The position numbers and the translations under genes are program-made. Positions 1 through 39,534 of a stretch of 39,534 nt of DNA are shown one piece after another. Source of the stretch: Gammaproteobacteria bacterium (GTDB lineage: Bacteria; Pseudomonadota; Gammaproteobacteria; Thiohalomonadales; Thiohalomonadaceae); contig QKED01000060.1 of assembly GCA_003252455.1 (NCBI GenBank), positions 1 through 39,534 on the forward strand. Direction: 5' to 3'. Below the pieces are notes generated by a model. That model saw nothing but the letters and a program-made list of their open reading frames with translations. It was not told the origin of the DNA and searched no databases. The number at the start of each line of letters is the position of its first letter. Within the stretch, counting starts at the first letter, position 1.

Positions 1-1
1 C

Positions 2-532
2 CCGCGTTCTGCACCCACCATCTACAACGCCACCCTCATCGGCGCCCCCAAGAGTGAGCTGGGTCAGCGCGCCATGACCCTGCGTCGCGGCACCGGCGGC
101 ATCTTCCGCAACCTCATCATCGCTGGCTTTCCGCTGGAGTCGGTGGACGTCCGGGGCGTCGAGTCGGCACGCCTGACCCAGAGTGGCGAGCTCTCCTTCA
201 GCCACACCTTGATGGAGAACATCGGCCCGGGCGGCAATCACTTCTTCCAGGAGGAGAAGGGCGAGGGGGACGACGATCAGGGCTTCGACGAGGCGCGCTA
301 CTTCGCCGATCCGGCACGTAACAACTACTTGGGTCTCACTGCACACCTGACCAATCGCGCCTACGACATCGTCCACCCGCTCTTCACCCCCACCTCGCGC
401 CCGGATGGGGTGCGTACCGCGCCCATCCCCCAGGAGGAGTTCTGGGACCAGGGGGCCGATTTCCTCGGGGCGATCCGTCCCGGGGTAGCGAGCAGTTGGG
501 TCGACGGCTGGACCGCCTTCCCGCTCAACTGA
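2..532 (+). CDS. C-terminal part of a secreted beta-helix-like protein (5' end outside window)
   Basis: The reading frame is open from the left edge, so only the last 176 or so residues are visible. The protein has short imperfect units of the type 'NATLIGAP...MTLRRGTGGIFRNLIIAGFP', i.e. Asn/Gly-rich turns between short beta strands, which is how right-handed parallel beta-helix surface or secreted proteins look. No catalytic motif of a pectate lyase or similar enzyme is seen in the visible part. An internal ATG at 74 should not be taken as the start because the beta-helix-like pattern begins upstream of it. The gene ends just before a strong hairpin at 549-580. The fold assignment is moderate confidence; the function is unknown. 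Confidence 0.6.
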   Translation, partial: PRSAPTIYNATLIGAPKSELGQRAMTLRRGTGGIFRNLIIAGFPLESVDVRGVESARLTQSGELSFSHTLMENIGPGGNHFFQEEKGEGDDDQGFDEARYFADPARNNYLGLTAHLTNRAYDIVHPLFTPTSRPDGVRTAPIPQEEFWDQGADFLGAIRPGVASSWVDGWTAFPLN

Positions 533-548
533 GAGCCTGCGGTCTGAC

Positions 549-580
549 GCAACAAGGGGCGCCTCGGCGCCCCTTGTTGC
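549..580. terminator. Perfect 15-bp hairpin between convergent genes
   Basis: GCAACAAGGGGCGCC at 549-563 is the exact reverse complement of 566-580, with a two-base centre. It lies between the convergent ends of the beta-helix-like gene and the small secreted-protein gene. There is no clear T run on the plus side, so it may be a bidirectional or non-canonical terminator. Confidence 0.6.
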
Positions 581-609
581 GTGGTGTGTCGGGCCGGCGC
601 CCGTCCCGG

Positions 610-867
610 TTACTTGCTCGCCTTCTTCATCTTGCGCAGTTCGCGATTCTGGCGCTTGGCCTCTTTTTCGGCGTCCTTGCGCGTCTCGTGACCGCCCGAG
701 GTGGTGTAACCTTTGCCGTCGCCGTCCGGGTCGCGGATGGTGCGGAAGGTGCCGTCGGGGTTTTCGACCACGATGATCTCGTCTACGTCGGGGCCCGCCT
801 GGGCCTCAAGGGCGAGGCCGGTACCGAGGGCGAGCAGCAGCAGGGCGGTGGTGAGGGGTGTGTGCAT
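610..867 (-). CDS. Small secreted protein of 85 residues, unknown function
   Basis: ATG at 865-867 is preceded by TAGGAG about 7 bases upstream, which fixes the start. Residues 1-24 form a signal peptide (MHTPLTTALLLLALGTGLAL, then EAQA|GP). The mature part is about 60 residues. It has an acidic stretch with 'ENPDGTFRTIRDPDGDGKG' at about 35-53 and a Lys/Arg/Glu-rich C-terminus (about 62-85), probably helical. I do not recognise a named family. It lies downstream of ygfZ on the same strand with a gap of 113 bases, so it may have its own promoter. A longer frame in the same phase runs back through ygfZ but is only an overlap artefact. Confidence 0.7.
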   Translation of the reverse strand: MHTPLTTALLLLALGTGLALEAQAGPDVDEIIVVENPDGTFRTIRDPDGDGKGYTTSGGHETRKDAEKEAKRQNRELRKMKKASK

Positions 868-980
868 GGGGTGACTCCTAGTCGTGGGATGCCGGCCCCG
901 GTGCGGGGCGCCGAGGAGAGCATAGGGCGCCGCGCCACGAGGGGGCATAATCCTTTCGGGTGTCACCCGCCCGGGGGGGC

Positions 981-2015
981 TCAGGCGAAGGGGTAGGGGA
1001 GCTCGCGCAGGGTAAGCTTGGGGCCGTCGTCCGCCTGCAGGTGCAGGTCGTCCGCCTCGGCGCTGCTGATCTCGGCCACGCAGAGCAGGTCGTAGCCACC
1101 GCCGGGGGCGGCGGCGGAGTCCACTACCTTGCCCGCCCCTTGGCCACTGCTGGAGCCGGGGGCGAAGAGCGAATCGCCGGCCAGCGGTGCCGTCTCGGCG
1201 TCCACATGGGCCAGATACATGCGACGTTTCAGTTGCCCCAGATACTGCATTCGGGCGACGATCTCCTGCCCCGGGTAACACCCCTTCTTGAAGCTGAGGC
1301 CGCCGATGAGCTGCATGTTGAGCATCTGCGGCACGAACGCCTCCAGGGTCGCGGCGGTGACCAGCGGCAGGCCGTGACGGATCTCGCCGAGGGCCCAGAC
1401 ACGCTCGCCCACCGGGCGGGCGGTGGTGGTGAGAGCCTGCCAGAGTGGCTCCAGGGCATGGTCCGGGCCGTGCAGCTCGAAGCGTTCGGCGCCGGGCAGA
1501 CGGATGACGGTGATAGCGTCCGCCTGCACCACGGCGTCGGCCTCGCTGGGCAGGGTGCCGAGCTGGGCAGCGAGGGCCGCCTCGGCGCCAGGCCCGGCCA
1601 GGCCGAAGCGCACTAGCGTGTCGCTCAGGTTGGTGAGGGTCACCTTGGAGCGCAGGATGAACATGCCAAGACGGCGGGTGAAGGGCTCCACCAGGTCGCC
1701 GGACAGGCGCAGGTGCGGTTCGCCCTCGCGCACGAAGACGCGCAGGGAGGCGAGGATGCGCCCCTTCGGGGTACAGTAGTTGTTCAGACGTGAGTGGTCG
1801 TCGGCCTGCTGCTTTACATCGTTGGTGAACTGGTTGTGCAGGAACTCGCGGGCCTCCTCGCCCGCGGCGCGCACCACGGCGTAGTGCGAGAGGTCGGCGA
1901 GGATGCACCCGTCGGCCGCGGCCAGTTCGCCCGCCGCGTCGCCGAAGCCGGTGACTCGGCCCGCCTCGATCTCGGCCCCTGCCGCCGCGAGAAACGCCTG
2001 CCATGTACTGTTCAT
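981..2015 (-). CDS. ygfZ: Folate-binding tRNA-modifying / Fe-S maintenance protein YgfZ
   Basis: The 344-residue product belongs to the GcvT-like folate-binding family. It carries the YgfZ signature KGCYPGQE at residues 244-251 (Cys246 is the family's conserved cysteine) and the N-terminal block 'FLHNQFTNDV' near residues 59-68. In E. coli YgfZ supports assembly or repair of certain Fe-S enzymes, including MiaB, through a folate-dependent step. Start ATG at 2013-2015 has GAGGAG just upstream. It is divergently oriented from sdhC across only 84 bases, which links an Fe-S maintenance factor to an Fe-S/flavin complex. E. coli also keeps ygfZ near sdhE (ygfY) and ygfX, so the association is conserved though rearranged here. 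Confidence 0.92.
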   Translation of the reverse strand: MNSTWQAFLAAAGAEIEAGRVTGFGDAAGELAAADGCILADLSHYAVVRAAGEEAREFLHNQFTNDVKQQADDHSRLNNYCTPKGRILASLRVFVREGEPHLRLSGDLVEPFTRRLGMFILRSKVTLTNLSDTLVRFGLAGPGAEAALAAQLGTLPSEADAVVQADAITVIRLPGAERFELHGPDHALEPLWQALTTTARPVGERVWALGEIRHGLPLVTAATLEAFVPQMLNMQLIGGLSFKKGCYPGQEIVARMQYLGQLKRRMYLAHVDAETAPLAGDSLFAPGSSSGQGAGKVVDSAAAPGGGYDLLCVAEISSAEADDLHLQADDGPKLTLRELPYPFA

Positions 2016-2099
2016 CGATTGTCTCCTCGCGGGCCACGGAGGCCGTCGCGTCTAAAGGGTGGATGGACTTGGACCAAAACCTGGGTAAAACTGCATCAC

Positions 2100-2483
2100 A
2101 TGCCGATAACACGTCAACCACATCGCTTCCTCGACCTGCGCCGCATCCGCTTCCCGGTCAATGCGCTGCTCTCCATCTCGCACCGCGTCAGCGGCATGGG
2201 ATTGGTGCTGTTGCTGCCGCTACCCATCTACCTATTTGATAGCGCGGTGCACTCGCCTCAAGGCTTCAATGCGGCACAGGCGCTCCTCGCCCAGGGGTGG
2301 GTGCGGTTGGCGCTGACGCTGTTCCTCTGGGGGCTGCTGCACCACCTCGCCTCGGGCCTGCGCTGTCTGCTCATCGATCTGGACATCGGGGTTGAGCTGA
2401 AGTCGGCACTCGGCAGTGCACGGGCGTTGCTCTGGCTCTCGCCACTACTACTGCTCTTCTCGGCCTGGGTGGTGTGCGCATGA
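2100..2483 (+). CDS. sdhC: Succinate dehydrogenase cytochrome b556 subunit
   Basis: 127-residue membrane subunit of complex II. It has three hydrophobic segments (about 28-46, 66-88 and 106-125). The motif 'RFPVNALLSISHRVSG' near the N-terminus is the SdhC quinone-site region, and HHLASGLRCLLID at 81-93 contains the probable haem b ligand His82 (family pattern HxxxGxR). The ATG at 2100 is chosen because it gives the usual family N-terminus; an open frame extends further upstream but is not family-like. The ribosome binding site is weak. It overlaps sdhD by four bases (ATGA), so translation is coupled. It anchors SdhAB in the inner membrane and passes electrons to quinone. Confidence 0.93.
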   Translation: MPITRQPHRFLDLRRIRFPVNALLSISHRVSGMGLVLLLPLPIYLFDSAVHSPQGFNAAQALLAQGWVRLALTLFLWGLLHHLASGLRCLLIDLDIGVELKSALGSARALLWLSPLLLLFSAWVVCA

Positions 2484-2818
2484 GTGAGACCTTGAGCGGC
2501 CTGCGCGCCTGGCTGTTACAGCGCCTGAGTGCGGTCTATATGGCCCTGTACCTGGTTTTTCTACCGCTGATGGTGGCCATCGTCGGCCCCCAGGGCTATT
2601 CGGGGTGGCACGACCTCTTCGCCAGACCGGTGGTCTCGGTGACCAGCGCCATCTTCGCCATCGCCCTGCTGCTGCACATCTGGGTCGGTGTGCGCGATGT
2701 CTGCCTCGACTATCTGCACCACCCTTGGGTGCGCCTCGGCGTGCTCAGCCTGCTCGGCACTTGGCTGCTGGCCATGGGCTTTTGGGTGGCGCGTATCCTT
2801 ATCAATGTGAGTGTCTGA
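2480..2818 (+). CDS. sdhD: Succinate dehydrogenase membrane anchor subunit
   Basis: 112-residue hydrophobic protein with three predicted membrane helices (about 18-36, 52-73 and 86-106). The motif [13 protein letters not shown] at 66-78 is the SdhD signature, with His66 at the family's haem/quinone-site position. The start is ATG 2480, overlapping the sdhC stop as ATGA; a GTG two codons earlier is possible but less likely. With SdhC it holds the catalytic subunits on the cytoplasmic face of the membrane. The stop at 2816-2818 is one base away from the preferred sdhA start. Confidence 0.92.
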
Positions 2819-2819
2819 T

Positions 2820-4580
2820 ATGGCCCTGGCGAAACGCCGCTTCGATACCCTGGTGATCGGTGCCGGTGGCGCCGGTCTGCGCGCCGCGCTGCAACTGGCC
2901 CAGGCCCAGGCCACCGTGGCGGTGGTGAGCAAGGTCTTCCCCACCCGTTCGCACACGGTGGCGGCCCAGGGCGGGATCAACGCCGCGCTGGCCAACGTCA
3001 CCGAGGATAACTGGCACTGGCACATGTACGACACGGTCAAGGGCAGTGACTGGCTCGGTGACCAGGACGCCATCGAGTACATGTGCCGTGCCGCCGCGCA
3101 GACGGTGATCGAGCTGGAGCACGCCGGGGTGCCCTTTTCGCGCCTCGACAACGGCAAGATCTACCAGCGCCCCTTCGGCGGCCAGAGTCGCAACTTCGGC
3201 GGTGACCAGGCCACCCGTACCTGCGCCGCCGCCGACCGCACCGGCCACGCCCTGCTGCACACCCTCTATCAGCAGAACATCCAGGCCAAGACGCACTTCT
3301 TCGACGAATACTTCGCCATCGACCTGATCCGCGACGCGCAGGGTTACATCCTCGGTGCCCTGGTGCTGGAGATCGCCACCGGTGAGCCGCTGCTCATCGA
3401 GGCCAAGACCACCCTGCTGGCCACCGGCGGGGTGGGGCAGATCTTCCGCACCAACACCAATGCCCACATCAACACCGGCGATGGCCTGGGCATGGCCCTG
3501 CGTGCCGGGATCCCGCTCCAGGATATGGAGTTCTTCCAATTCCACCCCACCGGCATCGCCGGCAAGGGGATGCTCATCAGCGAGGGCGCGCGCGGTGAGG
3601 GGGGCTATCTGGTCAACGGCGAGGGGGAGCGCTTCATGCAGCGCTACGCCCCCCACGCCCTCGACCTGGCCAGCCGTGACGTGGTCAGCCGGGCCATCTA
3701 CACCGAGGTGGCCGAGGGGCGCGGCTGTGGGCCGCACAAGGACCACGTGCTGCTGAAGATCGACCACCTCGGCGAGGAGGTGGTGGCCAAGCGCCTGCCC
3801 GGTATTCGCGCCATGGCGCAGACCTTCCTGCACCTCGACCCGGCGCGCGAACCGATCCCGGTCTACCCCACCGCCCACTACACCATGGGCGGCATCCCCA
3901 CCGACCGTCACGGTCGCGTGGTGGTCCCCGCAGGCCACGGCGAGGAGGCGATCAGCGGGCTCTACGCGGTGGGCGAGTGTGCCTGCGTCTCGGTGCACGG
4001 GGCCAATCGTCTGGGCGGTAATTCGCTGCTCGACATCGTGGTGTTCGGCCGTGCGGCGGGTAACCATATCATCGACTACCTGGCCGAGAACCCCTTCCAC
4101 CGCCCCCTCGACGAGGCGAGCGTCGAGGGGGCCATGGCGCGCCTCGTGCGCTGGGAGCGCCCCGAGGGGGAGGAGACGGTGGCGGGCCTGCGCAAAAAGA
4201 TGCAGAAGGCGATGGAGACCTATTGCGGGGTGTTCCGCACCGAGGCGAAGTTGACAGAAGGGGTGGCCGCCATCGAGGCGCTCATCGGGCGGCTCGACCA
4301 GGTGGCGATCCACGATCACAGCCGGGTCTTCAACACCCAGCGTATCGAGGCGCTGGAGTTGGAGAACCTGCTCCAGTGCGCCCTGGCCACCGTGGTCTCG
4401 GCCCTCGGGCGCACCGAGAGTCGCGGCGCACATACCCGTGTCGACTATCCTGAGCGTGACGATACCCATTGGCTGCGTCACTCGCTCTTCTTTCTCGAAG
4501 CGGCGCGCCTCGACTATAAGCCCGTGCGCATGAAACCGCTCTCGGTGGAGAGCTTCCCGCCCAAGCCGAGGGTCTACTGA
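2820..4580 (+). CDS. sdhA: Succinate dehydrogenase flavoprotein subunit
   Basis: 586-residue catalytic subunit that oxidises succinate to fumarate. The dinucleotide-binding GAGGAG lies at residues 14-19, and '[13 protein letters not shown]' places the covalent-FAD histidine at His45, the same number as in E. coli. Substrate-site blocks 'QFHPTGIAG' and '[13 protein letters not shown]' and the C-terminal '[18 protein letters not shown]' are intact. I prefer ATG 2820 over an in-frame GTG at 2811, because the former gives the standard N-terminus and avoids overlap with sdhD. The stop overlaps the sdhB ATG by one base (TGATG). L-aspartate oxidase at 8613-10232 is a paralogue. Confidence 0.97.
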
Positions 4581-5278
4581 TGCGCTTCCTCATCTATCGC
4601 TACCGTCCGGAGCAAGATAGCGAACCGCACATGCAGCCGTTCGAACTGAACGATGTCGCCCCCGGCACCATGCTGCGCGAGGCACTCATCCGGCTCAAGG
4701 CGGAGCAGGACGAGAGCCTCACCTTCCGTCACTCCTGTGGTGAGGGGGTGTGCGGCTCCGACGGCCTCAACATCAACGGGCGCAACGGCCTCGGTTGCAT
4801 CACCCCGCTGGCCGAGCTCAAGGAGCCCATCGAGGTGCGCCCGCTCCCCGGCCTGCCGGTGGTACGCGACCTGGTGGTCGACATGGGCGAGTTCTTCCGC
4901 CACTACAAGGTGGTCAAGCCCTACCTGATCCGCAAGGAGCCGGAGCCCGAGGTGGAGGTGTTGCAGAGCCCGGAGGAGCGCGACCGCCTCGACGGCCTCT
5001 ACGAGTGCATCCTCTGCGGCTGCTGCTCCACCGCCTGCCCCTCCTTCTGGTGGAACCCGGACAAGTTCCGGGGCCCGGCGGCGCTGTTGCAGGCGTGGCG
5101 CTTTCTCGCCGACAGCCGCGACCAGGCCACCGACGAGCGTCTGGCGGAGCTGGAGGGGCCGTTCAAGCTGTTCCGTTGCCACACCATCATGAACTGTGTC
5201 GAGGTCTGCCCCAAAGGGCTCAATCCGACCCGCGCCATCGGTGAGATCCGCAAACTGATGCTCAAGAGGTCGGTGTGA
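4580..5278 (+). CDS. sdhB: Succinate dehydrogenase iron-sulfur subunit
   Basis: 232-residue electron-transfer subunit. The [2Fe-2S] motif is Cys53, Cys58, Asp61, Cys73, including the Asp found in the E. coli protein in place of a cysteine. CILCGCCSTACP supplies Cys143, 146, 149 and 153. CHTIMNCVEVCPKGLNP supplies Cys200, 206 and 210. Together these support the [4Fe-4S] and [3Fe-4S] clusters. The length is normal for the family. The end overlaps the following sdhE start by four bases (GTGA). Confidence 0.97.
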   Translation: MRFLIYRYRPEQDSEPHMQPFELNDVAPGTMLREALIRLKAEQDESLTFRHSCGEGVCGSDGLNINGRNGLGCITPLAELKEPIEVRPLPGLPVVRDLVVDMGEFFRHYKVVKPYLIRKEPEPEVEVLQSPEERDRLDGLYECILCGCCSTACPSFWWNPDKFRGPAALLQAWRFLADSRDQATDERLAELEGPFKLFRCHTIMNCVEVCPKGLNPTRAIGEIRKLMLKRSV

Positions 5279-5529
5279 GCCTCATCGCCCCCCTTACCCC
5301 TGCGTTGCGCTGGCGCTGTCGTCGCGGCATGTTGGAGTTGGATCTACTCCTCGAACGCTTCCTGGAGCGGGGCTACGCCGCCCTCGATGCCACTGGGCAG
5401 GCGCAGTTCGAGCGCCTGCTCGGTCACCCCGACCCGCAGCTGCACGACTGGCTGCTCGGGCTCGACCCGCCACCTGCCACGGATCCGGCCCTCGCCCATG
5501 TCATCCAGGCCGTACGCGACGCCACTTGA
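5275..5529 (+). CDS. sdhE: Succinate dehydrogenase assembly (flavinylation) factor SdhE
   Basis: 84-residue protein with the SdhE/YgfY signature RRGMLELD at 16-23, containing the RGxxE residues needed for FAD attachment to SdhA in characterised homologues. The start is GTG 5275, which overlaps the sdhB stop and is the only start that includes the motif with a normal N-terminus. Being translationally coupled to sdhCDAB fits a role in maturing SdhA. The same family was once called CptB, proposed antitoxin of the YgfX/CptA pair. Confidence 0.92.
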   Translation: MSLIAPLTPALRWRCRRGMLELDLLLERFLERGYAALDATGQAQFERLLGHPDPQLHDWLLGLDPPPATDPALAHVIQAVRDAT

Positions 5530-5968
5530 GCTGCGCCTCGGGCGTGCCCCGCTGTTGCGCCTGCTCTACCTTGCCCTGCACCTCGCCGCACTCGTGGTCG
5601 CACCGCTCATCGACGCGGGCCCCTGGCTTGCCGCCCCGCTCACCCTATTGGTGTTCGGTGTGGGCCTCTATGGCTGGCGCAGTGACCCGGCCCTGGGTGG
5701 TCCCGCCGAGGTGTGGCTCTGGCAGGGTGACGACCTCTGGTACGACGACCAGGGGCGTGCCTGGCGTCTGCAGCCGAACCGCTTTCGCTCGCCCTGGCTC
5801 TGCGTGCTGGCGTTGCGGCTGGAGGGCGCGTCTGGGTGGCATCCTGGGTACCACCTCAGTCGTTTGGTGACCCCGTACTCGGTGGGAGGCGAGGCGCACC
5901 GGCGCCTGCGTGTGCGTCTGATGCTCCCTTCACCCCCGGATCGCGAGCCCCCCGTACGCCACGGATAA
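5498..5968 (+). CDS. YgfX/CptA-like small inner-membrane protein
   Basis: 156-residue protein starting at ATG 5498, overlapping sdhE by 32 bases. It begins with a basic/polar 'PLELRLGRAP' and two membrane helices (about 21-40 and 43-60), followed by a soluble domain with 'VWLWQGDDLWYDDQGRAWRLQ'. That layout matches the YgfX family: an N-terminal hairpin in the membrane and a C-terminal beta-rich part. In E. coli ygfX sits directly after sdhE (ygfY) and has been described as a membrane toxin acting on cytoskeletal proteins; that activity is disputed and cannot be inferred here. The family call rests on layout and position more than on exact motifs. Confidence 0.68.
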   Translation: MSSRPYATPLELRLGRAPLLRLLYLALHLAALVVAPLIDAGPWLAAPLTLLVFGVGLYGWRSDPALGGPAEVWLWQGDDLWYDDQGRAWRLQPNRFRSPWLCVLALRLEGASGWHPGYHLSRLVTPYSVGGEAHRRLRVRLMLPSPPDREPPVRHG

Positions 5969-6011
5969 CCCCCTGCAGAGACACGCTTCCGCACCCTCGG
6001 GTGCATGGCGT

Positions 6012-6017
6012 TATAAT
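6012..6017 (+). promoter_or_regulatory. Candidate sigma-70 -10 box upstream of the unknown/diguanylate-cyclase pair
   Basis: A perfect TATAAT lies 36 bases before the ATG at 6053. No good -35 hexamer is found at 16-19 bases upstream, so the call rests on the -10 only. Confidence 0.4.
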
Positions 6018-6052
6018 CGAAAAAAAACCTGTGAGTGTGGAGGCGTAACGCC

Positions 6053-6745
6053 ATGGTCGATGTCAATCTGCGCATACCCAACCTCGATCAAGAGATGGAC
6101 ATACTCGCCGATACCACTTGGGTGGATGCGCGTCGGCGACGCCTCATGACGCCGCGGCTGGAGGATGGGCGTATTCACTTCGAGGAGCGCGCGCTGGAGC
6201 CCTTCAGCCCCTTGCCGGGTCACCCCGAGCGCCCGGTGAGCGAGCTGTTTCTGTGCAACGAGCAGCGCCACTTCATGCTGCGGCGCATCGGGTCGGTAAA
6301 TCTCTACACCCCGAGCTTCGCCGGTTGGCGCGGCCCCTCGTTGCAGATCGAGCCGGAGATTATTGCCGACCTCATCGACATCTATCAGGGACTGGTGGGG
6401 CTCAGCACCTACGACAGTCTGTTCAAGGAGAAGGCCTACGCGCGCTTCTTCACCGACCTACTGGCGGCCTGGCACTCCGACGAGTTGCAGGTGAAGGTCA
6501 ACGGCAGCCTCTACCAGGGGCTCAGCCTGCTCTATGAACTCGGTATCATCGCCGCCCTCGACGCCACGCCCGGCGACCTGGACCCCAACAGCCCCATACC
6601 CCTGGTGATGCTCAAGCTCGATGGCGCCATCCAGGGGCACGAGCGCCAGCACTACAAGGAGCTACTCATCGGCCTCTTCGGCCACGCGCTGATTCACGAG
6701 GAGGCGTGGGTGCCCGCCTTCTCCACCCGAAAGGGGCGCGCATGA
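6053..6745 (+). CDS. Unknown protein, 230 residues, coupled to a diguanylate cyclase
   Basis: I do not recognise a family. ATG 6053 follows GTGGAGG at a good distance; an upstream in-frame GTG at 6035 would overlap that ribosome binding site. The product looks soluble and mostly helical in its second half, with no signal peptide, membrane helix or cysteine motif. Conspicuous blocks are 'PSFAGWRGPSLQIEPEIIADLIDIYQ' (in pieces at about 84-110) and a C-terminal 'HERQHYKELL'. Its stop overlaps the start of the response regulator gene as ATGA, so the two are translated together and probably work together. A partner or sensor for the cyclase is a reasonable guess only. Confidence 0.75.
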   Translation: MVDVNLRIPNLDQEMDILADTTWVDARRRRLMTPRLEDGRIHFEERALEPFSPLPGHPERPVSELFLCNEQRHFMLRRIGSVNLYTPSFAGWRGPSLQIEPEIIADLIDIYQGLVGLSTYDSLFKEKAYARFFTDLLAAWHSDELQVKVNGSLYQGLSLLYELGIIAALDATPGDLDPNSPIPLVMLKLDGAIQGHERQHYKELLIGLFGHALIHEEAWVPAFSTRKGRA

Positions 6746-7746
6746 GTGACTGCATCGCCGAGCAGCCCCTGGGTTTCGATAGCCTCTCGGTGCTGGTGGT
6801 CGAAGATGATCTGCTGATCCAGCGTTTCGTCGAGGCCCTGCTGCAGGCCGAGGGGTGCCGCCAGGTGCAACTCTGCACCAGCGCCGAACAGGCCCTCGAT
6901 TGGCTCGGGCTGGATGGCGAGGGCGGGGGAGTGCGCGACCTCGACGTCGTGCTGATGGATATCAACCTGCCGGGGATGGATGGCTTCGAGCTGACCCAGC
7001 GTATCAAGGCGCGGCCCGAGTACCACGACCTGCCCATCGCCTTCACCACCGCGAGCAACGACGACGCCTATCTGGAGCGTGCCTTCGCCATCGGTGCCAG
7101 CGACTTCATCACCAAGCCGGTGCGCCGCATCGAACTGTTGGCCCGTGTGCGGACCCTGGCCAAGCAGCGGCGCCTGGCCCAGGCCCTGCGTCATCTGGCC
7201 TACTACGACGCCCTCACCGGATTGCCCAACCGCACCCTGCTACGTGATCGCTTCGAGCAGTTGGCGGCGCGTGCCGAGCGCAATCAGTCCAGCTTCGCGC
7301 TGCTGTTCATGGATCTGGATCGCTTCAAGTCGATCAACGACTCCCTCGGCCACGACGTGGGAGACCAGGCCCTCTGCCTGCTCTCCGAACAGCTCGCCGC
7401 ACGCCTACGCCGCAGCGATACCCTGGCGCGCATCGGTGGCGACGAGTTCGTGGTGCTGGTCGACGAGGTGGCTGAGGTCGAGGAGGTGACGCGCCTCGCC
7501 GGCGACCTGCTCGATGCGGTGGCGCAACCCCTGCTGCTTGGGGAGCGCACCTGGTGTCTGGGGGCGAGTATCGGCATCGCGCTATATCCCTACGATGGCG
7601 AGGGGTATGATGAGCTGATGGGGGCGGCCGACCGCAGCATGTATCTGGCCAAGGAGCGGCGCCTGGGGAGCTACTGCCTGAGCAGCGGCGAGTGTGGCGG
7701 TGGGCCCCTGAACGAGCCGGGCGAGGGGATCGAGTTCGGCGGCTGA
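6742..7746 (+). CDS. Response regulator with GGDEF output (diguanylate cyclase)
   Basis: 334 residues. An N-terminal receiver domain spans about 15-140, with acidic pocket Glu21-Asp22-Asp23, phospho-acceptor Asp73 (VVLMDINLPG) and Lys125. The GGDEF domain spans about 155-320. The active-site motif GGDEF at 232-236 is intact, and RRSD at 223-226, five residues before it, fits the product-inhibition I-site (RxxD). It should therefore make cyclic di-GMP under phosphorylation control. The cognate kinase is not next to it. ATG 6742 overlaps the upstream unknown gene. The next gene downstream is a Crp-family regulator, which could be a c-di-GMP-linked output, but no binding motif proves this. Confidence 0.92.
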   Translation: MSDCIAEQPLGFDSLSVLVVEDDLLIQRFVEALLQAEGCRQVQLCTSAEQALDWLGLDGEGGGVRDLDVVLMDINLPGMDGFELTQRIKARPEYHDLPIAFTTASNDDAYLERAFAIGASDFITKPVRRIELLARVRTLAKQRRLAQALRHLAYYDALTGLPNRTLLRDRFEQLAARAERNQSSFALLFMDLDRFKSINDSLGHDVGDQALCLLSEQLAARLRRSDTLARIGGDEFVVLVDEVAEVEEVTRLAGDLLDAVAQPLLLGERTWCLGASIGIALYPYDGEGYDELMGAADRSMYLAKERRLGSYCLSSGECGGGPLNEPGEGIEFGG

Positions 7747-7769
7747 ATCGTTGATTACAGTTATACAGT

Positions 7770-7795
7770 TCACACTTACGAGGCGCGAAGTGTGA
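7770..7795. promoter_or_regulatory. Inverted repeat TCACACTT-N10-AAGTGTGA upstream of the Crp-family gene
   Basis: Perfect 8-bp arms at 7770-7777 and 7788-7795, about 80 bases before the Crp-family start. The arms contain TGTGA/TCACA, the half-site recognised by Crp proteins with Arg/Glu/Arg in the recognition helix, but the half-sites point outward instead of in the canonical TGTGA-N6-TCACA order. It may be an operator or a stem-loop ending the diguanylate cyclase transcript. Confidence 0.45.
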
Positions 7796-7877
7796 GAAAT
7801 CGCACCCTTGTCGTCCGATTAGGTTATTATTGGCCGACGCGCATATTAGAAAATCAATTAGCTAAGACGACCCGCTC

Positions 7878-8525
7878 ATGTCCGATTACCTGGAAGCCTT
7901 CTTACATCATACCCATCGCCGTAAGGTCGCGCGTAAGCAGCGCATCCTCGAACCGACCTCCTCGGGTGACACCCTCTACTACCTGGTCGAGGGCAGTGCC
8001 GCTGCCGTGATCGAGGGCGAGGAGGGGCAGGAGCTGATCCTCGACTACATCAATGCCGGTGACTTTATTGGTACCGTCGGCTTCTTCGTCGAGACCACCA
8101 GCCACGAGGCGATCGTCGTGGCGCGTACCCCCTGTGTGGTGGCGGCCATCACCTACGACGCCTTGCGCCAGTTGGGGCGTAAGGAGCTGGCGCACATCTA
8201 CCCCGACCTGCTCACGCTCCTCGCCACCCAGCTCTCTACCCGCCTGCTCAAGACCAGCCGCAAGGCCGGCGCCCTGGCGCACAGTCAGGTGAGCGGGCGC
8301 ATCGCCGCGGCGCTGCTGGAGCTGACCCAGCGCCCCGATGCGGTGCAGAGCGAGGAGGGGGTCTCGGTGCACATCACCCGCGTGGAGCTGGGCCAGGTGG
8401 CCGGTTGTACCCGTGAGGTGGTCGGGCGCACGCTCAAGAGCATGGAGCAGGATGGGCATATCGCCCTCGATGGCAAGAACATCCTGCTCACCCACGACTT
8501 CATCCGCACCATCCCCGAGCAGTGA
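7878..8525 (+). CDS. Crp/Fnr-family transcription regulator with altered cAMP pocket
   Basis: 215 residues, with cyclic-nucleotide-binding domain (about 15-115), long dimerisation helix (about 105-138) and winged helix-turn-helix (about 138-208). The recognition helix CTREVVGRTLKSME keeps Arg179, Glu180 and Arg184, equivalent to E. coli Crp Arg180/Glu181/Arg185, so it probably reads TGTGA half-sites. The ligand pocket differs: in 'GDFIGTVGFFVETTSHEA' the Glu72, Arg82 and Ser83 of Crp are Thr, His and Glu. No Fnr-type cysteine cluster is present. It may be ligand-free or bind another ligand, as reported for Clp-type regulators with c-di-GMP. An identity with Vfr or Crp itself is not claimed. 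Confidence 0.9.
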   Translation: MSDYLEAFLHHTHRRKVARKQRILEPTSSGDTLYYLVEGSAAAVIEGEEGQELILDYINAGDFIGTVGFFVETTSHEAIVVARTPCVVAAITYDALRQLGRKELAHIYPDLLTLLATQLSTRLLKTSRKAGALAHSQVSGRIAAALLELTQRPDAVQSEEGVSVHITRVELGQVAGCTREVVGRTLKSMEQDGHIALDGKNILLTHDFIRTIPEQ

Positions 8526-8529
8526 GTTG

Positions 8530-8548
8530 CCCGGGCCATGTGCCCGGG
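8530..8548. terminator. GC-rich hairpin after the Crp-family gene
   Basis: CCCGGGC at 8530-8536 pairs with GCCCGGG at 8542-8548 around a five-base loop. It lacks a T run and sits just before a better terminator at 8562-8586. Confidence 0.35.
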
Positions 8549-8561
8549 GCCGTGAGCATGC

Positions 8562-8586
8562 AAAACGCGCCGTCAAGGCGCGTTTT
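8562..8586. terminator. Bidirectional intrinsic terminator
   Basis: AAAACGCGCC (8562-8571) and GGCGCGTTTT (8577-8586) form a perfect 10-bp stem with loop GTCAA. It has A and T runs on opposite ends, so it can stop transcription from both the Crp-family gene and the convergent nadB. Confidence 0.85.
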
Positions 8587-8612
8587 ACGTTGTGCTGGCC
8601 GCGTCGTCGACC

Positions 8613-10232
8613 TCAGCGTGGCGGGGGTGGGGTGAGGAGGGTGGCATGCGCCTCGCCCTCGACCTGCTCCGGGTAGTCGAGGGTGTAGTGCAGGCCGCGC
8701 GACTCCTTGCGCGCCATGGCGGAGCGGATGATGAGGTCCGCCACCTGTACTAGGTTGCGCAGCTCCAGCAGGTCATTGGTGACGCGAAAGTTACCGTAGT
8801 ACTCGTGGATCTCGCGGGTCAGCAGGTCGACGCGGTGCTTTGCCCGCTCCAGGCGCTTATTGGTGCGCACGATACCCACGTAGTCCCACATGAAGCGGCG
8901 CAACTCCTCCCAGTTGTGCGACACCACCACCTCCTCGTCGGAGTCGGTCACCCGGCTCTCGTCCCACAGCGGTACGACCAGACCCTCGGGCTCGTGGGCC
9001 AGCGGGTCGGCGGTGATGTCCTCGGCCGCCCCTTGGGCGGTCACCAGGCACTCCAACAGTGAGTTGCTGGCCATGCGGTTGGCGCCGTGCAGGCCGGTGT
9101 AGGCGGTCTCACCGATGGCGTAGAGGCCGAGCAGGTCGGTGCGCCCGTGCATGTCGGTGACCAGGCCGCCGCAGGTGTAGTGGGCGGCGGGCACCACCGG
9201 GATCGGCTCGGCGGTGATGTCGAAGCCGAACTCCAGGCAGCGTTGATAGACGGTGGGGAAGTGCTCGCGGATGAAGCCGGCCTCCTTGTGGCTGATGTCG
9301 AGATAGACACAGTCGGTGCCAAGGCGCTTCATCTCGTGGTCGATGGCGCGTGCAACTACGTCGCGCGGGGCCAGCTCGGCCATCTCGTGGAAGCGTGGCA
9401 TGAAGCGGCTGCCATCGGGCAGACGTAGGTAGGCCCCCTCTCCACGCAGCGCCTCGGTGACGAGAAAGGATTTCGCCTTGGGGTGGTAGAGGCAGGTGGG
9501 GTGGAACTGGTTGAACTCCATGTTGGCCACCCGGCATCCGGCGCGCCAGCCCATGGCGATGCCATCGCCGGTGGCTAGGTCGGGGTTGCTGGTATAGAGA
9601 TAGACCTTGCTCGCGCCACCGGTGGCGAGCACCGAGTAGCGCGCGCGGAACAGCGCCACCTTCTGGCCCTTGCGATCGAGGATGTAGGCGCCATAACAGC
9701 GTCGTCCCGCCTCACCGCGTAGGCCGAGCTTGTGGCCGATGACCAAGTCGACGGCGATGTGGTTTTCGAACAGGGTGACGTTGGGTAACTCGCGTACCCG
9801 ATCGCTGAGGGTCAGTTCGATGGCCTGGCCGGTGGCGTCGGCAGAGTGGATCACCCGGCGGTGGCTGTGGCCCCCCTCGCGGGTGAGGTGGTAGTGGCTC
9901 TGGTCCTGTGCCTCGCGGGTGAAGGGGACACCGGCGTCGATCAGCCAGTCGATGGCGGCGCGCCCGTGTTCCACGATGTGGCGCACGGCGTCGGCGTCGC
10001 ACAGCCCACCGCCGGCGATCAGTGTGTCCTGGATGTGCGAGGCGATGGTGTCGGTCTCGTCGAGCACGGCGGCCACGCCACCCTGGGCATAGAGGGTGTT
10101 GCCCTCGGTCAGCTCGGACTTGGAGATGAGTGCGATGCGCAGCGACGCGGGCAGGCTCAGGGCAAGGGTGAGTCCGGCGGCGCCGCTGCCGATGATCAAC
10201 ACATCGAACGCGTGGGTGTTAGCGGTGGGCAT
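8613..10232 (-). CDS. nadB: L-aspartate oxidase
   Basis: 539-residue FAD enzyme, first step of de novo NAD synthesis from aspartate (L-aspartate to iminoaspartate). FAD-binding GSGAAG is at residues 15-20. '[12 protein letters not shown]', '[18 protein letters not shown]', '[10 protein letters not shown]' and '[16 protein letters not shown]' match NadB and distinguish it from its paralogue SdhA. The family-typical 'GLHYTLDYP' block is near the C-terminus. ATG at 10230-10232 gives the expected N-terminus, although a good ribosome site is not close. The divergent arrangement with the sigma-E operon is conserved in gammaproteobacteria. Confidence 0.96.
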
Positions 10233-10589
10233 CGCTGCAATTCGCTCCAGGTTACAGGCACATGTCAGCCGGGGCTTAGGGTATTACATCTGTCCAGAGT
10301 TGGCACTCGCCCAGTGGGGAGGGGCGGGTGCGTTACACCCTGTGCCGTCGGCGTGTGTAACTTACTGAATCTATGTCCGCCGAGTGGGGCTTCGTGGCCG
10401 GTACGCATGCGCCCCGCTCACCTGGGGACAACGATTCAACCACTTTATTTTGCGCGTGTCGGCCTTGGGCCGCTCGGTTGCGGGACTGGTTCGGCTACGG
10501 TGGGCTGTTCTATCATGGCCGGGAGTGCCCGTGTGTATCGGGCTAGGCGCCCTGCACGGCGCCGATCAGCGAATGAAAGGAGTGCCCGC
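10233..10589. other. Divergent intergenic region nadB / rpoE
   Basis: 357 bases without a gene; both flanking operons should be driven from here. I see no convincing sigma-70 or sigma-E promoter pair. The recognisable structure is the inverted repeat at 10332-10361, listed separately. A good ribosome binding site, AAAGGAG (10576-10582), precedes rpoE. Confidence 0.6.
10332..10361. repeat. Inverted repeat GTTACAC-N16-GTGTAAC
   Basis: Perfect 7-bp arms at 10332-10338 and 10355-10361 in the nadB/rpoE intergenic region. It could be an operator for a dimeric regulator or a stem-loop; nothing in the sequence decides between them. Confidence 0.35.
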
Positions 10590-11168
10590 ATGGGCGAACA
10601 ACAGGTCGATCAAGCGCTCGTCGAACGCGTCCAACGCGGGGACAAGCGGGCCTTTGATCTACTGGTGCTGAAGTACCAGGCGCGCATCATCAAGCTCATT
10701 GCGCGCTATGTCCACGACCACGAAGAGGCCCTGGACGTGGCCCAAGAGGCGTTCATCAAGGCCTATCGGGCGCTGGCCAACTTTCGTGGCGAGAGCGCCT
10801 TCTACACCTGGCTCTACCGCATCGCGGTGAATACCGCGAAGAACCACCTCGCCGCGCAGTCGCGTCGCCCGCCGGGGACCGACCTGGACGCCGATCTGGC
10901 GGTGAACTTCGAGGGGGAGTCGGGGCTCAAACACAGTGAATCCCCCGACTCGCTGATCCACCGTGATCAGGTCGAGCAGGTGATCTATGCCGCCATCGAG
11001 GCGCTCCCGGACGAGCTGCGCACCGCCATCACCCTGCGTGAGATGGAGGGGCTCAGCTACGAGGAGATCGCCCAGGTGATGGAGTGCCCTGTGGGTACGG
11101 TGCGTTCGCGCATCTTCCGCGCCCGCGAGGCGATCGATAAAAAATTGCGCCCGCTGCTGGAACCCTGA
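10590..11168 (+). CDS. rpoE: RNA polymerase sigma-E factor (RpoE/AlgU)
   Basis: 192-residue ECF sigma factor for envelope stress. Region 2 includes 'DLLVLKYQARIIKLIARYVHD' (in pieces at about 22-42), 'DVAQEAFIKAYRALANFRGESAFYTWLYRIAVNTAKNHL' in its parts, and region 4 has 'LPDELRTAITLREMEGLSYEEIA' followed by 'CPVGTVRSRIFRARE'. These are typical of the RpoE/AlgU group. ATG 10590 is set by AAAGGAG seven bases upstream. It is followed by its anti-sigma factor and the RseB/RseC/DegP genes, so the operon encodes the sensor, brake and main effector protease of the periplasmic stress response. Confidence 0.96.
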   Translation: MGEQQVDQALVERVQRGDKRAFDLLVLKYQARIIKLIARYVHDHEEALDVAQEAFIKAYRALANFRGESAFYTWLYRIAVNTAKNHLAAQSRRPPGTDLDADLAVNFEGESGLKHSESPDSLIHRDQVEQVIYAAIEALPDELRTAITLREMEGLSYEEIAQVMECPVGTVRSRIFRAREAIDKKLRPLLEP

Positions 11169-11229
11169 AGCGGTGGGCGTGTCGAAACCGCAGCCCCACC
11201 CTTTGGGGCTGACAGACGGGACAGTGACC

Positions 11230-11880
11230 ATGACACAGAGTGCATCCAAACACCCGAACCAACCGCTCGACGAGGGGCAGCTGCTGCTCTCGCGGTTGGT
11301 GGATGACGACCTCGCCCCGGAGGAGCTGGAGCTGCTGCTCGATCGTCTCAACGACGACGAACCGTTGCGGGCTCAATGGGCCAGTCACCACCTCATCAGT
11401 GCCACCCTGCAGGGACACCACCAGGCCGGGCACACCTACATCGGTCTCGCCGCACGCATCCAGGCCGAGCTGCAGGAGGAACCCACCATCCTCGCACCTC
11501 AGCGTCGTCGGCCCAAGCCGCAGATGGTCAGACGCATGGTCGGTGTGGCCATCGCCGCCGGGGTGACCGCGGTGACCCTCATCGGCGTGAGCCAATACGG
11601 CGTGCTCGAAGGTACCCCCTCGGCCCAGGTACAGGCGGTGGCCAGCGCGCCGAGCCTGGCACGCCCACTGCCACAGCAGCGTGCCGTGGTGGTCTACTAC
11701 AGCAGTGAGCCGAAGAGTTCGACCCAGGCGGTCGCGGTGCAGCCGCTGCACGACTTCCCCGCCGCGGTGAACCGGGGCGCACTCGATGCCTATCTGGTCA
11801 ACCACAGTGAGTTCGCCCCGAGCACCGGGGTGCAGGGGGTGCTCCCCTATGCGCGCATCGTCAGTCAGGAGGTGCGCTGA
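11230..11880 (+). CDS. rseA: Anti-sigma-E factor (RseA/MucA)
   Basis: 216 residues. The N-terminal cytoplasmic domain (about 10-75) has the RseA pattern: an acidic 'LSRLVDDDLAPEELELLLDRL' segment (20-40) followed by 'QWASHHLISATLQG'. One transmembrane helix lies at about 103-122, and a periplasmic domain follows that should bind RseB and be cut by DegS-type proteases. The start is ATG 11230; a GTG at 11224 or 11173 is possible, since the ribosome site is weak. It directly follows rpoE and abuts rseB, the conserved order. Confidence 0.9.
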   Translation: MTQSASKHPNQPLDEGQLLLSRLVDDDLAPEELELLLDRLNDDEPLRAQWASHHLISATLQGHHQAGHTYIGLAARIQAELQEEPTILAPQRRRPKPQMVRRMVGVAIAAGVTAVTLIGVSQYGVLEGTPSAQVQAVASAPSLARPLPQQRAVVVYYSSEPKSSTQAVAVQPLHDFPAAVNRGALDAYLVNHSEFAPSTGVQGVLPYARIVSQEVR

Positions 11881-12894
11881 GTGATGCCTTTCGCCACTGC
11901 CCGACGTGAGCTCGCGCGCCCCCTGGGGTTGGTGATCGCCCTCTGTGCCGGTCTCGCCCAGGCCGCCCCGCAGACGCCTCGGGAGTGGCTCGACGCCATG
12001 GCATTGGCCGCGCACCAGAGCAACTACGCCGGGACCTTCACCTACCTCAACAACGGTAGCTTGCAGAGCATGCGCCTAGTGCACGGTTACGACGCCGCGC
12101 GCGGCGAGCGTGACCGCCTCATCTCCCTGAGCGGTAGTCTGCGCGAGGTACTACGTGACGGCGACCAGGTTACCTGCATCCTCCCCGATACTCAGTCGGT
12201 GAAGGTGGAACACCCGGGGCCGAGCCGTGCCATCCCCATCCTCATCCCCTCTCAACTCGAACAGATCGCCGAGCACTACCAGTTCGCCTTCGCTGGTGAG
12301 GAGCGGGTCGCCGGGCGCACCACGCGCCTGTTGGTCATCTCCCCGCGTGACCCCCACCGCTATACCCACCGCTTCTGGATCGACAGTGAGAGCCACCTGT
12401 TGCTGCGCTCGGAGTTGATCAACGAGGAGGGCGAGGCGGTGGAGCAGCTCATCTTCAGCGATATCACCCTCTACGATGCCCCCCCGGAGGCGGCACTGGC
12501 GCGCCATACTGAGGGGGTCGACTATGTCTGGACCCATCAGGGCGATGTGTCCCCCCCCGCCCCGGCGGCTACGACCACCACAGGCCAGCCGCAAGATTGG
12601 AGCATCGGTTTCCTCCCCGCCGGTTTTGTCCAGGATACCCGCCGCCACCACCTCTCCACCCGCGAGAAGGGGGGGATGGAGCAGTTGGTCTACTCCGACG
12701 GGCTCGCCTCCATCTCGATCTTTATCGAGGACTACCGTGAGGGTGACGCCCCCTTCATCGGCTTCTCTTCGCTCGGGGCGATCAACGCCTTCGGCAAGTT
12801 GATCGACCACCACCACCTCACCGTGCTCGGTGAGGTGCCGAAGAGCACGCTGATCCGCGTGGCCGATTCGGTTCACCATCAACACCAGGAGTAG
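11881..12894 (+). CDS. rseB: Sigma-E regulatory periplasmic protein (RseB/MucB)
   Basis: 337 residues with a signal peptide (hydrophobic LGLVIALCAGLAQAA, cleavage near residue 28). The N-terminal MucB/RseB domain begins 'REWLDAMALAAHQSNYAGTFTYL', which is the family hallmark, and a smaller C-terminal domain starts at about residue 235. It binds the periplasmic part of RseA and shields it from proteolysis until lipoprotein/LPS signals release it. GTG 11881 is eight bases after AGGAGGT (11867-11873); ATG 11884 is an alternative. No cysteine or catalytic motif is expected. Confidence 0.92.
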   Translation: MMPFATARRELARPLGLVIALCAGLAQAAPQTPREWLDAMALAAHQSNYAGTFTYLNNGSLQSMRLVHGYDAARGERDRLISLSGSLREVLRDGDQVTCILPDTQSVKVEHPGPSRAIPILIPSQLEQIAEHYQFAFAGEERVAGRTTRLLVISPRDPHRYTHRFWIDSESHLLLRSELINEEGEAVEQLIFSDITLYDAPPEAALARHTEGVDYVWTHQGDVSPPAPAATTTTGQPQDWSIGFLPAGFVQDTRRHHLSTREKGGMEQLVYSDGLASISIFIEDYREGDAPFIGFSSLGAINAFGKLIDHHHLTVLGEVPKSTLIRVADSVHHQHQE

Positions 12895-12898
12895 CCGC

Positions 12899-13378
12899 AT
12901 GCTGGAGCAAGAGGGCCATGTGGTCGGTCTGGAGGGCGACGACGCCCTGGTGCAGGTGGCGCGCACCAGCAGCTGTGGCAGTTGCGAGAGCAAGGGCGGG
13001 TGTGGCACCGGCGCGCTCTCCTCGCTCTTCTCCGACCGCGCCATCACCCTCAAGGTGGCCAATAGCCTGGGGGTCCGGGCCGGCGACCGAGTGGTGCTGG
13101 GGATCAGCGAGGGGGCCTTGGTGAAGGGCTCCATGATGGTCTATCTGCTGCCCCTGGTGGGGCTGCTGCTGGGCGCCGGTTTCGGCCAGATGATGGCTGG
13201 GCAGATGCTGCTCGACCCCGACCTGATGGCCGCCGTCGGTGGCCTGGGTGGTCTGGCGTTGGTCTTCGCACTCATGCACCGGCGTCAGGGCCGCCTGCGC
13301 GCACGCGGGGAGTTCTCCGCCGTGCTGCTCAAACGTATTGAACTCAACCCAGGCTGGCAACCGGTCCGCTTCGACTGA
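12899..13378 (+). CDS. rseC: RseC/MucC family positive regulator of sigma-E
   Basis: 159 residues. The N-terminal cytoplasmic beta domain holds the family cysteine cluster Cys26, Cys29, Cys35 (SSCGSCESKGGCG). Two membrane helices follow at about 78-98 and 107-126, then a basic C-terminal tail. RseC is an inner-membrane protein implicated in sigma-E control and, in some bacteria, in SoxR reduction and thiamine/Fe-S-related functions. It starts four bases after rseB. Confidence 0.92.
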   Translation: MLEQEGHVVGLEGDDALVQVARTSSCGSCESKGGCGTGALSSLFSDRAITLKVANSLGVRAGDRVVLGISEGALVKGSMMVYLLPLVGLLLGAGFGQMMAGQMLLDPDLMAAVGGLGGLALVFALMHRRQGRLRARGEFSAVLLKRIELNPGWQPVRFD

Positions 13379-13427
13379 CCGCTGCCCAATCCCGCACTCG
13401 AAACGACTGCGCCAAGGAGCCAGGACT

Positions 13428-14888
13428 ATGCGATCTATCGTATCTAGTAAATCATCTGTGTGGCAGGGGCTGATCACCGGCTCACTGCTAATCGTCTCGC
13501 AGCTGACCCAGGCTGCCGAACTGCCCGATTTCACCCAATTGGTGGAGCAGAACGGCCCCGCGGTGGTCAACATCAGCACCCGCTCGCACCAGGGCAGTGG
13601 GCATACGCCGCGCATGGAGATCCCCGACTTTCCCGAAGGGAGTCCCTTCGGCGACCTGTTCCGTCACTTCTTCGGCGCGCCCGACGACGGGCAGGGAGGC
13701 GGTAACGGTGGCGCCACGCCGCACCCCGAGGCGCGTTCACTCGGCTCAGGGGTGATCATCGACAGCCACGGGTACATCATCACCAATAATCACGTCATCG
13801 ACGGTGCCGACGAGATCAGTGTACGTCTCGGTGATCGTCGCGAGTTGCAGGCGGAGGTGATCGGTAGTGACGAGCGTAGCGACATCGCCCTGTTGAAGAT
13901 CCAGGCCGACGACCTGCCCACCGCCACCATCGGCCACTCCGAGGCGCTCAAAGTGGGTGAGTGGGTGATGGCCATCGGCTCCCCGTTCGGTTTCGACCGC
14001 TCGGTCTCGGTCGGTGTGGTCAGCGCCCTGGGGCGCAGCCTGCCCAACGAGAACTACGTACCCTTCATCCAGACCGACGTGGCGATCAACCCCGGTAACT
14101 CCGGTGGCCCACTGTTCAACCTCAAGGGTGAGGTGGTCGGCATCAACTCGCAGATCTATAGCCGCACCGGGGGGTATATGGGTCTCTCCTTCGCCATCCC
14201 CATCGACATGGCGATGGAGGTGGTCGACCAGCTCAAGGCCAAGGGGCGCGTCTCACGCGGCTGGCTTGGTGTGCTGATCCAGGATGTGACCGCCGAACTG
14301 GCCGACTCCTTCGGCCTCGATAAGCCCAAGGGGGCCTTGGTGGCGCAGGTACTGCCCGACTCTCCTGCCGCGGCGGCCGGCTTCCAGGTAGGGGATGTGA
14401 TCCTCGCCCTCGATGGCCAGCCTATCGAGCACTCCGCGGCTCTGCCTCCGCTAGTCGGGCGGCTCGCCCCGGAGAGCGTGGCGCACTTCCTGTTGCTGCG
14501 TAGCGGTACCGAGATGAGCCTCGACGTCACCATCGGCGAGCTGCCGGTGGAGGAGGGGCAGGCGATCAAGAGCGAGCAGCCGAGCAAGGCGAGTGTGGGC
14601 AAGCTGGAGCGCCTTGGCATCTCCGCCCGGGACCTGGACGCGGCCCAGCGCAAACAGCTTGGCCTCACCCAGGGCGTATTCGTCAGCGCCGTGGGCGAAG
14701 GGCCTGCCGCCGCCGCCGGGGTGCAGCGGGGTGATGTGATCCTGCGCCTGGGCAACCAAGATGTGAACGATATGGCCAGCTTGGAGCAACTGGTGCAGAC
14801 GTTGCCTGCAGGGCGTGCCCTGCCGCTGCTGGTACAGCGTGGCGAGGGGCCGCTGTTCCTCGCTTTGCGCCTACCCAAGGGGGAGTGA
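13428..14888 (+). CDS. degP: Periplasmic serine protease/chaperone DegP (MucD/HtrA)
   Basis: 486 residues. Signal peptide at 1-30 (cleavage after QAA). The trypsin-like domain has the triad His122 (TNNHVIDGAD), Asp152 (SDIALLKI) and Ser225 (NPGNSGGPLF). PDZ1 spans about 278-370 (GWLGVLIQDV) and PDZ2 about 390-480 (GVQRGDVILRLGNQDV). The start is ATG 13428, eight bases after AAGGAG; the frame is open far upstream but overlaps rseC. It degrades misfolded envelope proteins and is a classic sigma-E operon effector in Pseudomonas-like gene orders (mucD). Confidence 0.95.
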   Translation: MRSIVSSKSSVWQGLITGSLLIVSQLTQAAELPDFTQLVEQNGPAVVNISTRSHQGSGHTPRMEIPDFPEGSPFGDLFRHFFGAPDDGQGGGNGGATPHPEARSLGSGVIIDSHGYIITNNHVIDGADEISVRLGDRRELQAEVIGSDERSDIALLKIQADDLPTATIGHSEALKVGEWVMAIGSPFGFDRSVSVGVVSALGRSLPNENYVPFIQTDVAINPGNSGGPLFNLKGEVVGINSQIYSRTGGYMGLSFAIPIDMAMEVVDQLKAKGRVSRGWLGVLIQDVTAELADSFGLDKPKGALVAQVLPDSPAAAAGFQVGDVILALDGQPIEHSAALPPLVGRLAPESVAHFLLLRSGTEMSLDVTIGELPVEEGQAIKSEQPSKASVGKLERLGISARDLDAAQRKQLGLTQGVFVSAVGEGPAAAAGVQRGDVILRLGNQDVNDMASLEQLVQTLPAGRALPLLVQRGEGPLFLALRLPKGE

Positions 14889-14889
14889 G

Positions 14890-15150
14890 GTGCGCTGCCT
14901 CACCCTCTACCTGCGAGGTGGCTGCTCCCTGTGTGAGGCCTTCGTCGAGGAGCTGCTGCCCCTGCAGGGGCAGCACCCCTTCGAACTGATCATCGAGGAG
15001 GTGGACCGCAACCCCGCGTGGGTGCAGCGCTACGGGGAGAAGGTCCCGGTGCTGGTGGATGAGGCGCAGCGAGAGCTGTGCCACTACTTCCTCGACCCGA
15101 AGCGGGTCGTCGCGGCGCTCGCCGAGGTACCCCCGGGGGACTCGCAGTGA
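14890..15150 (+). CDS. Glutaredoxin-like family protein (DUF836 type)
   Basis: 86-residue thioredoxin-fold protein. The N-terminal strand 'CLTLYLRGGCSLC' contains the redox motif CSLC (Cys12 and Cys15). 'KVPVLV' is the cis-proline segment, and a final helix starts at 'DPKRVVAAL'. The GTG start at 14890 lies one base after the degP stop. This small protein is commonly found between degP and lepA in gammaproteobacteria; its substrate is unknown. A CxxC instead of a single Cys suggests a dithiol mechanism. Confidence 0.82.
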   Translation: MRCLTLYLRGGCSLCEAFVEELLPLQGQHPFELIIEEVDRNPAWVQRYGEKVPVLVDEAQRELCHYFLDPKRVVAALAEVPPGDSQ

Positions 15151-15253
15151 GTTGGCCCACAGTTGTGGAACAGGTCTCAATTACATAAATATTCAACAGG
15201 TTAGGCCTGTCGTCAGGGGCCTGACGGTGCCAATGTGCTGGCGACGGCGCTAT

Positions 15254-15281
15254 TTCTCCGGGCGCTTATATGGGGTAAAAT
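15254..15281 (+). promoter_or_regulatory. Candidate lepA promoter
   Basis: TAAAAT at 15276-15281 matches the -10 consensus at five of six positions. TTCTCC at 15254-15259 lies 16 bases upstream, a weak -35. It sits downstream of a perfect GTCAGG/CCTGAC hairpin (15211-15226) and upstream of the leader terminator. Confidence 0.35.
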
Positions 15282-15284
15282 CCG

Positions 15285-15352
15285 CCGGTGCTGCCGCCCC
15301 TATGGCGGCTGCCCGGATTGTTATCGAGGGGCGCCGCGGCGCCTCTTTTTCT
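15285..15352 (+). terminator. Two consecutive hairpins, the second terminator-like, in the lepA leader
   Basis: The first hairpin pairs GCCGCC (15293-15298) with GGCGGC (15304-15309), with outer CCGG arms. The second pairs GGCGCC (15330-15335) with GGCGCC (15338-15343), extended by four more pairs including two wobbles, and is followed by a T run to about 15350. It lies between the candidate promoter and the GTG of lepA. It either ends the sigma-E operon or acts as an attenuator for lepA. Confidence 0.6.
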
Positions 15353-15401
15353 TCTTGGATTCGATCTCCATCAGCCACTTCTACCAAGCGACGGCCCCAC
15401 T

Positions 15402-17204
15402 GTGACCGACCTGACGCATATCCGCAATTTCTCCATCATCGCCCATATCGACCACGGCAAGTCGACCATTGCCGACCGTTTCATTCAGGTGTGCGGCGGC
15501 CTCTCCGAGCGTGAGATGGAGGCTCAGGTACTCGACTCCATGGACCTGGAGCGCGAACGCGGCATCACCATCAAGGCCCAGAGTGTCTCCCTGCGCTACA
15601 AGTCGCGCGACGGCGAGACCTATCTGCTCAACTTCATCGATACCCCCGGCCACGTGGACTTCTCCTACGAGGTCTCCCGCTCCCTTGCCGCCTGCGAGGG
15701 GGCGTTGTTGGTAGTGGATGCCTCGCAGGGCGTCGAGGCGCAGTCGGTGGCCAACTGCTATACCGCTATCGAGCAGGACCTCGAAGTGGTGCCGGTGCTG
15801 AACAAGATCGACCTCCCCTCCGCCGAGCCCGAGCGGGTCAAGGAGGAGATCAACGACATCATCGGCATCGACGCCAATGAGGCGGTGCTGGTGAGCGCCA
15901 AGACCGGCCTCGGTATCGACGACCTGCTCGAAGACCTGGTCAAGCGTATCCCCGCCCCCAAGGGCGATCGCAGCGCCCCATTGCAGGCATTGATCATCGA
16001 TTCCTGGTACGACAACTACTACGGCGTCATCTCCCTGGTGCGGGTCATGCAGGGTACCCTGCGGCGCAAGCAGAAGATCACCATCATGTCCACCGGGCGT
16101 AGCCAGCAGGTCGACAAACTAGGCATCTTCACCCCCAAGCGGGTCGACCAGGAGACCCTTGAGGCGGGCGAGGTGGGTTTCGTCATCGCCAGCATCAAGG
16201 ATGTGGACGGCGCACCGGTGGGCGACACCATCACCGAGACGCAGAATCCAGCCAGCTCGCCGCTGCCCGGCTTCCAGCAGGCGCAGCCGCGCGTCTTCGC
16301 CGGCCTCTACCCCACCAGCTCCGACGACTACGAAGACCTGCGAGACGCCCTCTCCAAGCTGCGCCTCAACGATGCCGCGCTCTTCTACGAACCGGAGGTC
16401 TCTCAGGCACTCGGCTTCGGTTTCCGTTGCGGCTTCCTCGGCATGTTGCACATGGAGATCATCCAGGAGCGTCTGGAACGCGAGTATGACATCGACCTCA
16501 TCACCACCGCGCCGACGGTGATCTACCGCGTCATCACCACCAAGGGTGAAGAGCTCCAGGTCGACAACCCCTCCAAGCTGCCGCCGGTGAACTACATCGA
16601 GGAGATCCAGGAGCCGATCATCAGTGCCAATATCCTCGTGCCGCAGGACTACGTGGGGCAGGTGATCACCCTCTGCATCGAGAAGCGTGGGGTGCAGAAG
16701 CGCATGAACTACACCGGCCGCCAGGTGACCCTCACCTATGAGCTGCCGCTCAGTGAGGTGGTGCTCGACTTCTTCGACCGCCTCAAATCCATGACCCGTG
16801 GCTACGCCTCGCTGGAGTACTCCTTCGCCCGTTTTGAACCATCCGATCTGGTTCGTGTCGACATTATGATCAATGGCGAACGGGTCGACGCCCTGGCCAT
16901 CATCGTCCACCGCGACAACGCCCAGTACCGGGGCCGCGAGCTGGCGGAGAAGATGAAGGAGCTGATCCCACGCCAGATGTTCGACGTGGCCATCCAGGCC
17001 TCCATCGGTTCCCATATCATCGCCCGCACCAACGTCAAGGCGCTTCGCAAGAACGTCTTGGCCAAGTGTTATGGTGGCGATGTCTCGCGCAAGCGCAAGC
17101 TGCTCGAAAAGCAGAAGGCGGGTAAGAAGCGCATGAAGCAGGTGGGCTCCGTGGAGATCCCTCAAGAGGCGTTCCTCGCCGTGTTGCACGTAGGAAAGGA
17201 TTAA
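15402..17204 (+). CDS. lepA: Elongation factor 4 (LepA), ribosome-associated GTPase
   Basis: 600 residues, the normal length. The G1 motif AHIDHGKST is at 14-22, the switch region is '[12 protein letters not shown]', G3 is 'DTPGHVDF' and G4 is NKID. The C-terminal LepA-specific domain ends '[24 protein letters not shown]' in pieces, including the typical Lys/Arg-rich stretch. The GTG start at 15402 gives the canonical '[20 protein letters not shown]' beginning. It acts on translating ribosomes (back-translocation or initiation effects have been proposed). It is six bases upstream of lepB, the usual pair. Confidence 0.97.
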
Positions 17205-17210
17205 CAGACC

Positions 17211-18026
17211 GTGGATTTTCCGACTCTTCTGGTACTCGCCACCTTCATCACCGGCCTCATCTGGGGTGTCGACCGGCTCGCCTTCGCCCCGCGCCGCCAG
17301 GCCAAGGCCGATGCACTCAAAGTCCAGGGGGCCAATGACGAGGCCATCGAAGAGGCGCTCAGCGAGTCGGTGCTGGTGGAGAATGCGCGCTACTTCTTCC
17401 CGGTGATCCTCATCGTACTGGTGGTGCGCTCCTTCCTCGTCGAGCCCTTTCGCATCCCCTCCAACTCCATGATGCCGACCCTGCTCACCGGCGACTTCAT
17501 CCTGGTGAACAAGTTCGCCTACGGCCTACGTCTGCCGGTGCTCAACAGCAAGGTGCTGGATCTGGGCGAGCCTAAACGGGGCGATGTGATCGTCTTTCGC
17601 TACCCGGAGAATCCGAAGATCGACTATATCAAGCGGGTCGTCGGTCTCCCGGGGGACCACGTGAGCTACTACAACAAGACCGTCTACATCAACGGCCAAC
17701 GGGTCGAGCAGAAGCTGCTCGGCAGCTACCTCGGGGTCGGGGCCGGGCGCGGCATGACCGGCACCAGCCTGCGTGAGGAGGCCCTCATGGGCGTCGACCA
17801 CTCCATCCTGGTGATGGAGAACCGTCCCCGGGGTGACTTCGAGTATGTGGTGGGGGAGCACGAGTACTTTGTGCTCGGTGACAACCGTGACAACAGCCGT
17901 GATAGCCGCTACTGGGGGACGGTGCCCGACGCCAACCTGGTGGGTAAGGCCTTCATGATCTGGATGAACTGGGACTCCGACGCCGATGGCATCGATTGGT
18001 CCCGTATTGGCAAGAGCGTGCATTGA
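17211..18026 (+). CDS. lepB: Signal peptidase I
   Basis: 271-residue membrane protease that removes signal peptides. Two N-terminal membrane segments lie at about 3-22 and 61-78. The catalytic Ser86 is in 'PSNSMMPTL' and the general base Lys141 in 'YIKRVVGLPGD'. Box E 'GDNRDNSRDSRYWG' is complete. The GTG start lies just after lepA, with only a modest ribosome site, so translation may depend on coupling. Substrates in this window would include RseB, DegP and the small secreted protein. Confidence 0.96.
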   Translation: MDFPTLLVLATFITGLIWGVDRLAFAPRRQAKADALKVQGANDEAIEEALSESVLVENARYFFPVILIVLVVRSFLVEPFRIPSNSMMPTLLTGDFILVNKFAYGLRLPVLNSKVLDLGEPKRGDVIVFRYPENPKIDYIKRVVGLPGDHVSYYNKTVYINGQRVEQKLLGSYLGVGAGRGMTGTSLREEALMGVDHSILVMENRPRGDFEYVVGEHEYFVLGDNRDNSRDSRYWGTVPDANLVGKAFMIWMNWDSDADGIDWSRIGKSVH

Positions 18027-18046
18027 ACCTGATGGAGAGAGGAAGC

Positions 18047-18436
18047 ATGAAGCCGATTAAGAAGCATCAGCAGCGTGGTCTGACCCTGATCAGTCTCGCC
18101 TTTATCCTGTTCGTGATGGCCATGATCGTGATGGTCTTTCTCAAGATCTTCCCCAGCTACATGAACAACATGTCCATCGCGTCGGTCCTCGACTCGGTGC
18201 TCGACGAGGCGGTCAACGGTGGCGAGCGGCGCGATGCCCGTCAGCTGCGCGAGGTGATCCTCACCCGGCTCGACTTCAACAACGTCGACAATATCGATCC
18301 CAAGGACATCCTCATCGGGGTCAACACCGAGACCAACCTCTTCGAGGTCTCGATCAACTACGAGGTGCGTAAGCACATCACCGGCAACATCGACGTGCTG
18401 CTCACCTTCGAGAACGAGATCGAGGTCCCCCGTTGA
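18047..18436 (+). CDS. DUF4845-type small membrane protein
   Basis: 129 residues. The N-terminus 'QQRGLTLISLAFILFVMAMIVMVFLKIFPSYMN' resembles a type IV pilin-like or prepilin-like hydrophobic helix (about 9-34) preceded by a basic cytoplasmic tail. A small periplasmic alpha/beta domain follows. This is the conserved DUF4845 gene placed between lepB and rnc in many gammaproteobacteria; its function is not established. ATG 18047 follows GAGAGGAAGC; another in-frame ATG 15 bases upstream would overlap the ribosome site. It overlaps rnc by four bases. Confidence 0.88.
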   Translation: MKPIKKHQQRGLTLISLAFILFVMAMIVMVFLKIFPSYMNNMSIASVLDSVLDEAVNGGERRDARQLREVILTRLDFNNVDNIDPKDILIGVNTETNLFEVSINYEVRKHITGNIDVLLTFENEIEVPR

Positions 18437-19140
18437 ACGACCCTGTCGGCGGCAGCCTGGAGGGGGAGTTTCGACGCCTCGGCCAGCTGCTGGAGTATCG
18501 CTTCAACGACCTGGGCCTGCTCGAACAGGCCCTGACCCATCGCAGCGCCAGCGCGCAGAACAACGAGCGCCTGGAGTTTCTCGGCGATGCGGTGCTCAGC
18601 TTCGTCATCTCCGCCGAGCTCTATGCGCGCTTTACACAGGAGGACGAGGGGCGTCTGAGCCGCCTGCGTGCCTCTCTGGTCAAGGGCGAGACGCTGGCCA
18701 AGGTGGCCAAGGACCTCGCCCTCGGCGACTATCTGCGCCTGGGCTCCGGTGAGCTCAAGAGCGGTGGCCACCGCCGCGAGTCGATCCTCGCCGACGCCTT
18801 CGAGGCGACCCTCGGCGCGGTCTACCTGGATGGCGGCATCGACCCGGTGCGTCGCATCATCCTCGCCCTGTTCGCCGAGCGTATGGCCAACCTCACCCCC
18901 GAGACGGTGCTCAAGGACCCTAAGACGCGCCTGCAGGAGTACCTGCAGTCGCGCCGTCTGCCGCTGCCCGAGTATGCGGTGCTCACCATCTCCGGCGAGG
19001 CGCACAAGCAGCAGTTCGAGGTGAGCTGCCGCGTCACCGGCCTGGCCGAACCGACCTTCGCCAGCGGTCGCAGCCGGCGTAAGGCCGAGCAGCAGGCCGC
19101 CGCCGATGCGCTGGCACGGCTCACTGAATCCTCCTCCTGA
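18433..19140 (+). CDS. rnc: Ribonuclease III
   Basis: 235 residues. The signature ERLEFLGDA is at 45-53. The catalytic acidic residues are Glu48, Asp52, Asp121 and Glu124, and the double-stranded RNA-binding domain spans about 160-232 with the 'GRSRRKAEQQAAADAL' helix. The TTG start at 18433 overlaps the stop of the previous gene (TTGA) and gives the normal N-terminus. It processes rRNA precursors and structured mRNAs. The rnc-era-recO order is conserved. Confidence 0.96.
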   Translation: MNDPVGGSLEGEFRRLGQLLEYRFNDLGLLEQALTHRSASAQNNERLEFLGDAVLSFVISAELYARFTQEDEGRLSRLRASLVKGETLAKVAKDLALGDYLRLGSGELKSGGHRRESILADAFEATLGAVYLDGGIDPVRRIILALFAERMANLTPETVLKDPKTRLQEYLQSRRLPLPEYAVLTISGEAHKQQFEVSCRVTGLAEPTFASGRSRRKAEQQAAADALARLTESSS

Positions 19141-19151
19141 ATACGGACACC

Positions 19152-20057
19152 ATGACCGAATCCACCCCCTTCAAGAGCGGCCTCGTGGCCATCGTCGGCC
19201 GTCCCAATGTGGGCAAATCGACCCTGATGAACCAGATCGTCGGGCAGAAGGTGAGCATCACCTCACACAAGCCGCAGACCACCCGCCACCGCATCCTCGG
19301 CATCCACTCCACCGCGGGCTATCAGATCGTCTTCGTCGACACCCCCGGTCTGCACCTGAACGCCAAAAAGGCGGTCAACCGCTATATGAATCGCGCCGCC
19401 GCCAGCTCCCTGGAGGATGTGGACCAGGTGCTGTTCCTGGTGGAGGCGGGGCGCTGGACCGAAGAGGATGGCGCGGTGCTGGACCGCCTCAAGGGGTGCG
19501 GCAAGCCGGTCACCCTGGTGATCAACAAGATCGACAAACTGGCCGATAAGGAGGCGCTCTTCCCCTTCCTGGAGGTGTGTGCCGCGCGCGGCGAGTTCCG
19601 CGATATCGTCCCCGTCTCCGCCTGGAAGCGCTCCAACCTTTCGCGCCTCGAAGAGCTGATGGTGAGTGCGCTGCCCGAGGGTGAGGCGCACTTCCCCGAC
19701 GACATGGTCACCGACCGCAGCGTGCGCTTCCTCTGCGCCGAGATCATCCGCGAGAAGTTGATGCGTACCCTGGGCAAGGAGCTCCCCTACGCCACCTCGG
19801 TGGAGATCGAGAGCTTCAAGCCGCGCGACGATGGGCTCATCGAGATCCACGGCCTCATCTGGGTCGAGCGCGGCAGTCAGAAGAAGATCATCATCGGTAA
19901 GGGTGGGGCCCAGTTGCGTGAGATCGGTACCCAGGCGCGCATCGATATCCAGCACCTGGTGCAGCAGAAGGTCTTCCTGCAGCTGTGGGTCAAGGTGAAG
20001 GAGGGGTGGTCCGACGACGACCGTGCCCTGCGTAGCCTGGGCTATACGGATGATTGA
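19152..20057 (+). CDS. era: GTPase Era
   Basis: 301 residues. P-loop GRPNVGKS is at 16-23; 'DTPGLH' and 'NKIDKLADKEALFPFLEV' in the GTPase domain match Era. The C-terminal KH domain has 'IIIGKGGAQLREIGTQARIDIQ', which binds the 3' end of 16S rRNA. It functions in 30S subunit maturation. Eleven bases separate it from rnc, and its last eight bases overlap recO. Confidence 0.97.
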   Translation: MTESTPFKSGLVAIVGRPNVGKSTLMNQIVGQKVSITSHKPQTTRHRILGIHSTAGYQIVFVDTPGLHLNAKKAVNRYMNRAAASSLEDVDQVLFLVEAGRWTEEDGAVLDRLKGCGKPVTLVINKIDKLADKEALFPFLEVCAARGEFRDIVPVSAWKRSNLSRLEELMVSALPEGEAHFPDDMVTDRSVRFLCAEIIREKLMRTLGKELPYATSVEIESFKPRDDGLIEIHGLIWVERGSQKKIIIGKGGAQLREIGTQARIDIQHLVQQKVFLQLWVKVKEGWSDDDRALRSLGYTDD

Positions 20058-20805
20058 GGCCTCGGCGCAGCCCGCCCTGGTGCTGCACCGACGCCCCTAT
20101 CGCGAGGGCTCGCTACTGGTCGAGGCCCTGACCCGCGACGCCGGTCGCGTCGGCCTGGTGGCACGCGGGGTGCACCGCCGCCGTACGCCGCTGGCCGGGT
20201 TGCTGCAGCCGCTGCAACCTCTGCTCATCAGTTGGCGTGGGCGTGGCGATCTGGTGACCCTGCACCAGGCCGAGCCCGCTGGCCCACCACTACGCGTGCA
20301 GGGGGAGGCGCTCTACGCCGCCCTCTACCTCAACGAGCTGCTCATGCGCCTGCTGCAGCGCCACCTGGCCCTGGGGGGGCTCTACCGCGACTACCTGGAG
20401 ACGCTGCTCGCCCTGGAGCACGGCCTGCCCATCGACTGGTGGCTGCGCCGCTTCGAGTGTCGCCTGCTGGAGACACTCGGCTATGCCATCGACTGGCGCC
20501 ACGCGATCGATGGTACCCCCTTGCACCGCGAGCAGACCTACCGCCTGCAGGGCGGGGAGGGACTGGTCCCGGTGAGCGCGGACGCCGAGGGTTTTTGCAT
20601 CCTTGGCGCCACGCTCAGTGCGCTGCTCGACGACGGCCCTCTGCCGGAGGCGTATGAGCGCACCCGTCTACGCCGCTTGCTTGCCGCACTGCTCGCCCCA
20701 CACCTGGGCCCACGCCCGCTGGCCAGTCGCGAGTTGCTGCGTCGAGCGCGCGGTAGCGCCGCCACCCGGGCGGGCGCGCCCAACCCTTCGACGACAAAGC
20801 AATAA
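20050..20805 (+). CDS. recO: DNA repair protein RecO
   Basis: 251 residues. The OB-fold domain at about 5-80 includes '[34 protein letters not shown]', typical of RecO, followed by a helical domain (80-240). The cysteines of a zinc finger seen in some RecO proteins are absent, as in other gammaproteobacteria. ATG 20050 overlaps era by eight bases. RecO loads RecA on SSB-coated DNA together with RecR. The C-terminal tail is low-complexity ([20 protein letters not shown]). Confidence 0.93.
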
Positions 20806-20819
20806 AGGAGAGAGGGGCA

Positions 20820-21557
20820 ATGTCCCATCCAGCGATCCTCCTCGGGGTCAATATCGATCACGTGGCGACCCTGCGCCAGGCGCGCGGCACACGCTACCCC
20901 GACCCGGTCCAGGCCGCCATCGAGGCGGAGCAGGCGGGGGCCGACGGCATCACTCTGCACCTGCGCGAGGATCGCCGCCACATCCAGGACCGCGACGTCG
21001 AGCTGCTCGCCGGCATCCTGCAGACACGTATGAACCTGGAGATGGCGGTGACCGACGAGATGGTCGCCATCGCCGAGCGTATCCGCCCCTCCGACTGCTG
21101 CCTGGTGCCCGAGAAGCGCGAGGAGCTGACCACCGAGGGGGGCCTCGACGTGGCCGGACAGCTGCCACGCATGGTGGAGGTGTGTGCCCGCCTGGCCGAG
21201 GCCGGGGTGCGTGTCTCGCTCTTCATCGACGCCGATCCGCGCCAGATCGAGGCGGCGGTGGCCTGCAAGGCGCCGGTGATCGAGATCCACACCGGCCACT
21301 ACGCAGATGCCAGCGGCGCCCAGCAGCAGGCTGAGCTGGCACGTATCGCCCAGGGGGCCGAGCGGGCCCACGCCCTCGGTCTGCAGGTGAATGCCGGCCA
21401 CGGTCTGCACTACCACAACGTCGCGGCCATCGCCCGGTTGCCACAGATGGTCGAGCTCAATATCGGCCATGCGATCATCGCCCGCGCCCTCTTCACCGGT
21501 CTCGGGCCTGCCGTGGTCGAGATGAAGCGCCTGATGGTGGAGGCACGACGCGGTTGA
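20820..21557 (+). CDS. pdxJ: Pyridoxine 5'-phosphate synthase
   Basis: 245-residue TIM-barrel enzyme that condenses 1-deoxy-xylulose 5-phosphate with 3-amino-2-oxopropyl phosphate in the DXP-dependent vitamin B6 pathway. '[21 protein letters not shown]', '[10 protein letters not shown]' and '[11 protein letters not shown]' are the family's active-site blocks. A strong ribosome site (AAAGGAGAGAGG) precedes the ATG at 20820. The stop overlaps acpS by four bases. Confidence 0.97.
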
Positions 21558-21946
21558 TCCACGGCATCGGCACCGACATCATCTCCATCCCCCGCTGTGA
21601 GGAGATGCTCGCGCGCCAAGGACGGCGCATCGCCGAGCGGATCCTCACCGCTCGGGAGCTGGTCGGTTTCGATGCGGCGGCCAAGCCTGCCGCCTTTCTA
21701 GCCAAGCGCTTCGCCGCCAAGGAGGCGTGTGCCAAGGCGCTCGGCACCGGTTTTCGCGACGGCCTCTCGCTGTTGCATATCGAGGTGGAGAACGATGCCC
21801 TGGGCGCCCCGCACCTGCGCCTCTCGGGCCGGGCCGAGGTGCTCTGGGCGGAGTACGGCCTGACGGCCTGCCACCTCTCGTTGAGCGATGAGAAGAACTA
21901 TGCGGTCGCCTTTGTTACCCTAGAGCGCGCCACACCACAGGGTTGA
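21554..21946 (+). CDS. acpS: Holo-[acyl-carrier-protein] synthase
   Basis: 130 residues. It transfers 4'-phosphopantetheine from CoA to acyl carrier protein. Mg-binding Asp8 is in '[11 protein letters not shown]' and Glu57 in KRFAAKEA (51-58); '[15 protein letters not shown]' is the C-terminal family block. The TTG start at 21554 overlaps the pdxJ stop (TTGA). pdxJ-acpS coupling is standard in gammaproteobacteria. Confidence 0.95.
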
Positions 21947-21978
21947 CACGGATTCAACCCCACACAAGAGCCATATCC

Positions 21979-22401
21979 ATGTTTGAATACATCTTTTTCG
22001 ACGCCGGTCTACGCGATCGCTTCATCGCCCGTCTGGCCGGGCTCGGCATCGAGGCGAGCATCGATGCCGACGACGAGCTGAACGTCCTGGTCCCCGAGTC
22101 CATCGCCGACGAGTTGGCCGAGCAGGTGGACGAGATCTACGAAGTCACCCTGCAGGACAACGCCGAACTGCTGGAGCAGACCGACGACGCCATGGAGCGC
22201 AATGTCGCTGGCGTGATGGTCACCCTGGCCAGCGGTGAGAAGACCAACATCCGCTTCGACCCCGACCTGTTGGCGCGCCTGCTCGGCTGCATCAGCATGG
22301 AGGAGCTACGCGACATGGTGCAGAACATCGCCCTCTATGTGGAAAATCCCGACGACAGCCCCATCTGTCACGTGAGTGAAGTGACCGGTAGGTGCGAATG
22401 A
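21979..22401 (+). CDS. Unknown conserved-looking cytoplasmic protein, 140 residues
   Basis: I do not recognise a named domain. The protein is very acidic (runs such as DADDE and EQTDDAMERN), soluble, with no signal peptide. It starts 'MFEYIFFDAGLRDRFIARLAGLGIEAS' and ends with Cys-containing 'ICHVSEVTGRCE'. ATG 21979 follows GAG-containing sequence and the acpS stop by 32 bases. An in-frame start at 21943 would overlap acpS. The good codon pattern and operon position make it a real gene; a regulatory or small adaptor role would be a guess. Confidence 0.8.
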   Translation: MFEYIFFDAGLRDRFIARLAGLGIEASIDADDELNVLVPESIADELAEQVDEIYEVTLQDNAELLEQTDDAMERNVAGVMVTLASGEKTNIRFDPDLLARLLGCISMEELRDMVQNIALYVENPDDSPICHVSEVTGRCE

Positions 22402-22448
22402 GCCCCGCCGCGACACCGTCGTTGTGGCCTTAACCTGGAGATTGGAGC

Positions 22449-23579
22449 ATGAGCAAGAGAGTGACCGTCGTAGGTGCCGGCTTCGCCGCCCTCACCGCCG
22501 TACGCCAGCTGCGTCAGCGCGACCCTTCGGTCGAGATCACCGTGGTCTCGCCCAAGGCGGAGTTGGTCTACCTGCCGAGTCTCATCTGGATCCCCGCCGG
22601 GCTGCGCCAGGGTCGCGACATGGTGGTGCCGCTCGGCAACTTCTTCAAACGCATGAAGGTGACCCACGTGGCCGCCGAGGCCACCGGCCTGACCGAGGGC
22701 GGTCGCACGCTACAAACCAGTGCAGGTGAGGTGCAGAACGACGGCCTCATCATCGCCTCCGGCGGTCGCTTCATCAAAAAGCTCCCCGGCATCGAGCACG
22801 CCATCACCCCCTGCGAGGGGGTGAGTGCCGCCGAACGCATCCGCGATCGTCTGGCCGAGATGCCGGGTGGCACCATCGCCGTCGGCTTCGGTGGCAACCC
22901 CAACGAGCCCTCTGCCATGCGCGGTGGGCCGATGTTCGAGTTCCTCTTCGGTATCGATACCCTGTTGCGCCGCCAAGGGCGTCGCGAGAAGTTCAAACTG
23001 GTCTTTTTCAACCCCGCGCCGGAGCCGGGCAAGCGGCTTGGACCCAAGGCGGTCAAAGGGCTACTCGATAGCATGACCAAGCGCGGCATCGAGACCCACC
23101 TGGGGCACAAGATGGTGCGCTTCGAGGCCGACAAGGTGGTCACCGAGGGGGGGGAGTTCGCCGCTGACCTGATCCTCTTCATGCCCGGTATGACCGGCAA
23201 CGCCTGGTTCGACAACACCCCACTGCCGCGCTCGCCGGGCGGTATGGTGCAGGCGGATGAGCACTGTAAGGTGCCGGGTATGGAGTGCGTCTACGTGGCC
23301 GGCGACTCCGGCAGCTTCCCCGGTCCGGAGTGGATGCCCAAGCAGGCGCACATGGCCGACCTGCAGGCCAGCGCCGCGGCGCAGAACCTGCTCGCCGAGC
23401 TGGAGGGCACCGCCGCCGATGCCACCTTCAAGGTGGAGCTGATGTGCATCGTCGACTCGCTCAATAAGGGCATGCTCATCACCCGTACGCCAGAGCGTAG
23501 CCTGATGCTGCCGCCGAGCTGGTTGATGCATATGTCGAAGCGCTTCTTCGAGTGGTGGTACCTGCGCGCCTACCGCTGA
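22449..23579 (+). CDS. Sulfide:quinone oxidoreductase-like FAD protein
   Basis: 376 residues. FAD-binding GAGFAA is at 9-14 and 'AGD' at 284-286 is the second FAD contact, as in SQR and flavocytochrome c sulfide dehydrogenase. The amphipathic C-terminus 'MSKRFFEWWYLRAYR' could hold it on the membrane. Cysteines are at 122, 273, 280 and 333. Cys122 and Cys333 correspond roughly to the first and last of the three redox cysteines of SQR, but the middle one is missing: the region 'GFGGNPNEPSAMRGGP' (146-161) has Met157 there. It is thus SQR-like, but classical sulfide oxidation is uncertain. Start ATG 22449 follows CTGGAG; the radical SAM gene begins eight bases after the stop. Confidence 0.82.
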   Translation: MSKRVTVVGAGFAALTAVRQLRQRDPSVEITVVSPKAELVYLPSLIWIPAGLRQGRDMVVPLGNFFKRMKVTHVAAEATGLTEGGRTLQTSAGEVQNDGLIIASGGRFIKKLPGIEHAITPCEGVSAAERIRDRLAEMPGGTIAVGFGGNPNEPSAMRGGPMFEFLFGIDTLLRRQGRREKFKLVFFNPAPEPGKRLGPKAVKGLLDSMTKRGIETHLGHKMVRFEADKVVTEGGEFAADLILFMPGMTGNAWFDNTPLPRSPGGMVQADEHCKVPGMECVYVAGDSGSFPGPEWMPKQAHMADLQASAAAQNLLAELEGTAADATFKVELMCIVDSLNKGMLITRTPERSLMLPPSWLMHMSKRFFEWWYLRAYR

Positions 23580-23587
23580 GGTCGTCG

Positions 23588-24547
23588 ATGCTCGACACCC
23601 GACCCCACCTCGACCGCCTCGGCTTCCCGCCCCTCACCCGACGGGGGGCCAGCACCCTACAGGTCAACCTCGGTTACCGCTGTAACCTCAGCTGTAACCA
23701 CTGCCACGTCAACGCCGGACCCAAACGTACCGAGCAGTTGGGTGACGCACAGGTCGAACAGCTCCTCGCCCTGATCGCCACGGGCCGTTTCACCACTCTC
23801 GACCTCACCGGTGGCGCGCCAGAGCTGCACCCACGCTTTGGTGAGCTGGTGCGTGCCGCCCGCGCGGCGGGGCTACGCGTCATCGACCGCTGTAACCTCG
23901 CCATCCTCGATGAGCCGGATCAGACAGGGCTGGCGGCCTTCCTCGCCGAGCAGGGGGTGGAGGTGGTCGCCTCACTCCCCTGTTACCTCGCTGAGAACGT
24001 CGACGCGCAGCGTGGCAAGGGGGTCCATAGTCGCTCCATCGCCGGGTTGCGTACGCTCAATGCCCTCGGCTACGGGTCCGGGCAGGGGCGTGTACTCAAC
24101 CTGGTCTACAACCCCGGTGGTGCCTTCCTACCACCACCCCAGGCGCAGCTGGAGGCGGACTATCGCCAACGCCTCGGTGAGGGGTACGGCATCCGCTTCG
24201 ACCACCTGCTCACGCTCACCAACATGCCCATTGCCCGCTTCGGCAGCCAACTCCTCTCCCACGGCGAGTTCGAGCGCTATATGCAGACCCTGCAGGAGGG
24301 CTTCCAGCCCGCCAACCTCGACGCGGTGATGTGCCGCGACCTCGTCAGCGTCGACTGGCAGGGACGCCTCTTCGACTGCGACTTCAATCAGATGCTCGAC
24401 CTGCCGATGCGCGGGGAGGGGGGCGAACCGCTCACCCTGAACGACCTCGCCGAGCGGCCCCTGGCCGGGCGCACCATCGCCGTGCGCGACCACTGTTACG
24501 GCTGCACCGCCGGGCAGGGGAGCAGTTGTGGGGGCGCCCTGGTGTGA
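23588..24547 (+). CDS. Radical SAM/Cys-rich domain protein, ArsS / rSAM-selenodomain type
   Basis: 319 residues. The radical SAM [4Fe-4S] motif is CNLSCNHC (Cys32, Cys36, Cys39), and 'DLTGGAPELHP' is the SAM-binding GGxP-like strand. The C-terminal Cys-rich domain ends CYGCTAGQGSSCGGALV (Cys303, 306, 314) with 'CRD' and 'FDCDFNQML' upstream. This layout is that of ArsS, which makes arsenosugar precursors from dimethylarsenate and SAM, and of the family annotated as radical SAM/selenodomain proteins. No in-frame TGA is needed. Two transferases known to travel with this family follow with overlapping genes. No arsM methyltransferase is in the window. Confidence 0.87.
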   Translation: MLDTRPHLDRLGFPPLTRRGASTLQVNLGYRCNLSCNHCHVNAGPKRTEQLGDAQVEQLLALIATGRFTTLDLTGGAPELHPRFGELVRAARAAGLRVIDRCNLAILDEPDQTGLAAFLAEQGVEVVASLPCYLAENVDAQRGKGVHSRSIAGLRTLNALGYGSGQGRVLNLVYNPGGAFLPPPQAQLEADYRQRLGEGYGIRFDHLLTLTNMPIARFGSQLLSHGEFERYMQTLQEGFQPANLDAVMCRDLVSVDWQGRLFDCDFNQMLDLPMRGEGGEPLTLNDLAERPLAGRTIAVRDHCYGCTAGQGSSCGGALV

Positions 24548-25227
24548 GGCGGGTCTCGGTGGTGATCCCGGCGCGTAACGAGGCCGAGTCGATCGTCGCG
24601 ACCTTGGCACCACTGCAGGCCTGGCGCACGGCGGGCGACGAGGTGATCCTGGTCGATGGTGGCAGCGAGGATGCGACTCGGGCCTTGGCCACCCCCCTGG
24701 TCGACAGGCTGATCAGCGCTGGGCCGGGACGGGCGCTGCAGATGAACGCGGGGGCGGCCCTGGCCAGCGGCGAGTGGTTACTGTTCCTGCACGCCGACAC
24801 CCGACTCCCCGCCGCCGCTCGCGAACGCCTGCTCGCCGAGGCGGCTCGCACCGCCCGCCCTTGGGGTCGCTTCGACCTGCGCCTCTCCGGGGAGGCACGG
24901 CTGCTGCGCCTAGTCGAGCGACTCATCAACCTGCGCTCGCGCCTCACCGGCATCGCCACCGGTGATCAGGGGATCTTCGTACGCCGGGCGCTGTTCGAAC
25001 AGGTCGGTGGTTATGAGCGGGTCCCACTGATGGAGGATGTGCGGCTCTCTGCTACCCTGCGCCGCCATGCCCGCCCGCTCTGCCTACGGCCACCGCTCAC
25101 CACCTCCAGCCGTCGTTGGGAGCACCACGGCATCTGGCGCACGATCGTGCTGATGTGGCGCCTGCGTACCCTGCACGCCCTCGGCGTCGCCCCCGAACGT
25201 CTGGCCAAGCGCTACCATGCGCACTGA
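24544..25227 (+). CDS. Glycosyltransferase family 2-like, rSAM/selenodomain-associated transferase 2
   Basis: 227 residues. GT-A fold start 'VSVVIPARNEAESIVATL', then 'ILVDGGSEDAT' and the DXD-like 'FLHADTRLP'; 'IATGDQGIFVRR' and 'PLMEDVRLSATLRR' fit TIGR04283 proteins. The GTG start at 24544 overlaps the radical SAM stop (GTGA). No membrane helix is obvious. The donor and acceptor are unknown; the genomic pairing implies it works on the radical SAM product. Confidence 0.87.
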   Translation: MRRVSVVIPARNEAESIVATLAPLQAWRTAGDEVILVDGGSEDATRALATPLVDRLISAGPGRALQMNAGAALASGEWLLFLHADTRLPAAARERLLAEAARTARPWGRFDLRLSGEARLLRLVERLINLRSRLTGIATGDQGIFVRRALFEQVGGYERVPLMEDVRLSATLRRHARPLCLRPPLTTSSRRWEHHGIWRTIVLMWRLRTLHALGVAPERLAKRYHAH

Positions 25228-25945
25228 GGTCACCCTCATCGTCTTCGCCAAGGCGCCGGTGGTCGGTTACGCCAAGCGTCGGCTGATCCCCCTGCTCGGG
25301 GCGACGGGGGCGGCCAGCCTGCACGCCTGGTTGGTCGAGCACCTGCTCACACGACTCGCCCACCTGCCGGTGAAGAAATACCTCTACGCGGCGCCCGACA
25401 CCGACCATCCGCTGCTGCGCAGGTCGGCCGGGCGCAACGGCTTTACCCTGGTGGCGCAGCACGGGGCCGATCTGGGGGCGCGCATGGCCGATGCCCTGGC
25501 GACGGGACTGCGCGAGTCGACGCGCGTGCTGCTCATGGGGAGTGACATCCCTGACCTGGACGCCGAGTTGCTCGCTTGGGCGCAGCAGGCCCTCACCCCG
25601 GAGACCCCGCTGGTGCTGGTCCCGACCGAGGATGGCGGCTACGCCCTGGTGGGGGTGATGGGGGCGCTGCCGCCCATCTTCTCGGGTATGGCTTGGGGGG
25701 GCGAGCAGGTGCTGCAGGAGACTCGGTCACGCCTGCGTCAGGCGGGTGTGGCGTGGCGAGAGTGGCCACGTCCGCTGCGCGACCTGGACCGACCGGCAGA
25801 CCTGCACGCCTGGCTGGCGCAGGCGCCCGAGGTGGTGGGGAGTCTGCCGCTGCGGGTGCGAGAGGCGCTAATGGCCGAGCAGCACCAGCAGATTACAGAG
25901 CAGCAGGAGCAGGGCGGCACTGCCGATGATGAGACCGAGGCGTAG
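25217..25945 (+). CDS. DUF2064 / rSAM-selenodomain-associated transferase 1
   Basis: 242 residues. Nucleotidyltransferase-like fold with 'VIFAKAPVVGYAKRRLIPLLG' (residue order TLIVFAKAPVVGYAKRRL), 'LLMGSDIPDLDAELL' and 'LVLVPTEDGGYALVGV'. These are the TIGR04282 blocks; the usual KTRL of the first loop is KRRL here. It overlaps the upstream transferase by 11 bases. The last 25 residues (QHQQITEQQEQGG...) are low-complexity and run antisense to a small possible membrane-protein gene, so the true coding end is certain but the tail may be a poorly constrained extension. Confidence 0.88.
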   Translation: MRTEVTLIVFAKAPVVGYAKRRLIPLLGATGAASLHAWLVEHLLTRLAHLPVKKYLYAAPDTDHPLLRRSAGRNGFTLVAQHGADLGARMADALATGLRESTRVLLMGSDIPDLDAELLAWAQQALTPETPLVLVPTEDGGYALVGVMGALPPIFSGMAWGGEQVLQETRSRLRQAGVAWREWPRPLRDLDRPADLHAWLAQAPEVVGSLPLRVREALMAEQHQQITEQQEQGGTADDETEA

Positions 25946-25981
25946 GCTGGGAGGGGCGTCGAGCTCGGGGTGGTGTTGCAT
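25868..25981 (-). CDS. Possible 37-residue single-helix membrane protein
   Basis: ATG at 25979-25981 on the minus strand opens a short frame: MQHHPELDAPPSLRLG, then the hydrophobic LIIGSAALLLLCNLLVLLGH, stop at 25868-25870. A polar N-terminus and one C-terminal membrane helix is the layout of many real small membrane proteins. It overlaps the end of the TIGR04282-type gene on the other strand, and only a weak purine stretch precedes it. It could be chance in a GC-rich sequence. Confidence 0.35.
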   Translation of the reverse strand: MQHHPELDAPPSLRLGLIIGSAALLLLLCNLLVLLGH

Positions 25982-26092
25982 GCGTCTCTACCTTTTTCGT
26001 GGTGTGTGGTGCTTATTAGCACCTAGTTATATTCTGCGAAGGACCCTATCAACCCTCGCGGCGCTATTCCAACAACAGATTGTTACAGGTGC

Positions 26093-27301
26093 ATGTTGAT
26101 GAACCCCACGCCCATTGCCCCCTTTGCCATCGCCCGCCTGCCGCGCATCCTGTTTGGTCAGGGCGTCCTCGACCAGCTCCCGGCGGAGTTGGCCAAGCTG
26201 GGGCGCAAGGCACTCTTGGTACACGGTGCCTCGCTACTGCGCTCGCCCCTCTGGTCAGGACTGGAGGAGGCGGTGGCGGCGGCAGGGGTCGAGTGGCTGC
26301 AGTGTGGCGTGTCGGGCGAGCCCTCCCCGGAGGGGGTGGACGCGGCGGTGTCGGCCTTTCGCGGGCAGGGGATCGAGGTGGTGGTGGGCATCGGGGGCGG
26401 GAGCGTGATGGACGCGGCGAAGGCGATCGCCGCGCTGCTACCGCGCGGTAACTCGGTGCTGGACCATCTGGAGGATGTCGGCCGTGGGCTCCCTTACCAG
26501 GGGCCGCCACTGCCCCTGGTCGCCGTACCCACCACCGCGGGGACCGGCAGCGAGGCGACCAAAAACGCGGTGCTCAGCCGCCACGGTGCCGAGGGGTTCA
26601 AAAAGTCGTTCCGCGACGAGCGCATGGTGGCCGAGTTGGCGCTGGTGGACCCACGCCTTATCGCCGGGGCCCCCGCCGCGCTCATCGCCGCCCAGGGGAT
26701 GGATGCCTTCACCCAGTTGCTGGAGTCCTACGTCTCGCGGCGGGCCAACCCCTTCACCGACGCCCTGGCCTGGAGCGGTCTGGAGGCGGTGGCGAGCGGG
26801 TTTGTCGCTGCCTGGCAGGGTGGGGAGGGCGAGGTGGCCACGCTGGGGCGCGGCTGCATGGCCTACGGGGCGCTGCTCTCGGGCATCACCCTGGCCCAGG
26901 TGGGGCTCGGCTCGGTGCACGGTCTGGCGCAGCCGCTCGGCTCATTCTTTCCCATCCCGCACGGGGTCGCCTGCGGCAGCGTGCTGGCGGAGGCGACCCA
27001 GGTCAATATCGAGGCCCTGCGCGCGCGCGCGCCCGAGAGTTCGGCACTGGCCAAGTACGCCCGCGTCGGGCGGCTGTTGGCCGCCGACGCTGGGCTCTCG
27101 GCAGAAGAGGCCCACGCTGCACTGCTCCGCCAGCTCGTGGCATGGCGCGAGCAGATGGGCATCGCGCGGCTTGGCCACTACGGGGTCGCCTCCACTGACC
27201 TGCCACGCATCGTCGCCGCCTCTCGTGGCAACAGCATGCAGAGCAACCCCATCGTACTCAGCGACGCCGAGGTGGCGTCGATCGTCGCGGCGCGTCTCTA
27301 G
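26093..27301 (+). CDS. Iron-containing (type III) alcohol dehydrogenase
   Basis: 402 residues. NAD(P)-binding GGGSVMDAAK is at 101-110 and 'PTTAGTGSEAT' at 146-156. The metal site uses Asp204, His276 and His290, but the expected second ligand (His in the DALTH pattern) is Gln208 (GMDAFTQLLES). The start is ATG 26093, with ATG 26099 as an alternative. It follows the radical SAM/transferase genes on the same strand after a 147-base gap, so it may or may not belong to that cluster. A reductase/oxidase role on an aldehyde or alcohol is implied; the substrate is unknown. Its stop overlaps the convergent next gene. Confidence 0.9.
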   Translation: MLMNPTPIAPFAIARLPRILFGQGVLDQLPAELAKLGRKALLVHGASLLRSPLWSGLEEAVAAAGVEWLQCGVSGEPSPEGVDAAVSAFRGQGIEVVVGIGGGSVMDAAKAIAALLPRGNSVLDHLEDVGRGLPYQGPPLPLVAVPTTAGTGSEATKNAVLSRHGAEGFKKSFRDERMVAELALVDPRLIAGAPAALIAAQGMDAFTQLLESYVSRRANPFTDALAWSGLEAVASGFVAAWQGGEGEVATLGRGCMAYGALLSGITLAQVGLGSVHGLAQPLGSFFPIPHGVACGSVLAEATQVNIEALRARAPESSALAKYARVGRLLAADAGLSAEEAHAALLRQLVAWREQMGIARLGHYGVASTDLPRIVAASRGNSMQSNPIVLSDAEVASIVAARL

Positions 27302-27894
27302 TCGAGTCGTGCCAATGGGCCGCGATAGTAGAGATAACTCCAGGGGTGACCGCTGAGCCCCTCCAGTGCCCCCATCAGCACCTCGCCCGGTACCGCCTCC
27401 CCCTCGAAGATGCCGAAGATCACCACTGCGCGACGTGCCACCCCGGCACATTGACGCCACTTGAGATGTGCCACTGGGGTCGACTTCCCACAGGCGGGAC
27501 AGTGCCAGGGCGGGGTGAGCCCCTCCTCCAGGCGGAGCTGCCAATCCTCGAAGCGGTGCCCACAGCGGCAGCGTGGGGTCTTTACGTTCTCCCCGTACAG
27601 TAGGCGTGCAGGCTCCCAGGCCGGGGTGATGGCCACGTGGCAGAAGTGCTCACCCGTCGCCCCCGGCTCACCCAACGCCACCACCGGGGAGCAGCCGAGG
27701 AAGGTGAGCAGGTAGAGAAACTCCTCCCCCGGCCTGAAGTGTGCCCGACCTTGATAGTCGAGCGGCGCATCGATGAGCGCCAACGTCCGCAGCCGCTGTT
27801 CGAGTGCTTGTGTCTCGACCGGCCCCGTGTCCGCCTCGCTCTGGAAGAGGACGAGGGCCTGTTCAATCTTGTTGGCTTCGCAGTTGAGGGTCAT
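27298..27894 (-). CDS. Unknown protein with a zinc-ribbon-like cysteine set, 198 residues
   Basis: I do not recognise the family. The cysteines Cys109, Cys111 and Cys132, Cys135 (CRCGHRFEDW ... HCPACGKS) look like a zinc ribbon or rubredoxin-like knuckle. The N-terminal half has 'LDYQGRAHFRPGEEFLYLLTFLGCSP' and the C-terminal end 'HPWSYLYYRG'. No signal peptide or membrane helix is present. It is convergent with the alcohol dehydrogenase, overlapping by four bases, and is preceded by the AT-rich region at 27895-28296. Confidence 0.78.
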   Translation of the reverse strand: MTLNCEANKIEQALVLFQSEADTGPVETQALEQRLRTLALIDAPLDYQGRAHFRPGEEFLYLLTFLGCSPVVALGEPGATGEHFCHVAITPAWEPARLLYGENVKTPRCRCGHRFEDWQLRLEEGLTPPWHCPACGKSTPVAHLKWRQCAGVARRAVVIFGIFEGEAVPGEVLMGALEGLSGHPWSYLYYRGPLARLD

Positions 27895-27963
27895 AAATAG
27901 GTAATACTCAGATCGAAAAAATGTGAAAAGGTCGACAAAGAGGCGGGTTATTTATCGGTGACT

Positions 27964-27978
27964 TGGCCTGTCTCTTGC
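27964..27978 (+). promoter_or_regulatory. Sigma-54 (RpoN)-like promoter
   Basis: TGGCCTGTCTCTTGC matches the TGGCACG-N4-TTGC consensus, with the invariant GG and GC exactly 12 bases apart. It points toward the hemerythrin-like gene 320 bases downstream. No activator gene is adjacent. Confidence 0.5.
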
Positions 27979-28022
27979 GCGGGTATAGGGCAGGTATTTT
28001 ACCGCTTTCTTATCTACTTAAT

Positions 28023-28037
28023 TAGTAACCGTTACTA
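28023..28037. promoter_or_regulatory. 15-bp palindrome TAGTAAC-C-GTTACTA
   Basis: Perfect 7-bp arms around one base, located about 45 bases downstream of the sigma-54-like promoter. It may be an operator; the regulator is unknown. Confidence 0.4.
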
Positions 28038-28296
28038 TTAGCGGGTACTCATGTATATGACTGAAAAACAATAGAAAAAAGCCCGAAAAATACATTGCAA
28101 AAGTGTGTGGGATAGTGCTAATTTTTTTTCAGGCCGCGACACCGGCTGCATGTCGATAAATCACCGATCGGAACCGACCCGCACAAAAATTATACAGGGT
28201 CATGAGGAGGATTCCGGTCAGGCAGGCAGCACAATAAAATCAATACGGTAGTGGCCCCACTCTCAACCGATTTATTGTGATGGAGGAGCTCACACA

Positions 28297-28758
28297 ATGG
28301 CGGACAACAAGACCCACGTACCCTACGACGAGTTGCATCAACAGAACCACAAGATCTCCGAGATGTGCAAGGTACTCTCCCTGCTCATCGAAGATCGCGG
28401 CGCCTGCGACACCAGCATCACCTGCGGACTGTTCATGGACTTCGCCAACTCCTTCCGTGAACACATGGATCTGGAGGACCGCTCCATCTACTCCCGCCTG
28501 CTGGCCAGTACCGACCGCCAAGTGAACGCCGAGGCGTCCCGTTCGCTGAACGCCTCCAAGGAGCTGAAGCGCATCTTCAACGGCTATATGCACAAGTGGT
28601 GTCGCCAGGGCCTGAGCATCAAGGATCACCCGACCTTCATCGCCGATACGCGCGAGATCTTCAACCTGATCCTCGAACGCATTCAGGTCGAGACCGAGGA
28701 GCTCTACCCGATGATGCGCAACCTGGAGTCTGGCGAGCGCGTCGCCGCCAGCGCCTGA
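28297..28758 (+). CDS. Hemerythrin-like (HHE domain) protein
   Basis: 153-residue four-helix-bundle protein. Candidate di-iron ligands are His18 (QQNHKI), His56 and Glu60 (REHMDLE), His99 (YMHKW) and Glu132/Glu135 (VETEELYP), fitting the HHE cation-binding pattern. An excellent ribosome site, GGAGGAG, precedes ATG 28297. Single-domain proteins of this sort bind O2 or NO, or protect Fe-S clusters; which applies here cannot be read from sequence. It has its own promoter region and a strong terminator, i.e. it is a one-gene transcript. Confidence 0.85.
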   Translation: MADNKTHVPYDELHQQNHKISEMCKVLSLLIEDRGACDTSITCGLFMDFANSFREHMDLEDRSIYSRLLASTDRQVNAEASRSLNASKELKRIFNGYMHKWCRQGLSIKDHPTFIADTREIFNLILERIQVETEELYPMMRNLESGERVAASA

Positions 28759-28794
28759 CCGCATACCCATAACAAGATCCGATAGAGCCTCTGC

Positions 28795-28823
28795 ACCGGT
28801 GGCCTCGGCCACCGGTTTTTTTT
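28795..28823 (+). terminator. Strong intrinsic terminator after the hemerythrin-like gene
   Basis: ACCGGTGGCC (28795-28804) pairs perfectly with GGCCACCGGT (28807-28816), followed by a run of eight T. It ends the plus-strand transcript just before the convergent M61 peptidase gene. Confidence 0.93.
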
Positions 28824-28829
28824 CGTCTA

Positions 28830-30629
28830 TTACTCGCCCAACCAGGCGCGGCGGCGCAGCACAGTCACGGCGTCGGCCTGTTCATCCAGCTCCAGGTAGC
28901 AGGTATCCAGCTCCGCCGCGCTCAGCTCCACCTCGAACTCCAACAGTTCATCGCGGCGGAAGGCGTGTAGTTTGAGCGACTCGCCGATCGGGTAGCCTGC
29001 GATACGCTCCGCCAGTTGGGCGTGGCTCACCTGCAACCCATCCACTGCCACCAACAGGTCACCCCCGCTCAGGCCGGCGCGCTGCGCCGGACTGTGGCTG
29101 AGGACGCTGGTGAGGCGTACGCCGAACGGCTCCTCCTTGGTGCGTACACCGAGGGCACTGCGCCCGGCCGGTTGTTTGGCCGCTACGCCGCCTAGGTCCT
29201 TCGCCCCCTCGCTGGCGCGCAGATGCAGGTGCACGCCGTGACCGGCGAGCAGCTCGCCCAGCGGCAGCTCGTCGGTACTGCGCAGTGCCCGCTCGAACCA
29301 GTCGCTCAGCTCCAATCCGGCCAGCGTGGCGATGCGTGCCTCCAGCCCCTGCGGGGTGACGCCGCTGGGGTCGGCCAGGTAGTCGGCCCAGAGCGCCTGC
29401 ATCACCTGGTCGAGGTTCATCCCCCCGGCGCTGTGCTCACGTAGGGTGAGGTCGAGGGCTAGCGCGATGAGTGCCCCCTTGCTGTAGTAGCTGATGATGG
29501 CGTTGGGGCCGTTCTCATCCATCTTGTAGAGCTTGGTCCAGGCATCGAAACTGGAGTCTGAGACGCTCTGCAGGTGGCGACCCGGGGTGCGCAGTACCCG
29601 CGTCAGCCCCTGGCCGAGCAGCTCCAGGTAGGCGGGGAGGGTCACCACGCCGCTGCGCAGCAGGGCGAGGTCGTCGTAGTAGGAGGTGACCCCCTCGAAG
29701 AACCAGAGCAGCGGGGTAGGTTGCTCTCGGCTCAGTTCGTAGGGGACGAAGAGTGCCGGTTTGATGCGTTTGACGTTCCAGGTGTGGAAGTACTCGTGGC
29801 TGCAGAGACCGAGCAGGGTGCGATAGCCCTCGCTCTGCTTCACCTCTCCCGGTAGCGGGAGGTGCGTGCGGTTGCACATCAGGCTGGTGGAGCTGCGGTG
29901 CTCCAGACCGCCATAGCCATCGCCGGTGACTTGCAGCATGAAGAGGTAGCGTGACATGGGCGCCGGCTCGCCAAACAGGCGGATCTGGTATTCACAGGTC
30001 GCCTGCAGGTCCCGGCAGAGGCGCTCGCCATCGACGCGAAAGCGCCCGCTGATGGCCACGTCGTGCGGTACGCCGCATGCCTCGAAGTGATAGAGGGCGA
30101 AGCGGCCCATCTCGACCGGATGGTCGAGCAGTTCGTCATAGTCCCGCGCCTGGTATTCGCCAAACGCATATGGCTCGGCGCCCGCACTCGGCAGTGTGGT
30201 GGCCACACGCCAACCCTGAGCCCCGGGGGGCGGTACCAGGGTCACACCACAGGGCTGGTCGGTCTGTCCCTCCACGGCGAGGCAGAGAGCGACGGCGTTG
30301 AAGTAGGCGTGGGAGGCGTCGAGGTGGGCGCCGCGTACCGAGAGGTCCCAGGCGTAGACTTGGGCGGTAACCACTACAGGGCCGTCGCAGGGGGGCAGGC
30401 GCCAGCGCTGTTTGTCGAGCTTCTCCAACGTCAGGGGGCCGTCGGCGCAACTCGCCTTGAGGGTGACGATGTTCCGGGCGAAGTCGCGGATCATGTAACT
30501 ACCTGGGATCCAGGCGGGGAGATTGAGGTGCTGCCCCAGCGGGTCTGGCGACTGGATGGTCAGCACCACCTCGTAGAGGTGGGCATGGGGCTGTTTGGGG
30601 GTGATGCGGTAGTGGATGGCGGCAGACAT
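28830..30629 (-). CDS. M61 family glycyl-aminopeptidase-like protein with PDZ domain
   Basis: 599 residues. N-terminal beta domain (about 1-170), then a gluzincin catalytic domain with HEYFH at 278-282 (zinc His278, His282, catalytic Glu279) and the third zinc ligand Glu312 in 'FFEGVTSYYDD'. 'HTWNVKRIKP' after the HExxH is typical of M61. A PDZ domain lies at about 500-570 (GVRLTSVLSHSPAQRAGLSGGDLLVAVDG). ATG at 30627-30629 follows CGAGGAGC; an upstream open frame is not used. No signal peptide is seen, so it is probably cytoplasmic. The family is named for glycyl aminopeptidase activity in Sphingomonas. Confidence 0.92.
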   Translation of the reverse strand: MSAAIHYRITPKQPHAHLYEVVLTIQSPDPLGQHLNLPAWIPGSYMIRDFARNIVTLKASCADGPLTLEKLDKQRWRLPPCDGPVVVTAQVYAWDLSVRGAHLDASHAYFNAVALCLAVEGQTDQPCGVTLVPPPGAQGWRVATTLPSAGAEPYAFGEYQARDYDELLDHPVEMGRFALYHFEACGVPHDVAISGRFRVDGERLCRDLQATCEYQIRLFGEPAPMSRYLFMLQVTGDGYGGLEHRSSTSLMCNRTHLPLPGEVKQSEGYRTLLGLCSHEYFHTWNVKRIKPALFVPYELSREQPTPLLWFFEGVTSYYDDLALLRSGVVTLPAYLELLGQGLTRVLRTPGRHLQSVSDSSFDAWTKLYKMDENGPNAIISYYSKGALIALALDLTLREHSAGGMNLDQVMQALWADYLADPSGVTPQGLEARIATLAGLELSDWFERALRSTDELPLGELLAGHGVHLHLRASEGAKDLGGVAAKQPAGRSALGVRTKEEPFGVRLTSVLSHSPAQRAGLSGGDLLVAVDGLQVSHAQLAERIAGYPIGESLKLHAFRRDELLEFEVELSAAELDTCYLELDEQADAVTVLRRRAWLGE

Positions 30630-31054
30630 GGGGGCTCCTCGACATGGGCGGCGTGCAGTGGCCTGGCGGGCACGTGACGCCCGGCATACTCGGCTATATG
30701 GGGGCGGGCGTTCAAGCACCCAGCCGGGGCGGTGGGGATATACGGGGGTCACGCTGAGGGCATTTTAATGGAACGCCGCACGAAGCGGTGTGCGTGGGCC
30801 GTGCTACCTAGGGCTAACGCCACCCTACGGGGCGAACCGTAATGAAGCACGCTACCGTCACGCGGGGGCACCGCGTGCCGGAGTGCAGAATAGCGTTGGG
30901 TGCGTGCGGCTCACGCTGCGGTAGGCAATAGGGGACTTTGCGCCCGCCGCTCAGGGGTGTCAGCCTAGGTGTGGGGATCATGGGCGAGGGTGTTTGCACG
31001 CCGTGCCCTGCAGGCACTTGAGCACGCCTACCCTGAAAAAGCCACGGGTATGGC
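30630..31054. other. Intergenic region between the M61 gene and the tRNA promoter
   Basis: About 425 bases with no gene I can support. The part at about 30,780-30,950 is rich in short inverted and near-repeated blocks (for example GGCTAACGCCACCCTACGG and CACGCGGGGGCACCGCGTG), which resembles the dispersed extragenic repeats common in gammaproteobacteria. A 67-codon minus-strand frame in this region has no coding character. Confidence 0.4.
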
Positions 31055-31083
31055 TTGACCCCCTAGGGGGCTACGAGTATAGT
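31055..31083 (+). promoter_or_regulatory. Promoter of the tRNA cluster with palindromic spacer
   Basis: TTGACC (31055-31060) and TATAGT (31078-31083) with an ideal 17-base spacer, ending 37 bases before the first tRNA. The GC-rich discriminator TGCGCACC is typical of stable-RNA promoters under growth-rate control. The spacer holds the palindrome CCCCCTAGGGGG (31059-31070). Confidence 0.85.
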
Positions 31084-31119
31084 TGCGCACCTCTCGCCGT
31101 AGAGGCGTGACGCCACACT

Positions 31120-31196
31120 CGGGGTATAGCGCAGTCTGGTAGCGCGCCTGCTTTGGGAGCAGGATGTCGGGAGTTCGAATCTCTCTACCCCGACCA
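31120..31196 (+). tRNA. tRNA-Pro (anticodon TGG)
   Basis: 77 bases including an encoded CCA. Acceptor CGGGGTA pairs with TACCCCG; anticodon stem CCTGC/GCAGG with loop TTTGGGA gives anticodon TGG; the T arm has GTTCGAAT. First gene of a three-tRNA transcript. Confidence 0.97.
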
Positions 31197-31251
31197 AATT
31201 TTCGTAGGCAAGCTAAAATCTTTTTGCTAGCATACGCGGACTCTGAACAGA

Positions 31252-31328
31252 GCGCCTGTAGCTCATCCGGATAGAGCATCGGCCTTCTAAGCCGAGGGTA
31301 GCAGGTTCGAGTCCTGCCAGGCGCGCCA
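31252..31328 (+). tRNA. tRNA-Arg (anticodon TCT)
   Basis: 77 bases with encoded CCA. Acceptor GCGCCTG pairs with CAGGCGC; anticodon loop CTTCTAA gives TCT, reading AGA/AGG; T loop GTTCGAGT. Located between the Pro and His tRNAs. Confidence 0.97.
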
Positions 31329-31356
31329 ATAGCCGCCTGGCGGTAACAGTTTCTCT

Positions 31357-31433
31357 GGTGGATATAGCTCAGTTGGTAGAGTCCTGGTTTGTGGTACCAG
31401 TTGTCGTGGGTTCGAGTCCCATTATCCACCCCA
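31357..31433 (+). tRNA. tRNA-His (anticodon GTG)
   Basis: 77 bases, counting the extra 5' G (G-1) that pairs with the C discriminator as in all bacterial tRNA-His, and encoded CCA. Anticodon stem CTGGT/ACCAG with loop TTGTGGT gives GTG. Followed at once by a strong terminator. Confidence 0.97.
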
Positions 31434-31439
31434 TCTCCT

Positions 31440-31468
31440 AAAAGGCCCGCTCATCGAGCGGGCCTTTT
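31440..31468. terminator. Bidirectional terminator after the tRNA cluster
   Basis: AAAAGGCCCGCTC (31440-31452) and GAGCGGGCCTTTT (31456-31468) form a perfect 13-bp stem with a three-base loop. A and T runs on both sides serve the tRNA transcript and the convergent rlmA transcript. Confidence 0.93.
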
Positions 31469-31482
31469 GCTTTTCTAGCCCA

Positions 31483-32313
31483 CTACTGTTTACGCACCCG
31501 GCGCAGCACCACCTCGACCCCTAAGGCCAGGCTCTCGGCCTGGGCCGCCGCCTCGCGCCCGGTCGCCGAGGCCCGGTGCAGGTGCGGGGTCATCGCCAGC
31601 AGGTCGGCGAGCGCCGCCTGTGGGATGGGGGCGGTGGTAAAGCGGAGGGTCGCCTCGCGCTGTAGGGCGAAGCCCTGGGCCAGCCCGGCGTCGATAGGCG
31701 CAACCGGCTTACGACGCACCTCGGGATAGATGAGTTCGCGTAGTGCCAGCAGATGGTCGGGCCCGGCGTCCAGCAGCAGCAGCTCACCGTTGGGGCGCAG
31801 CAGGGTGTGAAACGCCGCCCAAACGGGAAAGCCGAAGAGGCTCAGACAGAGGTCGACCGATGTGGGCAGGATGGGCGGCTGACGATTACTCGCCACCAGC
31901 CAGTGCACCGCCGGGCTGCGTCGCGTCGCCGCCTGCACCGCCCATTTGGAGATGTCGAAGCCGACCACGCAGCTTCCCGCGGCCAGGTGGGGCAGCAACT
32001 GCTGTAGGTACCACCCCTCGCCACAACCGGCGTCGAGCAGGGTGATGGGCCGCCCGGCGGCGACCTCGATCACCTCTTCGATCAGCGCCGCGGCCAATGG
32101 CAGGTAGTGTCCGGCATCGAGGAAGCGGCCACGCGCCGCCACCATTGTCTTGCTGTCACCGGGCTCTTTCGAGCGCTTGTGCTGCACGGGGAGCAGATGA
32201 ACATGGCCCTGGCGGGCGATATCGAAGCTGTGGTTGTTGGCACAGGCGTAGCGTTGCTCCCGATGCACGAGCGCAGTGCCACACAGCGGACAGGCGAGGG
32301 GCGGGCAGCTCAT
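31483..32313 (-). CDS. rlmA: 23S rRNA (guanine-N1)-methyltransferase RlmA
   Basis: 276 residues. The N-terminal zinc site is Cys8, Cys11, Cys24, His28 (ACPLC ... CANNHSFDIARQG), followed by the family's 'VHLLPVQHKRSKEPGDSK' block (37-55). The SAM-binding motif LLDAGCGEGW is at 92-101. E. coli RlmA methylates G745 of 23S rRNA in helix 35. ATG overlaps the stop of the nucleoside transporter gene (ATGA), so it is the last gene of that minus-strand operon. Confidence 0.93.
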   Translation of the reverse strand: MSCPPLACPLCGTALVHREQRYACANNHSFDIARQGHVHLLPVQHKRSKEPGDSKTMVAARGRFLDAGHYLPLAAALIEEVIEVAAGRPITLLDAGCGEGWYLQQLLPHLAAGSCVVGFDISKWAVQAATRRSPAVHWLVASNRQPPILPTSVDLCLSLFGFPVWAAFHTLLRPNGELLLLDAGPDHLLALRELIYPEVRRKPVAPIDAGLAQGFALQREATLRFTTAPIPQAALADLLAMTPHLHRASATGREAAAQAESLALGVEVVLRRVRKQ

Positions 32314-33560
32314 ACGCCGCTCACCCCGACGACGCCGACCACCGCGCCGGTCATGCAGGTGGCCAAGGTCCCTGCGACGATGGAACGAAGACCCAGGGCC
32401 GCCACCTCGGCACGCCGCTCAGGCACCAGGGTGGCGAGACCGCCGATGAGGATGCCGAGGCTACCGAGGTTGGCGAAACCGCACAGGGCGTAGGTCATGA
32501 TCAACTTGCTGCGCTCGGAGAGAGCGCCGCCTTCAAGCCCGGCCAGACGTAGATAGGCGAGCAGCTCGTTGAGCACCGTCTTGATCCCCATGAGCTGACC
32601 CGCCGTCTGTGCCTCGGCCCAGGGGATACCCATCAGCCACACCAGCGGCGCCATCAGCCAGCCGAGGATGCGCTCCAGCGAGAGCGGTGCACCGCCCACC
32701 TCGGGCAGCAGCCCCACCAGCTGATTGGCCAGACTCACCAGCGCCACCATCACCAGCAGCATGCCGATGACGTTGAGCAGCAGCTTGATGCCGTCGAGGG
32801 TCCCCTGGGTCACCGCGTCCATGCTGCTGGCGTAGCCGAGGTCGAGCTTGAGGTCGGCGTCGGTGTGCGGCCCCTCATGAGGGATCATCAGCCGCGCCAC
32901 CAGCAGCGCGGCGGGGGCGCTGATGAGCGAGGCGGCGAGGATGTGGCCCATGGCGTCCGGGATCACACCGCTCAAAAAGCTCGCGTAGAGCGCCATCACC
33001 GTGCCCGCCACCGTGGCCATGCCGCAGGTCATCACCGCGAACAGCTCGCCACGGCTCAGGGTGAGCAGATAGTGGCGCACCAGCAGCGGCGCCTCGGTCA
33101 TGCCGACAAACACATTGGCCGCTGCGCTCAACCCCAACGCTCCACCCACACCGAGACTACGCTGCAACAGCCAGGCAAAACCGCGCACCACCAGCGGCAG
33201 GATGCGCCAGTAGAAGAGTAGGGCAGAGAGTGCGCTGACGACGATGATCAGCGGCAGCGCGCGGAAGGCGAGGATGAAGTCACCGCCAGGGCGGTTGGCG
33301 TCGAACGGCAGGTCACCCCCGCCTACATAGCCGAAGACGAAGCTGGTGCCCGCGCGGGTCGCCTCCTCCAGCGCCAGGATCAACCCGTTGAGGGCGAGGA
33401 ACAGCTCGCGGAAGAGTGGCAGGTGCAGCAGCAGCGCGGCGAGCAGCAGTTGCACGCCAAGGCCGGTGGCGATGAGGCGCCAATCCGGCAGCGTGCGCCG
33501 TTCGGCCAGAAGCCAGGCGATGGCGGTGAGGGCCAGCAGGCCGAAGAGGGAGTGGAGCAT
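32310..33560 (-). CDS. NupC-like concentrative nucleoside transporter
   Basis: 416 residues with about ten hydrophobic helices. 'LSAAANVFVGMTEAPLLVRHYL' and 'CGMATVAGTVMALYASFL' are the first substrate/ion-binding block of the CNT family, and 'CGFANLGSLGILIGGLATLVPER' with 'RSIVAGTLATCMTGAVVGV' is the second half. CNT proteins import nucleosides with H+ or Na+. The gene follows a response regulator and a nucleobase-transporter-like histidine kinase on the same strand, which suggests it is the controlled uptake system. Substrate specificity (purine versus pyrimidine) is not readable. Confidence 0.92.
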   Translation of the reverse strand: MLHSLFGLLALTAIAWLLAERRTLPDWRLIATGLGVQLLLAALLLHLPLFRELFLALNGLILALEEATRAGTSFVFGYVGGGDLPFDANRPGGDFILAFRALPLIIVVSALSALLFYWRILPLVVRGFAWLLQRSLGVGGALGLSAAANVFVGMTEAPLLVRHYLLTLSRGELFAVMTCGMATVAGTVMALYASFLSGVIPDAMGHILAASLISAPAALLVARLMIPHEGPHTDADLKLDLGYASSMDAVTQGTLDGIKLLLNVIGMLLVMVALVSLANQLVGLLPEVGGAPLSLERILGWLMAPLVWLMGIPWAEAQTAGQLMGIKTVLNELLAYLRLAGLEGGALSERSKLIMTYALCGFANLGSLGILIGGLATLVPERRAEVAALGLRSIVAGTLATCMTGAVVGVVGVSGV

Positions 33561-33633
33561 GGGGCACCCTTGGGGGCTATGATGCAGGGATTGTCGCGCA
33601 GCTCGGCGTCACTGGCCACTGCCAGGGTCGAGG

Positions 33634-34539
33634 CTACACCGGCAGCCCCAGCAACGCCTGGATCGCGATGGAGGTGGCGGCGGAGCGGTTGTCGACCTGC
33701 AGCTTGGGGAAGGTCAGCTCCAGGTGCTTGTTTACGGTGCGTGGGCTGAGGCCGAGGATCTCGCCGATCTCCTTGTTGGTCTTGCCGTGGGCGACCCACA
33801 GCAGCACCTCGGCCTCGCGCTTGGTGATGGGCAGGGCCGCCTCCAGGGCCGTGGCGTCGGTGAGGATGTTCTGCCCGATGACACGTAACAGGTGCTCGTT
33901 GTTCTGCGCCTGCTTGAAGTAGCGGAAGCTCAGCGGCACCTCGCAGCCCTTGAACATCAGGTCGCCATGGGCCTCGTGTGTGGGCAGCCAGGCGCACAGG
34001 GCTACACCCAGGCGCGTGCGCAGACCCTCATCATCCAGACCGTGTTTAGTGAGCAGCTCTTCGGTATCGGGCGTGGCCCAGAGGATGTGCCCGAGGTCAT
34101 CCACGGCGAGGATGAACTGGCGCGCCACATCGAGGGCCACGCGGGCCTGATTGATCATGTTCGCACGTGCCACATGCGCGGTGATGCGCGCCAGCAGCTC
34201 TACGGGCTTGATCGGTTTGGTGATGTAGTCGTTGCCGCCCACCTCGAAGGCACGTACCACGTGCTCCGTTTCGCTCAGGCCGGTCATGAAGATGATCGGC
34301 GTCAACGGCAGGCGTTCACGCATGCTGCGTGTGCACTCGAAGCCGTCCATCACCGGCATCTGCGCATCCATCAGCACCACGTGGGGGGTGATCTGCTCGA
34401 CGATGGCCAGCGCCTGAGCGCCGTTGAGCGCCACCAGCACCATGTACCCGGCCTGGTTGAGGGCGGTGTTGAGCATGCCGAGGGAGTCGGGGGAGTCGTC
34501 GACCACCAGGATGATGGGCTTGTCGCTGTGCAGGGACAT
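33634..34539 (-). CDS. LuxR-type two-component response regulator
   Basis: 301 residues. Receiver domain at 1-122 with acidic Asp14/Asp15, phospho-acceptor Asp58 (VVLMDAQMPVMDG) and Lys108. A middle region (about 125-235) of PAS-like character has no clear motif. C-terminal LuxR/GerE helix-turn-helix at about 238-295 (ITKREAEVLLWVAHGKTNKEIGEILGLSPRTVNKHL, in pieces). ATG at 34537-34539 gives the normal start, although no good ribosome site precedes it. It lies 49 bases after the hybrid kinase gene and 73 bases before the nucleoside transporter, so it is the likely cognate output. Confidence 0.92.
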   Translation of the reverse strand: MSLHSDKPIILVVDDSPDSLGMLNTALNQAGYMVLVALNGAQALAIVEQITPHVVLMDAQMPVMDGFECTRSMRERLPLTPIIFMTGLSETEHVVRAFEVGGNDYITKPIKPVELLARITAHVARANMINQARVALDVARQFILAVDDLGHILWATPDTEELLTKHGLDDEGLRTRLGVALCAWLPTHEAHGDLMFKGCEVPLSFRYFKQAQNNEHLLRVIGQNILTDATALEAALPITKREAEVLLWVAHGKTNKEIGEILGLSPRTVNKHLELTFPKLQVDNRSAATSIAIQALLGLPV

Positions 34540-34588
34540 GGTGTGTGTCGTCGTGCCGTTGGGTCTGTGCAGCTTACCTGAAATGGCC

Positions 34589-37500
34589 TCAGAGGCCACG
34601 GATCGCCGCAATCACCCCCTGAAAGTCGAACAGCTCGGTGCGCTCACGCAGATGGCGCAGGAACCTGGAGTGTGGGTACGCCTGTTGCAGCTCGTCGAGC
34701 TTGCCCATTACCCCCTCCAGATAGCCGATGCGGGCCATGGCTACCAGTGCCTCCAGTGCCTCGGTGGGCGGGAGTTCGGTGGCCTCGTCCTCGTGTGTTT
34801 GCTGCGGCACCTCGGGCGCTGGTTCAGCGTATTGCCACTCCAAACCGAGCAGGGCGCCGATCCTATCGAGCAGGGTATCGAGGCGGATCGGTTTGATCAG
34901 ATAGGCGTCGTGCAGTCGGCTCCCCAGCTCCGCGCGGTGGTCCTCGATGGCGTTGCCGGAGAGCATGACGATGGGCGCCTCGAAGCCGCCCTGGCGCAGC
35001 TGGGACGCCAGCTCCCAGCCATCCATCAGCGGCATGTGTACGTCGAGTAGGGCGAGGTGGAAGGGCTGTTCCGCCACCCGTTCCAGGGCGAAGGGGCCGT
35101 TGTGCGCCTCCACCACCTCGAAGCCGAGGGGACGTAGGGCGTCGCTGACCAGGGCGCGGTGGGCCGGTTCATCGTCTACCACCAGCACACGCAGGCGGCG
35201 ACCGAGGTAGCCGGTGATGGCCGCAGGTTCCTCGGTGGGGGCCTCGCTGCGCTGTACCGACGGCAGCATCAGCGTAAGGGTGAAGCAGCTCCCCTCGCCG
35301 TAGCGACTCTGCAGTGAGAGGTCACCGCCGAGCAGGCTGGTGAGCAGGCGTGAGATGGTCAGACCGAGACCGGTACCGGTGACGAATTGGGTCTGCTCGT
35401 CGCGGATCCGCTTGAAGGGTGAGAAGATCGCCTCCTGCTCCTCCTCGCGGATGCCGACGCCGCTGTCTTGGATGACGAAGCGCGCCACTTGACTACGGTA
35501 GCTGCTGCGCAGCGATACCTGTCCCTCGCGGGTGAACTTGACGGCGTTGGAGAGTAGGTTCATGAGGATCTGCCGCAGGCGCTTCTCGTCGGTGACGACG
35601 AAGGTGGGTAGCTCATGCAGCCCGTCGTGGTGAAAGGCGAGCCCCTTGGCGCGCGCCTGGATGGCGAACATCTCCACCAACTGCTCCATCAGCTGTTTGA
35701 GGTTTACCTCGTCGCGATGCAGATCGAGGCGGCGTGCCTCGATGCGTGAGATGTCGAGCAGCCCCTCGATCACCCCCGCCAGGTGCTCGCCGCCGCGCTG
35801 GATCGCCACCGCTGCACGGTGGTTATTGCCGCTCAGACTGCGGTCACGCTCCAGCAGTTGGGCGTAGCCGAGGATGGTGTTGAGCGGCGTGCGCAGCTCG
35901 TGGCTCACCCCGGAGAGGTAGCGGCTCTTCGCCTGATTGGCGGTCACCGCCGCCTCCTTCGCCTCCTGCAACATGCGGTTGGTGCGCTCGTGGGCGGCCA
36001 TCTCCTGCTGCAACAGTGCGGTGCGCTGCTGCGCCTCGTCGAGCGCCTGATTGCGGCTCTGGCGCACCAGCAGGTATAGCCAGAGCAGCACGCCGGTGAC
36101 GATGAGCAGTAGGAAATAGGTGCTCACGAGGGCGTCGCCCACCGCCTCGGCCAACTCAGGGTCGCTCAGCTCGCTGGCCTGATGCACCAGGGCGAAGAGC
36201 GCGGCCATGAGCACGGCATTGAGGGCGAAGAGCAGCAGAAAGCGCCCGACGTTGGAGTCGATGCGCCGCACCCAGCGGGCGGGTAGGTGGCGGTCGAGGG
36301 TGGCGTGGATCTGCGCGTGCAGGTGCGCCTCGGGGCGGCACTGATCGCCACAGCTGCTCTCCAGCGCACAGCAGAGCGAGCAGACCTGACCGCCGTAGGC
36401 GGGGCAGGGGAGCAGGTCCTCCGGCTCGAAGGGGTTGGCGCACACCTGGCAGTCGCACTCGTCATGGTCATGCGCCGGGGCCACCTCACGGGCTAGGTAG
36501 TAGCGTCCTTGGGTGGCCCAGGCGATGAGCGGCGCGGTAATAAAGGGCAGGAAGAGCGCGATGAAGGGCGCCAGCGCCTTGGCCGTCGCGCCGTAGAGGC
36601 CCAGCTGCGCGGTGATGCCGAGGGTGGAGGCGATGAGCATGGAGCCTACCCCCACCGGGTTGATGTCGTAGAGCAGGCCGCGTTTGAACTCGATCTCTCT
36701 TGGGCGTAGCCCCAGCGGCAGGTTGATGGCGAGGTCTGCTACCAGTGCGCCGATCCACGCCAGCACCAGCGAGGAGTAGGTGATGAGGATGGTCTCGAAG
36801 GCGTGGTAGAGCCCCAGCTCCATCAGCAGCAGGGCGATGGCGACGTTGAAGAAGAGCCAGACGATGCGCCCTGGATGGCTGTGGGTGATGCGCGAGAAGA
36901 AGTTCGACCACGCCAGCGACCCGGCGTAGGCGTTGGTCACGTTGATCTTCAACTGCGAAATGACCACGAAGAGCGCCACCAGCACCAGCGCGGCAGAGGG
37001 GTTGGGGATAATGGTGCTGAAGGCGACCAGATACATATGCGCCGGGTCGTCCGCCAGCGCTGCGTCCACTCCGTATTGCAGCGCCAGTACGGCGAGGAAG
37101 GAGCCCGCCAGCAGCTTGACCACACCGAACAGCGTCCACCCCGGCCCGGCCAGGGTGAGTGCCGCCCACCACTTGAAGCGCCCGATCTCCTCACGCGGCA
37201 GAAAGCGCAGAAAGTCCACCTGCTCACCGTTCTGCGCCATCAGCGGGAAGATCACCGCCGCCGCCGCGCCGAACAGCGCCAGGTCGAACCCCACCCCCGG
37301 CTCACCGGCGCGCCCGGTAAAGTGCAGCCACTCGGTCACCGTCTCCTGATGGGCGAAGACGATGTAGACCAGCGGCGCGATCTGTAGCAGTAGCCAGATG
37401 GGCTGGGTCCAGAGCTGAAAGCGGCTGATACGCGTGATGCCGTGGGTCACCAGCGGGATCACCACCAGCGCGCTGATCACATAGGCCCACGCGAGCGGGA

Positions 37501-37939
37501 TGCCGAGCAGCAGCTCCAGCGCCATCGACATAATCGCCGCCTCCAGGGCGAAGAAGATGAAGGTGAAGGAGGCGTAGATGAGCGAGGAGAGAGTCGAGCC
37601 GATATAACCGAACCCTGCCCCACGGGTGAGCAGGTCGATATCCAGCCCCGAGCGCGCGGCGTGATAGCTGATGGGCAGGCCGCAGAGGAAGATGAGCGCA
37701 CAGACCACCAAGATCGCCCAGAGCGAGTTGGTGAAGCCGTAGGCGAGGGTGATCGCCCCGCCGATCGCCTCCAGCGCGAGGAAGGAGACGATGCCGAGCG
37801 CCGTGTTGGCCACCCGCGCATCCGACCACTTGCGCGCCCGCTGCGCCGTGTAGCGTAGGGCGAAGTCCTCCAACGTCTCGTTGGCCACCCACTGGTTGTA
37901 GGTGCGGCGGGAGAGGATGACGGGGGAGCGTGGGGGCAT
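34589..37939 (-). CDS. NCS1 transporter-like receptor fused to hybrid histidine kinase
   Basis: 1116 residues. Residues 1-480 are a complete NCS1-type (cytosine/purine/allantoin permease) domain with about 12 helices; 'YNQWVANETLEDFALRYT' (14-31) and 'VANTALGIVSFLALEAIG' (43-60) are its signature. A Cys-rich module follows at 495-534 (CDCQVC, PCPAYGGQVCSLCC, CGDQC: nine cysteines), then two further helices (about 565-585 and 604-625) and a coiled coil (630-675). The kinase has His680 (VSHELRTPLN), N-box Asn798, DSGVG and GTGLGL; a receiver domain at 915-1030 has Asp966 and Lys1016, and a helical tail ends the protein. The domain fusion parallels transporter-kinase receptors such as CbrA (SSS family). 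The ligand is probably a nucleobase or related compound. It is the first gene of a minus-strand operon with its regulator and a nucleoside transporter. Confidence 0.93.
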   Translation of the reverse strand: MPPRSPVILSRRTYNQWVANETLEDFALRYTAQRARKWSDARVANTALGIVSFLALEAIGGAITLAYGFTNSLWAILVVCALIFLCGLPISYHAARSGLDIDLLTRGAGFGYIGSTLSSLIYASFTFIFFALEAAIMSMALELLLGIPLAWAYVISALVVIPLVTHGITRISRFQLWTQPIWLLLQIAPLVYIVFAHQETVTEWLHFTGRAGEPGVGFDLALFGAAAAVIFPLMAQNGEQVDFLRFLPREEIGRFKWWAALTLAGPGWTLFGVVKLLAGSFLAVLALQYGVDAALADDPAHMYLVAFSTIIPNPSAALVLVALFVVISQLKINVTNAYAGSLAWSNFFSRITHSHPGRIVWLFFNVAIALLLMELGLYHAFETILITYSSLVLAWIGALVADLAINLPLGLRPREIEFKRGLLYDINPVGVGSMLIASTLGITAQLGLYGATAKALAPFIALFLPFITAPLIAWATQGRYYLAREVAPAHDHDECDCQVCANPFEPEDLLPCPAYGGQVCSLCCALESSCGDQCRPEAHLHAQIHATLDRHLPARWVRRIDSNVGRFLLLFALNAVLMAALFALVHQASELSDPELAEAVGDALVSTYFLLLIVTGVLLWLYLLVRQSRNQALDEAQQRTALLQQEMAAHERTNRMLQEAKEAAVTANQAKSRYLSGVSHELRTPLNTILGYAQLLERDRSLSGNNHRAAVAIQRGGEHLAGVIEGLLDISRIEARRLDLHRDEVNLKQLMEQLVEMFAIQARAKGLAFHHDGLHELPTFVVTDEKRLRQILMNLLSNAVKFTREGQVSLRSSYRSQVARFVIQDSGVGIREEEQEAIFSPFKRIRDEQTQFVTGTGLGLTISRLLTSLLGGDLSLQSRYGEGSCFTLTLMLPSVQRSEAPTEEPAAITGYLGRRLRVLVVDDEPAHRALVSDALRPLGFEVVEAHNGPFALERVAEQPFHLALLDVHMPLMDGWELASQLRQGGFEAPIVMLSGNAIEDHRAELGSRLHDAYLIKPIRLDTLLDRIGALLGLEWQYAEPAPEVPQQTHEDEATELPPTEALEALVAMARIGYLEGVMGKLDELQQAYPHSRFLRHLRERTELFDFQGVIAAIRGL

Positions 37940-38420
37940 GTGAAGCGGCGGTGAGGTGTGAATGGAGGATCTTGGACGGAGGAGGGGAGAGGTGCAAGCG
38001 GTTGGAGTGACCTAGTAACGAAGGCTGAGCTGGTCGTCAGATCTCGGCGGTGGGTATATACATGTGGTGGTCAAATATGCCAACTGGCGTTGTGGCAGGG
38101 CGTGTTTTGCGGCTTAACACATCTGGCTAGCGCGCTGATGACTTGACGGGGGAGGGTATCTGCGCCCTAATCATGAGGTGGAACGGAGCGCTTTAGTACC
38201 AGGGTTGCGAGATATAGCGCACATAAAATCAGCATGTTACATGCTTGGAACAGACTTTTGCCTGGATGTGTGGATGATGGCGCATGGGGATTCGTGGGTG
38301 AAAGCACCTCACTGGATGGTTGTGAGTGCTACCGAGATAAGCTGCATCCGTGCTAAAAGGGATAAACCGCTTCCGTTTAACCCGGAATACGCGGCAGCGT
38401 ACTAAACCACTTAGCGTCTT
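37940..38420. other. Intergenic region at the boundary of the low-GC segment
   Basis: 481 bases. The left part should hold the promoter of the hybrid-kinase operon on the minus strand, but I see no convincing hexamer pair. Base composition falls noticeably from about 38,000 rightward. A 75-codon frame opening with GTG at 38178 has no recognisable features. No attI site or integrase fragment is evident. Confidence 0.5.
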
Positions 38421-38954
38421 ATGAATTGGTCGCGGAGAAAAATATTAACAATAAGCACAATCGTAACGGCATTGGTAGGTGTCGCTCTGTCATTTGTGCC
38501 TTTTGCGTTATCTTTGCAGCCCAGTGAAAGAGCTGACGCAGCTTTGCCCCGAATTGATGTGTCCAATATGTCTCCTGGTACATACAAGTTAGTTACGCCG
38601 GAAGATGCCTTTGAAACATTTAATGGGTTTAAACAGTCTGTATATTTCCTCAGAACTAAGGATGGCAACTTGCGCGCTTGGGCAGTGTATGCAAGAAACG
38701 GCGAAGTAGGCATGCCTGACTACCATTGGTGGAGAACCTACTTTTCATGTAAAGAGTTTGGGCCGGATCTGAAAGATGGCGTAATTGATGAGAAGTCATT
38801 AATTCAGTGTCACGACAAAGATCTATATCAAGGGCAGGTGGAATACTGGAGATGGCAGCTTAATGGAAAGGCAGTTTCACAATATGTCGATGATATGCAG
38901 CCTGCTAATGGTGTGATTGAGGGTGAATACTTTGTTCTTGGTAAAATACGCTAA
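38421..38954 (+). CDS. Rieske-like membrane-anchored protein lacking the Fe-S ligands
   Basis: 177 residues. The N-terminus 'SRRKILTISTIVTALVG' with a single membrane helix (about 10-31), followed by PSERADAALPRIDVSNMSPG (34-53), closely matches the N-terminal anchor and hinge of bc1-complex Rieske proteins. Further on, 'SVYFLRTKDG', 'FSCKEF' (Cys110), 'IQCHDKD' (Cys130, His131) and 'WQLNGKAV' fall where Rieske box 1, box 2 and 'DLAGRV' should be. The CTHLGC and CPCHGS ligand motifs are not intact, so it should not bind a normal [2Fe-2S] cluster. The stop codon lies inside an integron attC site, as in gene cassettes. Codon use and base composition differ from the core genes. No good ribosome site is seen. 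Confidence 0.7.
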   Translation: MNWSRRKILTISTIVTALVGVALSFVPFALSLQPSERADAALPRIDVSNMSPGTYKLVTPEDAFETFNGFKQSVYFLRTKDGNLRAWAVYARNGEVGMPDYHWWRTYFSCKEFGPDLKDGVIDEKSLIQCHDKDLYQGQVEYWRWQLNGKAVSQYVDDMQPANGVIEGEYFVLGKIR

Positions 38955-39020
38955 CACAACGCTCAAAATGGACGCCAATTCCGCTGCGCTCCATTGGCGC
39001 CCTTTAGCTCGGCGTTAGGT
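38951..39020 (+). mobile_element. Integron attC recombination site
   Basis: About 70 bases of imperfect dyad symmetry: CTAAC at 38951-38955 pairs with GTTAG at 39014-39018; ACGCCAAT (38972-38979) matches ATTGGCG (38993-38999) further in. Inner boxes show the single unpaired bases expected of attC (GCTCAAA against TTTAGC, GGACGCC against GGCGCCC). The right core site GTTAGGT fits GTTRRRY, with crossover expected between 39014 and 39015. It follows the stop codon of the Rieske-like gene directly, the standard cassette layout. Confidence 0.85.
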
Positions 39021-39060
39021 TTTCACTGTCTATATTGGCGATCAATTTGAAAGGCATCTA

Positions 39061-39534
39061 ATGAAATTATTAAAATTCCGAGTAACAAACTTTCGATCTG
39101 TAACCGATAGTGGCTGGCTTGATGTATCAGATGTAACCGCTCTTATCGGTGAAAATGAAGCGGGTAAAACAAATCTCTTACTGCCACTTTGGAAGTTTAA
39201 TCCAACAGCTGCTGGCGAAATTAGTCTTCTTGATGATATGCCGCGCAGTCGATATGCGGAAATGCGTAGCGAACCGATGTCGCATCGATTCATTTACTGT
39301 GAATTCGAATTGGACGAATCCGATATTCGAATTGCAAACAGCTATGGAATCGAAGCCAAAGAGAGAACAACCCTCATTGCTCGGCGCAATTTTGCCGGGC
39401 AATATGGTTTCGAGTTTCCTGATTTTCCAGAAGTTAATATTACAGATACTTTTAATCCTGCACTAGAAAAGCCAGCCGAAAACGAAGGAGAAGAGCCAAA
39501 AAAGGGTCCGAGCCTTTGGGATAGATTCAAGAGC
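39061..39534 (+). CDS. AAA ATPase, RecF/OLD-like, N-terminal part (3' end outside window)
   Basis: The frame is open from ATG 39061 to the right edge (158 codons). 'MKLLKFRVTNFRSVTDSGWL' followed by 'VTALIGENEAGKTNLL' with Walker A GENEAGKT at 30-37 is the start of an SMC/RecF-like ATPase of the AAA_15/OLD group. Proteins of this kind include OLD nucleases and ATPases of anti-phage systems such as Gabija, but the deciding C-terminal (TOPRIM or other) domain is outside the window. It begins 40 bases after the attC core site, with GAAAGG as ribosome site, so it is probably the next integron cassette gene. Confidence 0.85.
   Translation, partial: MKLLKFRVTNFRSVTDSGWLDVSDVTALIGENEAGKTNLLLPLWKFNPTAAGEISLLDDMPRSRYAEMRSEPMSHRFIYCEFELDESDIRIANSYGIEAKERTTLIARRNFAGQYGFEFPDFPEVNITDTFNPALEKPAENEGEEPKKGPSLWDRFKS

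Follow-up and report, generated by a model that had tools for sequence, protein, structure and literature searches.

Transporter-Derived Sensor Kinases

Transporter domains have been recruited as sensors by several bacterial histidine kinases. The SLC5/STAC kinases of the CrbS/CrbR, CbrA/CbrB, and RpuS/RpuR systems join a LeuT-type transporter domain to a histidine kinase, and their targets are uptake or utilisation genes (PMC5715377, PMC9100948, PMC13022988, PMC7096432). Among them, CrbS is a hybrid kinase, whose LuxR-type partner CrbR acts at an imperfect inverted repeat, with matches such as TACGACTAAAGTCTAAA (PMC5715377). The kinase analysed here is encoded in a window of 39,534 nucleotides (the whole stretch of DNA studied) from a gammaproteobacterium of the Thiohalomonadaceae. 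It likewise fuses a LeuT-type transporter domain to a histidine kinase, but it differs from the SLC5/STAC kinases in its transporter part, which by fold ranks with NCS1 rather than SLC5 proteins, in the cysteine (Cys8) module and two helices inserted between this part and the kinase, in its operator sequence, and in its neighbours, which are genes for urea and amides. A comparable neighbourhood appears in two papers, where the likeness concerns the genes listed. In Dechloromonas aromatica, a kinase of 1131 aa and a receiver protein of 308 aa adjoin UrtA (PMC2907700, Table 4), and in Ectopseudomonas guguanensis G3 a kinase and a LuxR-type regulator stand beside urtABCDE, with an fmdA locus tag adjoining the operon (PMC13296017). 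The available parts of both papers list these genes without sensor domain, operator, or function. No description of an NCS1-domain kinase or of its regulator was found in the open-access literature, most subscription papers lying outside the search.

Urea is a major environmental source of nitrogen, and to our knowledge few dedicated bacterial receptors for it have been described. The evidence presented below makes it likely that the kinase is an NCS1-type "transceptor" for urea or small amides, controlling their uptake through its LuxR-type partner, and that the pair of the window has been orphaned from this target.

Architecture of the Kinase and Its Partner

The hybrid sensor histidine kinase (34589..37939, minus strand, 1116 aa) was delimited by ORF calls together with domain and fold analysis, and is composed, in order, of an NCS1-type permease fold, the Cys8 module, two helices, HisKA, HATPase, and a receiver. 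HisKA (residues 670–735) and HATPase (783–892), which together occupy 35264..35932, and the receiver (918–1027; 34859..35188), all on the minus strand, score far above the Pfam cut-offs. The phospho-acceptor His680 (codon 35900–35902), named in an earlier sequence-only reading of the window that called the histidine kinase intact, is present in 149/149 aligned relatives, and the receiver Asp966 pointed out in the same reading in 146 of them, the remaining three rows being gaps; this alignment of 149 rows includes near-duplicates. The protein therefore has what defines a hybrid sensor histidine kinase, namely a HisKA domain with its phospho-acceptor His, a HATPase domain, and a receiver with its Asp. 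Neither an HPt domain nor a conserved His was found C-terminal to the receiver, so that the domain content does not fix the route of the phosphate. The neighbouring response regulator, with a receiver and a LuxR-type HTH (33634..34539, minus strand), measures 301 aa from its ATG start at 34539. The TTG at 34611 is probably not the true start, since 301 aa is also the length of the regulator in three near relatives (L012–L014), and with the ATG start the regulator need not overlap the kinase. Its phospho-Asp is retained in 109/109 aligned regulators. The earlier description of a receptor kinase with an NCS1-type permease-fold sensor and a response regulator of LuxR type as its partner is thus upheld, as is the comparison with transporter kinases of the CbrA type.

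Between sensor and kinase core lies the cysteine module (residues 495–534; 36338..36457, minus strand), defined by conservation in the alignment and by folding of the module alone. Nine cysteines had been noticed in it and nine are indeed present, but C495 is conserved in only 3% of the relatives, while C497, C500, C512, C520, C523, C524, C530, and C534 are invariant (149/149 rows); the alignment thus rules out nine conserved cysteines and gives eight. The sequence-only reading had taken the module for a possible metal or redox checkpoint. The module alone has no Foldseek match at E ≤ 0.001, and its closest structural likeness, a VIA match to FYVE-type zinc modules (FYVE, Z 4.2, rmsd 2.0, 41 residues), is too weak for an assignment. 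The two extra helices that lead from the module to the kinase (residues ~563–620; 36080..36253, minus strand) are predicted by AlphaFold at 563–588 and 594–644.

The NCS1-Type Sensor Domain

The N-terminal domain (residues ~20–479; 36503..37882, minus strand), a candidate receptor for urea or small amides, has been characterised by hhalign, an AF2 model, fold comparison, and conservation. The NCS1 permease-like character first proposed for it stands as far as the fold is concerned, by profile, sequence matches, and structure, but does not extend to Pfam: none of 72 family members matches PF02133 (NCS1) at E ≤ 0.1, and the N-terminus of the window kinase is likewise without a Pfam match. Sequence matches to PF02133 proteins do exist, and alignment of the domain with the NCS1 set by hhalign covers 402 columns (prob 91.9, E 7.1e-7). 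Structure comparison of the AF2 model of the sensor region (pLDDT 88.3) gives Z scores of 32.8 for CodB and 28.2 for Mhp1, against 21.9 for the first non-NCS1 row, and ranks NCS1 chains clearly above SLC5-type chains. Judged by sequence and by this model, the N-terminus is a divergent NCS1 permease fold grouped with CodB and Mhp1. It shares its fold with CodB (7qoa) and Mhp1 (2jln, 4d1a), and differs from them in being fused to a kinase and in escaping PF02133.

Nine residues of the membrane domain, all polar or charged (E133, Q236, E239, Q240, D242, K275, K331, N333, and N336), are invariant in the 149 rows and common to urease-linked and fmdA-linked kinases. N333 and N336 align with Asn314 and Asn318 of Mhp1, which we take to line its substrate site, and Gln121 of Mhp1 is replaced by Glu133. 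The Na2 site of Mhp1 is presumably formed by Ser312 and Thr313; in these columns of the alignment the kinase has Lys331 and Ile332, and the replacement of the Na2-site serine by an invariant lysine makes an Mhp1-like Na+ coupling unlikely. This lysine would also suit a rather improbable alternative, in which the kinase responds not to a substrate bound by itself but to the flux of transport, to nitrogen status, or to a partner like UrtA, the NCS1 fold being a structural relic. However, several stand-alone NCS1 proteins carry Arg or Lys at the same column, so Lys331 alone does not mark a non-transporter, and a relic would not need nine polar or charged membrane-domain residues to be kept in every row.

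Neighbouring Genes in Relatives

The neighbourhood of the kinase was compared across 136 relative loci, 56 from a phylum sample and 80 from the genome_contigs set, short contigs included. Three loci lacking a labelled kinase ORF (L154, L077, and L080) were entered as neighbourless, leaving 133 assessable; L077 has urt clusters although it was entered in this way. Genes for urea or short-chain amides (urtABCDE, fmdA, urease) adjoin the kinase in at least 115 of the 136 loci. A Urt, FmdA, or UreD label was assigned in 49/56 loci of the phylum sample and 66/80 of the second set, with identities taken from one representative per cluster (UrtA, UrtB, UrtC, UrtD, and formamidase over the NCBIfam cut-off, UreD by Pfam). 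As for the loci without such a label, two of the seven in the phylum sample (L148 and L163) carry urease alpha, and three of the 14 in the other set (L018, L044, and L066) have more than 4 kb on each side. Some urt operons begin with a porin-like gene, and fmdA or urease genes often go along with them. Where more than 700 bases follow the kinase, the regulator is immediately 3′ of it in 47/55 and 66/68 loci, the two misses of the second set being L052 and L081. At the level of genomes, the kinase was found in 52 of 398 sampled, the window genome included (the list omits G236, with a 53-residue fragment, and genomes with weak NCS1 matches only). UrtA occurs at E ≤ 1e-151 in 49/52 kinase genomes, compared with 134/398 over the cut-off overall; this E value was equated with the cut-off from score–E pairs, so that the status of some of the 49 was judged from E. 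At E ≤ 1e-128 the count is 50/52. As related sequences are not independent, Fisher values for such associations are descriptive.

The same neighbours raise the question of which amide is sensed. That formamide or another short-chain amide is the ligand, urea-linked members being exceptional, seems unlikely for the family as a whole, although fmdA is present in 34/56 and 32/80 loci and UreD only in 6 and 16, an aliphatic amidase adjoins the kinase–regulator pair in Azospirillum, and in E. guguanensis G3 the two-component genes adjoin a urt copy other than the one that goes with urease (PMC13296017). In a quick tree of 72 rows, 38 are fmdA-linked, which makes formamide as likely as urea for much of the family. 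On the other hand, the window kinase falls in a 15-row clade of that tree whose loci have Ure or Urt labels or none, and never Fmd; L148 and L163 adjoin urease genes, and L150, L152, and L157 have upstream ORFs patterned like a ure operon. Moreover, a stand-alone homologue of the sensor (43% over 524 aa) on an Acinetobacter plasmid is located directly 5′ of a urease cluster (ureE, UreF, ureG, UreJ, UreD, ureA, beta, and ureC). This homologue retains F129 and all nine invariant polar residues (E133, Q236, E239, Q240, D242, K275, K331, N333, and N336), and differs near the pocket at S52, F53, and E57.

A Proposed Palindromic Operator before urt

The palindrome TACGTCAWWTGACGTA is found upstream of many kinase-linked urtA genes and of some fmdA genes. 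Among 104 urtA upstreams in kinase-bearing loci, 46 are within two mismatches of it and 65 have the relaxed core TACGYN6RCGTA, compared with 0 and 2 for the reversed palindrome; these counts omit the duplicates L165, L011, and L014 and genes with less than 250 bases upstream, and include some urtA copies other than the kinase-linked one. The palindrome is absent from the 40 urtA upstreams of kinase-less genomes selected from the UrtA match list. Within genomes, the relaxed core precedes 18/20 kinase-linked urtA genes versus 2/20 unlinked copies (a fixed stretch being used for L154, whose kinase ORF is unlabelled), and both of the latter belong to genomes with two kinase places (G379 and G225). 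The core is missing at 39/104 urtA upstreams, partly where another gene opens the operon, and at 57/66 fmdA upstreams. A related degenerate pattern occurs somewhere in 91/398 genomes (27/52 kinase-positive and 64/346 kinase-negative); being so widespread, it makes the argument rest on position before urt and not on presence. The kinase–regulator pair, the urt/fmd/ure neighbours, and the shared operator are found together in relatives, and the constant neighbours and shared operator point to urea or short-chain amides rather than to the nucleobase that the sequence-only reading had proposed as the signal.

Architecture, fold, conservation, linkage, and the association of operator with kinase were computed, and from them we infer a ligand, a direction of signalling, a phosphotransfer route, and recognition of the palindrome by the regulator. 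Urea, or a similar small amide such as formamide, would bind at the central site of the NCS1 domain, and the resulting conformational change would reach the kinase core by way of the cytoplasmic Cys8 module and the two extra helices. Phosphorylation of His680 would follow, with transfer of the phosphate to the adjacent REC-LuxR regulator, which may bind the palindrome TACGTCAWWTGACGTA and switch on the divergent operon urtABCDE for a urea/amide ABC transporter.

A Probably Orphaned Pair in the Window

The gene layout of the sequence-only reading is correct: the ORFs of kinase, regulator, NupC-like protein, and rlmA lie at the positions given, all on the minus strand. The NupC/CNT-family nucleoside transporter (32310..33560, minus strand, 416 aa) scores 334.7 bits against a TIGR00804 cut-off of 442 and exceeds all three Pfam CNT cut-offs, and it overlaps the rlmA-type 23S rRNA methyltransferase gene (31483..32313, minus strand) by 4 bases according to the ORF coordinates, as had been noted. 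The four genes may form one operon, as the gap of 73 bases upstream of nupC, on the same strand, contains no terminator-like match. Both nupC and rlmA are neighbours of the kinase pair in the window genome only, and nupC stands outside the conserved system.

This arrangement had suggested that the kinase senses a nucleobase and controls nucleoside uptake through nupC, a proposal that is now very improbable. The NCS1 fold of the sensor agrees with it, and so does the position of nupC, which follows on the same strand after a gap of 73 bases devoid of terminator-like matches. However, NupC adjoins the kinase in 0/133 assessable relative loci, which discards the linkage as a conserved trait and is the outcome that the reading itself had named beforehand as speaking against it; the constant neighbours of the kinase are urea/amide genes, no operator was found upstream of the window nupC, and urease-linked and fmdA-linked kinases keep identical invariant polar residues. 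NupC matches occur in only 2/20 genomes of the window's family, the other one being without a kinase match, and a check of whether nupC and rlmA stay together gave no rlmA match within the 4.2 kb examined in G409. As a present target of the window pair, nupC is possible but unsupported.

The best reading of the window itself is an intact kinase–regulator pair orphaned from its urt/fmd neighbours. Neither UrtA over the cut-off, nor fmdA, nor a recognisable operator was found in the window genome, where urease is encoded elsewhere; the association of pair, urt/fmd neighbours, and operator seen in relatives is thus lacking there. No operator remnant could be recognised 5′ of the window kinase (the best stretch has 5 mismatches), and the only relaxed-core match in the window, at 37842, was rejected because it lies inside the kinase gene and is at about chance level. 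Over the rest of the genome there are 10 such matches (8 inside a predicted ORF) versus 9 in the reversed control. Beyond the kinase, the contig ends in an AT-rich stretch (38050..39534, no strand assigned; GC ~0.42–0.51 vs ~0.65) that holds an ORF of 177 aa and the beginning of an AAA_15 ATPase, in the place that the divergent urt operon and its operator occupy in many relatives. Under the preferred reading, urt, fmdA, and the operators would have been lost from this genome and AT-rich DNA would have taken the place of urt.

Distribution and Significance

The NCS1 sensor extends transporter-derived histidine kinases beyond SLC5, and offers a candidate urea receptor with a proposed pocket (E133, Q236, N333, and N336), operator, and output (urt/fmd), so that urea sensing can be tested directly; stand-alone permease homologues, such as those of Acidiphilium and Acinetobacter johnsonii, additionally allow receptor and transporter to be compared. 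A broader view, for which we see an even balance, is that these proteins form a class of urea receptors that is widespread in Pseudomonadota and has gone unrecognised. The class would have arisen when a histidine kinase captured an NCS1-type urea permease together with a two-zinc cytoplasmic module, and would have its own operator and regulon; in the lineage of the window the sensor would have outlived its original target operon and might since have been rewired, perhaps to nupC. The kinase is common, and its sensor domain also matches 342 Klebsiella plasmid records; in those examined, it goes under generic annotations such as "ATP-binding protein," "response regulator," "ArcB," and similar.

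Gene Neighborhood of the Kinase

The four genes of the sequence-only reading were borne out, all on the minus strand, and Pfam confirmed the kinase core, the receiver, the LuxR-type HTH, the CNT transporter, and RlmA; NupC and rRNA methyltransferase were the best NCBIfam names, both scoring under their cut-offs. For the regulator, a start at ATG 34539 (301 aa) is more likely, which removes its overlap with the kinase gene (34589-37939, minus strand). Immediately beyond the 3' end of rlmA, three tRNA genes (Pro, Arg, and His) form a cluster on the other strand (31120-31433).

Relatives were taken from one scan of species genomes (best 80 of 100 kept) and from full-length matches in a 398-genome phylum sample (56 loci), and their neighbors were identified by clustering followed by curated models on one representative per cluster. 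The divergent neighbors of the kinase are UrtA, UrtB, UrtC, and UrtD (urea/short-chain-amide ABC transporter), formamidase, and UreD, with a Urt, FmdA, or UreD label in 49 of the 56 phylum-sample loci and 66 of the 80 species-scan loci. Urease alpha is nearby in two of the seven unlabeled loci of the 56-locus set. The regulator is next to the kinase in 47/55 and 66/68 loci with room for it. UrtA passed its cut-off in 49/52 kinase genomes vs. 134/398 overall, some of the 49 being judged by E in place of the score. NupC and RlmA, on the other hand, adjoin the kinase in none of 133 assessable relative loci, and the proposal that the kinase senses a nucleobase and governs nucleoside uptake through NupC is not supported, the neighbors being urt, fmdA, and ureD.

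An example of this neighborhood is found in Azospirillum oryzae, in which a zinc-ribbon protein, fmdA, and urtEDCBA are divergent to the kinase and regulator, followed by an aliphatic amidase; other annotated examples are Shinella and a Klebsiella IncFIB/IncFII plasmid. In PLSDB, the sensor domain was matched in 523 plasmid records, 342 of them from Klebsiella. Among the rows listed, the kinase is named ATP-binding protein, response regulator, hybrid sensor histidine kinase, ArcB, or hypothetical protein, and in some its gene is missing from the gene table. A Klebsiella plasmid from this database (L263) carries the kinase with formamidase-urtEDCBA and a regulator match at 11356-12243 that is missing from the gene table. 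In some gammaproteobacterial loci, further genes on the urt strand separate urtA from the kinase; they encode a 380-aa protein without Pfam match (cluster c10, e.g., L033:4829-5971) and a porin (cluster c20, e.g., L063:6357-7394), possibly for an outer-membrane urea pore. In two further loci (L159 and L160), the kinase is divergent and has 885-894 aa, being shorter by about one C-terminal receiver; with a regulator-like gene, fmdA, and fmdB as neighbors, it represents a sister form of the family.

Receptor Domain and Cysteine Module

Residues 1-645 of the kinase gave no Pfam match, and PF02133 matched 0/72 family members. BLAST matched stand-alone proteins at 22-34% identity, and five of the nine scanned passed the PF02133 cut-off. 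A profile of the 72 members aligned over 402 columns (prob 91.9, E 7.1e-7) with an NCS1 protein set that itself matches CodB and Mhp1. Against the AlphaFold model (pLDDT 88.3, pTM 0.86), CodB scored Z 32.8 with 397 aligned at rmsd 3.0, and Mhp1 scored Z 28.2; the best row from outside NCS1 was clearly lower, at Z 21.9. Because of this ranking and the profile match, the receptor domain is taken as an NCS1 fold, though a divergent one. In the alignment with Mhp1, Asn314, Asn318, Gln121, and Ser312 of the latter correspond to N333, N336, Glu133, and Lys331. In Mhp1, Asn314 and Asn318 line the substrate site and Ser312 is part of the Na2 site; the replacement of this serine argues against a Na+ coupling of the Mhp1 kind in the kinase. 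Residues E133, Q236, E239, Q240, D242, K275, K331, N333, and N336 are invariant in 149/149 rows, which include near-duplicates.

Eight cysteines of the reported nine-cysteine module (C497-x2-C500-x11-C512-x7-C520-x2-C523-C524-x5-C530-x3-C534) are also invariant in 149/149 rows, but the ninth, C495, is not. This pattern would suit two zinc sites. By itself, the module matched nothing in Foldseek at E<=0.001, and its resemblance to FYVE modules is weak (Z 4.2). All eight cysteines are kept in a stand-alone relative from Acidiphilium, and four (C497, C500, C520, and C523) in one from Acinetobacter.

A Palindrome Upstream of urtA

Reading of the kinase-urtA intergenic regions revealed a palindrome, TACGTCAWWTGACGTA, which at <=2 mismatches is present before 46/104 urtA and 7/66 fmdA genes and before none of 82 urtB, 113 regulator, and 20 ureD genes; with the pattern reversed, every gene class gave 0. 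The relaxed core T[AG]CGYN6RCGYA was found before 65/104 urtA, 9/66 fmdA, and 12/12 c10 genes (reversed: 2/104, 1/66, and 0/12, respectively), and also before 4/113 regulators. No palindrome was present in 40 urtA upstreams from kinase-less genomes. Twenty kinase genomes have an additional urtA that is not linked to the kinase; in these, the relaxed core precedes 18/20 linked and 2/20 unlinked copies, and the two unlinked ones belong to genomes that have the kinase at two places. The degenerate form TACGTYRNNYRACGYA was found somewhere in 91/398 genomes (by hand count, 27/52 with kinase and 64/346 without), so the argument rests on its location ahead of urt. In the Klebsiella plasmid L263, the palindrome between urtA and the kinase is TACGTCATTTAACGTA. 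The palindrome is the putative binding site of the LuxR-type regulator, whose SPRTVNKHLE helix is well conserved, including in the regulator of the window.

Candidate Ligands

Urea and short-chain amides, as candidate ligands, would fit the neighbor genes. The strongest pointer to urea is an Acinetobacter plasmid homologue without kinase (L262:5663-7270; 43% identity over 524 residues), annotated as "allantoin permease," whose gene immediately precedes a urease cluster (ureE, UreF, ureG, UreJ, UreD, ureA, beta, and ureC) and whose product looks like a urea permease. This protein retains F129, E133, Q236, E239, Q240, D242, K275, K331, N333, and N336 and departs from the kinase at S52, F53, and E57. 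Other stand-alone sensor-domain homologues without kinase are encoded in Acidiphilium (L087:12301-14016 and a matching ORF in L088). Alternatively, formamide is a possible ligand, above all for fmdA-linked members, which are many (34/56 and 32/80 loci). In a quick tree, the window kinase belongs to a clade of 15 rows (SH-aLRT 99) with five urease-labeled, five urt-labeled, and five unlabeled loci (the window included), and no fmdA-labeled one.

Relation to Other Transporter-Domain Kinases

The family is a real and widespread variant of transporter-domain kinases that has apparently gone undescribed. Searches of an open-access library found no description of an NCS1-domain kinase, and a kinase-regulator pair of this sort appears next to urt in two genome papers, in passages that leave it uninterpreted (PMC2907700, PMC13296017). 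Among SLC5/STAC kinases, transport has been reported alongside kinase activity (PMC7096432), as has a LuxR-type regulator that acts at an inverted repeat (PMC5715377). By analogy, the family of the window kinase may work in a like manner, although its transporter family and linker are different.

The Window Genome

The window corresponds to bases 1-39534 of contig C32 in its genome, a draft of 118 contigs (99.7% complete). The window genome has one kinase of this family, and its contig C82 encodes a urease together with UreE and UreF; a hydantoinase B/oxoprolinase gene (L167:6701-8242) is located within a few kilobases of these. Searches of this genome found no FmdA, no UrtA that passed the cut-off (the best having E 5.5e-8), and no more matches to the palindrome than expected by chance. 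In a relative of the same taxonomic family (G400, locus L165), urt adjoins the kinase. In this relative (L009/L165), the regulator after the kinase is broken up into ORFs of 168 and 165 aa, which may reflect a true frameshift or a fault of assembly. Just upstream of the window kinase, at the expected place of urt, GC drops from ~0.65 to 0.42-0.51, and on that side the end of the contig truncates an AAA_15 ATPase; the assembly being a draft, true loss of urt and an assembly gap are not fully separable. The window kinase is probably still in use, because the invariant residues are kept.
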